42,568 nt of DNA. It comes from Erysipelotrichaceae bacterium. GTDB taxonomy: Bacteria > Bacillota_I > Bacilli_A > Erysipelotrichales > Erysipelotrichaceae. Under the pieces are notes generated by a model. That model was not told where the DNA came from. It worked only from the letters and a program-made list of their open reading frames with translations, and ran no database searches. The translations under genes were made by a program, and so were the position numbers. The stretch lies in assembly GCA_031272515.1 (NCBI GenBank), contig JAISTR010000013.1, positions 1 to 42,568 on the forward strand, in the 5' to 3' direction. Below, in pieces: positions 1 to 42,568 of the stretch (within the stretch, counting starts at the first letter, position 1; every line of letters begins with the position of its first letter).

Positions 1-462
1 TTCAGTGAAGATCATTACTATATCCTTGGTACAGATATTATCAATGGTTTATCACGGGGATATGTGTTTGATATAGATGTGCTGAATCCTGATAACTCCA
101 AAGCAAAACTGTTTGGGGATGGTTTAATAGTGAATTCAGTTACAATGGTCAAAGAGATTAATGACAGGTTTGTGGTAATAGTCAAAGGCGCAGAAATTGA
201 TTTTTGGACCAGCAGCATAAAAACAAATGGTTCCCTTGGTTATAAATATCAATATTACGTTATTTTTCTGGATAAAAACATAAATATTCTTTATAAATTA
301 AAATTGGATGAATATATAGAACGGGTAATGGATATAAATAAATTCGATGACGGTTTCGTACTTCTCATTGATATTATATATGGAATGCCACTTTATGATT
401 TCCAAAATACATTCGACAGCGACTATGCGATTGTCTTTTTTACAAGCGACCAAGAGCAATGA
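1..462 (+). pseudogene. Truncated hypothetical protein, 5' end outside window, 3' end cut by IS remnant
   Basis: The reading frame is open from the first base, so the start lies upstream of the window. At least 153 residues are visible, rich in Asp, Ile, Tyr and Phe, with no signal peptide or motif I recognise. The alternating hydrophobic/polar pattern suggests a beta-rich repeat or propeller-like fold, but this is only an impression. The last codons run into transposase-derived sequence from about position 450, and the TGA stop at 460-462 lies inside that sequence. The natural C-terminus therefore appears to have been lost to the insertion. Its AT-rich composition differs from the GC-richer genes that follow. 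Function is unknown. Confidence 0.6.
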
Positions 463-958
463 AACGGCAGCACCAAATCTGAAGTGGGTGAGCGATGTCA
501 CCGATTCTGGACTTGTTCAGCCAGGACATTGTCAGCTACACCATCTCAGACAAGCTGGTGCTATCAATGGTAACAGAGATGCTGGACAAAGCATTTGAGA
601 ATATTGCGAATGATACACAACTTATTTTCCACTTTGATCAAGGCTGGCGGTATCAACATAAACGGTATCAAGGGATGCTAGCTGAAAAAGGGATTAGACA
701 AAGCATGAGCCGCAAAGGAAATTGCCTTGACAACGCTATGATAGAAAATTTCTTCGGTCTGCTTAAAAGCGAACTGCTATATTTGCAGGAGTTTGACTCA
801 GTTGAGCATTTCAAAGCTGAACTTATAGATTATATGGATTACTACAATACCCGCCGCTTCAAGGTAAAACGAAAGGGCATGCCTCCTGCCTTACACAGGC
901 AACAAGCCCTCTCTGTCACTTAATTGAAAATTTTGTCTAACTTTTTGGGTTCTGTTCA
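450..958 (+). mobile_element. Decayed IS3-family (IS150-like) insertion sequence, right part only
   Basis: The segment holds the C-terminal half of an IS3-family OrfB transposase and then a right end, at about 933-958, that runs through TGTCTAACTTTTTGGG and finishes in CA. That resembles the terminal inverted repeats of IS150-type elements. The left end, orfA and the N-terminal half of orfB are missing, so the copy cannot move by itself. The left border is inferred from where transposase-like translation starts, since no matching left repeat is visible. No target duplication could be identified. Confidence 0.75.
456..922 (+). pseudogene. IS3-family transposase OrfB fragment with internal deletion
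   Basis: Two frames together give the rve/DDE integrase core. Frame 2 (about 456-509) encodes NETAAPNLKWVSDVT, which includes the first catalytic Asp region. Frame 3 (495-922) continues with SPILDLFSQDIVSYTIS, then HFDQGWRYQ (second Asp), then IENFFGLLKSELL (catalytic Glu), and ends with the usual YNTRR segment. The short stretch normally found between DVTEF and the SPILD strand is missing, and the frames meet at the shared string ATGTCACC. This looks like a deletion between short repeats that also shifted the frame. The family call is secure; activity is very unlikely. Confidence 0.85.
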
Positions 959-1017
959 CCGTTCATTCTTTTAAGCAATCGCTTCAAATTTCTACAAAAA
1001 CATTAAAAATCTTCTCT

Positions 1018-1032
1018 TAATAATCATTATCA
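1018..1032. promoter_or_regulatory. Fur-like box
   Basis: TAATAATCATTATCA matches the Bacillus Fur 7-1-7 consensus TGATAATNATTATCA at every defined position except the second. It also fits the related PerR consensus with one more mismatch. It lies 13 bp upstream of a TTGCTT -35 element. That position would suit repression of the small membrane protein gene at 1098 in response to iron or peroxide. No Fur-family gene is present in the window, so the regulator is inferred. Confidence 0.5.
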
Positions 1033-1045
1033 TTAATAAAAAACC

Positions 1046-1075
1046 TTGCTTTTCTTTTAAAATCTCTTTTATAAT
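1046..1075 (+). promoter_or_regulatory. Promoter for the 1098 gene
   Basis: TTGCTT at 1046-1051 and a perfect TATAAT at 1070-1075 are separated by 18 bp, in an AT-rich stretch just downstream of the IS end. The leader to the start codon is about 16 nt and contains the ribosome binding site GGGGGAA. Confidence 0.55.
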
Positions 1076-1097
1076 TAAAAAAAGATTCGGGGGAATT

Positions 1098-1595
1098 ATG
1101 AACCTTGCATACGTGTTTTTGGGAACCTTAGCATTTGCGCTCGCGATTGCTTTCGCGCTTTTTTCCTATCAGAAAGGCTTACTGCGGAAATCGGAGGAAA
1201 ACGATACTGCACCGGTCTATGCCTTTGTGGACTTTTTCGGTCAGGTTCAGGAAATCGATGGAAGACACCCGGTCCGGGGTGAGGACTACGTCATCGGTTC
1301 GAATTTGCAGGCGGTTGTCCGTCTGGTACCGGGAGAGCATCACTTCCGCGGCCGCTTCAGTGCGACCACCCATGGCCGGCAGTTCGACACCAACTGGGTC
1401 TCTGATTCTTTGGATTTGAATTTATTTGTTGAACCTGGCGGCAAGTACCGCATCGCCTTATTTACTGAGCTGCCTGATCCCGATACGGTTTTGTATCAGG
1501 AGGAATTCATCGGCGGCAACCATCGCCGCAAGATGTATCTGGCGGCGGTGGAAACCAGTGAAACCGGCAAGTGGTATGACCGCTTGAAATATTAA
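1098..1595 (+). CDS. Hypothetical membrane-anchored protein
   Basis: This is a 165-residue protein with one N-terminal hydrophobic segment (about residues 4-24) and then a soluble, probably extracytoplasmic domain. The soluble part contains repeated beta-strand patterns and a segment around residues 60-85 (VVRLVPGEHHFRG), reminiscent of PEGA-like or carboxypeptidase-regulatory folds. No family is recognised with confidence. GGGGGAATT precedes the ATG. The gene converges on the quinone oxidoreductase gene, and the two TAA stops share the palindrome TTAA at 1592-1595, leaving no room for a terminator between them. The upstream Fur-like box is the only functional hint. Confidence 0.8.
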   Translation: MNLAYVFLGTLAFALAIAFALFSYQKGLLRKSEENDTAPVYAFVDFFGQVQEIDGRHPVRGEDYVIGSNLQAVVRLVPGEHHFRGRFSATTHGRQFDTNWVSDSLDLNLFVEPGGKYRIALFTELPDPDTVLYQEEFIGGNHRRKMYLAAVETSETGKWYDRLKY

Positions 1596-2569
1596 TCCTG
1601 CATGGAAATCTTCAAGACCAGCTTGCCATAGCTGGTTTTTTTATTCAGGACTTCCCTGTGCGCCAGCGGGGCATCCGCCAGCGCAAACTCCTGGCTGACC
1701 ACCGGCTTTAAGCCCTGATAGAGCTGATAGGTCAAGCGCTGCAGGACCTCCTGGCGCTCCCTGAGGGTGCTGTTTTGTACAGCCAGGCCATAAATGACTG
1801 CATCCTTGGCCATCACCGCCCGGGGATCAAAGTCCAACTTGCCACGGGAGCCGACAATGACCAGCCGGCCGTTTTTCTTTAGCAAGTCCAAATCATGGTT
1901 GAGGTTGATGTTGGCCAGCGATTCGATGATGACATCAAAGCCGCCGCTGTCCCGTTTCATATCCATAAGATAATCCGGGCTTTTGTGGTTATAGACACCA
2001 AAGGCACCCAGGCTCTTTAACAGTTGCAGGCCTTCCTGGCTGCCAGCGGTTCCATAGACTTTACAACCGGAAAGTGATGCCTGCTGAATTGCCAGGGTCC
2101 CCATGCCGCCGCTGGCACCATGGATTAAAATTGTTTCCCCCGGCTGGATTTTGGCTTTGGTGAATAAGGCCAATGAGGAAGCGTAGCCGGGCACGCCCAA
2201 AGCCGCCCCCTGGGCCATGGAAATACCCTTGGGCAAAAGGGCGACAGCCGTTTCATCCACCGCCACCAGCTGGGCGTAGGTACCGGTATTGTGCTTGGCC
2301 TGGTTAGCAGCCACAAAGACTTCATCGCCAATCTGAAACGAGGCCTTCTCACCGACTGCGATCACCACCCCGGCACCGTCATCACCAGGGGTGTAGGGCA
2401 GCTGGGGCAAAAGCGCATAGCTGCCGCTGCGGATATAGGCGTCCACCGGGTTGACCCCGGCGTAAGCCAGGCGAACCAGGACATCGGATTCACCGATGTC
2501 CGGTTCCCTGACTTCCCGCAAACCCAAAACGGACTCCTCGCCAAAAGTATTGCAGACAATCGCTTTCAT
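1592..2569 (-). CDS. NADPH:quinone oxidoreductase-like, MDR superfamily
   Basis: The 325-residue protein has the medium-chain dehydrogenase/reductase architecture: an N-terminal GroES-like domain with GVNPVDAYIRSG near residue 40, then a Rossmann domain with HGASGGMGTLAIQ near residue 150. The zinc ligands of alcohol dehydrogenases are absent, which fits the zinc-independent quinone oxidoreductase (QOR/zeta-crystallin) branch. That branch reduces quinones or activated alkenes with NADPH; the real substrate cannot be read from the sequence. It starts 4 bp after the luxS stop and appears to be the last gene of a peptidase-luxS-QOR operon. Confidence 0.88.
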   Translation of the reverse strand: MKAIVCNTFGEESVLGLREVREPDIGESDVLVRLAYAGVNPVDAYIRSGSYALLPQLPYTPGDDGAGVVIAVGEKASFQIGDEVFVAANQAKHNTGTYAQLVAVDETAVALLPKGISMAQGAALGVPGYASSLALFTKAKIQPGETILIHGASGGMGTLAIQQASLSGCKVYGTAGSQEGLQLLKSLGAFGVYNHKSPDYLMDMKRDSGGFDVIIESLANINLNHDLDLLKKNGRLVIVGSRGKLDFDPRAVMAKDAVIYGLAVQNSTLRERQEVLQRLTYQLYQGLKPVVSQEFALADAPLAHREVLNKKTSYGKLVLKISMQD

Positions 2570-2573
2570 AAGT

Positions 2574-3053
2574 TTAGTCAGGGTAAATCAAGACCCTGTC
2601 ACTGGGATTGGCACAGACCTCATCCAAATACTTTCTGGCGTAGTAGTGTGCCATTTCCAGGTTCATATCCAGGTAGTTTCCGCAGTCTTTGGCACTGGCT
2701 CCGGGAATCTCACCTTCATAGTCACGGATAAAGGCAAACATCTTTTCAACCCAGGGCAAAACATCGCTGCTGGAGTATTTACCGATTAACAGCAAATAGA
2801 AGCCGGTACGGCAGCCCATCGGTCCGAAGTACAGGGTCACCGGTTTGGTTTCTTTGTCATTGCGCAGAAACGTCGCGCCCAGATGCTCGATGGCATGGAT
2901 GGCAGCGGTATCGATGACCGGCTCCATATTGGGCCTGGTCATGCGCACATCAAAGGTTGTGACCACCGTATCGCCCACCGGGTCGATGCGGGACACATAC
3001 AAACCCGGAACCAAATCCAGATGATTGATGGTAAAGCTTGTGATTTTTTCCAT
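2574..3053 (-). CDS. luxS: S-ribosylhomocysteine lyase LuxS
   Basis: LuxS cleaves S-ribosylhomocysteine to homocysteine and the AI-2 precursor DPD in the activated methyl cycle. The 159 residues match the family length. The metal-site motif HAIEH gives H53 and H57, with the third ligand C124 in AKDCGNY, and the catalytic Cys is C81 in GPMGCRTGFY. All key residues are present, so the enzyme should be active. The partner nucleosidase gene (mtn/pfs) is not nearby. The gene lies between the M32 peptidase (12 bp gap) and the quinone oxidoreductase (4 bp gap), which suggests cotranscription. Confidence 0.97.
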   Translation of the reverse strand: MEKITSFTINHLDLVPGLYVSRIDPVGDTVVTTFDVRMTRPNMEPVIDTAAIHAIEHLGATFLRNDKETKPVTLYFGPMGCRTGFYLLLIGKYSSSDVLPWVEKMFAFIRDYEGEIPGASAKDCGNYLDMNLEMAHYYARKYLDEVCANPSDRVLIYPD

Positions 3054-3065
3054 GTTGCCTCCTTT

Positions 3066-4562
3066 TCAAATGTGATAGAGTTTGGAGAACTTATCCAGCA
3101 GATAATCGATATAGTACTGGGGATTGAAGGCTTCTCCCGTCACCCTTACTAACGTTTCCTTCGGTGTATAAAGGCCGGCATACTGGTGAATCTTTTCCTT
3201 GAGCCAGTCCTTGATCACCGGCATCTGGCTGTTTGCCAAAAGGCTGTCCACATCCAGGTCACTGCGCATGGCCTTCATAAACTGGGCCGCGTAAGCAGTG
3301 CCCAGGGCATAGGTCGGGAAGTAGCCAAATGACCCCTGCGACCAGTGCACATCCTGCAGGATGCCGGTCGCATCGCTGTCGGGACGGATGCCCAGGTATT
3401 CTTCATACTTGTCAGCCCAGATTTGATCGAGCTTGCTTAGATCGACCTGGTCTCTGAAGATTGCCTTTTCCAGTTCATAGCGGATCAGGATGTGCAGGGG
3501 ATAGGTCAGCTCATCCGCTTCCGTTCTGATTAAAGAGGGCATGGAAGCGTTAATGGCAGCCACAAAGTCATCCAATGGGACCGAGTTCAGGTTTTCAGGA
3601 AACAGCGCCTGCAGAGCCGGATAATTGGGAATCCAGAAGGATTTGGAGCGTCCCAGGTAGTTTTCCAGCAGCCGCGACTGGGATTCATGGATGCCCGAAG
3701 TGACGCAATGGGCGATATAGGAGCCGTCATACTTGGGATCAAACTGTCCCATGCAGGTGGCATGTCCCAGTTCATGGATGGTGGACAGGATGCCGGAGGC
3801 GACATCATGGGTATTGTAGCGGGTGGTGATGCGGACATCGTTAATGGACAGACCACAGGTGAAGGGATGCACACTGACGGCGATCATGCCGGCATCCAGG
3901 TTGTAGTGGATGTAGGACATGATGGTATCCATGAACTGGCGCTGTTTGATCGGGTCGTACTCCTTATGCAAAAAGGAGGTGTCGATTTGTTTGGCAGCGA
4001 CCACCTTTTTGATAAAGGGCACAAGCTTCTCTTTAATCAAGTCAAAGAAGGCATCATAGTCCTTGGTGGTCATGTCCCTTTCATAGTCATCCAGCATCCA
4101 GTCATAGAGCTCGTCCTTCTTGGGATAATAGGAGTAGTACTCCTTGGTCAGCTCGATGACCTTGAGCAGATGGGGTTCAAACAGCTTGTAGTTGTTCTCG
4201 GCCTTGGCTTGCTCCCAGATGTGATTTGCCAGGTGCTTGGTTTGTTCAAAATAGGTATAGCGGTCCGGGGGTACCAGCTGCATCCCGGCCAGATCCTTCA
4301 GCCGGGCGGTGACGCTGCGCTTGGTCAGCGGATCGAGGTCCTCAATCGCCGCCAAATCGTTGAGCATCTTCAGGTTTTTTGGATCAATCATGGCGGCGAA
4401 GGCCTCCCCTTGCAAGACGCCCATCCGCATCGCGGCATAGGGCTTGCCGTTTTTGGGGCTGGTTGTGGAGATATCCCACTCCATTGTGGCCATTGCCAGA
4501 TAGTAGGCAGAATACTTCATTTCAAATTCTTCGTAGGCATCAATCAATTCCTGCTTGTTCAT
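3066..4562 (-). CDS. Carboxypeptidase, peptidase family M32
   Basis: A 498-residue cytoplasmic zinc metallocarboxypeptidase of the Taq carboxypeptidase family, which releases C-terminal amino acids from peptides. The zinc motif HELGH gives H263, E264 and H267, and the third ligand is probably E293 in GIHESQSRLL. Family motifs such as DVRITTRY and GIRPDSDATGILQDVHWS are present. An in-frame extension upstream is possible, but the ATG at 4562 has AAGGAGA 6 nt before it and matches the usual family N-terminus. The gene is divergent from the threonine-aldolase-like gene and is the first gene of the luxS operon. Confidence 0.93.
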   Translation of the reverse strand: MNKQELIDAYEEFEMKYSAYYLAMATMEWDISTTSPKNGKPYAAMRMGVLQGEAFAAMIDPKNLKMLNDLAAIEDLDPLTKRSVTARLKDLAGMQLVPPDRYTYFEQTKHLANHIWEQAKAENNYKLFEPHLLKVIELTKEYYSYYPKKDELYDWMLDDYERDMTTKDYDAFFDLIKEKLVPFIKKVVAAKQIDTSFLHKEYDPIKQRQFMDTIMSYIHYNLDAGMIAVSVHPFTCGLSINDVRITTRYNTHDVASGILSTIHELGHATCMGQFDPKYDGSYIAHCVTSGIHESQSRLLENYLGRSKSFWIPNYPALQALFPENLNSVPLDDFVAAINASMPSLIRTEADELTYPLHILIRYELEKAIFRDQVDLSKLDQIWADKYEEYLGIRPDSDATGILQDVHWSQGSFGYFPTYALGTAYAAQFMKAMRSDLDVDSLLANSQMPVIKDWLKEKIHQYAGLYTPKETLVRVTGEAFNPQYYIDYLLDKFSKLYHI

Positions 4563-4621
4563 ACAATTCTCCTTTGCCTCTATTATAGGGGATGATTGTG
4601 GTGATTGTGTGATTATCTGCA

Positions 4622-4651
4622 TTGCGCAAGGAGAGTGAAAGTAGCTATAAT
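4622..4651 (+). promoter_or_regulatory. Promoter of the threonine aldolase-like gene
   Basis: TTGCGC at 4622-4627 and a perfect TATAAT at 4646-4651 are separated by 18 bp in the short divergent region. The leader to the ATG at 4688 carries GGAAGGGA as the ribosome binding site. Confidence 0.55.
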
Positions 4652-4687
4652 GAAAAGGACAAAACACGAGAAGGAAGGGAACTTTTT

Positions 4688-5728
4688 ATGGATAAAATCA
4701 ATCTGAAAAATGACTACAATGCGGTAGGCCATCCGCTGATTCTAAAAGCGCTAGAGGCAGAGTTGGACCACAAGTTTGTCGGCTATGGCACCGATGAAAT
4801 CTGTGCCAGGGCCAAAGACCTGTTATTAAGCAAGATTGACAAACCGCAGGCAGCAGTGCATTTTCTGGTGGGTGGAACCCCCGTCAACCTGATTTCGCTT
4901 TCCGCCTTTCTGCGTCCGCACGAAGCGATTATCGCCCCGGACAACGGACACATCAATGTCCATGAGACCGGCTCGATTGAAGCGACCGGCCACAAGATTG
5001 TAACCGTTCCGGGTGAAGATGGCAAAATCTCGGCCGCCAGCGTGCAGGCCTTATGCGATTTGCACAGTGATGAGCACATGGTGAAGCCGAAGCTGGTCTT
5101 TATCTCCCAGGCAACGGAAATCGGCACGATTTATTCTTTGAAAGAGCTCAAGGCACTGCGTGAGGTCTGTGATAAGAATCAGCTGCTATTGTATCTGGAT
5201 GGAGCCAGGCTGCCCAGTGCCCTGACAGCCTCTGACAATGATGCAAGCTTAAAGGACATCGCGGCCCTGACGGATGCCTTCTATCTGGGCGGCACCAAAA
5301 ACGGCTTATTGTTCGGGGAAGCTTTGGTGATTGTCAACCCGGCTTTGCAAAGTGAATTCCGCTATCTGATGAAGCAGCGCGGAGGCATGCTGGCAAAGGG
5401 CTTCTTGTTGGGCATTCAATTTCTTCGCTACCTGCAGGATGACCTGTTTATGGAAATTGCCCAAGCTGCCAACAAGCAGGCGGACCGCTTAAGAGAAGGG
5501 CTGAAGGTTGTGGGGGTAGAGATGGTGACAACCACTTCCACCAACCAGATCTTTCCGATCTTTGAGGACAAAATCGTTGAGCGGTTAAAAGAGGTGGCGC
5601 TTTTTGAACTGTGGGGAAAGGTCAGTGACCATGAAACGGCCATCCGCTTTGTGACCAGCTGGCTGACCACTGACCAGGAGATTGAGCGGCTGTTAATGGC
5701 AATCATGAAAGCCTATGATAAAAAGTGA
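4688..5728 (+). CDS. Low-specificity L-threonine aldolase-like PLP enzyme
   Basis: The 346-residue protein belongs to the beta-eliminating lyase / threonine aldolase group of fold-type I PLP enzymes, which split L-threonine or allo-threonine into glycine and acetaldehyde. Visible elements are PDNGHINVHETG near residue 100, LYLDGARLPSAL near residue 170 (the PLP-contacting Asp) and YLGGTKNGLLFGEA near residue 200, with the likely Schiff-base lysine. The ATG at 4688 is chosen over upstream in-frame codons because of the ribosome binding site GGAAGGGA and the family N-terminus. Other members of the family act on tryptophan or related amino acids, so the exact substrate is uncertain. It appears to be monocistronic. 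Confidence 0.85.
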   Translation: MDKINLKNDYNAVGHPLILKALEAELDHKFVGYGTDEICARAKDLLLSKIDKPQAAVHFLVGGTPVNLISLSAFLRPHEAIIAPDNGHINVHETGSIEATGHKIVTVPGEDGKISAASVQALCDLHSDEHMVKPKLVFISQATEIGTIYSLKELKALREVCDKNQLLLYLDGARLPSALTASDNDASLKDIAALTDAFYLGGTKNGLLFGEALVIVNPALQSEFRYLMKQRGGMLAKGFLLGIQFLRYLQDDLFMEIAQAANKQADRLREGLKVVGVEMVTTTSTNQIFPIFEDKIVERLKEVALFELWGKVSDHETAIRFVTSWLTTDQEIERLLMAIMKAYDKK

Positions 5729-5735
5729 CACACAA

Positions 5736-5777
5736 AAAGCGGAGAAGGATCAATCATCCTTCCCCGCTTTATTTATT
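5736..5777. terminator. Bidirectional intrinsic terminator
   Basis: AAAGCGG-A-GAAGGAT pairs with ATCCTTC-C-CCGCTTT across a five-base loop, with T-rich flanks on both sides. It lies between the converging threonine-aldolase-like and aldehyde dehydrogenase genes and can serve both. Confidence 0.85.
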
Positions 5778-7140
5778 TCATCACCATTTTCAGTATTTTC
5801 AAATGGTTCTTACTATAGGGCGCATAGCGGGTGGGGGTCTCATAGCGCCATTTCTTGAGTACGCTCTTTTGATGTGAAAAAGCTTCAAAACTGTACTTTC
5901 CATGATAATGTCCCATACCGCTGTTACCCACCCCGCCAAAGGGCAGGTAGGGGGTGACCATGTGCATCAGGGTTTCATTGACCCCACCGCCGCCAAAGCT
6001 TACATGATTCATGATGAACTGTTCGTTTTCTTTGGAGGAAGTAAACAGATAAAGGGCAAGCGGTTTTGGTTTCTCCTGCAACAAGTCCGAAACCTCTTTC
6101 AAGGTGGAAAAACTCAGCACCGGTAAGATTGGTCCGAAGATTTCCTCCTGCATGACGGGTGAATCCCAGTCAACCGCATCCAGCAGTGTTGGCGCAATTT
6201 TCAAATCTTTAAGATTGCACTGGCCGCCGCAATAGATTTTCCCGCTTTTTAGCAGTTGTGCAAGACGCTCAAAGTGGGCTGGATTGATGATTTTCGGATA
6301 ATCGGGGTGGTTTTGGGGTTCTTGTCCCCAGAAGCTCGTAAGGGTTTGCTTCAGCTTCTCAAGCAGCTTGTCCTTCACCTTTTCTTGTACCAGCAGATAG
6401 TCCGGGGCAATGCAGGTTTGACCGCTGTTGATGCACTTGCCCCAGGCGATGCGCTTGGCCGCCAGGTCTAAATCCGCAGTCTCATCAACAATGCAGGGGC
6501 TCTTGCCACCCAGCTCCAAAATGACCGGGGTCAGATACCGGGCGGCTGCACTCATGACCGTTTTGCCGACATTCACACTGCCGGTGAAGAAGATGCAGTC
6601 AAACTGCTGTTGCAGTAAATCGGTATTGACCGCTCTGCCCCCCAGCACAACACTAATGTATCTGGGATCAAAGGCTTCGCGAATCAGCTCATCCATTATC
6701 CTGGCAGTGGCTTCACTGTAGCTGCCTGGCTTTAGGATGGCACAGTTGCCGGCCGCAATCGCCCCGACCAGCGGTGAGATTGTCAATAGAAAGGGGTAAT
6801 TCCAGGGAGACATAATCAAAACCACCCCATAGGGGTCATGATAGATCCTGCTTTGGCCGGGAAAACTGGCGAAGGGGGTCTTGACCTTCTGCGGTTTCAT
6901 CCACTTTTTCAAGTGTTTCTGGGCATGGCTGATTTCCATCAGCACAATCCCGATTTCAGTTTCATAGGCTTCAAAGAAGGACTTGTTCAAGTCGGTTTTC
7001 AAGGCTTCCGCAATTCTTTCTTCATGCTTCAGAATGATTCTTTTCAGGGTGTCAAGCTGATTAAGCCGGAAATGGTAATCGCGGGTGACTCCGCTTTGGA
7101 AATAGGCTCTTTGCGCTTGCAATAGTTCCAGGGTACTCAT
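5773..7140 (-). CDS. Aldehyde dehydrogenase, ALDH3/fatty-aldehyde type
   Basis: A 455-residue NAD(P)-dependent aldehyde dehydrogenase that oxidises aldehydes to carboxylic acids. Its length and C-terminal shape fit the short ALDH3-like class. SPWNYPF near residue 111 is the cofactor-site motif, E209 in LELGGKSP is the general base, and C243 in NSGQTCIAPDY is the catalytic thiol. Its ATG overlaps the stop of the upstream iron alcohol dehydrogenase by 4 bp, so the two are translationally coupled. Together they could carry an alcohol through the aldehyde to the acid, or the reverse. The substrate is not evident; medium- or long-chain aldehydes are typical for relatives. Confidence 0.93.
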   Translation of the reverse strand: MSTLELLQAQRAYFQSGVTRDYHFRLNQLDTLKRIILKHEERIAEALKTDLNKSFFEAYETEIGIVLMEISHAQKHLKKWMKPQKVKTPFASFPGQSRIYHDPYGVVLIMSPWNYPFLLTISPLVGAIAAGNCAILKPGSYSEATARIMDELIREAFDPRYISVVLGGRAVNTDLLQQQFDCIFFTGSVNVGKTVMSAAARYLTPVILELGGKSPCIVDETADLDLAAKRIAWGKCINSGQTCIAPDYLLVQEKVKDKLLEKLKQTLTSFWGQEPQNHPDYPKIINPAHFERLAQLLKSGKIYCGGQCNLKDLKIAPTLLDAVDWDSPVMQEEIFGPILPVLSFSTLKEVSDLLQEKPKPLALYLFTSSKENEQFIMNHVSFGGGGVNETLMHMVTPYLPFGGVGNSGMGHYHGKYSFEAFSHQKSVLKKWRYETPTRYAPYSKNHLKILKMVMK

Positions 7141-8411
7141 GACTTTGTGCCTCCTGTTCTGATTGCTTCATAAATCATGACAAAGTCGGCTTTGGTATAG
7201 ATTAGAGGTACCGGGTAGGTGGGATTGGCTTCCTTGAGGGCGTGCTGACACATGGAAGGCAGGTCCTCGCTTTTGATGCCTTCCAGTTTCCTGGGTATTT
7301 TCATGTCTTCATTGAGCTGGCGGATTGCCAAAAGAAAGGATTGGGCAAGTTCTGAATTGGAATTGCCCTGTAAGCCGCTGGCTTTCGCCAACTCGGCCAG
7401 CCTTTTGTAAATACGGGGGCCATAGCTGTCCAGTACATAGGGCAGAATCACGGCATTGGCCAGCCCGTGGGGGGTGTTGTAGAACCCACCCAGGGTATGG
7501 GCGATGGCGTGGATATTGCCGACAAAGGCCCTGGTGAAGGCTGCTCCCGCTGCCAGGGCGGCTTCCTGCATATTCATCCTGGCATCCAAGTCCTGACTAT
7601 GCTCATAGGCTTGCCTGAGGTTTTCGAAGATTAAGCGCACCGCCTTTTTGGCTTGGCGCCGGGAATTTTTGGTATTAGAGTGCCCCAAGTAGGCCTCAAT
7701 TGCATGGGTGAGCGCATCCATTCCGGTCCAGGCAGTCAAGTTAGCCGGCAGGCCTGCGCATAACTGCGGATCCAAAACGGCCAACACCGGAAACAGGCAG
7801 GGGTCATTGATGGCGTATTTGTCTTTGGTGTCCGGATCCACGACCACCGCTGCCAGCGAGGACTCACTGCCGGAGCCGGAGGTGGTTGGTATGGCATAGA
7901 GCGGCGGCAGTTTGCGGTGAATCTTGCGCAGACCGCGCATCTGCTGGATGGTCATCTCCGGCTTGGCTACCTTGGCACAAACTACCTTGGCGCAATCGAT
8001 GACAGAACCGCCGCCAATCGCGATGACGTGGTCGCAGCGATGGTGCAGGTAGTTCTGGTACGCCTGCTCGATGACCGGGATGGTGGGATTGGCGACGGTG
8101 TCATCAAAGATGATATAGTCCAGGTTTTGGGCTTTGAGCTCACTGCACAAGCCATCCAGTAAGCCGAGCTTGCGGATGTTCTTGTCACTGACCAAAAGCG
8201 CCTTGTGCAGGTTATTTTCTTTTAAAAGCTTGGGCAGATGCAAAAGGCAGCCGTCCCCCTTGAGCACCTTGGGGTAAGGCCACTTGACAAAGCACATCGC
8301 TATACGCAGTCCCCACTGGTAGATACGATAGAAGGGGGTCAGCGGATGTGCCTTGAATTTGGTGCAATCAACCAGCGCTTGATAGCGGGAAACGGGTTTT
8401 TGTTTTGTCAT
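7137..8411 (-). CDS. Iron-containing alcohol dehydrogenase
   Basis: A 424-residue group III (Fe-dependent) alcohol dehydrogenase, interconverting alcohols and aldehydes with NAD(P)H. The nucleotide-binding motif AIGGGSVIDC is near residues 131-140. The metal ligands correspond to D232 and H236 in GMDALTHAIEAY, H301 in HAIAH and H315 in TPHG, with the expected spacing. About 50 extra residues at the N-terminus, including an aromatic patch, precede the usual start of the fold. AAGGAGAACC precedes the ATG. A TACAAT about 80 bp upstream of the start could be the -10, but no convincing -35 was found. It is the first gene of a two-gene operon with the aldehyde dehydrogenase. Confidence 0.93.
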   Translation of the reverse strand: MTKQKPVSRYQALVDCTKFKAHPLTPFYRIYQWGLRIAMCFVKWPYPKVLKGDGCLLHLPKLLKENNLHKALLVSDKNIRKLGLLDGLCSELKAQNLDYIIFDDTVANPTIPVIEQAYQNYLHHRCDHVIAIGGGSVIDCAKVVCAKVAKPEMTIQQMRGLRKIHRKLPPLYAIPTTSGSGSESSLAAVVVDPDTKDKYAINDPCLFPVLAVLDPQLCAGLPANLTAWTGMDALTHAIEAYLGHSNTKNSRRQAKKAVRLIFENLRQAYEHSQDLDARMNMQEAALAAGAAFTRAFVGNIHAIAHTLGGFYNTPHGLANAVILPYVLDSYGPRIYKRLAELAKASGLQGNSNSELAQSFLLAIRQLNEDMKIPRKLEGIKSEDLPSMCQHALKEANPTYPVPLIYTKADFVMIYEAIRTGGTKS

Positions 8412-8618
8412 AGCGGTTCTCCTTGCCTAACCGAATATCTTTTGTACCTGACGAAAAAGAATCAACGCCTTTGATGCTTTCATTGTACAATGAGAAACAC
8501 TCGCTTTTTGCCTTTTTTATATGAACCGGACCAAAAGATGTCCAAAAAGAAAGAAAGGAATCTTTAGGGAAGGGCTCTTGATGAGTTTCAAGCAATAAAG
8601 ACCTGTTTGGATTAAATA

Positions 8619-8640
8619 AAAAGCCCCGAAACAGGCTTTT
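8619..8640. terminator. Intrinsic terminator after tRNA-Ala(GGC)
   Basis: AAAAGCC and GGCTTTT form a 7-bp stem with T-rich tracts on both sides. It lies just downstream of the minus-strand tRNA gene. Confidence 0.65.
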
Positions 8641-8650
8641 TTTTGCGTTA

Positions 8651-8726
8651 TGGTGGAGCGTAGGGGGATCGAACCCCTGACCCCAAAGCTGCCAGCCTTG
8701 TGCTCTCCCAGCTGAGCTAACGCCCC
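8651..8726 (-). tRNA. tRNA-Ala(GGC)
   Basis: On the minus strand the 76 nt fold into a complete cloverleaf. The acceptor stem GGGGCGT pairs with ACGCTCC, the D arm is GCTC/GAGC, the anticodon stem CAAGG pairs with CTTTG, and the loop CTGGCAG gives anticodon GGC. The T loop is TTCGATC. The CCA end is encoded (8651-8653 on the plus strand as TGG). It decodes GCC and GCU. The acceptor and D arms are almost identical to those of the second alanine tRNA at 20456. Confidence 0.97.
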
Positions 8727-8739
8727 GTGCGCATTTTTT

Positions 8740-8767
8740 ATTATACACGTCTGCCGGTCTTTGTCCA
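8740..8767 (-). promoter_or_regulatory. Promoter of tRNA-Ala(GGC)
   Basis: On the minus strand TGGACA (8767-8762) and a perfect TATAAT (8745-8740) are 16 bp apart, with the tRNA 5' end 13 bp further on. Confidence 0.6.
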
Positions 8768-8843
8768 GAAAAATCGAACTGGATACACCAAAAAAAGCAC
8801 AGTGTCATGCGGACAGAAGCCGGTGTCCATTCGCATCTTTTGT

Positions 8844-8872
8844 TTGACACTGCGGGCGGATTTCAGTACGAT
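8844..8872 (+). promoter_or_regulatory. Strong promoter of the YbaN-YgbA-ABC operon
   Basis: A perfect TTGACA (8844-8849), a 17-bp spacer and TACGAT (8867-8872) put the transcription start near 8879, directly at the first of two operator-like palindromes. Confidence 0.75.
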
Positions 8873-8879
8873 AGTATCA

Positions 8880-8895
8880 GTTAGTGATTGCTAAC
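8880..8895. promoter_or_regulatory. Operator-like palindrome 1
   Basis: GTTAG-TGATTG-CTAAC is a perfect 5-bp inverted repeat with a 6-bp spacer, placed at the predicted transcription start. A bound repressor would block the promoter. A near copy lies 33 bp downstream. The regulator is not identified; the half-sites recall the TTAG/CTAA half-sites of DtxR-type regulators, but the spacing differs. Confidence 0.6.
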
Positions 8896-8912
8896 ATTTT
8901 ATTTCCATAGCA

Positions 8913-8928
8913 GTTAGCTGTGTCTAAT
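8913..8928. promoter_or_regulatory. Operator-like palindrome 2
   Basis: GTTAG-CTGTGT-CTAAT repeats the first site with one mismatch in the right arm. The centre-to-centre distance is 33 bp, about three helical turns, so two bound dimers would sit on the same face of the DNA. It lies just before the ribosome binding site GGAGGGG. Confidence 0.55.
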
Positions 8929-8943
8929 AAACGGAGGGGTTTT

Positions 8944-9489
8944 ATGAAAAAAGTCATCTATCTGACTTTGGGCTTAGTTGCCCTGGTATTGGGAACCATT
9001 GGTATCTTTCTGCCGGTTTTGCCGACGGTGCCGCTCTATCTGCTTACGCTCTTTTGTTTTTCGAAAGGGTCAGAGCGTTTTTACCAGTGGTTTATGTCTA
9101 CCGGAGTATATAAAAAGCATCTCAAGACCTTTGTCGAAAACAAAAGCATTGCCATGGACCGGGAAATTTTGCTCTTAACAGGGGTATCCGCAATGCTGGT
9201 ATTAACCATGACCTTAATCAACAAGCCAATCATGTATGCGGTACTTGTTATTCTGATCTGCATCAAGTACGGTTACTTTCTGCTGTTTGTGAAAACCACC
9301 AACCGCTTTGAAGCAACTGTGAATAGCCGCTGGACTGCCTTTGGGCTTTCCCTGGTGCTGTTATTCGGCATTCTTTTTTATCACAATCTGTTTGTTCAGA
9401 TTGCCTTTGGCTTGATTCTTTTGGTCTATGTGATTTACTTCGGCTTTCTTGCCAAGAAAAAAGAAAGTTTACAAAAGGAGATTGTATGA
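8944..9489 (+). CDS. YbaN/DUF454 family inner membrane protein
   Basis: The 181-residue membrane protein has a hydrophobic N-terminus with the DUF454 signature GTIGIFLPVLPTVPLYLLTLFCFSKGSERF split over residues 16-45, and further membrane segments near residues 75-115 and 135-170. The molecular function of the family is unknown; relatives often lie near iron or heme genes. The ATG at 8944 has GGAGGGG 4 nt upstream and matches the family start. It is the first gene of an operon in which each following gene overlaps the one before by 4 bp. Confidence 0.85.
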   Translation: MKKVIYLTLGLVALVLGTIGIFLPVLPTVPLYLLTLFCFSKGSERFYQWFMSTGVYKKHLKTFVENKSIAMDREILLLTGVSAMLVLTMTLINKPIMYAVLVILICIKYGYFLLFVKTTNRFEATVNSRWTAFGLSLVLLFGILFYHNLFVQIAFGLILLVYVIYFGFLAKKKESLQKEIV

Positions 9490-9809
9490 GCCGGATAGAG
9501 CAGGAAAAAAAGACAGTCGCCACCATGATTGGGCTGTACTGTCATTCTAAGCATCATGGCAAACCGCTTTGTAAAGACTGTCAGATGCTGCATGAGTATG
9601 CGCTATCTAGACTGGAGCACTGTCCCTTTGGCAATCAGAAGACTTTCTGTCAAGCTTGTCATGTTCATTGCTACAAACCGGAAATGCGCACCAAAATCAA
9701 AGAGGTGATGCGCTTTAGTGGTCCGCGGTTATTGCTGTATCACCCGGTAATGGCACTAAAGCACTTGCATGAAATGCGTAAAGTCAAAAAAGCGGGGGCA
9801 AGCCTGTGA
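9486..9809 (+). CDS. YgbA_NO family protein (nitrous oxide-stimulated promoter family)
   Basis: This small cytoplasmic protein (107 residues) has conserved Cys and His: YCHSKHHGKPLCKDCQML at residues 19-36, then CPFGNQKTFCQACHVHCY at about 50-67, then KIKEVMRFSGPRLL. The pattern matches the YgbA family; in E. coli ygbA belongs to the NsrR nitric-oxide regulon. The Cys/His set suggests metal or Fe-S/heme binding, which is inference. The ATG overlaps the preceding TGA, so it is translationally coupled to the DUF454 gene. It links this operon to nitrosative or redox stress. Confidence 0.88.
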   Translation: MSRIEQEKKTVATMIGLYCHSKHHGKPLCKDCQMLHEYALSRLEHCPFGNQKTFCQACHVHCYKPEMRTKIKEVMRFSGPRLLLYHPVMALKHLHEMRKVKKAGASL

Positions 9810-11542
9810 TTGATTTGAAACTGCTGAAACTCTGCTCTAACAGCAAGATGGACTTGTTTCTCTGTGTGCTTGCCCAGTGTCTTTCGATGTTTTGTACCCT
9901 GGCGGTGACTGGCTGTTTTTGTCTGGTTTTAGAAGAGGGAATCAAAGGTCTACCGATTTCTTTTGGGTATTTATGGATGATACTTTTCGCTGTACTATTG
10001 CGTTTTTGGATGACGATGGTCATTAGCCATACCCGCAGCAGCATCGGAGCAAAGGTCAAGAAGGACCTGCGGGAAAGGCTGTATGACAAGCTTTTGCTTT
10101 TGGGTCAGCGCAGCATTGACAATCTCTCCATGGGCGGCTTGAGTCAGCTGGCCCTGGAGGGGATTGAGCAGCTGGACCTTTACTTTGCGACCTACCTCCC
10201 GCAGCTGTTTTATGCGCTTATAGCGCCGGTTTTATTATTTCTGATCTATATGCAGATCGATTTAAGGACAGCCCTGATTCTGCTTTGTTGTGTCTTTTTA
10301 ATCCCGGCAGCCATCATTGGGGTTTCCAAATATGCCAAGCGGATCTTTGCGGTGTACTGGGACCAGTACACCGGTATGGGGGATTCCTTTTTGGACAATG
10401 TACAGGGTTTGACTTTGCTCAAGATTTTCCAAAGTGACAAAAGCCAACAGGAAAAGATGAATCAAAAGGCACTCGAATTTTGCAGAATTACGATGAAGGT
10501 GCTTGTCATGCAGCTGGCTTCGGTCACCATCATGGATGCGGTTGCCTATGGCGGAGCCGGTGCCGCCATCATCAGTGCCCTGATCACTGCCCTGCAAGGC
10601 TGGATTAGTCCCATCCAGGCTTTGTTTCTGCTCTTGGGTGCCAGTGAGTTCTTCTTGCCGATGCGCGCCTTGGGCAGTGCCTTTCACATTGCCAATAACG
10701 GTGCCACCGCCGGCCGCAAAATTTTGGCACTATTGGATCTGCCGGTACAAAAGTGGGGAAGCGATACAATCGATGAAGTCACAGAAATTACCATGGAACA
10801 TATTAAGTTTGGTTATCAAAGCGATACACCGGTACTCTCTGATGTCAGTCTGCAATTTAAAAGAGGCGAAATGTACGCCATCGTTGGCGAAAGCGGCAGC
10901 GGCAAGTCCACACTGATGCACCTTTTATCCGGTTTTTACCGGCCGCAAAGCGGCAGGATCCTTTTTAAAAACCAGCAGCAGAGCGCTGATATCTACGATC
11001 TGCAAGCTGAGAACTTCCATCAGCACTTAGCCCTGGTAAGCTCCACAACCCATTTGTTTGCGGATAGTGTAAAAGCGAACTTCCTTATGGCAAACCCGCA
11101 GGTCAGTGATGCGCAAATCTGGCAGGCTTTAGAGAGCGTTCAATTGGCAGAGCACTTTAAAGATAACGGCGGCTTGGACTTTGTACTGCATGAGGATGCA
11201 AGCAATCTTTCCGGAGGGCAAAAACAGCGCCTGGCCTTAGCGACAGTATTGAGTAAACCCCGGGACATTTACCTCTTTGATGAAGTGACCAATAATATCG
11301 ACCAGGCAAGCGAGGAAATCATCATGAAAAGGATTACCAGCCTGAAAGCGAAGGCAATCGTGATTTTGATTACCCACCGCCTGTACAACCTGCAGGGTGC
11401 AGACTGGATTACTGTCATTGAAAATAACAGGATCAAGGAGCAGGGGACCTTAAACCAACTGGTAAAACAGAATGGTCTCTATGCCCGCTATTTAAAAGCG
11501 CAAAAGGCACTGTTAATGGAAGGTACAAAAGAGGCTGTATGA
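9806..11542 (+). CDS. ABC half-exporter, CydDC-like (first subunit)
   Basis: The 578-residue protein fuses a six-helix exporter membrane domain (residues 1-320) to an ATPase domain. Walker A GESGSGKST is near residue 359, the signature LSGGQKQRLA near 468, and Walker B ends in LFDEVTNNID near 490. The catalytic Glu is kept, although the D-loop departs from the common TSALD. It starts with GTG overlapping the previous stop (GTGA). The next gene is a second half-exporter, so a heterodimer is likely. Overall shape and pairing resemble CydDC, which supports cytochrome bd assembly and thiol or heme handling, but no cydAB genes are in view. The substrate is unknown. Confidence 0.88.
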   Translation: MIDLKLLKLCSNSKMDLFLCVLAQCLSMFCTLAVTGCFCLVLEEGIKGLPISFGYLWMILFAVLLRFWMTMVISHTRSSIGAKVKKDLRERLYDKLLLLGQRSIDNLSMGGLSQLALEGIEQLDLYFATYLPQLFYALIAPVLLFLIYMQIDLRTALILLCCVFLIPAAIIGVSKYAKRIFAVYWDQYTGMGDSFLDNVQGLTLLKIFQSDKSQQEKMNQKALEFCRITMKVLVMQLASVTIMDAVAYGGAGAAIISALITALQGWISPIQALFLLLGASEFFLPMRALGSAFHIANNGATAGRKILALLDLPVQKWGSDTIDEVTEITMEHIKFGYQSDTPVLSDVSLQFKRGEMYAIVGESGSGKSTLMHLLSGFYRPQSGRILFKNQQQSADIYDLQAENFHQHLALVSSTTHLFADSVKANFLMANPQVSDAQIWQALESVQLAEHFKDNGGLDFVLHEDASNLSGGQKQRLALATVLSKPRDIYLFDEVTNNIDQASEEIIMKRITSLKAKAIVILITHRLYNLQGADWITVIENNRIKEQGTLNQLVKQNGLYARYLKAQKALLMEGTKEAV

Positions 11543-13206
11543 AAAAACCAGGCAATATCAAAATCGCTTTTTCCCTGTTTAAGCTGGTGGACAGCCTGCT
11601 TTGGGCGATGCTGGCGGCGATTCTTTTGGGTACCCTTGGCTTTTTTGCGGCCATCGGGGTCAATGTGTTTGGAGCTTTGGCTTTGGCCAAAATACTCGGG
11701 TTACAAAGTTCCCTGTCCTATCCGGCTCTGTTTGCTTTGATACTGGGCTGTGGTCTTGGCCGCGGGGTATTGCGCTATCTGGAGCAGTACCTCAATCACT
11801 ATCTGGCTTTTTCGCTTTTGGCACGCCTAAGGGACAAGGTGTTTGAAGCCTTGCGCAGGCTGGCTCCGGCAAAGCTCTTGGACCAACAGCAGGGGGACCT
11901 GCTGGCGGTTTTAACCGCGGATATTGAAGCCCTGGAGGTCTTCTATGCCCATACGCTTTCCCCAGTCGCCATTGCCCTTTGTGTCTGTGCTGGGGTGCTG
12001 GTTCTGCAGTCGATTGTTGCAGGTACGTTAATGACGCTGTTATTGACCGGAGGGTTTATCACGATTGGCATTCTTTTGCCCTATCTTGGAAGTAAGGTGC
12101 TGTTTGCGACCGCGATTGAATACCGCAAACACTTTGCGGCATTCAATGCTTTTTTACTCGATAGCATCAAGGGCGTAAGGGAAATCATCCTGCATCAGGC
12201 TGGTGCGAAAAGAAAAGAAGAAATGTCCAGGCGCACCGGACAGTTATTATCCAGCAGCCATCAGCTAAGTCAAAAAAACGGTTTCCTGAGCGCTTTGACC
12301 CAAATCATTTTGACTGGTTTTTATGTTTTTGCACTATGGTTGGCAATCAAGCAATACCAAAGCGGTCTGTTATCTGTTGGAAGTGTGGTCCTTTCGCTGG
12401 TAATCTATTACAGCAGTTTTGGCCCGGTGCTGGCCCTAAGTGCACTTCCAGGCAACCTCAGTCAGACCTTCGCGGCCGCCCGTCGGGTTTTGGCGCTTTT
12501 GGCCCAAAAACCGCTGGTGGAGCCGGTTGTCAACGGGCAGGATTTCGCTTTCAAATCGCTTACAGTCAGTGATTTGACTTTTGGCTATCAAGAGCACAGG
12601 GTGTTAGATGGCATCAATCTGACCCTGGCCAAAGGGGAAATTCTGGGCTTGCAGGGACAATCCGGCTGCGGCAAGAGCACCCTGTTGAAACTGTTATTGC
12701 GCTTTTATCAAAAGCAGGGCGGAGAAATCCGCTACAACGGGCTCGAGATTGAGGAGATCAACACCTCCAGCCTGTTTGAAAATGTCTCGCTTTTCACCCA
12801 GCATACCACGCTGTTAAATGATACGATCGCCAACAATCTGCGCTTGGCCAAGCCGGACGCCAGTGAAGAAGAAATGGAGGCAGCCTGCCGCAAAGCCGCC
12901 ATCCACGATTTCATCCTCTCTTTGGACAGCCGCTATGAAAGCCAGGTCGGATTATTGGGTGATCGGCTCTCACAGGGCGAGCGCCAGCGGATAGGCCTGG
13001 CACAGATCTTTCTGCGCAATACCCCGGTGATTCTCTTGGATGAGCCCACCAGCAATCTGGATGGCCTCAATGAGGGAATCATACTGAAGGCTTTGGTTAA
13101 AGAGAAAGCGAACCACGCGATGATTCTGGTTTCGCACAAAGCCTCCACCCTGAAGATTGCGGACCGGATTGCCCTTTTGGATGGCACCGGTCAACTTGCC
13201 TTATAA
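11539..13206 (+). CDS. ABC half-exporter, CydDC-like (second subunit)
   Basis: The 555-residue protein has the same exporter architecture as the previous gene. Walker A GQSGCGKST is near residue 372, the signature is the variant LSQGERQRIGLAQ near 476, and Walker B is VILLDEPTSNLD near 497. The Gln in place of Gly in the signature (LSQGE) occurs in some CydC-type subunits. Its ATG overlaps the stop of its partner by 4 bp. It is the last gene of the four-gene operon; the esterase follows after 31 bp and may be cotranscribed. Expected location is the cytoplasmic membrane. Confidence 0.88.
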   Translation: MKKPGNIKIAFSLFKLVDSLLWAMLAAILLGTLGFFAAIGVNVFGALALAKILGLQSSLSYPALFALILGCGLGRGVLRYLEQYLNHYLAFSLLARLRDKVFEALRRLAPAKLLDQQQGDLLAVLTADIEALEVFYAHTLSPVAIALCVCAGVLVLQSIVAGTLMTLLLTGGFITIGILLPYLGSKVLFATAIEYRKHFAAFNAFLLDSIKGVREIILHQAGAKRKEEMSRRTGQLLSSSHQLSQKNGFLSALTQIILTGFYVFALWLAIKQYQSGLLSVGSVVLSLVIYYSSFGPVLALSALPGNLSQTFAAARRVLALLAQKPLVEPVVNGQDFAFKSLTVSDLTFGYQEHRVLDGINLTLAKGEILGLQGQSGCGKSTLLKLLLRFYQKQGGEIRYNGLEIEEINTSSLFENVSLFTQHTTLLNDTIANNLRLAKPDASEEEMEAACRKAAIHDFILSLDSRYESQVGLLGDRLSQGERQRIGLAQIFLRNTPVILLDEPTSNLDGLNEGIILKALVKEKANHAMILVSHKASTLKIADRIALLDGTGQLAL

Positions 13207-13237
13207 TAAAGCTGTCAAACAAAAAGGGGAATGATTG

Positions 13238-14209
13238 ATGAATGCCAAAGAAATCCATCCGGAGTTACGCTTAACTGGCCGTGTCACGCATTTTTTCTTT
13301 CCGCACTTCAACCGCTTCACCCTGAAGCTGACCGCAAAGCTCTCCGGTATCTCAAAAATCCGCCTAAAGAGGAAAACCAGCTTCAAGCAGGAAACGATTC
13401 AACGTCCTGATGGCAGCAGGCTGCGCCTATGCATTTACACGCCCAAAGAACCCAGGGAAAATGTCCCTGGTCTACTATGGATGCATGGCGGCGGCTATGC
13501 CCTGGGGGTACCGGAGGAGGATGAGGGCTTCTTTGAGCCGTTTATTGAGAAGACCGGCTGTGTGGTGGTGGCCCCGGATTATACCCTGTCCTTCAGTAAA
13601 CCCTATCCGGCAGCGCTTGAGGACTGTTATTTGGCGCTGCTCTGGCTTAGGGACCAGGCCACAGATCTGGGTGTAAGAGACGACCAGATCTTTATTGGCG
13701 GCGAGAGTGCCGGCGGCGGCCTGACGGCAGCCCTGGCCATCTATGCAAGGGCTAAAAAAGAAGTCAAGATTGCCTATATGATGCCGATCTATCCGATGCT
13801 GGATGATAGGCCGACGGATACTAATGTCAATAATGACGCCCCAATCTGGAACAGCAAATCCAACGATGTCGCCTGGCAGGTATATTTGGGAGAATATTTC
13901 AAACAAGCAGAAATCCCGGATACAGCCGTGCCCGCCCGCTGTAAAGACTACTGTGATTTGCCGCCTGTGTGCACCTATGTGGGTACCATCGAACCCTTTT
14001 ATGCGGAGACCAAAACCTTGGTGGAAAACCTGAAGGCTGCCGGGGTACCGGTTTTCTTTAGGGAGTTTCCCGGCTGCTTCCACGCCTTTGATATTTCCTG
14101 TCCCAAAAGCACCCCGGCAAAAGAGGCCAGGGCGTTTTTGTTGGACTGCTTTTGTTATGCGAGTAAGCATTATTTCAAGGCCCAGGGCCAGCCGCAAACA
14201 CAAGGATAA
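13238..14209 (+). CDS. Alpha/beta-hydrolase esterase (HSL/Aes family)
   Basis: A 323-residue hydrolase of the hormone-sensitive-lipase-like group. The oxyanion motif HGGGYALG is near residue 84 and the nucleophile is S157 in GGESAGGGL. A C-terminal FPGCFHAFD supplies the likely catalytic His. Such enzymes cleave short-chain or acetyl esters. ATG 13238 is preferred over the TTG one codon earlier because AAGGGGA lies 7 nt upstream. No signal peptide is visible, so a cytoplasmic location is expected. It may be carried on the ABC operon transcript, as no clear terminator separates them. Confidence 0.88.
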   Translation: MNAKEIHPELRLTGRVTHFFFPHFNRFTLKLTAKLSGISKIRLKRKTSFKQETIQRPDGSRLRLCIYTPKEPRENVPGLLWMHGGGYALGVPEEDEGFFEPFIEKTGCVVVAPDYTLSFSKPYPAALEDCYLALLWLRDQATDLGVRDDQIFIGGESAGGGLTAALAIYARAKKEVKIAYMMPIYPMLDDRPTDTNVNNDAPIWNSKSNDVAWQVYLGEYFKQAEIPDTAVPARCKDYCDLPPVCTYVGTIEPFYAETKTLVENLKAAGVPVFFREFPGCFHAFDISCPKSTPAKEARAFLLDCFCYASKHYFKAQGQPQTQG

Positions 14210-14284
14210 ACCAGTCATAAAAACCCGGAAATTTCAAAATGTGTCAGAAATCGGAAATGATGACGCTTTCATAGGCATCATGCA

Positions 14285-14312
14285 TTGACTTGCCATAAAA
14301 AAGACTTAAAAT
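14285..14312 (+). promoter_or_regulatory. Promoter of the dehydratase-activase genes
   Basis: TTGACT (14285-14290) and TAAAAT (14307-14312) are separated by 16 bp, 57 bp before the chosen start codon. Confidence 0.5.
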
Positions 14313-14368
14313 GAGTTATCAGAAGTTCTTAAACTGTTTTTCAGATGTTGGCAGAAGGGTGGGGATGT

Positions 14369-17329
14369 ATGCGCTTAGGATTGGATGTCGGTTCCACAAC
14401 CATTAAAGCGGTAGTTCTGGATGATCAAGGGCAGATTGTCTACCGTACCTATACACGTCATAAAAGCCAGGTGAAAGAAAAGACCCGGGAGATCCTCACG
14501 GAGGTTTCAGCGCGTTTTGGTGATGAGAAAAAGCTGGCTGTCGCCATTACCGGCTCCGCCGGTCTGGGCGTCAGCGAACTTTCCAAAATCGACTTTGTGC
14601 AGGAGGTTTACGCCGACTCGCTGGCCGCCAAACGGCTTGTCCCCAAGGCGGATGTTTTGATTGAGCTGGGCGGGGAGGATGCCAAGGTGGTGTTTTTGAC
14701 CGGCTTGAAAGATGCCAGGATGAACGGGACCTGTGCCGGCGATACCGGGGCGTTTATCGATCAGATGGCTTCGCTCTTGAAGGTTTCCACCGAAGAGCTT
14801 AATGATCTGGCCAAGGCAGCCACGACCCGCTATGTGATTGCTTCGCGCTGCGGGGTGTTTGCGAAATCGGATGTGCAGCCGCTCTTGAATCAGGGCGCAA
14901 AGCGCGAGGATGTCGCTTCCTCCATTCTCTATTCGGTGGTCAATCAGACGGTGGCCGGACTGGCGCAGGGGCGCAAGCTGAAGGGGCAGGTCGTGTATCT
15001 GGGCGGTCCGCTGACCTTTTTGAGTGAACTGAGGAAAGCCTTTGACGATGTACTGGGTATAGAGGGCTTGTTACCTGAAGACTCGCTTTATTTTGCGGCG
15101 ATTGGGGCCGCCTTGTATGCCAATACAATAGTAGACTTCAAGGAAAAGATAGAGCTGTTTCAGCAGAACTTTGCCAGTACCTATGAAGCCCTGCCGCCCT
15201 TATTTGAAAATCAGGCACAATATGATGCGTTTGTAAAGCGGCATCAGAAAGCGCAGGTCTTACGCTGTTTGGATATTGACTATGACGGGTTTGTGCATCT
15301 GGGAATTGATTGCGGTTCCACCACCCTCAAAACGGTATTGTTAAGTGAAGACGGAAGGATTCTGGATAGTACCTATGCCCCCAATGACACCAATCCGGTG
15401 GAAATGGCCGTCTCCGTACTCAAAGACCTGTATCAAAAATATCCAAATCTCAAGCTGGCCAGTGTAACCTCAACCGGCTATGGGGAGCAGTTAATCAAGC
15501 AGGCGCTAAACGGGGATGACTCATTGGTGGAGACGATGGCGCACTACCGGGCAGCGGTTGAATTTGAACCGGAGTGCGACTTTGTGATTGACATCGGCGG
15601 ACAGGACATCAAGTGCTTCAAGATTGCCGATGGCAGTATCTCCGATATCTTTTTGAACGAAGCCTGCTCTTCCGGCTGCGGCTCTTTTCTGGCAACCTTC
15701 AGCGAAGCCCTGGACTTAAGCCCGGCTCAGTTTTCCCGGCTGGCGCTATTTGCGAAACAGCCGGTGATGCTGGGCAGCCGCTGTACGGTTTTTATGAATT
15801 CATTAGTCAAGCAGGCCCAGCGCGATGGCGCCACCCTGGCAGACATCGCGGCGGGTCTGGCGATTTCCGTAGTCAAAAACGCCTTGTACAAAGTCATCCG
15901 CACCACCAACCCCAAAGAGTTGGGTGCCCATATTCTGGTCCAGGGCGGCACCTTCGCCTCGGACGCGGTGCTCAGGGCTTTTGAGCTGGAATTGAATCTG
16001 GAAGTCACAAGGCCAGAGATTGCCGGATTAATGGGAGCTTACGGGGCAGCCCTTTATGGCAAGGACAACTGGGATCACAAGAGTCTCTCCAATGCTTTAT
16101 CAGTCCATGAATTGGATGGGTTTACCCATAGCCGAACCACCAGCCGCTGCGGCTTGTGTGAAAACCATTGCTTGTTGACCATCAACCGCTTTGCGGGTGA
16201 CCGCCTCTATCTCTCTGGCAACCGCTGCGAGCGGCCGCTGGCAAAAAAACCAACGCAGCCGGCCTTGGACCTGACGGTATATAAGCGCCAGCTTTTGGCA
16301 GAATACCAAAACTATGTACCCAAACAAATCAATGTTGGCCTGCCGTTGGTGCTCAACTTCTTTGAGACCCTGCCGTTTTGGCATACCTTCTTTACGGAGT
16401 TGGGTTTTGGGGTATGCGTCTCCTCACCCTCAGATGGCACCACCTATGCCAGTGGCCAGGCAGATGTGCTTTCGGATACGGCCTGCTACCCGGCCAAGAT
16501 TGTCCATGGGCACATCCGCCAATTGGCAAGTGATGAAAGCTTGGCGGCGATCTTCTATCCCTGCATGCCCTATAACATCGACGAGGGCGGGGGCGAGAAT
16601 CACTACAACTGCCCGGTGGTGGCAACCTATCCGGAAGCCGTGGCGGTCAATTACCAAAAGTCCCATCCGCTTTTGTTATATCCCTACATCGGTTTGCATC
16701 AGCCCAAAAAATTTGTACAGCAGATGAGCGTGGTGTTAAAAAAACTTCAGCCCAAACTGCACAAGCGTGACCTCCAGAAGGCAGCCGACAAAGCTTACAA
16801 AGCCTATGATGATTACCTTGCGAAAGTCCAGAAGGAAGGACAGAGAATCATAGAGGAAGCGCGAAGCCAGGGACGCCATATCATCGTTCTGGCCGGCCGG
16901 CCCTATCATCTGGATGAGCAGGTCAACCACGGCATCTCCCGCCTGATTACAAAGCAAAACGCCGCGGTTGTAACGGAGGACTGCTTTCTTTTTGGTGAAA
17001 AACAAAAGCACCAGGTCCTCAATCAGTGGACCTACCACAACCGCCTGTATAATGCGGCATTGGCAGTGGGTCAAAGCGAGGACATGGATTTGGTTCAGCT
17101 GGTCAGCTTCGGCTGCGGGCTGGATGCGATTACCGGCGATGAGGTGAAGGAAATCCTCCAGCGTCATAACAAGCTCTACACCCAGCTCAAGATTGACGAA
17201 ATCGTCAACCTGGGTGCAATCGAAATCCGCATCCGCAGTTTGTTTGCGGCTTTGGCAAAAAAACAGAGGAAGGGAGGAAAGCAGAATGCAATATACCGAG
17301 TTTACCCCGCAAATGAAATACACCCATAA
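14369..17329 (+). CDS. 2-hydroxyacyl-CoA dehydratase activase-type protein (two ASKHA domains plus DUF2229)
   Basis: A 986-residue protein with two BadF/BadG/BcrA/BcrD ATPase domains in tandem. Domain 1 starts LGLDVGSTTIKAV and has cluster-ligand Cys at C122 (NGTCAGDTG) and C161 (ASRCGVF). Domain 2 starts near residue 310 with LGIDCGSTTLKTV and has C433 (NEACSSGCG) and C472 (GSRCTVF). A DUF2229-type region begins near residue 650. Activases of this class use ATP hydrolysis and a [4Fe-4S] cluster to drive electrons into a dehydratase; the role of these giant two-domain forms is unproven. ATG 14369 follows GGTGGGG. Homologues are often single proteins of about 1,400 residues, whereas here the rest is encoded by the next, overlapping gene. 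Confidence 0.88.
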   Translation: MRLGLDVGSTTIKAVVLDDQGQIVYRTYTRHKSQVKEKTREILTEVSARFGDEKKLAVAITGSAGLGVSELSKIDFVQEVYADSLAAKRLVPKADVLIELGGEDAKVVFLTGLKDARMNGTCAGDTGAFIDQMASLLKVSTEELNDLAKAATTRYVIASRCGVFAKSDVQPLLNQGAKREDVASSILYSVVNQTVAGLAQGRKLKGQVVYLGGPLTFLSELRKAFDDVLGIEGLLPEDSLYFAAIGAALYANTIVDFKEKIELFQQNFASTYEALPPLFENQAQYDAFVKRHQKAQVLRCLDIDYDGFVHLGIDCGSTTLKTVLLSEDGRILDSTYAPNDTNPVEMAVSVLKDLYQKYPNLKLASVTSTGYGEQLIKQALNGDDSLVETMAHYRAAVEFEPECDFVIDIGGQDIKCFKIADGSISDIFLNEACSSGCGSFLATFSEALDLSPAQFSRLALFAKQPVMLGSRCTVFMNSLVKQAQRDGATLADIAAGLAISVVKNALYKVIRTTNPKELGAHILVQGGTFASDAVLRAFELELNLEVTRPEIAGLMGAYGAALYGKDNWDHKSLSNALSVHELDGFTHSRTTSRCGLCENHCLLTINRFAGDRLYLSGNRCERPLAKKPTQPALDLTVYKRQLLAEYQNYVPKQINVGLPLVLNFFETLPFWHTFFTELGFGVCVSSPSDGTTYASGQADVLSDTACYPAKIVHGHIRQLASDESLAAIFYPCMPYNIDEGGGENHYNCPVVATYPEAVAVNYQKSHPLLLYPYIGLHQPKKFVQQMSVVLKKLQPKLHKRDLQKAADKAYKAYDDYLAKVQKEGQRIIEEARSQGRHIIVLAGRPYHLDEQVNHGISRLITKQNAAVVTEDCFLFGEKQKHQVLNQWTYHNRLYNAALAVGQSEDMDLVQLVSFGCGLDAITGDEVKEILQRHNKLYTQLKIDEIVNLGAIEIRIRSLFAALAKKQRKGGKQNAIYRVYPANEIHP
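17257..17263 (+). other. A7 homopolymer at the split of the activase gene
   Basis: The run lies at codons GCA AAA AAA of the upstream gene. Removing a single A would join the upstream frame to the downstream gene, reading AKNRGREESRMQYTE across the junction without a stop and giving one protein of about 1,390 residues. The run could be a slippage site, a phase-variable tract or a sequencing error. Confidence 0.7.
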
Positions 17330-18542
17330 GCTTCTGGTACCGCAGATGTCGCCGATTCACTTCGAAATCATGGCGCATGTACTGCGGGCGGAGGGTTATG
17401 ATGTCGAACTGTTAAAAAGCGAGGGCAGTGAGATCCGGGATACCGGGCAGCGTTATGTACATAACGATGCCTGCTATCCCGCAACCCTGGTCATCGGCCA
17501 ATTGATCGCCGCTTTAAAGAGCGGAAAGTATGATGAGGACAAGGTGGCCCTGGTGATGAGTCAGACCGGCGGGGGCTGCAGAGCTTCCAACTATCTCTCG
17601 ATGCTGCGCAAGGCTTTGTACCGGGCCGGCTATGCCCATATTCCGGTCGCCAGCCTGAATTTTTCCGGGCTGGAGAAGAACTCGGCTTTGCCGATGTCGT
17701 TTCGCTGCTTTATCAATTTGCTGCTGAGTGTTTTGTTTGGCGATGAACTGATGTGTTTAGAGTCCCAGGTCAGCCCCTTTGAAAAACTCAAGGGTGCCAG
17801 TTCTGAAGTTGTGAAAACCTGGATTGATAGGATTGGCCAGCTTTTGCGCAAGCGTCCGAAATTGCCGGTGGGTTTGTTATTGAAGCGGATTTCCTATCAG
17901 ATTGCCGCTGACTTTGCGAAGATTGAAACCGACAAGAAGGATGCGCCCAAGGTCGGGGTGGTTGGCGAGATCTATGTCAAGTACGCCCCGGCGGGAAACA
18001 ATCACCTCGTAAGCTTTTTACAAGAGCAGGGCTGTGAAGTAATCACGCCGCCCATGTTTGGCTTTGTGCAGTACTGCGTCAAAAATGTACCAGAAGAAGC
18101 GACGCTTTACGGCGGGCATAAAGTCAAGGGACTGGTCTATAATACCGTGCTGAAAGTGCTGAGCCGGATGGAGAAAATCGCGAAGAAGCAGGTCGCCCGT
18201 TTTTCCTGCTTCCATGTGCCCTCCAGCTTCAAGGAAATTGTGAGTTCCGCGAAAGAATTCATTGGCCTGGGAGCCAATATGGGGGAGGGCTGGCTATTGA
18301 CCGGGGATATGGTGGACATGGTTCAAAGCGGTACCCCCAACATCATCTGTGCCCAGCCTTTTGGCTGTCTGCCCAACCATGTCTGCGGCAAGGCGATGAT
18401 TGCGAAGATCCGCCAGGCTTATCCCCAAGCCAATATCATGCCCATCGATTATGACCCCTCCGCCAGTCAGGTGAACCAGGAAAACCGAATCAAGCTGATG
18501 CTTTCCTATGCAAAAGAGGCGAAACAGGAAGAAAACTGCTGA
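17286..18542 (+). CDS. 2-hydroxyacyl-CoA dehydratase-like / activase C-terminal subunit
   Basis: The 418 residues resemble the C-terminal third of large acyl-CoA dehydratase activase-related proteins and HgdB-like dehydratase subunits. Conserved Cys sit in NDACYPATLVIGQ near residue 63, TGGGCRASNY near 97 and PFGCLPNHVCGK near 360, suitable for Fe-S binding. The gene overlaps the upstream activase by 44 bp in another frame. It has its own strong ribosome binding site (GGGAGGAAAG, before ATG 17286), so independent translation is plausible. Together the two products correspond to one protein in many relatives, so they probably act as a complex. The substrate is unknown. Confidence 0.8.
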   Translation: MQYTEFTPQMKYTHKLLVPQMSPIHFEIMAHVLRAEGYDVELLKSEGSEIRDTGQRYVHNDACYPATLVIGQLIAALKSGKYDEDKVALVMSQTGGGCRASNYLSMLRKALYRAGYAHIPVASLNFSGLEKNSALPMSFRCFINLLLSVLFGDELMCLESQVSPFEKLKGASSEVVKTWIDRIGQLLRKRPKLPVGLLLKRISYQIAADFAKIETDKKDAPKVGVVGEIYVKYAPAGNNHLVSFLQEQGCEVITPPMFGFVQYCVKNVPEEATLYGGHKVKGLVYNTVLKVLSRMEKIAKKQVARFSCFHVPSSFKEIVSSAKEFIGLGANMGEGWLLTGDMVDMVQSGTPNIICAQPFGCLPNHVCGKAMIAKIRQAYPQANIMPIDYDPSASQVNQENRIKLMLSYAKEAKQEENC

Positions 18543-18591
18543 CAAAACAGACACTATCACAATCGGGATTACCGGGAGGGTTCACATCGCT

Positions 18592-18626
18592 CTGTCAAGC
18601 AAATAACCTTGACAGTCGCTTTTTGA
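18592..18626 (+). terminator. Hairpin overlapping the rpsP -35 box, possible terminator
   Basis: CTGTCAAG (18592-18599) and CTTGACAG (18608-18615) form a perfect 8-bp inverted repeat with an 8-nt loop, followed by TCGCTTTTTG. It could end the activase transcript. The right arm also contains the TTGACA of the rpsP promoter, so the same bases may act in both roles, or the repeat may be an operator. Confidence 0.45.
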
Positions 18627-18637
18627 TTTGTTATACT
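18609..18637 (+). promoter_or_regulatory. rpsP operon promoter
   Basis: A perfect TTGACA (18609-18614), 17-bp spacer and TATACT (18632-18637) are followed by GGAGG at 18648. This strength suits a ribosomal protein operon. Confidence 0.8.
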
Positions 18638-18659
18638 CTTCCGGTATGGAGGTAATTGA

Positions 18660-18935
18660 ATGTCTGTAAAAATTCGTCTGCGCCGCATGGGCGCAAAGAA
18701 AGATCCGTTCTATCGTATCGTGGTGGCGGATTCCCGCTATCCGCGTGATGGCCGTTTTATTGAGCAGTTGGGCTACTATAATCCCACCAGTGAACCTGCG
18801 GATATCAAAGTCGACAGTGAAGCTGCACTCAAATGGCTGCAGAAGGGTGCTCAACCTTCGGATACCGTCCGTGATCTGCTGTCCAAAGCCGGGGTGATGA
18901 AGCAGTATCACGACAGCAAGAAGAAGAAAGCATGA
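18660..18935 (+). CDS. rpsP: 30S ribosomal protein S16
   Basis: The 91-residue protein matches bS16 along its length: [20 protein letters not shown] at the start, then [32 protein letters not shown] and a lysine-rich tail. It binds 16S rRNA in the 30S body and is needed for assembly. TATGGAGG lies 7 nt before ATG. It begins the conserved rpsP-khpA-rimM-trmD operon and overlaps khpA by 4 bp. The usual last member, rplS, does not follow trmD here. Confidence 0.98.
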
Positions 18936-19180
18936 CTGATTTAGAACAAACCCTGTATGATTTGGCGGCACCGCTTGTGGAAGACAAAGACAGCCTGGCA
19001 GTCAAGACCATGTCTTCCCTGGACAGCCGGGAAATTGTCCTGTATGTGTATGCATCCAAAGAGGACATCTCCCGCTTAATCGGCCGTCAGGGGGGAATGG
19101 CCAATTCCCTCAGACAGATGATGAACGTCGCGTCCCGGATTAAAAACAAGCGGCTGTCCATCAAATTTGAATCCTACTAG
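18932..19180 (+). CDS. khpA: KH-domain RNA-binding protein KhpA
   Basis: The 82-residue protein is one small KH domain with the GxxG loop in [14 protein letters not shown] near residues 47-60. KhpA pairs with KhpB (Jag/EloR) in Firmicutes to bind RNA and influence cell elongation. Length and position between rpsP and rimM are the usual ones. The ATG overlaps the rpsP stop. The TAG stop abuts a strong intrinsic terminator hairpin whose first base is the last base of the stop codon. Confidence 0.95.
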
Positions 19181-19204
19181 GATGTGCGTTCACATCCTTT
19201 TTTT
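19180..19204 (+). terminator. Intrinsic terminator inside the rpsP operon
   Basis: GGATGTG (19180-19186), loop CGTT, CACATCC (19191-19197) and seven T residues form a textbook terminator. It lies between khpA and rimM, ending 2 nt before the rimM ATG. It probably reduces rimM and trmD expression relative to rpsP and khpA. Confidence 0.85.
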
Positions 19205-19206
19205 GC

Positions 19207-19686
19207 ATGCTTAAGCTAGGAAAAATCCTGAAACCCTTCGGGATGAAAGGGGAAGTGAAGATTGCCAGTGAATCCGAGTTTTTGTCTGCCCGTTTGGCCA
19301 TAGGCAAAACGGTGCAGACAGCAGATCATAAGGAGCTGAAAGTCGCTTCCTTCCGGCATCACCATGGCGTAGCTTTGGTCCGCTTCGAAGGGATTGAAAG
19401 CATGGATGATGCCGAAAAGCTACGGGATGTGGAATTATTGGTGGATGAAGCCTCGATTCCACCGCTCAAAGACGGCTTCTACCTCTTTGAGCTGGTGGGG
19501 ATGCAGGTCTATGACCAGAACGGTTATCTGGGCGAGGTGATAGAGGCCAGCAAAGCCGCCCAGACTTTGTTAAGGATTCAGGGTAAAGAGAAAGTCATTC
19601 TGGTTCCCTATGTACCGGCTTTTGTGAAGTCGGTTAGTAGGGAAGAGAAGAAGATTCTGATTGAATCGATCGAGGGGCTGGTATGA
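19207..19686 (+). CDS. rimM: Ribosome maturation factor RimM
   Basis: The 159-residue protein has the RimM N-terminal barrel (LGKILKPFGMKGEVKI at residues 3-18) and the PRC-barrel C-terminal domain (FYLFELVGMQVYD near residue 92, VPYVPAFVKSV near 137). It assists maturation of the 30S head around S19. The start fits the family, yet no Shine-Dalgarno sequence precedes it; the upstream bases are a T7 tract and a terminator hairpin. Translation may therefore be weak or depend on readthrough. It overlaps trmD by 4 bp. Confidence 0.95.
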   Translation: MLKLGKILKPFGMKGEVKIASESEFLSARLAIGKTVQTADHKELKVASFRHHHGVALVRFEGIESMDDAEKLRDVELLVDEASIPPLKDGFYLFELVGMQVYDQNGYLGEVIEASKAAQTLLRIQGKEKVILVPYVPAFVKSVSREEKKILIESIEGLV

Positions 19687-20411
19687 AGATTACCATACTG
19701 AGCATCTTTCCCGAGATGTTTGCGGGCTTTCTGGATACTTCCATCATCAAAAAGGCACGCTTGAAAGGGCTGGTGGAATACGAACTGGTCGACATCCGGT
19801 CCTTCAGCAAGGACAAGCACAACCGTGTGGATGACTATTCCTTTGGCGGTGGCGCCGGGATGGTGTTTCTCTATCAGCCGGTGGTGGATGCGCTGGCTTT
19901 TGTAAAAACACCAAAAAGCCATGTCATCATGATGGCTCCGGCAGGATACCTCTTTAAACAAAAAAGGGCGAGGGAGCTGAAGGAATATGAACATCTGATT
20001 TTGATTTGCGGGCACTATGAAGGCTTTGATGAGCGGATCTTGCAGCACGTGGATGAGGTTTTGTGCATTGGTGACTATGTATTGACCGGAGGCGAGCTGG
20101 CGGCGATGGTGGTTGCGGATGCGGTTACCCGGCTGGTGGATGGGGTGATTGCCGAAGATTCCCCACAAGAGGAATCGTTTGAGAACGGCTTGTTGGAATA
20201 CCCGCAGTACACCCGTCCGGATACCATAGACGGCTTTACGGTACCGGAGGTACTGTTGAGCGGCCATCATGAAAAGATTGCCCAGTGGCGCCGCAAGGAG
20301 TCGCTGCGCAAGACATGGAAGTATCGCCCGGAACTCTTGGAGAAGATCGATCTTGACAAGAAAGACCGACAGTACCTTGAGGAAATTGTCCTGGAAGAAG
20401 ACAAAGTCTGA
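19683..20411 (+). CDS. trmD: tRNA (guanine-37-N1)-methyltransferase TrmD
   Basis: The 242-residue SPOUT methyltransferase makes m1G37 in tRNAs reading CNN codons, which prevents frameshifting. Diagnostic motifs are ILSIFPEMF at the N-terminus, DDYSFGGGAGMV near residue 50, ICGHYEGFDERI near 110 and IGDYVLTGGELAAMV near 130, which form the trefoil-knot AdoMet site. Length is normal. Its ATG overlaps the rimM stop by 4 bp. No rplS follows; a tRNA gene with its own promoter comes next. Confidence 0.98.
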   Translation: MKITILSIFPEMFAGFLDTSIIKKARLKGLVEYELVDIRSFSKDKHNRVDDYSFGGGAGMVFLYQPVVDALAFVKTPKSHVIMMAPAGYLFKQKRARELKEYEHLILICGHYEGFDERILQHVDEVLCIGDYVLTGGELAAMVVADAVTRLVDGVIAEDSPQEESFENGLLEYPQYTRPDTIDGFTVPEVLLSGHHEKIAQWRRKESLRKTWKYRPELLEKIDLDKKDRQYLEEIVLEEDKV

Positions 20412-20417
20412 TTTTTC

Positions 20418-20446
20418 TTGTTTTTTACCTGACTCTGATTTAGAAT
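20418..20446 (+). promoter_or_regulatory. Promoter of tRNA-Ala(CGC)
   Basis: TTGTTT (20418-20423), a 17-bp spacer and TAGAAT (20441-20446) lie 9 bp before the tRNA 5' end. Confidence 0.5.
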
Positions 20447-20455
20447 AATAAGCAC

Positions 20456-20531
20456 GGGGCGTTAGCTCAGATGGGAGAGCGCGTGGTTCGCAATCACGAG
20501 GTCGAGGGTTCGATCCCCTTACGCTCCACCA
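20456..20531 (+). tRNA. tRNA-Ala(CGC)
   Basis: The 76-nt gene folds into a full cloverleaf. The acceptor stem GGGGCGT pairs with ACGCTCC, the anticodon stem CGTGG with TCACG, and the loop TTCGCAA gives anticodon CGC. The T loop is TTCGATC. The CCA end is encoded. It reads GCG. The 5' half is nearly identical to tRNA-Ala(GGC) at 8651-8726. Confidence 0.97.
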
Positions 20532-20542
20532 ACTACCCGCAA

Positions 20543-20565
20543 AGTCCTTCTTCAAGGGCTTTTTT
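20543..20565 (+). terminator. Terminator of tRNA-Ala(CGC)
   Basis: AGTCCTT pairs with AAGGGCT (one G-T pair) across the loop CTTC, followed by five further T residues. Confidence 0.75.
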
Positions 20566-20626
20566 ATATGGAGAGGTAGCTTTTGATAAAGGGTTGATAA
20601 TAGCTGAAGGATGCTTTCAGAAAAGA

Positions 20627-20655
20627 TTGAATTTGTAACAGTGCAATACTATAAT
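20627..20655 (+). promoter_or_regulatory. Promoter upstream of the 89-aa gene
   Basis: TTGAAT (20627-20632) and a perfect TATAAT (20650-20655) are 17 bp apart. A second TATAAT at 20703-20708 lies closer to the gene but lacks a good -35. Confidence 0.5.
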
Positions 20656-20730
20656 GGGTTTGTAAGGGAAGAACGGACATCTTCGGCTATTTTGAAATAT
20701 CGTATAATGATGTTGGAAGGAGGGTTAACC

Positions 20731-21000
20731 ATGACTGAAAACAAAAAAACGTATCCACAGTACTATTGGGTCGGTGATGGCATCAACAAAGTTTTCCGTA
20801 TTTTAGAAAACGAAGATGTTGAAGTATTCGATAAGTATTGGAAGCATGATTCTAATTGGACTTTGCGAAAATGCTTCGCCAACATCAATGATGAGTGGTT
20901 CGAAGCTATCACTGAAAAAGAAGCACGGATGCTGATGTCGGGGAAAATCAAACACCCTTCTGAAGCTGACCCAAATAGAGTAGTACGAGGATTTTGGTAA
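20731..21000 (+). CDS. Hypothetical 89-residue protein
   Basis: The small soluble protein is rich in Trp, Tyr and charged residues and contains YYWVGDGINKVFRILENEDV near the N-terminus; I do not recognise it. ATG 20731 follows GGAGGG by 7 nt. In-frame sequence upstream is open, but has no better start. The gene lies between tRNA-Ala(CGC) and a phage-type remnant, and its own terminator follows at once, so it is a self-contained unit. It may be cargo of the same lost phage or an unrelated acquisition. Confidence 0.6.
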   Translation: MTENKKTYPQYYWVGDGINKVFRILENEDVEVFDKYWKHDSNWTLRKCFANINDEWFEAITEKEARMLMSGKIKHPSEADPNRVVRGFW

Positions 21001-21001
21001 G

Positions 21002-21022
21002 AAGCACCGCAAGGTGCTTTTT
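21002..21022 (+). terminator. Terminator of the 89-aa gene
   Basis: AAGCACC, loop GCAA, GGTGCTT and a short T run follow the stop codon directly. Confidence 0.8.
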
Positions 21023-21056
21023 ATATGACCTGGGCAAGTCATAAAACTGCTTACTG

Positions 21057-21097
21057 GCGATACATCAGGCGTTTATACTGAGTATCGCTTTTCACTT
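21057..21097 (+). other. Inverted repeat GCGATAC ... GTATCGC
   Basis: A perfect 7-bp inverted repeat with an 18-nt spacer is followed by TTTTC. It lies in the 138-bp gap between the 89-aa gene and the phage-type remnant and may be a second terminator or a phage control site. A further repeat, CGACAG ... CTGTCG, lies just before the next gene. Confidence 0.4.
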
Positions 21098-21138
21098 AAT
21101 ACGACAGGCAAACAACACTGTCGGCAAGAAGAAAAAAC

Positions 21139-21684
21139 ATGAGTGATAAAAACAAAGATTTGAAAGCAACTGAAGCCGAAGATCAAGAAACCGAACAAGA
21201 CGAAGAAGAAGACGATGATGAACTGAGTTTTGACGATATCTTGACGGACAAGAAGTTCAAATCTGAGTTTGACCGCCGCGTATCGAAGGCTCTCAAGACG
21301 TTTGAAGAAACGCAAAAGAAGAAAGTCAAAAGCGCATTGGGAGAAGGCGAAGAAGAGGTCCAAAGCGACCCTGCGGCGTTGTTGTCCAAATACGTTAATT
21401 CTGAGATTAAATACGCTCTGATAAAAAACGGTGTCAGCGCAGAAAAGCTGGATCGTGCAGTACGTTTGATTGCACCGGAAGAAGTATTGGACAAAAACGA
21501 AGTCAGTGAAGAAAAACTGAACTCGAGTGTAGCTGATCTGTTGAAGGCATTTCCGGAACTCAAAGGCACAGCTGCCGGGAAGGAATCGGAAAAAGTCATC
21601 AAGATTGGCGCAGATCGTAACAAAGGTGGAAAGTCAGAAGACGATCTGATCAAGTCTATCTTTGGTAACGACAAAACCAAGTAG
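21139..21684 (+). CDS. Orphan phage capsid scaffold-like protein (DUF4355-type)
   Basis: The 181-residue protein is very acidic at the N-terminus (a long Glu/Asp run at residues 12-32). It then contains LTDKKFKSEFDRRVSKALKT at 36-55 and a helical, coiled-coil-prone middle. That arrangement is typical of DUF4355 / Gp20-like scaffold proteins encoded just before the major capsid gene of siphophages. No other complete phage gene is nearby. The ribosome binding site is weak (AAGAAG). The next frame opens behind a strong site but ends after 36 codons. I read this as the residue of a deleted prophage; expression and present function are uncertain. Confidence 0.65.
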   Translation: MSDKNKDLKATEAEDQETEQDEEEDDDELSFDDILTDKKFKSEFDRRVSKALKTFEETQKKKVKSALGEGEEEVQSDPAALLSKYVNSEIKYALIKNGVSAEKLDRAVRLIAPEEVLDKNEVSEEKLNSSVADLLKAFPELKGTAAGKESEKVIKIGADRNKGGKSEDDLIKSIFGNDKTK

Positions 21685-21698
21685 GCAAAGGAGGAAGA

Positions 21699-21809
21699 AT
21701 GACAGCCTATCAGAATAGTGTAAATCTGCTTTTGTGTGAGAAATGCCTGAAACTGTGGGTCTTGTATGTGTCAGCTCTGGAAAAGCCATGGCGAATAAAG
21801 TATAATTGA
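21699..21809 (+). pseudogene. Start of a lost phage gene, probably the major capsid protein
   Basis: AAAGGAGGAAG precedes an ATG that begins MTAYQNSVN and ends after 36 codons. In phages of this type the major capsid gene follows the scaffold gene at this distance, so the first codons may be the surviving capsid start joined to chromosomal sequence. The last third overlaps the ppdK promoter region and is unlikely to be phage-derived. The breakpoint cannot be located exactly. Confidence 0.4.
21778..21806 (+). promoter_or_regulatory. ppdK promoter
   Basis: TATAAT at 21801-21806 is perfect; the -35 TGGAAA at 21778-21783 is weak, with a 17-bp spacer. It lies inside the truncated phage frame. Confidence 0.5.
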
Positions 21810-21834
21810 ATCGTTGAAAATTTGGAGGAAACAA

Positions 21835-24462
21835 ATGAGTACGAAATACGTTTATCAGTTTTCTGAGGGAAATGGCAGCATGCGTGAGCTGCTGGGCGGC
21901 AAGGGCGCCAATCTGGCGGAAATGGCCAGCCTGGGTCTGCCGGTTCCCCAGGGTTTTACCATCAGCACCGAAGCCTGTACCCGCTACTACGCGGACAACA
22001 AGTCAATCCATCCTTCCATCATGGAAGAAATCTTCAGCCATCTGAAGAAGCTGGAGGAGTTGACCGGCAAAGAATTCGGGTCAACTGAAAACCCGCTTTT
22101 GGTTTCTGTTCGTTCCGGAGCCCGGGCTTCCATGCCGGGGATGATGGATACGATTTTGAATCTTGGTTTAAATGATGCGGTGGCAGAGGCGGTTGCCAAG
22201 ATGTCGGGCAATGCCCGCTGGGCTTATGACTGCTACCGGAGATTTATTCAAATGTTCTCGGATGTCGTCATGGAACTGCCGAAGAAACAGTTTGAGGAAA
22301 TCATCGATGCGATGAAAGAGGAGAAGGGGATCAAGATGGATACCGAATTCTCCGCTGACGATTTAAAGGAAATGGTAGTTAAGTTCAAAGCCTTCTACAA
22401 AGAAAACAAGGGCACTGACTTCCCCAGTGACCCCACAGAACAATTGACCGAAGCCATCAAGGCGGTCTTTCGTTCCTGGGATAATCCCAGAGCCATCTAC
22501 TACCGCCGCATGAACGATATCCCCGGTTCCTGGGGAACTGCGGTCAATGTGCAGTCGATGGTATTTGGCAACATGGGTGACGATTGCGGTACCGGTGTAG
22601 CCTTTACCAGAAATCCGGCGACCGGGGAAAAGAAGCTGTACGGCGAATTCTTGATGAATGCCCAGGGCGAAGATGTCGTGGCGGGAATCCGTACCCCCAA
22701 GACCATCGACCAGCTGAAGGAAATTCTGCCGGCTGCCTATGACCAGTTCGTAAAAATCTGTGCGACTTTGGAATCGCACTATAAAGATATGCAGGATATG
22801 GAGTTTACCATTGAGCGCGGCAAGCTGTTCATGCTGCAAACCAGAAACGGCAAGCGGACCGCGGCAGCGGCCTTGAAGATTGCTGTGGACCTGGTCAAGG
22901 AAGGCATGATTACTAAGGACCAGGCGGTACTGCAGGTCGACCCGAAACAGCTGGATGCACTCTTGCATCCGCAGTTTGATCCGGAAGCGCTCAAGAGCGC
23001 AGAAGTAATCGGTTCAGCCCTGCCGGCTTCACCCGGAGCAGCCTGCGGCCGCATCGTGTTCTCTGCCGGCGATGCCGTGGACTGGAAGAGTCGCGGGGAA
23101 CGCGTGGTGCTGGTCCGTTTGGAGACCTCTCCGGAGGATATTGAAGGCATGCACAATGCCGAAGGCATCCTGACCGCCAGAGGCGGTATGACCTCGCATG
23201 CGGCGGTGGTCGCCAGAGGCATGGGCAAGTGCTGTGTCTCCGGCTGCAGTGAATTGACCTTCACCGGCGAAAAGAGCTTCAGCTTGGGCGGCAAGTCCTT
23301 CAAGGAAGGGGACTGGCTGTCACTGGATGGGGCGACTGGAGCCATCTATGGCCAGGCAATCCCGACTATCCCGGCTTCCATTTCCGGTGACTTTGAAGTA
23401 CTGATGAACTGGGCGGATGAAGCCAGACGTTTACAAGTGCGCACCAACGCCGATACCCCCAAGGACGCTGCCCAGGCCTATGCCTTTGGTGCCCAGGGGA
23501 TTGGTCTGGTCCGTACGGAGCATATGTTCTTTGAGGCGGACCGCATCAAGGCGATGCGGGAAATGATAATTGCGAAAACGGAAGAGGACAGAAGGGAAGC
23601 CCTGGCGAAGCTGCTGCCGATGCAGCGCAGCGACTTCGAAGGCATCTATGAGGCGATGCAGGGCTATCCGGTAACCATCCGTTACCTGGATCCGCCACTC
23701 CATGAATTCTTGCCGACCAAGGATGAAGATATCGAGGAGATTGCCAGGGAACTTGGCGTTTCTGCTCAGGAAATCAAGAACGTCGTCACTTCCCTGCATG
23801 AATTCAACCCGATGATGGGGCACCGCGGCTGCCGGCTGGCGGTCTCCTATCCGGAAATTGCGGAGATGCAAACGCGGGCGGTCATTGAAGCTGCCCTGAA
23901 TGTGCAGCGCAAGCATCCGGAATGGAAACTGGTTCCGGAAATCATGATCCCCTTGGTAGGGGACAAGCAGGAACTGAAATATGTCAAGGAAATTGTCAAC
24001 CGCGTTGCGGATGAAATCATCACCAATTCGGATATTGACATGAACTACATGGTCGGTACCATGATTGAAATTCCCAGAGCTGCCTTATTGGCGGATGAGA
24101 TTGCCGAAGAGGCGGAATTCTTCTCCTTCGGTACCAATGACCTGACGCAAATGACTTTCGGTTTCTCCCGGGATGATGCCGGATCTTTCCTGCAAGCCTA
24201 CTATGACAAGAAAATCTACGAACAGGATCCCTTTGCCAGACTGGACCAACATGGTGTGGGCAAACTGGTTGAGATGTCGGTAAAGCTGGGCAAGAAGACC
24301 CGCCCCAATCTGAAACTGGGAATCTGTGGTGAGCATGGCGGTGATCCCTCGTCGATTGAGTTTTGCCATAAGGCGGGACTGACCTATGTCTCCTGCAGCC
24401 CGTACCGGGTACCCATTGCCCGTTTGGCTGCGGCGCATGCGGCGATCAAAGATAAGAATTAA
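21835..24462 (+). CDS. ppdK: Pyruvate, phosphate dikinase
   Basis: The 875-residue enzyme interconverts pyruvate, ATP and phosphate with PEP, AMP and PPi, linking glycolysis and PEP metabolism in anaerobes. The order is an ATP-grasp domain (GGKGANLAEMASLG near residue 22), the phosphohistidine domain with H455 in GGMTSHAAVVARG, and the PEP/pyruvate barrel with C831 in GICGEHGGDP. These positions equal those known for the Clostridium symbiosum enzyme. ATG 21835 follows GGAGGAA and matches the family start. The gene is monocistronic, with a strong terminator after it. Confidence 0.97.
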   Translation: MSTKYVYQFSEGNGSMRELLGGKGANLAEMASLGLPVPQGFTISTEACTRYYADNKSIHPSIMEEIFSHLKKLEELTGKEFGSTENPLLVSVRSGARASMPGMMDTILNLGLNDAVAEAVAKMSGNARWAYDCYRRFIQMFSDVVMELPKKQFEEIIDAMKEEKGIKMDTEFSADDLKEMVVKFKAFYKENKGTDFPSDPTEQLTEAIKAVFRSWDNPRAIYYRRMNDIPGSWGTAVNVQSMVFGNMGDDCGTGVAFTRNPATGEKKLYGEFLMNAQGEDVVAGIRTPKTIDQLKEILPAAYDQFVKICATLESHYKDMQDMEFTIERGKLFMLQTRNGKRTAAAALKIAVDLVKEGMITKDQAVLQVDPKQLDALLHPQFDPEALKSAEVIGSALPASPGAACGRIVFSAGDAVDWKSRGERVVLVRLETSPEDIEGMHNAEGILTARGGMTSHAAVVARGMGKCCVSGCSELTFTGEKSFSLGGKSFKEGDWLSLDGATGAIYGQAIPTIPASISGDFEVLMNWADEARRLQVRTNADTPKDAAQAYAFGAQGIGLVRTEHMFFEADRIKAMREMIIAKTEEDRREALAKLLPMQRSDFEGIYEAMQGYPVTIRYLDPPLHEFLPTKDEDIEEIARELGVSAQEIKNVVTSLHEFNPMMGHRGCRLAVSYPEIAEMQTRAVIEAALNVQRKHPEWKLVPEIMIPLVGDKQELKYVKEIVNRVADEIITNSDIDMNYMVGTMIEIPRAALLADEIAEEAEFFSFGTNDLTQMTFGFSRDDAGSFLQAYYDKKIYEQDPFARLDQHGVGKLVEMSVKLGKKTRPNLKLGICGEHGGDPSSIEFCHKAGLTYVSCSPYRVPIARLAAAHAAIKDKN

Positions 24463-24480
24463 TAATAGTCTTGAATAAAT

Positions 24481-24529
24481 AAAGAGCCGCTCTGTAGAGA
24501 ATAATAATCTCACAGAGCGGCTCTTTGTT
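24481..24529 (+). terminator. ppdK terminator
   Basis: A perfect 15-bp stem (24481-24495 with 24512-24526) is extended inward by GAGA/TCTC around a bulged A and followed by TTTGTTG. It is one of the strongest hairpins in the window. Confidence 0.85.
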
Positions 24530-24592
24530 GTTATGGATGGTAGTAAAAGTTGATATAAATACGTGTAAGCAAGAAAATTGCAAGAATATTCG

Positions 24593-24612
24593 ACCTGCTG
24601 TGCAGGTTTTTT
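24593..24612 (+). terminator. Second terminator-like hairpin downstream of ppdK
   Basis: ACCTGC, loop TGT, GCAGGT and six T residues form a short but complete terminator. It follows the ppdK terminator by about 65 bp with no open reading frame between, so it may end a small RNA or back up the first. Confidence 0.6.
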
Positions 24613-24982
24613 ACAAGAATCGATAAACATAGCTAAAAATAGGCATATAATTCCGGATATTTCTTTTTCCTGTGTTTGGCTTGGATATATGTACTTAAAA
24701 GCGGTACAAAGAGATTCAAGCCGCTTCAATATTCCATCTCCATGATAAAATTGCGGCAGAAATCGCGGAGAAATTGAAAAAGAGGTGAGGAAAATGAAAA
24801 TATCTTCACATTTTCGTAAATTCCAATGCGATTTTATCGAAAATGTGAAATTTACGGCACTTTAGTGTGAATATTTTTCGCGAAAACGCACAAGTTTACC
24901 ATCTTTTCCCCACATTTAGGTGATAGTATTTTTGTGTAAAGGGGGTGTCATATACACATAGTACTAAAGGAGGGCTAAAGAA
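24613..24982. other. AT-rich non-coding island with clustered inverted repeats
   Basis: There is no protein gene of normal size here. A 27-codon frame at 24794-24877 has a plausible ribosome binding site (GAGGTGAGGAAA). TTCACATTTTCG (24805-24816) is the exact reverse complement of 24838-24849. CGTAAATT (24815-24822) is the exact reverse complement of 24849-24856. The two pairings cross each other, so in RNA they could form a pseudoknot or two alternative folds. A further palindrome, TTTTCGCGAAAA, lies at about 24876-24887. The region precedes a 53-codon gene. Confidence 0.55.
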
Positions 24983-25144
24983 ATGTTTTTGAAAAGAAAG
25001 AAAATCAGTCAAAGCAACGATGAGGAAAAGATGGTCGCTTTCCTGGAGGCGGTATTGTCGCAGGAAGAGGAAGCTTCCCAACTCGACTTGCTGAGTGACG
25101 ACGAGATAGGAGCCTATCTGCAATCCGTCACACCGATCGTGTAG
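24983..25144 (+). CDS. Small hypothetical protein (53 aa)
   Basis: The frame encodes a basic start (MFLKRKKISQ) and then an acidic, helical body (EEKMVAFLEAVLSQEEEAS, then LDLLSDDEIGAYLQS). It has a strong ribosome binding site, AAAGGAGGG, 9 nt before ATG, and a long terminator 34 bp after the stop. A complete small transcription unit with a leader full of repeats argues for a real gene. There is no membrane segment or signal peptide. It resembles no family I can name; an unprocessed peptide, a small regulator or a sporulation-like peptide are all possible. Confidence 0.6.
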   Translation: MFLKRKKISQSNDEEKMVAFLEAVLSQEEEASQLDLLSDDEIGAYLQSVTPIV

Positions 25145-25178
25145 GACCGCAGAAAAAAGAGAAAGACTAGCAGTTGAC

Positions 25179-25226
25179 AAAACCCCATGAGCGTTTCATA
25201 ACTAAAACGAAACAACATGGGGTTTT
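25179..25226 (+). terminator. Terminator of the 53-aa gene
   Basis: AAAACCCCATG (25179-25189) pairs exactly with CATGGGGTTTT (25216-25226), with an inner GTTTC/GAAAC pairing. T-rich sequence follows, and the A-rich left arm allows action on both strands. Confidence 0.8.
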
Positions 25227-25314
25227 GTTTTGAAAAAATACAAAGCCTTTACGATACAGCCAAACTCCCTCATGGCAATCCATCCATCACAATCATAAAA
25301 GCACACTGATTTTT

Positions 25315-25344
25315 TTGCAGCAGACGCCAAAAAACTCGTATAAT
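25315..25344 (+). promoter_or_regulatory. Promoter of the DUF2779 gene
   Basis: TTGCAG (25315-25320), an 18-bp spacer and a perfect TATAAT (25339-25344) precede the ribosome binding site AGAGGAG. The rest of the gap back to the terminator at 25226 shows nothing clear. Confidence 0.6.
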
Positions 25345-25364
25345 AGAGCCGTAAGAGGAGTTCT

Positions 25365-26858
25365 ATGTTTCATGTAAACGACGTTCGCAATTGGCTGCGC
25401 TGTCCGCGCGCCTTCTGGCTGGCCAGACAATCCCGCCCGCAAAGCATCCGCTTTCTGCAGCTCGATGAACCGCTGCGTCTGTTGGGCCGAAAAAAACTGC
25501 ACTTAAGTGAGTTTTTTTGTGGCCAGCGCGGCGATCCAAATGAAGCCACCCTGGACGCTTTATCACAGTCAGAATGGCTCTGTGATGCCCGCTTTGAATA
25601 CGAAGAGCTGCGCATCAATATTCCCTTTATCCATGTCACCCCCAGCGGATTGGAACTCTATTATCTGCAGATGGGCGGTTTGCCCAAAGCCCAACTGATT
25701 GAGTATTACCTGATTCACCAATGGGTGCTGGAAAACTTGAAGCTGCCGGTGGAAGACTGGCACATCCTCTACTTCAATCCCGACTATATCCGGGGTGAAG
25801 AGTTGGACTATGACCAGCTCTTGGCTCTCACCGACCGCTTTTTCAACGACTATGCAAGACCTGCCAGCCGCACCATCCGCGAACACCTGGCTTTCCATAA
25901 AAAAGACTACCAGCCGGTCATAGAAGCAATGCGGCTGGCAGATGAAGAAAACACCAAAATCGAGCGGCGGATTCCCGCCTGCCTGCGCAGACTTACCTGC
26001 CAGTACTTTGAAGACTGCTTTGGCTCTCAAAAAGTACCGGATGACTCGGTGCTTTACCTCAATGGCTGCCCGGACAAGTACGACCTCTATGACCAGAACA
26101 TCCGCCACATCAGCGAGGCAATCCCTTATCTGCAGGACATCAACCGCCAGCAGTATGCGCAGATTATGGCCGCCAAAAACGGGGGGTTATTTGCGGACCG
26201 GTTGGGCTTGAAGATGTGGCTGCAAGAGAAACTGGTAGAACCGCTGTCCTTTCTGGACTTTGAGTGGAACACCTGCCTGATTCCGCCCTACGCAGGGACA
26301 AAACCCAACTGCTACCTGTTATTTCAGTACTCCCTGGATGTAATAAACCAGAAAGAGCGCCAGCACTATGACTTTCTGGGCTTTGAGGACTGTCAGAAAG
26401 AACTGGTAAAGAAACTGCTCAAAGACCTGCCGCAAAGCGGCAGCATTCTCACCTATGGCGGGGACAATGCCGAGAAGCTGCGCATCCGGGAGCTGGCAGA
26501 GCGCTTTCCTGATTACCAAGAGCCGCTTTTGGCTTTGTGCGAGCGGATTGTCGACCTCTCGGTGCTGTTTACCTCGGGAATGATCTACGACCTGCGCATG
26601 CGCGGCAACTACTCCCTAAAGGAACTATTGCCCTTATTTCAAAAAGAAAAAAATTACACCGACCTGCCGATTGGCAAGGCCATGGATGCGGTTTTGACCT
26701 ACCGTGAACTCTCGCAAAACCGGGATCCTGAAAAAGAGCAGGAACTGTTGGAATACTGCAATCTGGATACCTATGCGATGATTCTGATGGTGGAGTGGCT
26801 GATAAGCCTAAGTAAAGGAGAGACCTATGCCGAATGTACTGACACACTGGCTGCATAG
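25365..26858 (+). CDS. DUF2779 protein, putative Cas4-like / RNase H-fold nuclease
   Basis: The 497-residue protein begins with a PD-(D/E)XK-like start (VNDVRNWLRCPRAFWLAR, with Cys at about residue 13). It has further Cys in RLTCQYFEDCFG near residue 222, the layout of Fe-S-bearing Cas4/AddB-type nucleases. The C-terminal half is the DUF2779 domain, starting FLDFEWNTCLIPPYAGTKP near 306 with acidic residues of a DEDD-type exonuclease fold, and ending CNLDTYAMILMVEWL. Function is unproven; a two-domain nuclease is inference from the motifs. No CRISPR array or cas genes are in the window. It overlaps the next gene by 32 bp. Confidence 0.8.
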   Translation: MFHVNDVRNWLRCPRAFWLARQSRPQSIRFLQLDEPLRLLGRKKLHLSEFFCGQRGDPNEATLDALSQSEWLCDARFEYEELRINIPFIHVTPSGLELYYLQMGGLPKAQLIEYYLIHQWVLENLKLPVEDWHILYFNPDYIRGEELDYDQLLALTDRFFNDYARPASRTIREHLAFHKKDYQPVIEAMRLADEENTKIERRIPACLRRLTCQYFEDCFGSQKVPDDSVLYLNGCPDKYDLYDQNIRHISEAIPYLQDINRQQYAQIMAAKNGGLFADRLGLKMWLQEKLVEPLSFLDFEWNTCLIPPYAGTKPNCYLLFQYSLDVINQKERQHYDFLGFEDCQKELVKKLLKDLPQSGSILTYGGDNAEKLRIRELAERFPDYQEPLLALCERIVDLSVLFTSGMIYDLRMRGNYSLKELLPLFQKEKNYTDLPIGKAMDAVLTYRELSQNRDPEKEQELLEYCNLDTYAMILMVEWLISLSKGETYAECTDTLAA

Positions 26859-27795
26859 CCAGGAAGTAGCGAAGGGGCTTGTTGACGGGACCCTGGCAAA
26901 TGCCATTGCCAAACACCCCAGGCTGTTCAATCTGGGCTCGCAGGGACCGGACTTTCTGTTTTACTACAATGTCTATCCCTGGCAAAACCAGAAGGTCAAC
27001 CAGAAAATCTACGCAATTGGCGGCCAGGTACACAAGTTCCATGTCAATGATTTTTATGAGGCTGCTCTGCTTCAAATCAAAAAAGCAGAGCCGGAGAGCC
27101 GCATGGCGATGATTGCCTATCTGGCCGGGCACCTCTGCCATTGGGCACTGGACTCAACCGTGCACCCCTTTATCTTCTACCGCACCAACGGCTTCACAAA
27201 AAAAACCCAATACTGGCACTCCCGCTATGAATCGATGCTGGATACCCTGATGGTTACGGATGTGCTCAATAAGCCTTTGTCAGAATACCCGACCCAAAGG
27301 GTACTGGAGCACGATGAAGCGGATATCGATGCCGTTGCGGACCTCTATATCCCGGTTTTACAGCAGGTCTTTGATACGGCAGTGGACCAGGCAACCATTG
27401 CCTACTGCTTCAAGGAATTCCACTCGGTTTTGCACTGGCTGTTTTCCCCCAAGACCGTCTTTTTCCGGTTCATGCAAAGCCTGGAAACGGTTCTGGGCAT
27501 CAAGTGGAAGCTCACCAGCCATATGGTGATTGGCAAACCGGACCACCAGCATGACATCTTCAACCTGCTTCATAATGAATGGAAGAATCCCAGCAAGCCG
27601 GTCATCCATTCTTCCGCCAGTTTTCTGGAACTCTATCAACTGGCAATCAACAAGGGAATCGAGGTGCTGCAATTATTGCAGCAGGCTTTGGCCAGCGGAC
27701 AGTTGCAGGGTTTGTTAGGCTTCATCGACAACCGCAACTATGAAAACGGGCTTTCGGAATTTTCGGAAATGATTGAATTTTCGTCTGTTTACTAA
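26827..27795 (+). CDS. Zinc-dependent phospholipase C-like protein
   Basis: The 322 residues start MPNVLTHW and contain LGSQGPDFLFYYNV near residue 37 and LAGHLCHWALDSTVHPFIFY near 99. This is the His/Asp pattern of the PF00882 zinc-dependent phospholipase C / S1-P1-type fold. No signal peptide is visible, so an intracellular role is likely, unlike secreted toxins of the fold. ATG 26827 lies within the end of the DUF2779 gene, 32 bp before its stop, with its own site AAAGGAG, so the two are cotranscribed. The substrate is unknown. Confidence 0.88.
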   Translation: MPNVLTHWLHSQEVAKGLVDGTLANAIAKHPRLFNLGSQGPDFLFYYNVYPWQNQKVNQKIYAIGGQVHKFHVNDFYEAALLQIKKAEPESRMAMIAYLAGHLCHWALDSTVHPFIFYRTNGFTKKTQYWHSRYESMLDTLMVTDVLNKPLSEYPTQRVLEHDEADIDAVADLYIPVLQQVFDTAVDQATIAYCFKEFHSVLHWLFSPKTVFFRFMQSLETVLGIKWKLTSHMVIGKPDHQHDIFNLLHNEWKNPSKPVIHSSASFLELYQLAINKGIEVLQLLQQALASGQLQGLLGFIDNRNYENGLSEFSEMIEFSSVY

Positions 27796-27861
27796 ATTTT
27801 CATCGTTCATAAGCTTGGTGTCTGTTTTATAATAATATTGTATACGCAGGAGGACATGTAT

Positions 27862-28389
27862 ATGAAGTTCAATATTCATGGCAAGAATGGTTTGATTAGT
27901 GATGCTTTACGGGAGAAGATTGAAAAGAAACTGTCCAGTCTGGAGAAATACATCTTGATTCGTCCGGACACGACCGCCTCGGTGGTCGTGAAGGTCTATC
28001 CGGCCTATCAAAAAATTGAAGTGACCATCCCCAGCAAAATCGGCTTATTGCGGGCTGAGGTCAAGCATGAGGATGTCTATGCGGCGATTGATCTGGCGAT
28101 TGACAAGCTCGAAGATCAAATCCGCAAGCAGAAGACCCGCTTGTCAAGAAGACATAAGGATTCATTGGCGGAAGCATTTCTAAACGCCCAGCCCTTACCG
28201 ACTTCCAAAGAGGATGTGGTGGTAAGGACCAAGCAGATTGTTTTGCAGCAATTGGAGCTGGAGGAAGCAATCCTGAAGATGGAAATGCTGGGACACTCCT
28301 TCTTTGTCTACAATGATGCCGAGACCAAAAAGGCGGCGGTCGTCTACAAACGCAATGACGGCGGCTACGGACTCTTGGAAACCCAATAG
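27862..28389 (+). CDS. hpf: Ribosome hibernation-promoting factor, long form
   Basis: The 175-residue protein has the N-terminal HPF/RaiA domain (FNIHGKNGLISDALREKIE, then a basic stretch KLEDQIRKQKTRLSRR near 92) and the C-terminal dimerisation domain of long HPF (VVVRTKQIVLQQLELEEAI, then GHSFFVYND). Long HPF dimerises 70S ribosomes into inactive 100S particles in stationary phase. ATG 27862 is chosen because AGGAGG is 8 nt upstream; the ATG at 27856 would be only 2 nt away. A TATAAT at 27828 is the probable -10. Confidence 0.95.
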   Translation: MKFNIHGKNGLISDALREKIEKKLSSLEKYILIRPDTTASVVVKVYPAYQKIEVTIPSKIGLLRAEVKHEDVYAAIDLAIDKLEDQIRKQKTRLSRRHKDSLAEAFLNAQPLPTSKEDVVVRTKQIVLQQLELEEAILKMEMLGHSFFVYNDAETKKAAVVYKRNDGGYGLLETQ

Positions 28390-28424
28390 CACATAACTGC
28401 TTGAAATACCAGCTGATTCCAGAT

Positions 28425-28456
28425 GGAAACCCATTGACAAAAACCGGATGGGTTCC
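28425..28456 (+). other. Hairpin after hpf
   Basis: GGAAACCCAT pairs with ATGGGTTCC around one bulged A. No T run follows, so it is either a weak terminator or an RNA-stabilising 3' end of the hpf message. Confidence 0.4.
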
Positions 28457-28550
28457 TGAATAATTCGTCTAATCTTCACGAAATGCGCCTTTTTTTCTCA
28501 CTTTAGCGGTGCTATAATGAAACCATAGTTAAACTGTGGAGGTTTTTATT

Positions 28551-28946
28551 ATGAGCATCAGTAAAAAAATCAAAAACTTCGTATTTCCGGATGAAGAGTC
28601 CGAAGTGCTGGAATTTTCAGAAGAGGAAGCGGAAAAGTTGAGTGAATACGAACAGCCGAAAAACCCGGTGAAGACACCCTCGAGTGCCACGACCATGGTA
28701 CTGTTCGAACCGCGGACCTTTGAGGAATCGGAAGAAATTGCCAGACATCTCAAAGCACGCAAGGCAGCGGTGGTCAACATCCACCGGCTGCGCCCGGATT
28801 TCTCCCAGCGCTGCATTGATTTTCTTTCCGGAGTCGTCTTTGCACTGGATGGTTCGATTCAGAAGGTGGGTACCAATGTGATATTGTGTACGCCCAGGAC
28901 CATCGGTGTAGAAGGGGAAATCAGTCTCGATCACAGCGAAGAATGA
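28551..28946 (+). CDS. sepF: Cell division protein SepF
   Basis: The 131-residue protein has an acidic, flexible linker (residues 12-45) and a C-terminal SepF domain with VLFEPRTFEESEEIARHLKARK split over 50-71, then NIHRL and DFLSGVVFALDGSIQKVG. SepF binds FtsZ and membrane and organises the division ring. The very N-terminal amphipathic anchor (MSISKKIKNFVF) is short but recognisable. GGAGG lies 8 nt before ATG, and TATAAT at 28513 is the likely -10. In many Firmicutes sepF is followed by ylmG, ylmH and divIVA; here only the DivIVA-like gene remains before ileS. Confidence 0.95.
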   Translation: MSISKKIKNFVFPDEESEVLEFSEEEAEKLSEYEQPKNPVKTPSSATTMVLFEPRTFEESEEIARHLKARKAAVVNIHRLRPDFSQRCIDFLSGVVFALDGSIQKVGTNVILCTPRTIGVEGEISLDHSEE

Positions 28947-28955
28947 TGACTGTTC

Positions 28956-29414
28956 ATGAGTGACAGCATTCGCTTTCTTAGCAAGAGAAGAGGCTATGAT
29001 CCCCAGCAGGTCGACAACCGCATTGAAGCGCTCGACAAGGAGATCAATGACCTGCGCCGGCAATCGGAATTCTACCGAAGACAGGCACTGCTTCAGGCGA
29101 AGCAGCTGGAGCAGATCAGGACGGCCTACCAGGATCTGATTGATGATTTGCAACTCAAGGAACAGGCTGCCCAGAAGCTTTCCCGCATTGCCATGAAGGA
29201 AGCCTCGCGCATCATCGATGCGGCGCAGGTGAATGCCGATGTGATTGTCAAGGATGCGCTGGTCTCCGCCCGGGGATTGCTCTTGGATGCGACCCGCATT
29301 TCCAAGGATGCCCAGGGCAACCGGGCCAGGATATTTGAAAAACTCAACCAACTGACAGAGACGATTAAAGACTTTACGATAGAACCGCTGCCCAAGGCAG
29401 AGGAAGAGGATTAG
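28956..29414 (+). CDS. DivIVA-like coiled-coil protein
   Basis: The 152-residue protein begins IRFLSKRRGYDPQQVDNRIEAL, a DivIVA-type N-terminus, followed by long coiled coil (residues 25-145) rich in Glu, Gln, Ala and Arg. DivIVA-family proteins bind negatively curved membrane at poles and septa and recruit division or wall factors. Position between sepF and ileS supports the call. It lacks a clear FxxxxRGY(D/N)xxEVD hydrophobic anchor of canonical DivIVA, so the sequence is divergent. The ribosome binding site is weak, suggesting coupling to sepF, whose stop is 9 bp upstream. Confidence 0.85.
   Translation: MSDSIRFLSKRRGYDPQQVDNRIEALDKEINDLRRQSEFYRRQALLQAKQLEQIRTAYQDLIDDLQLKEQAAQKLSRIAMKEASRIIDAAQVNADVIVKDALVSARGLLLDATRISKDAQGNRARIFEKLNQLTETIKDFTIEPLPKAEEED
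29352..29380 (+). promoter_or_regulatory. Promoter of ileS inside the DivIVA-like gene
   Basis: CTGACA (29352-29357), 17 bp and TACGAT (29375-29380) lie in the 3' end of the upstream gene and would start transcription about 40 nt before the T-box stem I. Confidence 0.45.
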
Positions 29415-29424
29415 AGAGAAGGAC

Positions 29425-29617
29425 AAGGACCGGGACAGGCTGTCAAATCAGGGCCCACAGAGAGCTGAGGAAGGCTGAAACTCAGCAGTCAGGATTTGAT
29501 AAGATATCACCCGCGAGTCGCCGTTTCGACAGGTAGAACCGGCCGTATTCCGCGTTAAGGATGGAAGTGAAACAAAAAGGTGGTACCACGCTCTTGCGTC
29601 CTTTGCCACCTTTATTT
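29425..29617 (+). promoter_or_regulatory. T-box riboswitch (Ile) controlling ileS
   Basis: Stem I has base pairs CGGG (29431-29434) with CCCG (29510-29513) and TCAAATC with GATTTGA (29443-29449 with 29493-29499). The specifier ATC (Ile) lies at 29506-29508 in the loop between. AGAGAGCTGAGG is the conserved AG-rich internal motif. The T-box itself is AAGGTGGTACCACG (29577-29590). The competing terminator pairs AAAGGTGG with CCACCTTT followed by ATTTTG (29576-29617). Uncharged tRNA-Ile binding favours the antiterminator and ileS expression. Confidence 0.95.
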
Positions 29618-29638
29618 TGTTAGAAAGAGGAAAAAAAG

Positions 29639-32359
29639 ATGGACTACAAAGAAACACTGCAGATGCCCAAGACCGACTTTGAGATGCGGGGCAACCTGGC
29701 CAACAAGGAGCCGGGATTTGTGGAGCGCTGGAAAAAGCAGGACCACTACCAAAACATCCTGAAGCAGCATGAAGGCCAGCCGCTTTTCATCCTGCATGAC
29801 GGGCCGCCCTATGCCAATGGCAACCTGCATGCCGGAACAGCGATGAACCGCATCATCAAGGATTTCATCATCCGCTCCCACGCGATGCTGGGCTACAGCA
29901 CACCCTTTGTCCCGGGCTGGGATACCCACGGGCTGCCGATTGAAAATGCGCTGATCCGTCAGGGGGTGGACCGCAAGTCGGTGACCCCGATGTATTTTCG
30001 CGCGCAGTGCCGCGACTATGCTTTGGGACAGATTGATATTCAGCGGGAAACCATGAAGCGTTTGGGCACCATCGGTGATTTTGATCATCCCTACATCACC
30101 CTGACCAAGGAGTTTGAAGCCGCCCAGATCCGCACCTTTGCGAAGATGGCTTTGGAAGGCTTGATCTATCAGGGCTTAAAGCCGGTATACTGGTCACCAG
30201 CCTCCGAGAGCGCTTTGGCCGAGAGTGAAATTGTATATAAGGACAAAGAAGATACGACCATCTATGTCAAATTCAAGGTGAAGGATGGCAAGGGGATCCT
30301 GGATCCAAAAAGCGACTGGTTTGTCATCTGGACCACGACCCCCTGGACCATCCCGGCCAACCTGGCCATCTGCCTGCATCCGAGCTTCACCTATGCCCTG
30401 GTGAAGACCTCCAAGGGCAATCTGGTGATGCTGGAGAGCTTTGTGCCTTCGCTGATGGAGGCGTTTGGCTTAAGCGACTATCAGGTCTTAAAGACCTTCA
30501 AAGGGGCAGAACTGGAAGGCATTCTCTGCATCCATCCGCTCTATCCCGATTCAGAATCCCTGGTCATCCTGGGGGAACATGTCACTGATGAAGATGGCAC
30601 CGGCTGCGTGCATACCGCCCCCGGGCACGGGGCGGAGGACTTCTACATCGGCACGAAATACAACCTGCCGGCTTTCTGTCCGGTGGATGAAAAGGGCTGT
30701 ATGACTGCTGCTGCCGGCGAGCAATTGGCTGGCCAGTTTGTCGATGATGCCTCCAAGACCGTGATTGCTTTACTAAAAGACAGCGGCAATCTGCTCTATA
30801 GCGTCAACCTAATCCACAGCTATCCCTATGATGACCGTATGAAGCGGCCGATTATCTTTCGGGCTACCGTGCAGTGGTTTGCCTCGATTGATAAGATCAG
30901 AGAGCAGCTCTTGGCGCAGATTCATCAGGTGCACTGGCTCAATGAATGGGGAGAGGTGCGTCTATACAACATGATCCGCGACCGCGGCGACTGGTGCATT
31001 TCCCGCCAGCGCTTGTGGGGTCTGCCGATTCCGATTTTCTATACGGAGAAGAAAACCCCGATTATGGATGCGGAAGTCTTTGAACATGTCGCCCAATTGT
31101 TCGGGGAGTATGGCTCCAATATCTGGTTTGAGAAAGAGGCGAAGGAGCTTTTGCCGGATGGCTATAGCCACCCGGATTCCCCCAATGGCTTATTTACCAA
31201 GGAGCAGGACATCATGGATGTCTGGTTTGATTCCGGCTCCACCCATAATGTCTTGAATCAGCGGGGCTATCCCTATCCCGCCGACCTTTACTTTGAGGGC
31301 AGTGACCAGTATCGCGGCTGGTTCAACTCCTCATTGATTGTCGGGGTGGCCACCAAGGGGCAGGCTCCCTACAAGAGCGTGCTCTCGCATGGCTATGTGC
31401 TGGATGCGAAAGGCGAGAAGATGTCCAAATCGCTGGGCAATGTCGTCAATCCCCTGGATGTCATCAAGGTCAACGGGGCCGATGTGCTGCGGCTTTGGGC
31501 AGCCAACATCGACTTCCGCCAGGATATCCGCATTGGTGATGACATCCTCAAGCAGGTCTCGGACCAGTACCGCAAGATTCGCAATACCTTCCGCTTTTTA
31601 TTGGGAAATCTCAACAAAGAGGACTTTGATTCCAAGAGGGATCTGGTGAACTATGAAGAACTGGAGCCGGTGGATAAGCATCTCTTGGTCCTGTTGGCGA
31701 TTGCGCATCAGAAAATTGTAGAAGCCTACCAGGCTTATGACTACCTGGCAGTGACGGAGACCCTGTTTGTGTTTTTGGCCAATACCATGAGTGCCTACTA
31801 TCTGGACTTCACCAAGGATATCCTCTATATCGAAAACAAGAATGCCAAGCGCCGCCGGCAGGTACAAAGTGTCCTGTGGGAAGTGCTTGACACCCTGCTG
31901 CGGGATATCGCCCCGATTCTCTGCTTTACCAGTGAAGAGGTCTATGACCGGATCAAGGACGATGAGTCGGATTCCATCCACTACCAGTCCTTCTGCCCCG
32001 TGAAATCCTATGATGACGCAAAGGCTTTGATCAGAGACTTCACCAAACTGTTTGCCTTGCGGGAGGAAGTGTTCAAGGCGATGGAAGTTGCCCGGGATGC
32101 GAAAGTCATCGGCAAGCCTTTGGAAGCCCACATTCTTCTTAAGGAGAATCCTGAGCTGCAGGAAGTGGTAAAGCGCTGCCTGGGGGACAGCTTCGCCCAG
32201 TGGCTGACCGTCTCGAAAGTCAGCTTTGTTTCACAAAGCGAAGCGGTGCTGGTACAAAAAGCAGAGGGCTTTGTCTGTGATCGCTGCTGGAATATCGTTG
32301 AGAGCGTCAACGAAGCCGGACTTTGTGCACGCTGTGCGAAAATTTTAGAAGAGTCATGA
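29639..32359 (+). CDS. ileS: Isoleucine--tRNA ligase
   Basis: The 906-residue class I synthetase charges tRNA-Ile and proofreads valine. HDGPPYANGNLHAGTAMN near residues 52-70 carries the HIGH-type motif, here HAGT. The editing domain has TTPWTIPANLAI near 230. KMSKS is in GEKMSKSLGNVV near 594. The C-terminal zinc finger has CDRC at about 880 and CARC near 895. All major parts are intact. Translation starts at ATG 29639 behind AAAGAGG. The T-box directly upstream confirms the amino acid. The stop overlaps the next gene by 4 bp. Confidence 0.98.
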   Translation: MDYKETLQMPKTDFEMRGNLANKEPGFVERWKKQDHYQNILKQHEGQPLFILHDGPPYANGNLHAGTAMNRIIKDFIIRSHAMLGYSTPFVPGWDTHGLPIENALIRQGVDRKSVTPMYFRAQCRDYALGQIDIQRETMKRLGTIGDFDHPYITLTKEFEAAQIRTFAKMALEGLIYQGLKPVYWSPASESALAESEIVYKDKEDTTIYVKFKVKDGKGILDPKSDWFVIWTTTPWTIPANLAICLHPSFTYALVKTSKGNLVMLESFVPSLMEAFGLSDYQVLKTFKGAELEGILCIHPLYPDSESLVILGEHVTDEDGTGCVHTAPGHGAEDFYIGTKYNLPAFCPVDEKGCMTAAAGEQLAGQFVDDASKTVIALLKDSGNLLYSVNLIHSYPYDDRMKRPIIFRATVQWFASIDKIREQLLAQIHQVHWLNEWGEVRLYNMIRDRGDWCISRQRLWGLPIPIFYTEKKTPIMDAEVFEHVAQLFGEYGSNIWFEKEAKELLPDGYSHPDSPNGLFTKEQDIMDVWFDSGSTHNVLNQRGYPYPADLYFEGSDQYRGWFNSSLIVGVATKGQAPYKSVLSHGYVLDAKGEKMSKSLGNVVNPLDVIKVNGADVLRLWAANIDFRQDIRIGDDILKQVSDQYRKIRNTFRFLLGNLNKEDFDSKRDLVNYEELEPVDKHLLVLLAIAHQKIVEAYQAYDYLAVTETLFVFLANTMSAYYLDFTKDILYIENKNAKRRRQVQSVLWEVLDTLLRDIAPILCFTSEEVYDRIKDDESDSIHYQSFCPVKSYDDAKALIRDFTKLFALREEVFKAMEVARDAKVIGKPLEAHILLKENPELQEVVKRCLGDSFAQWLTVSKVSFVSQSEAVLVQKAEGFVCDRCWNIVESVNEAGLCARCAKILEES

Positions 32360-33087
32360 TAAGGATCACCTCAGTTGCCAATCCCCTCATCAAAAAATGG
32401 ACCGCCTTGAAGATGGCCAAAGGACGCAAGGAGAGCGGCCGCTTTCTGGTGGAAGAAAAACATTTGATTGAAGAGGCAAAAAAAGCCGGGATTTTAGAGA
32501 CTCTGATTGTGCTGGAAGGACAGTCTTCTCTGAATCATACAGACATGGTAGTGGTCAGTGACAATGTCATGAAAAAGCTGTCCTTCACCAAATCTTTGCC
32601 ATCATATATGGCGGTCTGTACCATCAGCGAGCCACAACTTGTCAATCCGGATAAAATCGTGGTTTTAAACCAGCTGCAGGACCCGGGCAACATCGGCACC
32701 ATCATCCGCACCGCCCTGGCCTTTGGTTATGATGGCGTGGTTTTGTCTTTGGATTGTGTTGACCTCTATAACGACAAACTGTTAAGGGCCAGCCAGGGAG
32801 CACTCTTTCATTTGCCGGTGATCCAAAGGGATCTGGGTGTGTACTTAGCACAAATCAAAAAACAGGGGATGTCTGTAATCGGAAGCTTTGTCAAGCAGGC
32901 AGTGCCCTTATCAAAATTTGTATTTCCCAAGCGCTTTGCGCTGGTAGTGGGCAATGAGGGGTCAGGAATCAGCGAAAGCATTGGTGAATTATGCGATGAA
33001 AGGGTGACCATCGAGATGGCACACTTTGAGTCGCTGAATGTCAATGTGGCCGCGGCGATACTGCTGTATGCCGGGAAAACCGCGTAA
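32356..33087 (+). CDS. SpoU/TrmH-family RNA 2'-O-methyltransferase
   Basis: The 243-residue protein has the substrate-binding domain (VANPLIKKWTALKMAKGRKE near residue 6) and a SPOUT methyltransferase domain. Its motifs are VLNQLQDPGNIGTIIRTALAFG (motif 1, about 104-125), VVGNEGSGIS near 198 and IEMAHFESLNVNVAAAILLY at the end. The RNA target (23S rRNA or tRNA) cannot be set from sequence. ATG 32356 overlaps the ileS stop (ATGA), so it is coupled to ileS and shares the T-box control. Confidence 0.92.
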   Translation: MIRITSVANPLIKKWTALKMAKGRKESGRFLVEEKHLIEEAKKAGILETLIVLEGQSSLNHTDMVVVSDNVMKKLSFTKSLPSYMAVCTISEPQLVNPDKIVVLNQLQDPGNIGTIIRTALAFGYDGVVLSLDCVDLYNDKLLRASQGALFHLPVIQRDLGVYLAQIKKQGMSVIGSFVKQAVPLSKFVFPKRFALVVGNEGSGISESIGELCDERVTIEMAHFESLNVNVAAAILLYAGKTA

Positions 33088-33153
33088 GGGTTGAAAATTT
33101 CGGGGTTGAACGCTTTTGAATTTTGTTATAATTAGGAAGAAAAGGAGGGTATT

Positions 33154-33945
33154 ATGCCTACCAATAAAAAAGTAACAAAAGTGACGGATGAGGTAAAAAC
33201 AAAGACCGCTGCCGCCAGCACCAAGACCTTTGTGCCGACTGCCGAAGCCAAGGCCAAGGCCAAAAGCCTGCGCTTATTGGCGATTGTGCTATGGGTTTTG
33301 GCGATTGGCTGTGAGGTCTTTGCGCTCTACTGGCTCAAGACCAAGGATGCCAGTGCTGCCTCATTTTTATGGATCATCATTGCGGCCATCGTTGTCGATG
33401 CGGTTTTGGCGATTTTCGGACACTTCCAGTGGCAGCATGCCAACCGCCTGGACCCGGCTTCCAAGAAGGACAAAGTCCGTTTCTTTTTCCAAAACCAGCT
33501 GGGTGTGTTTATTACCATTCTGGCTTTTGTGCCGCTGATTGTTTTGATTCTGCTGGATAAAAACCTGAAGGGTGCCCAAAAGCCGATACTGGCCGGGGTC
33601 GCCGGGGTGGCCTTGTTGGTTGCCGGTTTCTTGGGCATCGACTTCCATCCGGCCTCGGTGGAGGAATATGCGGAGCAGACGGCCTATGTGGAAGAGCTGA
33701 CCGGACAAAACTCGGTCTACTGGACCAAGTCGGGAACCAAGTACCATCTCTATGATGACTGCTATACCATCAACACCGACAAGACCGATGAGATTTTCCA
33801 GGGCACAGTTGCCCAGGCAAGGGAACTCAAAAACATCACGGAGCTGTGCAAGATTTGTGAAGCGCGCTGGAAGAAGGAAAATGCGGGTTTGCCGGATTTC
33901 AAGTATTTTGCCTATATTCAGCAAGGTGCCTATCTGTTTGCTTAA
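33154..33945 (+). CDS. Membrane protein with C-terminal Cys/His domain
   Basis: The 263-residue protein has a lysine- and alanine-rich N-terminus and four hydrophobic segments at about residues 41-60, 68-88, 118-138 and 147-165. It ends with a soluble domain whose pattern TKSGTKYHLYDDC ... GTVAQARELKNITELCKICEARW resembles small metal-binding modules seen in secreted nucleases and in many membrane proteins of Firmicutes. The HxxxxC and CxxC residues are likely ligands. AAAGGAGGG precedes ATG, TATAAT at 33127 is the probable -10, and a clear terminator follows. Function is unknown. Confidence 0.82.
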   Translation: MPTNKKVTKVTDEVKTKTAAASTKTFVPTAEAKAKAKSLRLLAIVLWVLAIGCEVFALYWLKTKDASAASFLWIIIAAIVVDAVLAIFGHFQWQHANRLDPASKKDKVRFFFQNQLGVFITILAFVPLIVLILLDKNLKGAQKPILAGVAGVALLVAGFLGIDFHPASVEEYAEQTAYVEELTGQNSVYWTKSGTKYHLYDDCYTINTDKTDEIFQGTVAQARELKNITELCKICEARWKKENAGLPDFKYFAYIQQGAYLFA

Positions 33946-33951
33946 CTCAGA

Positions 33952-33981
33952 AAAAAAACAGCCTGCAAGGGCTGTTTTTTT
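33952..33981 (+). terminator. Terminator of the membrane protein gene
   Basis: AAAAACAGCC and GGCTGTTTTT pair across the loop TGCAAG (spaced symmetrically), followed by a run of T. Confidence 0.85.
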
Positions 33982-34080
33982 TATGGCTTACATACGCTAT
34001 CTCAAAGGATAATTGTCCGAAAGGACTTAAAAATAAGGTATACTAAAGTCAACAGGCATTTGTATTTCGGGGGGACTATT

Positions 34081-34674
34081 ATGAGTTGGACCAATTTACA
34101 TCTGAAGAGTCCGGAAGTGGAAGCGGATATCCACTATTTTCCTGCCTGGCAGACCGGCCGGCTGAAACCTGTTTACTCGGGCGAAGAAGTGTGCATCAGC
34201 TATGATGAAAAGGAATTTGAAGCGGTGCAGGAATTCATCGACAAGGAAACCTGTTTACTGGGGGAGACGGTGAAAGCCTACCTGCGCATGGAGGAGCCGC
34301 TTGACCATATCAAAAAGCTCTATGTGGGCAAGGAATTCAACATTCTGGAAGATTTGGCAGTCATCGGCCGCGGTATCATCACCCGCATCATCCGCTATGA
34401 CTTTGATAATGGCGGCGGCAATACCCTGAAGGCTTTCTTATCCAAGGAGAATTTCTCTTTGGAATTGGCCAAGCGGGTACTCAATAATATGAGTACGCAG
34501 GATGAGGATGTGATGTGTTTCAACCTCAATGAACTGCAATTTGATTTTGTCGAATGCAAGGTCGTACTGATCTACTATGTCATCGACAAGAACTACCCGG
34601 TTGTAAGCATGAAATTTGATGAGCTGACAAGGCTGCTGGAGCGCTATCTCCAGCAACAAAAAAACCATACCTGA
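34081..34674 (+). CDS. Hypothetical protein with an EF-Tu domain III-like segment
   Basis: The 197-residue soluble protein has an N-terminal half that resembles translation-factor domain III: PVYSGEEVCISYD near residue 38, GETVKAYLRMEEPL near 63 and FNILEDLAVIGRGIITRII near 83. The last segment mirrors the EF-Tu FAIREGGRTVGAGVVTKI strand set. No GTPase domain exists. The C-terminal half is unrelated to anything I know. ATG 34081 follows GGGGGG by 8 nt. Its neighbour encodes an SMI1/KNR4 protein, a fold common among immunity proteins, so a defence or toxin-immunity role is possible but unproven. Confidence 0.7.
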   Translation: MSWTNLHLKSPEVEADIHYFPAWQTGRLKPVYSGEEVCISYDEKEFEAVQEFIDKETCLLGETVKAYLRMEEPLDHIKKLYVGKEFNILEDLAVIGRGIITRIIRYDFDNGGGNTLKAFLSKENFSLELAKRVLNNMSTQDEDVMCFNLNELQFDFVECKVVLIYYVIDKNYPVVSMKFDELTRLLERYLQQQKNHT

Positions 34675-34715
34675 GCAGTTTGTGATATGGCTAAGTCTAA
34701 TTAAGAGGTCCATAT

Positions 34716-35297
34716 ATGTCCTATTATCCCTGGTCAAAAACTCTTTCCTTTATTCAAAAACTGTCCCCCATGATTGCTTCCACCGTCAATCCCCCGGCGA
34801 ATCTGGAAACGATTCAGATACTGGAAGAGAGCGTCAATTTAATCCTGCCTGAACCTTTTTGCGATTACCTGCTGACCTTTGAAGGGCAAAATGAAGCAGG
34901 GGAGTTGCATCCCTTGCTTGGCAGTAACCGTTTTTTGCCCGTAGCTGAAATTATCCGGGTCTGGCAAGATCAGAAAAACCTGGGGGACTTTTTAAGCAGT
35001 GAATACCTGGGTCGGGAAAACAAAATCCGCACGGACTACCAGTGGAATCCCAGATGGCTGCCGTTTGCGTCACTGGATGGGCAGATGCTTTTGATGGACT
35101 TTGACCCGGGTAAAAACGGCACTTACGGGCAGGTCTTTCAATACTGGCCGGGCATGGATTTTCTGGCGGATGATTTTGTCATGGCAAACAGCTTTGCGGA
35201 CTTTGGCAGCGAGCTGCTGCACCGCTTTGAAAGCGATGATTACCACTACCATATAAAAGACCAGCTGATCAGCTTTGATGATGACTGGCTGATTTAA
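34716..35297 (+). CDS. SMI1/KNR4 family protein
   Basis: The 193 residues show the SMI1/KNR4 pattern: LPEPFCDYLLTFEGQNEAGE near residue 44, then the WLPFASLDGQMLLMDFDPG stretch near 108 and a C-terminal SFADFGSELLHRF. In bacteria this superfamily largely consists of immunity proteins of polymorphic toxin systems and peptide-binding regulators. No toxin gene lies in the window, so an orphan immunity gene is possible. It follows the EF-Tu-like gene by 41 bp with the ribosome binding site AAGAGGT and ends at a perfect terminator. Confidence 0.85.
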   Translation: MSYYPWSKTLSFIQKLSPMIASTVNPPANLETIQILEESVNLILPEPFCDYLLTFEGQNEAGELHPLLGSNRFLPVAEIIRVWQDQKNLGDFLSSEYLGRENKIRTDYQWNPRWLPFASLDGQMLLMDFDPGKNGTYGQVFQYWPGMDFLADDFVMANSFADFGSELLHRFESDDYHYHIKDQLISFDDDWLI

Positions 35298-35327
35298 AAA
35301 AACTCCGTTTGGAGTTTTTTTAAATCA
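35291..35327. terminator. Bidirectional terminator between SMI1 and the flavoprotein gene
   Basis: GATTTAAAAAAACTCC, loop GTTT and GGAGTTTTTTTAAATC make a perfect 16-bp inverted repeat that includes parts of both stop regions. Confidence 0.9.
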
Positions 35328-36674
35328 GGTCATCTTACCGCAGGCTTGCCAGAGCTTGTCAGCAGTGGCACACCAGGCTTCAAAGCCTTCTGGGGTAGTT
35401 GGGAACTGGTCATAGTGCAGCGTGATCGCTTCGCTGTTTTTCATGGCCTTGAGTAGGATATTGATGGTCTTGATGGACAGCTTTCCCGTCACGACACCTT
35501 TTACCATCTTCATCGCCACCCCAATCATTTCCGAGGTGGAGAAGGTGATGTTTTGGTCTTTGGCCATCGCCGCAAAGGAGGCCTTGGAAAAGATGATATC
35601 CTCCTTGAAGAAAAACTCATTTTCCTTGGCGGTGCTGGTGGTCGCACCAATCAGCGTCGCCAGCATCCCCGCAAAGGTCTTACCCTGCTCCTCCACATAA
35701 AACTTATTGATCGGCCAGAGATTCTCCCTGCTCAAATCCTTTTTTTCCTTTAACAGCTTGCCAATTACATCTGCGGCAATATCCACCTGCACCATCGAGG
35801 AAGTCACACCTTCCCCCAGGTGCGGCTTGGTCAAACAGGCACAGTCCCCCATGGCAATAAAGCTGTCGCTGACAAAGGAATAGGGCGGACGGCGGTAGGG
35901 GGTGGTGCCCCGTTCCAGGTATTCGACTTCATACTCCGGCAGTTTCACCGCCTTTTCAAATTCCCCATAGATCCGCTCGCCTTTTTCAAAGTTCAAGGTC
36001 GCACCCACACCCAGTATGGCGCCTGTGGGATCGGCAGAGGGGGCTTCCCAGGTCTTGTAGAAAGGCCAGGTTCTTTGGCGCTTGACATAATCCTTTTCGT
36101 GCTTGTATTTCGCATAGCGCAGGGTCACATAGAACTGCTCGGTATCGGAGATTTCGAAGTTTTCCACACCGTAATTTTCAGGCAGTTTGACCCTGGCAAC
36201 CGAAGGAATCCCGGAGCAGTCCGCAATCAGCTTGCCGTAATATTCCTTTTCGCCTTTTTTATCCTTGCACTTAATCCCGATAACCCGGTTGTCCTTGAGA
36301 ATCAAATCGGTCAAGGGCGAGGCGAACTGATACTTGACGCCTGCCTTCTTGGCTTCACCAATCAAGCGCATCAGCCAGGCATGCTTGTGCATGCCAATCA
36401 TGGTAAGCTCATGGGGTTTGGGATAATGGTCGTAAGCGGAGAGGGCATCGCTGCCGGTAAACTCATAAGCCTTGTCTTCATTTTCCTTTGGCAAGGGCAG
36501 ATTGAAGCGGGTAAAGTCGGTCTTGTTCATATGGAAGATGTTGTAGTTTGTGCCGACCTTGTCTTCACTGCTCGCTTCCACCACCAAAACCGAAAAGCCC
36601 TGCTTGCCCAGTTGTCTGGCAAAGTAGGAACCGGTGCTGCTGCCGCCAACTATGATTGCATCGTATTGTTTCAT
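35325..36674 (-). CDS. FAD-dependent oxidoreductase, geranylgeranyl-reductase family
   Basis: The 449-residue flavoprotein has the FAD-binding start AIIVGGSSTGSYFARQLGKQG, a second FAD motif ADCSGIPSVARV near residue 150 and SFIAMGDCACLTKPHLGEGV near 270. These are typical of geranylgeranyl-reductase-like and related FAD enzymes, which reduce isoprenoid or other lipid substrates. The substrate here is unknown. AAGGAGAAA lies before the ATG. The gene is divergent from the TraX-like gene and probably monocistronic. Confidence 0.85.
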   Translation of the reverse strand: MKQYDAIIVGGSSTGSYFARQLGKQGFSVLVVEASSEDKVGTNYNIFHMNKTDFTRFNLPLPKENEDKAYEFTGSDALSAYDHYPKPHELTMIGMHKHAWLMRLIGEAKKAGVKYQFASPLTDLILKDNRVIGIKCKDKKGEKEYYGKLIADCSGIPSVARVKLPENYGVENFEISDTEQFYVTLRYAKYKHEKDYVKRQRTWPFYKTWEAPSADPTGAILGVGATLNFEKGERIYGEFEKAVKLPEYEVEYLERGTTPYRRPPYSFVSDSFIAMGDCACLTKPHLGEGVTSSMVQVDIAADVIGKLLKEKKDLSRENLWPINKFYVEEQGKTFAGMLATLIGATTSTAKENEFFFKEDIIFSKASFAAMAKDQNITFSTSEMIGVAMKMVKGVVTGKLSIKTINILLKAMKNSEAITLHYDQFPTTPEGFEAWCATADKLWQACGKMT

Positions 36675-36731
36675 GAAATTTCTCCTTCCGCTTTTATTCT
36701 ATCAAAAAAGAGAAAGGACAAACAGCTCTGT

Positions 36732-36760
36732 TTGACTTTCCATAATGGAGAATCTATCAT
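36732..36760 (+). promoter_or_regulatory. Promoter of the TraX-like gene, leaderless arrangement
   Basis: TTGACT (36732-36737), 17 bp and TATCAT (36755-36760) end 6 bp before the ATG at 36767, so transcription would start at or next to the first codon. Confidence 0.6.
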
Positions 36761-36766
36761 AAGTCC

Positions 36767-37495
36767 ATGAACAAAAACCGGGGCTTGGATGCCTTTAGCA
36801 TTAAACTGATTGCGATTCTCGCCATGAGTGCAAATCACATCAGTCATCTCTTTGGCGCAAACCTCAGCGATTTCTGGTTGGTGGCACTCTACAGCATCGG
36901 CGGCATCACCTTTCCCATCATGGCCTTCTTCCTCAACGAGGGCTTTCGTTATACCCGTAACCTCCGCAAATACGAAATGCGTCTCTGCTTTTGGGCAATC
37001 CTCTCTTTCTTGCCGTTTTGTTTGGCTTTTGAGGTGGTCGCCGGCAATGTGCTTTTTACGCTGCTTTTGGGACTGTTGGTATTGGACCTGCGCCAAAATC
37101 TAAAGCAGCACTGGCAGTTTATTGTCCTGTATCTCTTGTTGGTATTGGTGAGCGGCTTTTGTGACTGGCCCTATGTCGGGGTGGTTTTGGTTTTCCTTTT
37201 TGCCCGCTGCCGCAATTACAAGGATCCCTATCTGGTTCCCTGTATCGCCCAGGCAGCGATGAGTCTGACAGTGCTGGGGGAGGGCGGCCTTGCCAGCTTG
37301 ATGGATGTGCTGTTTTTGGCGGGCGGAGCCCTGGTAAGCTACCTTTTATTAAAGTGCTACAACGGCCAAAAAGGCCGCTCTATGGGCCAGCTGTTCTACG
37401 CCTATTATCCCTTGCACCTTGTGCTTTTGATACTGATTGCCTGTAATTTCCGCTTTGATGCGATTTGTGCGCGATTTTTGAAAATTTTCGGATAA
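36767..37495 (+). CDS. TraX family membrane protein
   Basis: The 242-residue protein has about eight hydrophobic segments. Family features are the N-terminal IKLIAILAMSANHISHLF (residues 13-30) and the C-terminal LFYAYYPLHLVLLILI. TraX acetylates F pilin in plasmids; chromosomal Firmicute members probably modify surface molecules, and the target is unknown. No Shine-Dalgarno sequence precedes the ATG, and a promoter lies immediately upstream, which suggests a leaderless message. It is divergent from the flavoprotein gene. Confidence 0.88.
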   Translation: MNKNRGLDAFSIKLIAILAMSANHISHLFGANLSDFWLVALYSIGGITFPIMAFFLNEGFRYTRNLRKYEMRLCFWAILSFLPFCLAFEVVAGNVLFTLLLGLLVLDLRQNLKQHWQFIVLYLLLVLVSGFCDWPYVGVVLVFLFARCRNYKDPYLVPCIAQAAMSLTVLGEGGLASLMDVLFLAGGALVSYLLLKCYNGQKGRSMGQLFYAYYPLHLVLLILIACNFRFDAICARFLKIFG

Positions 37496-37497
37496 TA

Positions 37498-37527
37498 TTG
37501 TTTCCACTGTCTCTTTTTTGTTACAAT
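37498..37527 (+). promoter_or_regulatory. Promoter of the lipoprotein pair
   Basis: TTGTTT (37498-37503), an 18-bp spacer and TACAAT (37522-37527) lie just after the TraX-like stop. Confidence 0.5.
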
Positions 37528-37548
37528 AGGAATGCAAAGGAGAGAGGG

Positions 37549-37965
37549 ATGAAGAAGTATTTTTTGCTGTCAGGTCTATTGTTGCTGCTTTGTGCCTGTA
37601 GCACCAAAAAACAGCTGGTATGTCAGGACGCTTTTTATTCTGATCTCAGTTATACCTTTGTCGGGGAAAAACCGATTGAGAAAGTCTATCTGGACAACAT
37701 CCTCAATTACTCCGGATTAAGCGAAGCGCAGTTTGAAGATCAGAAGGAATCACTGCAAAGCACGTATGAAGGCGCCTATCCGGATTCTGAAATCACCCTG
37801 AAATACAATGACGGGTCGGTGAGTGTGCATGTCGAGCTCTCCAAGGAGATGTCGGCACAGCTGCTGCAGGAAATCACCCACAAACCGCTCAATCTCGAAT
37901 CGATCGCACTCTCGGATATTCAGGCTGCGACCGATGGCACCAATATCTATTGCAAAAGCAAATAG
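37549..37965 (+). CDS. Small lipoprotein 1
   Basis: The 138-residue protein has a lipoprotein signal peptide: MKKYFLLSGLLLLLCACSTKK, with the lipidated Cys probably C18 in LCAC. The mature part begins KKQLVCQ and ends NIYCKSK, so one Cys lies near each end and could form a disulfide. The function is unknown. ATG 37549 follows AAAGGAGAGAGGG. The next gene encodes a similar small lipoprotein after 12 bp, and both seem to share a promoter. Expected location is the outer face of the cytoplasmic membrane. Confidence 0.85.
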   Translation: MKKYFLLSGLLLLLCACSTKKQLVCQDAFYSDLSYTFVGEKPIEKVYLDNILNYSGLSEAQFEDQKESLQSTYEGAYPDSEITLKYNDGSVSVHVELSKEMSAQLLQEITHKPLNLESIALSDIQAATDGTNIYCKSK

Positions 37966-37977
37966 GGGGAAACAAAA

Positions 37978-38406
37978 ATGAAGAAGCTGCTGTGTGTACT
38001 GTTGCTGTTGGGTTTGGTTGGCTGCCAAAAAGGCGGCGGAAATGACAAAAAGCTTGTCTGCACCTTTGATAAAGACAATCTGACAACGGTCTTGACTTTT
38101 AGCGGCGATCCGCTCAAAAGCATCGCCTATACCGAAAGCTACAAGTATCAGACCTTCGACTCCACGGATGATGAAGGATATCTGGAACTGCTTGATTACT
38201 ATGCGTCCTTTTCCAAGGACTCTGAAATCAGCGGCAAGCTCGATGGCGACGGACATCCGGTGATTACGGTATCCTATGGCCCGGAGTTCTATGCCAGTGT
38301 AAGGAAGGCCATGTTTCCGGATGACTACGAAAACGACATCACCCTGGAAATGGTGGATGCGGCCGAAGCCGACTATTACGGAGCGGATTACTGCGAACTG
38401 GAGTAA
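37978..38406 (+). CDS. Small lipoprotein 2
   Basis: The 142-residue protein starts MKKLLCVLLLLGLVGCQKG, a clear lipobox with Cys 16. The mature part has KKLVCTFDKDN near residue 24 and ends YYGADYCELE. The K(Q/K)LVC opening, the terminal YC and the similar length match the preceding lipoprotein, which suggests an old tandem duplication, although the middle parts are strongly diverged. The function is unknown. The mature domain is acidic. A hairpin terminator follows. Confidence 0.85.
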   Translation: MKKLLCVLLLLGLVGCQKGGGNDKKLVCTFDKDNLTTVLTFSGDPLKSIAYTESYKYQTFDSTDDEGYLELLDYYASFSKDSEISGKLDGDGHPVITVSYGPEFYASVRKAMFPDDYENDITLEMVDAAEADYYGADYCELE

Positions 38407-38432
38407 AGCCCTGGTTTTAGAGATATTTTGTT

Positions 38433-38483
38433 GTAAAGACGTTTACGGTGCAGGTTCAACGGATTTTTGTTGGACCTGTTTTT
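38433..38483 (+). promoter_or_regulatory. Palindrome and hairpin before the nucleoside hydrolase gene
   Basis: GTAAA-GACG-TTTAC (38433-38446) is a 5-bp inverted repeat that could bind a repressor. CAGGTTCAAC (38451-38460) pairs with GTTGGACCTG (38469-38478, one G-T pair) followed by five T residues, giving an intrinsic terminator. It ends right at the ribosome binding site of the next gene, so it either ends the lipoprotein transcript or attenuates nucleoside hydrolase expression. Confidence 0.6.
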
Positions 38484-38495
38484 GAAAGGATGAAA

Positions 38496-39383
38496 ATGAT
38501 GACAAAAATTCTGCTGGATACGGACATCGGCGGTGACATCGATGATGCTGTCTGTCTGGCTTATTTATTAAAAGAACCGCAATGTGAATTATTGGGAATT
38601 ACGAGTGTCTGCGGGCAGTCGGAGGTTCGCGCCCGGATTGCCAGTGCGATATGCAAAGCCGCAAACCGAAAGATTTTGATTGTAGCCGGGGCAGACCTGC
38701 CGCTCAAGCCAATTGTGCTCTACCCGACACCGACCGGCGCCCCAGCCCTGGCTAAATGGCCCCATGACGCTTATGAAAAGGGTGATGCGCCGGTATTTCT
38801 CTACCAACAGATTAAACAGCACCCCCATGAGGTTACCCTTGTCGGTATTGGCACTATGACCAATATCGCCAACCTGTTCACCCGCTATCCCGATGCCAAA
38901 GACCTTTTAGCGGGTCTGCATGTCATGAACGGGTACTTTGGAAAAGAGCCTCTAGCGGATCCCATGTACAACTTCAACAGCTGGGCGGATGCCAAAGCCT
39001 CGAAAATCGTCTTTGAGAAAAGGGTGAAAAGGCACCGGGCGATGAGTATCGAAATAACCGAAACCCTGAGTTTACCTGCGACAGAAGCAGAAGCTTTGTT
39101 TGATGAGAAAACGCCCTTGCATCAGGCCGTGCTGGCCTTTGGCCAGCCCTGGCTACAGGATGCAAATACGCTTACCCTCCATGATGTACTGGCGGCCATG
39201 ACGGTGTTCTATCCCGAGCTTTGCGAGTATCAAAGAGGGATTGTGCAGGTGGATGAAGAAGACGGGGCAACGGTATTTGAAGCGGATCGCTCAGGCAATG
39301 TAGAAATTACCCGGAGTGTGGACAAAAAGCGGTTCTGGCAGATTTTAAAAGAAACCCTGAACCGCAAGGAAGTCGCAGAATGA
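38496..39383 (+). CDS. Nucleoside hydrolase (IUNH family)
   Basis: The 295-residue enzyme belongs to the inosine-uridine preferring nucleoside hydrolase family, which releases base and ribose from nucleosides. The calcium-binding motif ILLDTDIGGDIDDAVC is at the N-terminus, GIGTMTNIANLF is near residue 115 and LHDVLAAMTVFYPE near 227, with the usual C-terminal Asp. The natural nucleoside is not evident. Two or three ATGs lie close together (38490, 38496, 38499); 38496 or 38499 is best placed relative to GAAAGGA. The stop overlaps the acetyltransferase gene by 4 bp. Confidence 0.92.
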   Translation: MMTKILLDTDIGGDIDDAVCLAYLLKEPQCELLGITSVCGQSEVRARIASAICKAANRKILIVAGADLPLKPIVLYPTPTGAPALAKWPHDAYEKGDAPVFLYQQIKQHPHEVTLVGIGTMTNIANLFTRYPDAKDLLAGLHVMNGYFGKEPLADPMYNFNSWADAKASKIVFEKRVKRHRAMSIEITETLSLPATEAEALFDEKTPLHQAVLAFGQPWLQDANTLTLHDVLAAMTVFYPELCEYQRGIVQVDEEDGATVFEADRSGNVEITRSVDKKRFWQILKETLNRKEVAE

Positions 39384-39877
39384 AAAAAACGGAATTGTCC
39401 TTAAGGCGATATAGCCAAAATGATGAAGCCCTGATAACTAAGTGGTTTCATCTACCCCATGTTAAAAAATGGTTCAAGGATTTGGATGACTGGCTAAGTG
39501 AGCTGCAAAATGAAAACAAAGCGTACAGTTTTATCGAACATTTTATAGCGGAAGTCCAGGGAATACCGATCGGCTTTGGACAATACGCTGATGTGAAGCT
39601 GGCCGCAGCAATCGGCGGCGTGGACATTGCCGGGGAAATTGGGGAATGTTATGGGATAGACTATTTTATCGGTGAAACCAAATATCTGAGACAGGGTTAT
39701 GGCAAAGAATTGGTAGAGCTTTTAGTAGGGGAGGTTTCCAGAAAGGAAGGCGCGAAGCGGGTGATTGCCGATCCGGATGCAGAGAACCTGATTTCGATTC
39801 AGCTCTTATTGTCTTTGGGCTTTTCGTATGTGGAGTGTGAAGGGATCTATGAGAAACGGTTTAATTGTTTAAAGTAA
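39380..39877 (+). CDS. GNAT-family N-acetyltransferase
   Basis: The 165-residue protein has the acetyl-CoA motif A RQGYGKELVELL near residue 108 and ADPDAENLISIQLLLSLGF near 133. The N-terminal LPHVKKWFKD and overall length recall aminoglycoside 6'-N-acetyltransferase-like and lysine N-hydroxylase-type acetylases, but the substrate cannot be told. Its ATG overlaps the nucleoside hydrolase stop (ATGA), so the two genes are translated in tandem. Confidence 0.88.
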   Translation: MKKTELSLRRYSQNDEALITKWFHLPHVKKWFKDLDDWLSELQNENKAYSFIEHFIAEVQGIPIGFGQYADVKLAAAIGGVDIAGEIGECYGIDYFIGETKYLRQGYGKELVELLVGEVSRKEGAKRVIADPDAENLISIQLLLSLGFSYVECEGIYEKRFNCLK

Positions 39878-39978
39878 AAGGACAAAAACAAGACGGAATC
39901 AATGCAATATAATAACCACATTTGGTTTTTTCAGGATGACCATAGTACAATAATCCTGTCAAGCGTGGGGGAAGCAAA

Positions 39979-40821
39979 GTGGAAAAGATTAACCACCATC
40001 ATTTTTGTTATAGCCCAGTCCAGGTACCGGCACTGTTGAACCGGCGCTTTCAGCGAAACCTGCTTTATACAGAAACCATGGTACCGGAGTGTGCCGACTT
40101 TGCGATCTGTTTTTGGCAGATGAGCCCGCGGATATTGCCGAATGAAACGGTGGACAACATCATTCTGCCGGATGGCTGCATTGACTTTTTGGCCAATGTC
40201 AATGAGATGGCAATTGGCTTTTCCGGGATGAAAAAAACCGATTTTCACTACCCGGTGCCCGCTGGTACCACAGCCTTTGGCTTTCGGCTTCGCCCCGGTA
40301 CCTTTAAGGCTTTGACCGGCTTATCAGCGAGTATGGCAATGGATGCCTTCTTGCCCCTGGAAAAACTGGATGCGGCTTTCTCTGCGACAACCTTCAGCCA
40401 ATTGTCCCTGCCAAAAAAGCAGCAGTATATGAAAGAAACCCTGCAAAAGCTGATTGCCAACAGAAACCCGGGCGACTATATTGAACTGTTTGAAGAGCTG
40501 TACCAAAAGCCGGTGGAAACGGTGCGACAGCTCTGTGCGCGGATTGGCTATTCGCAAAAACAGACGGAACGCTTATTTATGGAGAACTACGGACTGAGTC
40601 CCAAGGTTGTGCTTAGCATCATCCGCTTTCAGCAGGCCCTGGTGACCTTGACCGCGAAGGATGCCTCCCCCAGTGATATTCTGCGGGTACAGGGGTATTA
40701 TGACCAGCCGCATCTGATCAAGGATGTAAAGCAGTCGATTGGTCTGACACCCTTGGAATTGATTCAAAGATGTCGCGAAGATGACGAAAATTTACAATCC
40801 CCCAGCCCTGTTTTTTATTAA
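39979..40821 (+). CDS. AraC-family transcriptional regulator
   Basis: The 280-residue protein has an N-terminal sensory domain of the DUF6597 type (ILPDGCIDFLANV near residue 61, then PVPAGTTAFGFRLRPG near 91). Its C-terminal AraC DNA-binding domain has a first helix-turn-helix TVRQLCARIGYSQKQTERLF near 182 and a second ILRVQGYYDQPHLIKDVKQSIGLTPLEL near 233. It probably controls nearby small genes, such as VOC or TfoX-N, or itself. It starts with GTG behind GGGGGAAGC. Confidence 0.88.
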   Translation: MEKINHHHFCYSPVQVPALLNRRFQRNLLYTETMVPECADFAICFWQMSPRILPNETVDNIILPDGCIDFLANVNEMAIGFSGMKKTDFHYPVPAGTTAFGFRLRPGTFKALTGLSASMAMDAFLPLEKLDAAFSATTFSQLSLPKKQQYMKETLQKLIANRNPGDYIELFEELYQKPVETVRQLCARIGYSQKQTERLFMENYGLSPKVVLSIIRFQQALVTLTAKDASPSDILRVQGYYDQPHLIKDVKQSIGLTPLELIQRCREDDENLQSPSPVFY

Positions 40822-40855
40822 GATGAAGCTATAAAAAAGAAAGGGGTTGTGATGT

Positions 40856-41242
40856 ATGTTTCAATCGATTACCGCAAATCTGATGGTGGAGAGTGTTGAG
40901 GAGTCCCTGGGATTTTATAAGGACATCCTGGGATTTATGGAGGTAGACAGTGTACCGGGGAACGATGGCAGTTTGCAGTTTGCGATTGTGATCAAAGATA
41001 GCTGTCAGCTGATGTTTCAAAAGCGGGAGAGCCTGGTGGCGGAATACCCGATTCTAGCCGCAAAGGTCACCAAGCCTTCCATCTCGCTGTTTGTGATGGT
41101 TTCAGACTTCGATGCCTGCTACCAAGCCGTCAAAAGCAAAAGGGAACCGTTGACGGACTTGCATACGACATTTTACGGAACCAAGGAATTTGCCCTGGCA
41201 GACAACAGCGGCTATGTCATCACGATTGCTGAGGCACATTAG
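40856..41242 (+). CDS. VOC-family protein (glyoxalase/bleomycin-resistance fold)
   Basis: The 128-residue protein has the paired beta-alpha-beta-beta-beta modules of the vicinal oxygen chelate superfamily: ITANLMVESVEESLGFYKDILGF at residues 5-27 and a C-terminal KEFALADNSGYVITIAE. Metal-ligand positions are not all conserved, so a binding protein rather than a catalyst is possible. AAAGGGG lies about 9 nt before ATG. It lies between the AraC regulator and the TfoX-N gene with short gaps. Confidence 0.88.
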   Translation: MFQSITANLMVESVEESLGFYKDILGFMEVDSVPGNDGSLQFAIVIKDSCQLMFQKRESLVAEYPILAAKVTKPSISLFVMVSDFDACYQAVKSKREPLTDLHTTFYGTKEFALADNSGYVITIAEAH

Positions 41243-41260
41243 AAAAAGGAGGAGAATAAG

Positions 41261-41587
41261 ATGGCATCATCCCTCGATTATGTGGAATATGTCTGTGAGC
41301 AGCTCTCTGGCATTGGAGAGATCCGCTATCGCAAGATGTTTGGGGAGTACATGGTGTATGTCAACAACAAGCCGCTGGTGCTGATATGCGATGACACCGC
41401 ATTTGTAAAGTTGCACCCGGCGCTGGAATCGCTGGCTGCGCGGATGTCCACCGCTGTGCCCTACAATGGGGCCAAGGAACACTATGTGGTGGATGTGGAT
41501 GACCGGGATCTGCTTGTGCAGGCGGTGTCCACCCTGGAGCCGCTGGTGCCGCTTCCCAAAGCGCGCAAGCGGGTGCGGTTGCCCTGA
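41261..41587 (+). CDS. TfoX N-terminal-domain protein
   Basis: The 108-residue protein matches the TfoX N-terminal domain, with MFGEYMVYVNNKPLVLICDDT at about residues 26-46 and KLHPALESL near 50. The domain occurs in competence regulators (Sxy/TfoX), but stand-alone copies in Firmicutes have no proven role. AAAGGAGGAGAA lies before the ATG. It follows the VOC gene by 18 bp and is probably cotranscribed with it; a terminator follows. Confidence 0.88.
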   Translation: MASSLDYVEYVCEQLSGIGEIRYRKMFGEYMVYVNNKPLVLICDDTAFVKLHPALESLAARMSTAVPYNGAKEHYVVDVDDRDLLVQAVSTLEPLVPLPKARKRVRLP

Positions 41588-41607
41588 AATTGAATGTGTG
41601 TGAAACC

Positions 41608-41646
41608 AAGCCGTTTTGTCCAATTGGGACAAAACGGCTTTCGTTA
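41608..41646 (+). terminator. Terminator-like hairpin after the TfoX-N gene
   Basis: AAGCCGTTTTGTCC (41608-41621) pairs exactly with GGACAAAACGGCTT (41627-41640) across AATTG. Only a short T run follows on the plus strand, so efficiency is uncertain. Confidence 0.65.
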
Positions 41647-41757
41647 TGATGTAAAGAAAATGCCAAAAGCGATAAGACAATTCGCAATAGCGAAAGAATC
41701 AGCAAAAGCAAGGCCGCAATCATTGTTATAATGAAGTAAAGAAGGGGTGGTAAAGAG

Positions 41758-42453
41758 ATGTTGATTGTTTATTTCAGCGGGACCGGAAATACCCGGCATT
41801 TAGCAAAAAAACTCGCTGCTTTACTGAACTGTGAAAGCAGTTCGATTGAAGAAAAACAAACAGAAGTGAAACTTGCCCAAAGTGCGCAAGTCATACTGGC
41901 ATATCCGGTGTACTTCAGCGGTCCGCCAAAGATTATCAGTGAGTTTGTGGAAAGCCAAACCTGGCAAAACAAACAGGTCTTTTTACTGACAACCTGCGGT
42001 TTGATGAATGGCGGTGCCATCAAGAGCATGGCAGAAACCTTGAAAGCGGCAGGTGCTGCGATTCTTGGCGGCATGTCGTTTCAAATGCCGGAAAACATCG
42101 GTGACAATGCTTTGTTTATGAAGGTGCTGCCACCATCCGGCAACAACAAAAAAATCGTCAAGGCAGAGATCGGCATAGAGCTGTTGGCAGCCAAGATCAA
42201 GCGTGGGGACTACCCGCAGAAGGGCCTGCGGATGGCAGTCAGCACGCATGTGAACAGTGATGTGAAAATGAAAATCGATGAAACAAAATGCAATCACTGC
42301 GGGTTGTGCAAGAAACTGTGTCCTTACCAGGAAGAATATGGAACCAAGTGTACGCTTTGTTACCGCTGCTATGCCAACTGTCCCCAACAGGCAATCACCG
42401 GCTTTGGCAAAAAGGTTGTTGTCCAGTACACATTTGAAAAGGAGCTGGAGTGA
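41758..42453 (+). CDS. EFR1-family flavodoxin-ferredoxin
   Basis: The 231-residue protein fuses a flavodoxin-like FMN domain (IVYFSGTGNTRHLAKKLA at the N-terminus, YPVYFSGPPKII near residue 48) to a C-terminal 2[4Fe-4S] ferredoxin. The cluster motifs are CNHCGLCKKLCP near 178 and CTLCYRCYANCP near 200. It should shuttle electrons between flavin and low-potential clusters in an anaerobe; partners are unknown. A perfect TATAAT lies at 41727-41732 and GAAGGGGTGG precedes the ATG. The TGA stop belongs to the GTGA that abuts the mobile-element end, so the gene may just be complete. Confidence 0.92.
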   Translation: MLIVYFSGTGNTRHLAKKLAALLNCESSSIEEKQTEVKLAQSAQVILAYPVYFSGPPKIISEFVESQTWQNKQVFLLTTCGLMNGGAIKSMAETLKAAGAAILGGMSFQMPENIGDNALFMKVLPPSGNNKKIVKAEIGIELLAAKIKRGDYPQKGLRMAVSTHVNSDVKMKIDETKCNHCGLCKKLCPYQEEYGTKCTLCYRCYANCPQQAITGFGKKVVVQYTFEKELE

Positions 42454-42568
42454 ACTACCCAAGGCTAAAGCCTTGGGCTTCAGGGGTCCCCGGCGACCGC
42501 TTATCGGCAGGGATGGTATGAATGCCAACCCGCGCTCCCTTGGGGGCGCTGCCAACAGAGGCGGTCGT
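42454..42568 (+). mobile_element. Left part of an IS200/IS605-type element (IscB/HEARO-like), continues beyond window
   Basis: The last 115 bp are GC-rich and unlike the preceding sequence. They start ACTACCC directly after GTGA and contain a perfect stem-loop CCCAAGGC-TAAA-GCCTTGGG (42458-42477) then GGGCTTC. That subterminal hairpin form is typical of IS200/IS605-group ends. HEARO elements are reported to insert after ATGA or GTGA, which fits. The other end and any protein gene lie outside the window, so the call cannot be closed here. A tnpB element in the opposite orientation is the main alternative. Confidence 0.5.
42454..42568 (+). ncRNA. Structured RNA, possible HEARO/omega RNA (partial)
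   Basis: Beyond the first hairpin, CGACCGC (42494-42500) can pair with GCGGTCG (42561-42567) to close a domain. Inside it, GGCAG (42506-42510) can pair with CTGCC (42549-42553), TGGTAT with ATGCCA (42514-42519 with 42522-42527) and CGCTCCC with GGGGGCG (42533-42539 with 42542-42548). Two of these helices contain G-T pairs on the plus strand that become A-C mismatches on the minus strand. This favours a plus-strand RNA, as for an omega RNA upstream of iscB. The 3' end is outside the window. Confidence 0.5.

What the first reader, a model, noticed from the sequence alone, without database searches (positions are those of the whole stretch)
42454..42568. Possible HEARO/omega RNA (IscB-type guide RNA scaffold) at the right edge
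Seen: a GC-rich, highly structured block begins right after a GTGA, with a perfect subterminal stem-loop (42458-42477) and a closed multi-helix domain (42494-42567). G-T pairs in two helices support a plus-strand RNA. Known: IS200/IS605-group elements carry subterminal hairpins; HEARO RNAs lie upstream of iscB genes and their elements are reported to insert after ATGA/GTGA. Inferred: a compact RNA-guided nuclease gene may begin just outside the window, and the RNA guide would be read from EFR1 3' sequence.
Basis: partly seen in the sequence, partly recalled or inferred. Interest (0 to 1): 0.75.

Follow-up and report, generated by a model that had tools for sequence, protein, structure and literature searches.

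The report
Right end of a TnpB transposon
The folded block at the window's edge is the right end of an ordinary multi-copy bacterial jumping gene (IS200/IS605 type, tnpA plus tnpB) read on the opposite strand; it should encode the guide RNA of the nuclease TnpB, not the IscB/HEARO RNA that was suggested.

Summary
The structured block is real. It begins at 42450 and runs off the contig. The same ~115 bp occurs nine times in this genome, always at a contig end. It is the right end (RE) of an IS200/IS605 element read on the MINUS strand, and the contig breaks because the repeat collapsed. A second nine-member family of contig ends carries the matching left end (LE) with a Y1 tnpA. Joining LE and RE flanks restores unbroken genes: DUF4143, YdjC and a lipoprotein. 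The target is CTAC in 8 of 9 cases, with no target duplication. Complete relatives in four genomes carry tnpA, tnpB and a right end with the same terminal hairpin. The 58-aa minus-strand tail found here is in register with their tnpB frame. The minus strand folds better in all nine copies. A pseudoknot between a stem-loop (GGAAC) and the guide-proximal tail (GUUC) covaries to GGAGC/GCUC in relatives and matches the solved ISDra2 omegaRNA. HEARO (RF02033) gives no match. So this is a TnpB omegaRNA scaffold; its predicted guide is antisense to the 3' end of the EFR1-like gene (42449 down to 42430). New member of a known kind; interest low.

The parts
42450..42568 (-). Right end (RE) of an IS200/IS605 tnpA+tnpB element, cut off by the contig end; also the 3' part of the predicted TnpB omegaRNA (reRNA) scaffold
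   Evidence: Nine copies, 97-100% identical, all at contig ends; homologous right ends in L049, L052, L058, L163
42450..42455 (-). Element terminus 5'-GTTCAC-3' (minus strand); its GTTC (42455-42452) is the 3' half of the predicted pseudoknot next to the guide
   Evidence: Boundary fixed by in-frame joining of LE and RE flanks at other copies; covarying partner GGAAC/GGAGC; pseudoknot geometry as in ISDra2 (PMC10097598)
42458..42477 (-). Subterminal RE hairpin (CCCAAGGC/GCCTTGGG), expected to be both the TnpA recognition hairpin and the last omegaRNA stem
   Evidence: Sequence; conserved in relatives
42494..42567 (-). Closed multi-helix domain of the RNA scaffold
   Evidence: Minus-strand MFE fold, z = -5.3 for 115 nt
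42455..42568 (-). 3' end of tnpB: in-frame C-terminal tail of the nuclease gene, running through the scaffold to a TAG at 42457-42455
   Evidence: Open frame in all nine copies, 58 aa in the longest; landmarks GAAGC, GGAACG and GAAGCCCAA in the same frame as in L161 TnpB
42430..42449 (-). Predicted guide segment, 5'-TCCAGCTCCTTTTCAAATGT-3' (flank adjacent to RE; about 16 nt in the ISDra2 reRNA)
   Evidence: Position inferred from ISDra2 reRNA anatomy (PMC8612924); flank sequence
41758..42453 (+). Host gene next to the insertion: flavodoxin/4Fe-4S (EFR1-like) ORF; the element supplies its present TGA stop. A CTAC target would have given an original TAG stop with the same protein
   Evidence: ORF; Pfam Flavodoxin_5 and Fer4; target CTAC from the other copies

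Best explanation
The block is the right end of a nine-copy IS200/IS605-type insertion sequence (LE - tnpA - tnpB - RE) lying on the minus strand and cut off by the contig end. Shown here: repeat nature, boundaries, LE/RE pairing, target motif, the tnpB-frame tail, and the conserved RNA fold with its pseudoknot. Inferred from known members: the TnpA Y1 transposase excises and reinserts the element as single-stranded DNA 3' of CTAC, using the subterminal hairpins. The transcript of tnpB running out through RE is processed into an omegaRNA whose 3' end, copied from the adjacent EFR1-like gene, guides TnpB to cut the vacated CTAC + flank site. Repair from the sister copy then restores the element.
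For: Nine near-identical copies at contig ends. Nine other contig ends share an LE, with tnpA (PF01797, E 7e-26) on those that reach far enough. LE|RE joins rebuild DUF4143 (E 4e-18 across the junction) and YdjC (profile 1-265/266) without a break, and a lipoprotein with its LLGC box, so LE and RE are ends of one element. Independent queries, RE DNA and TnpA protein, both pick out G215, G268, G164 and G139, whose elements carry tnpA, tnpB (PF01385, PF07282) and an RE ending GGGTAG[TC]TCAC. The minus-strand tail is in the TnpB register. The minus strand folds better in all nine copies. Pairs are 99% standard, with 5 of 18 pairs changed on both sides, including one of the pseudoknot. ISDra2 pairs -5U..-3C with a GAA loop in the same way.
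Against: The body of this genome's own tnpB next to this RE is not in the assembly (no contig spans LE to RE), so its presence rests on homology and frame. The 58-aa tail alone has no Pfam match. No Rfam family matches. The alignment for the pair count was hand-cropped to the structure and holds six sequences. No RNA data. Only three of the nine LE/RE pairs were matched, and the LE partner of the window's copy is unknown.
Confidence: 0.93

Rival explanations
1. HEARO/IscB omegaRNA on the plus strand: the block is the 5' scaffold upstream of an iscB gene beginning just outside the window, guide from the EFR1-like gene on the plus strand.
For: The flank/scaffold order would fit an IscB locus; GTGA at the border; plus-strand fold z = -2.7.
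Against: No RF02033 match even at E up to 10. The three longest copies, up to 183 bp, show a tnpB-frame tail on the minus strand. The paired LE carries tnpA reading towards this RE. All complete relatives have tnpA+tnpB. GTGA is part of the element, while the conserved target is CTAC at the other end.
Confidence: 0.03
2. A tnpB-less IS200-like or decayed element: the nine RE copies keep a remnant scaffold but no functional tnpB, and are mobilised by TnpA alone.
For: The middle of the element is not assembled; mini elements exist in relatives.
Against: The tail frame is open in all nine copies and in register with TnpB of relatives. The scaffold stem-loop and pseudoknot are kept, which TnpA is not known to need.
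Confidence: 0.04
3. DNA hairpins only: the fold serves TnpA recognition and no guide RNA is made from it.
For: Subterminal hairpins are TnpA substrates in this family (PMC10278001); no transcript data.
Against: The structure extends over more than 110 nt, is stronger as minus-strand RNA, and includes a covarying pseudoknot with a loop about 135 nt away, as in the ISDra2 omegaRNA.
Confidence: 0.06

Closest known systems
ISDra2 (Deinococcus radiodurans) tnpA-tnpB element and its TnpB reRNA/omegaRNA (PMC8612924, PMC10097598)
   Same: tnpA and tnpB between LE and RE; insertion 3' of a short motif without target duplication; RNA from the 3' end of tnpB plus RE; hairpin next to the guide; pseudoknot between the guide-proximal tail (-5U to -3C) and a GAA in the loop of stem 1
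   Different: Target/TAM here CTAC (8 of 9) instead of TTGAT; stem-1 loop lies farther from the guide (about 135 nt versus about 104) with a larger G+C-rich domain between
tnpA+tnpB elements L161/L162 (G215, G268) and L163/L164 (G164, G139), same bacterial family
   Same: Best TnpA matches (66-69% identity), LE and RE ends alike, stem 1/pseudoknot/hairpin layout, tail frame in L161/L162
   Different: Flank motif at LE TTAG/TTTAG instead of CTAC; scaffold middle not alike in sequence
HEARO RNA (RF02033) / IscB
   Same: IS200/IS605-group guide-RNA scaffold next to a flank-derived guide
   Different: No covariance-model match, RNA on the other strand and at the other end of the element, nuclease gene of tnpB type

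Membership tests
IS200/IS605 family element | Y1 (HUH) transposase gene tnpA | tested here: met
   PF01797 on LE contigs C15, C34, linked to this RE by flank joins
IS200/IS605 family element | Subterminal palindromes at LE and RE | tested here: met
   LE hairpin CCCACGGTTTTAACCGTGGG and RE hairpin
IS200/IS605 family element | Insertion 3' of a fixed short target, no target-site duplication | tested here: met
   CTAC at 8 of 9 LE flanks, CTTC at one; joins restore frames exactly
TnpB / omegaRNA (OMEGA) system | tnpB gene with RuvC and zinc-ribbon domains directly upstream of RE | tested here: inconclusive
   In-frame 58-aa tail here; complete TnpB with PF01385/PF07282 in relatives; own gene body not assembled
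TnpB / omegaRNA (OMEGA) system | Scaffold with 3' hairpin within about 10 nt of the guide and a guide-proximal pseudoknot | tested here: met
   compared with PMC10097598 and PMC10278001
TnpB / omegaRNA (OMEGA) system | RNA-guided cutting of TAM + flank | not testable with these tools
   Needs expression and a cleavage assay
HEARO / IscB | Match to RF02033 | tested here: not met
   No hit at gathering or E<=10 on the window end, nor at E<=1 on the locus with the 183-bp copy
HEARO / IscB | iscB (RuvC split by HNH, RRXRR N-terminus) downstream of the RNA | tested here: inconclusive
   No RRXRR in the genome, but the control genomes were silent as well

The most novel reading that the evidence does not exclude
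The element uses a TnpB with a rearranged RuvC-II motif (relatives read VQDEM/MQDEM where typical TnpBs have an ED motif), an extended G+C-rich scaffold and a CTAC TAM, giving a TnpB with a not yet described combination of target motif and scaffold.
Probability: 0.25. Interest if true: 0.3.

Novelty: new member of a known kind. Interest (0 to 1): 0.2.

Why it matters
It corrects a HEARO/IscB call to a TnpB element on the other strand and explains the contig break. It also gives a natural example of an insertion that leaves the host protein intact, and a covarying pseudoknot that supports the ISDra2 omegaRNA architecture in another lineage. Otherwise ordinary.

Tried and rejected
HEARO by Rfam: nothing. 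Exact DNA pattern in genome contigs and a degenerate one in viral contigs: nothing. RE DNA in plasmids and phages: nothing. Tail peptide in genome contigs and in 392 genomes of the phylum: only this genome. Pfam on the tail: nothing. EFR1-like protein in viral contigs: nothing. The other tnpB genes of this genome (C52/C39/C31 family with ends GGGGAGGATGTCAA; the C29 copy) have different ends and are not this element. Matches to the stem-loop pattern at L244 and L249 in G248 lacked the RE and were dropped as chance. The C15S|C12S join (both look like pieces of one winged-helix protein) seems to lack a middle part and was not counted; C34S|C46S is possible but unproven.

Full report
What is there. 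The hairpin at 42458-42477 and the closed domain at 42494-42567 are present as described. The block starts at 42450 and is a repeat: the genome holds nine copies, 97-100% identical, each starting GTGAACTACCC and each running off a contig end. It was not found in the other 59 of 60 genomes searched as relatives. It is therefore a mobile-element end at which the assembly broke, and 'GTGA' is part of the element.

Which element. I read all 110 contig ends of the genome and grouped them. Besides the nine right ends (RE) there is a second group of nine ends with another terminus (..CTAC|AAAATGCGAGCGGGAGAGCCCACGGTTTTAACCGTGGG..), followed on the longest of them by a Y1 transposase gene, tnpA (PF01797). 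Joining flanks in a script shows that the two groups are the two ends of one element. C23S|C27S restores a DUF4143 protein whose Pfam domain runs across the junction (2-156/160). C15E|C29S restores a whole YdjC protein (1-265/266). C52E|C30S restores a lipoprotein with LLGC. These joins fix the boundaries: the flank at the left end ends in CTAC (8 of 9; CTTC once), the right end finishes TTCAC, and no target is duplicated.

Relatives. A DNA search with the 183-bp right end and, independently, a protein search with TnpA converge on the same four genomes (G215, G268, G164, G139; TnpA 127-138 bits, next best 102). Their elements are complete: LE, tnpA, tnpB (PF01385 and PF07282 shown on the L161 protein), and RE ending in the same hairpin and GGGTAG[TC]TCAC. 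In L161/L162 the tnpB frame continues through the RE to the terminal hairpin. The 58-aa minus-strand frame here (EALNPDSK...EAQGFSLG*) has its landmarks EAL, ER and EAQ in the same frame, so it is read as the C-terminal tail of TnpB. The body of this genome's tnpB is not assembled; this step is inference.

Strand and RNA. In all nine copies the minus strand folds better than the plus strand. On one copy z is -5.3 against -2.7 for 115 nt. Variants at repeat positions 46 and 115 keep G-U pairs only on the minus strand. About 135 nt from the guide lies a stem-loop with loop GGAAC, complementary to the GUUC next to the guide. In L163, L058 and L053 the loop is GGAGC and the tail GCUC. On a hand-cropped six-sequence alignment 99% of cells pair and five pairs change on both sides, against 1.6 in shuffles. 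The solved ISDra2 TnpB omegaRNA has the same pseudoknot, with -5U..-3C pairing a GAA next to stem 1 (PMC10097598), and almost all TnpB scaffolds surveyed end in a hairpin within 10 nt of the guide (PMC10278001).

How it most likely works. By analogy with ISDra2 (PMC8612924), TnpA moves the element as single-stranded DNA to CTAC sites. The tnpB transcript yields an omegaRNA that ends in flanking DNA. Here that is 42449 down to about 42430 on the minus strand, antisense to the 3' end of the EFR1-like gene. TnpB guided by it would cut the emptied CTAC site so that repair restores the element. None of this activity was tested. The insertion replaces the presumed TAG stop of the EFR1-like ORF by the element's TGA without changing the protein; the original TAG is inferred from the CTAC target.

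HEARO is not supported: no RF02033 match, opposite strand, tnpA/tnpB genes. The RRXRR search was uninformative because controls were silent. Verdict: a new member of a well-known kind.

Noticed in passing
L055/L253 (G241:C133), L061/L251 (G241:C99), L060/L252 (G215:C9), L054 (G246:C184): Very short (about 46-50 bp) single-hairpin elements that fuse the LE start (such as AAAATCAGCGCGGGAAACCCC) to the RE end (GGGTAGTTCAC), flanked by TTAG/TTTAG; they may be mini elements mobilised by TnpA or deletion products. Four in 273 genomes.
   Followed up: partly
L035 (C52), L036 (C39), L037 (C31), contig ends C17E, C8S, C33S, C35S, C36S: A second IS605-type tnpB family in the same genome, right end ..CCGTGGGGAGGATGTCAAG, about four copies.
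   Followed up: partly
L040:1428-2636 (G000:C29): A third, single-copy TnpB (402 aa) with the sequence YMQDENL at RuvC-II instead of the usual ED motif, next to a tnpA remnant with stop codons.
   Followed up: no
L161-L164, tnpB: TnpB of the closest relatives reads VQDEM/IQDEM/MQDEM at RuvC-II and SRDIKSAQ at RuvC-III, suggesting one of the clades with rearranged catalytic residues.
   Followed up: no
contig ends C30E, C54E, C43E, C8E: Contigs also break inside repeats of what look like surface proteins (..GGWY..LYAKW.. repeats in C30E/C54E).
   Followed up: no
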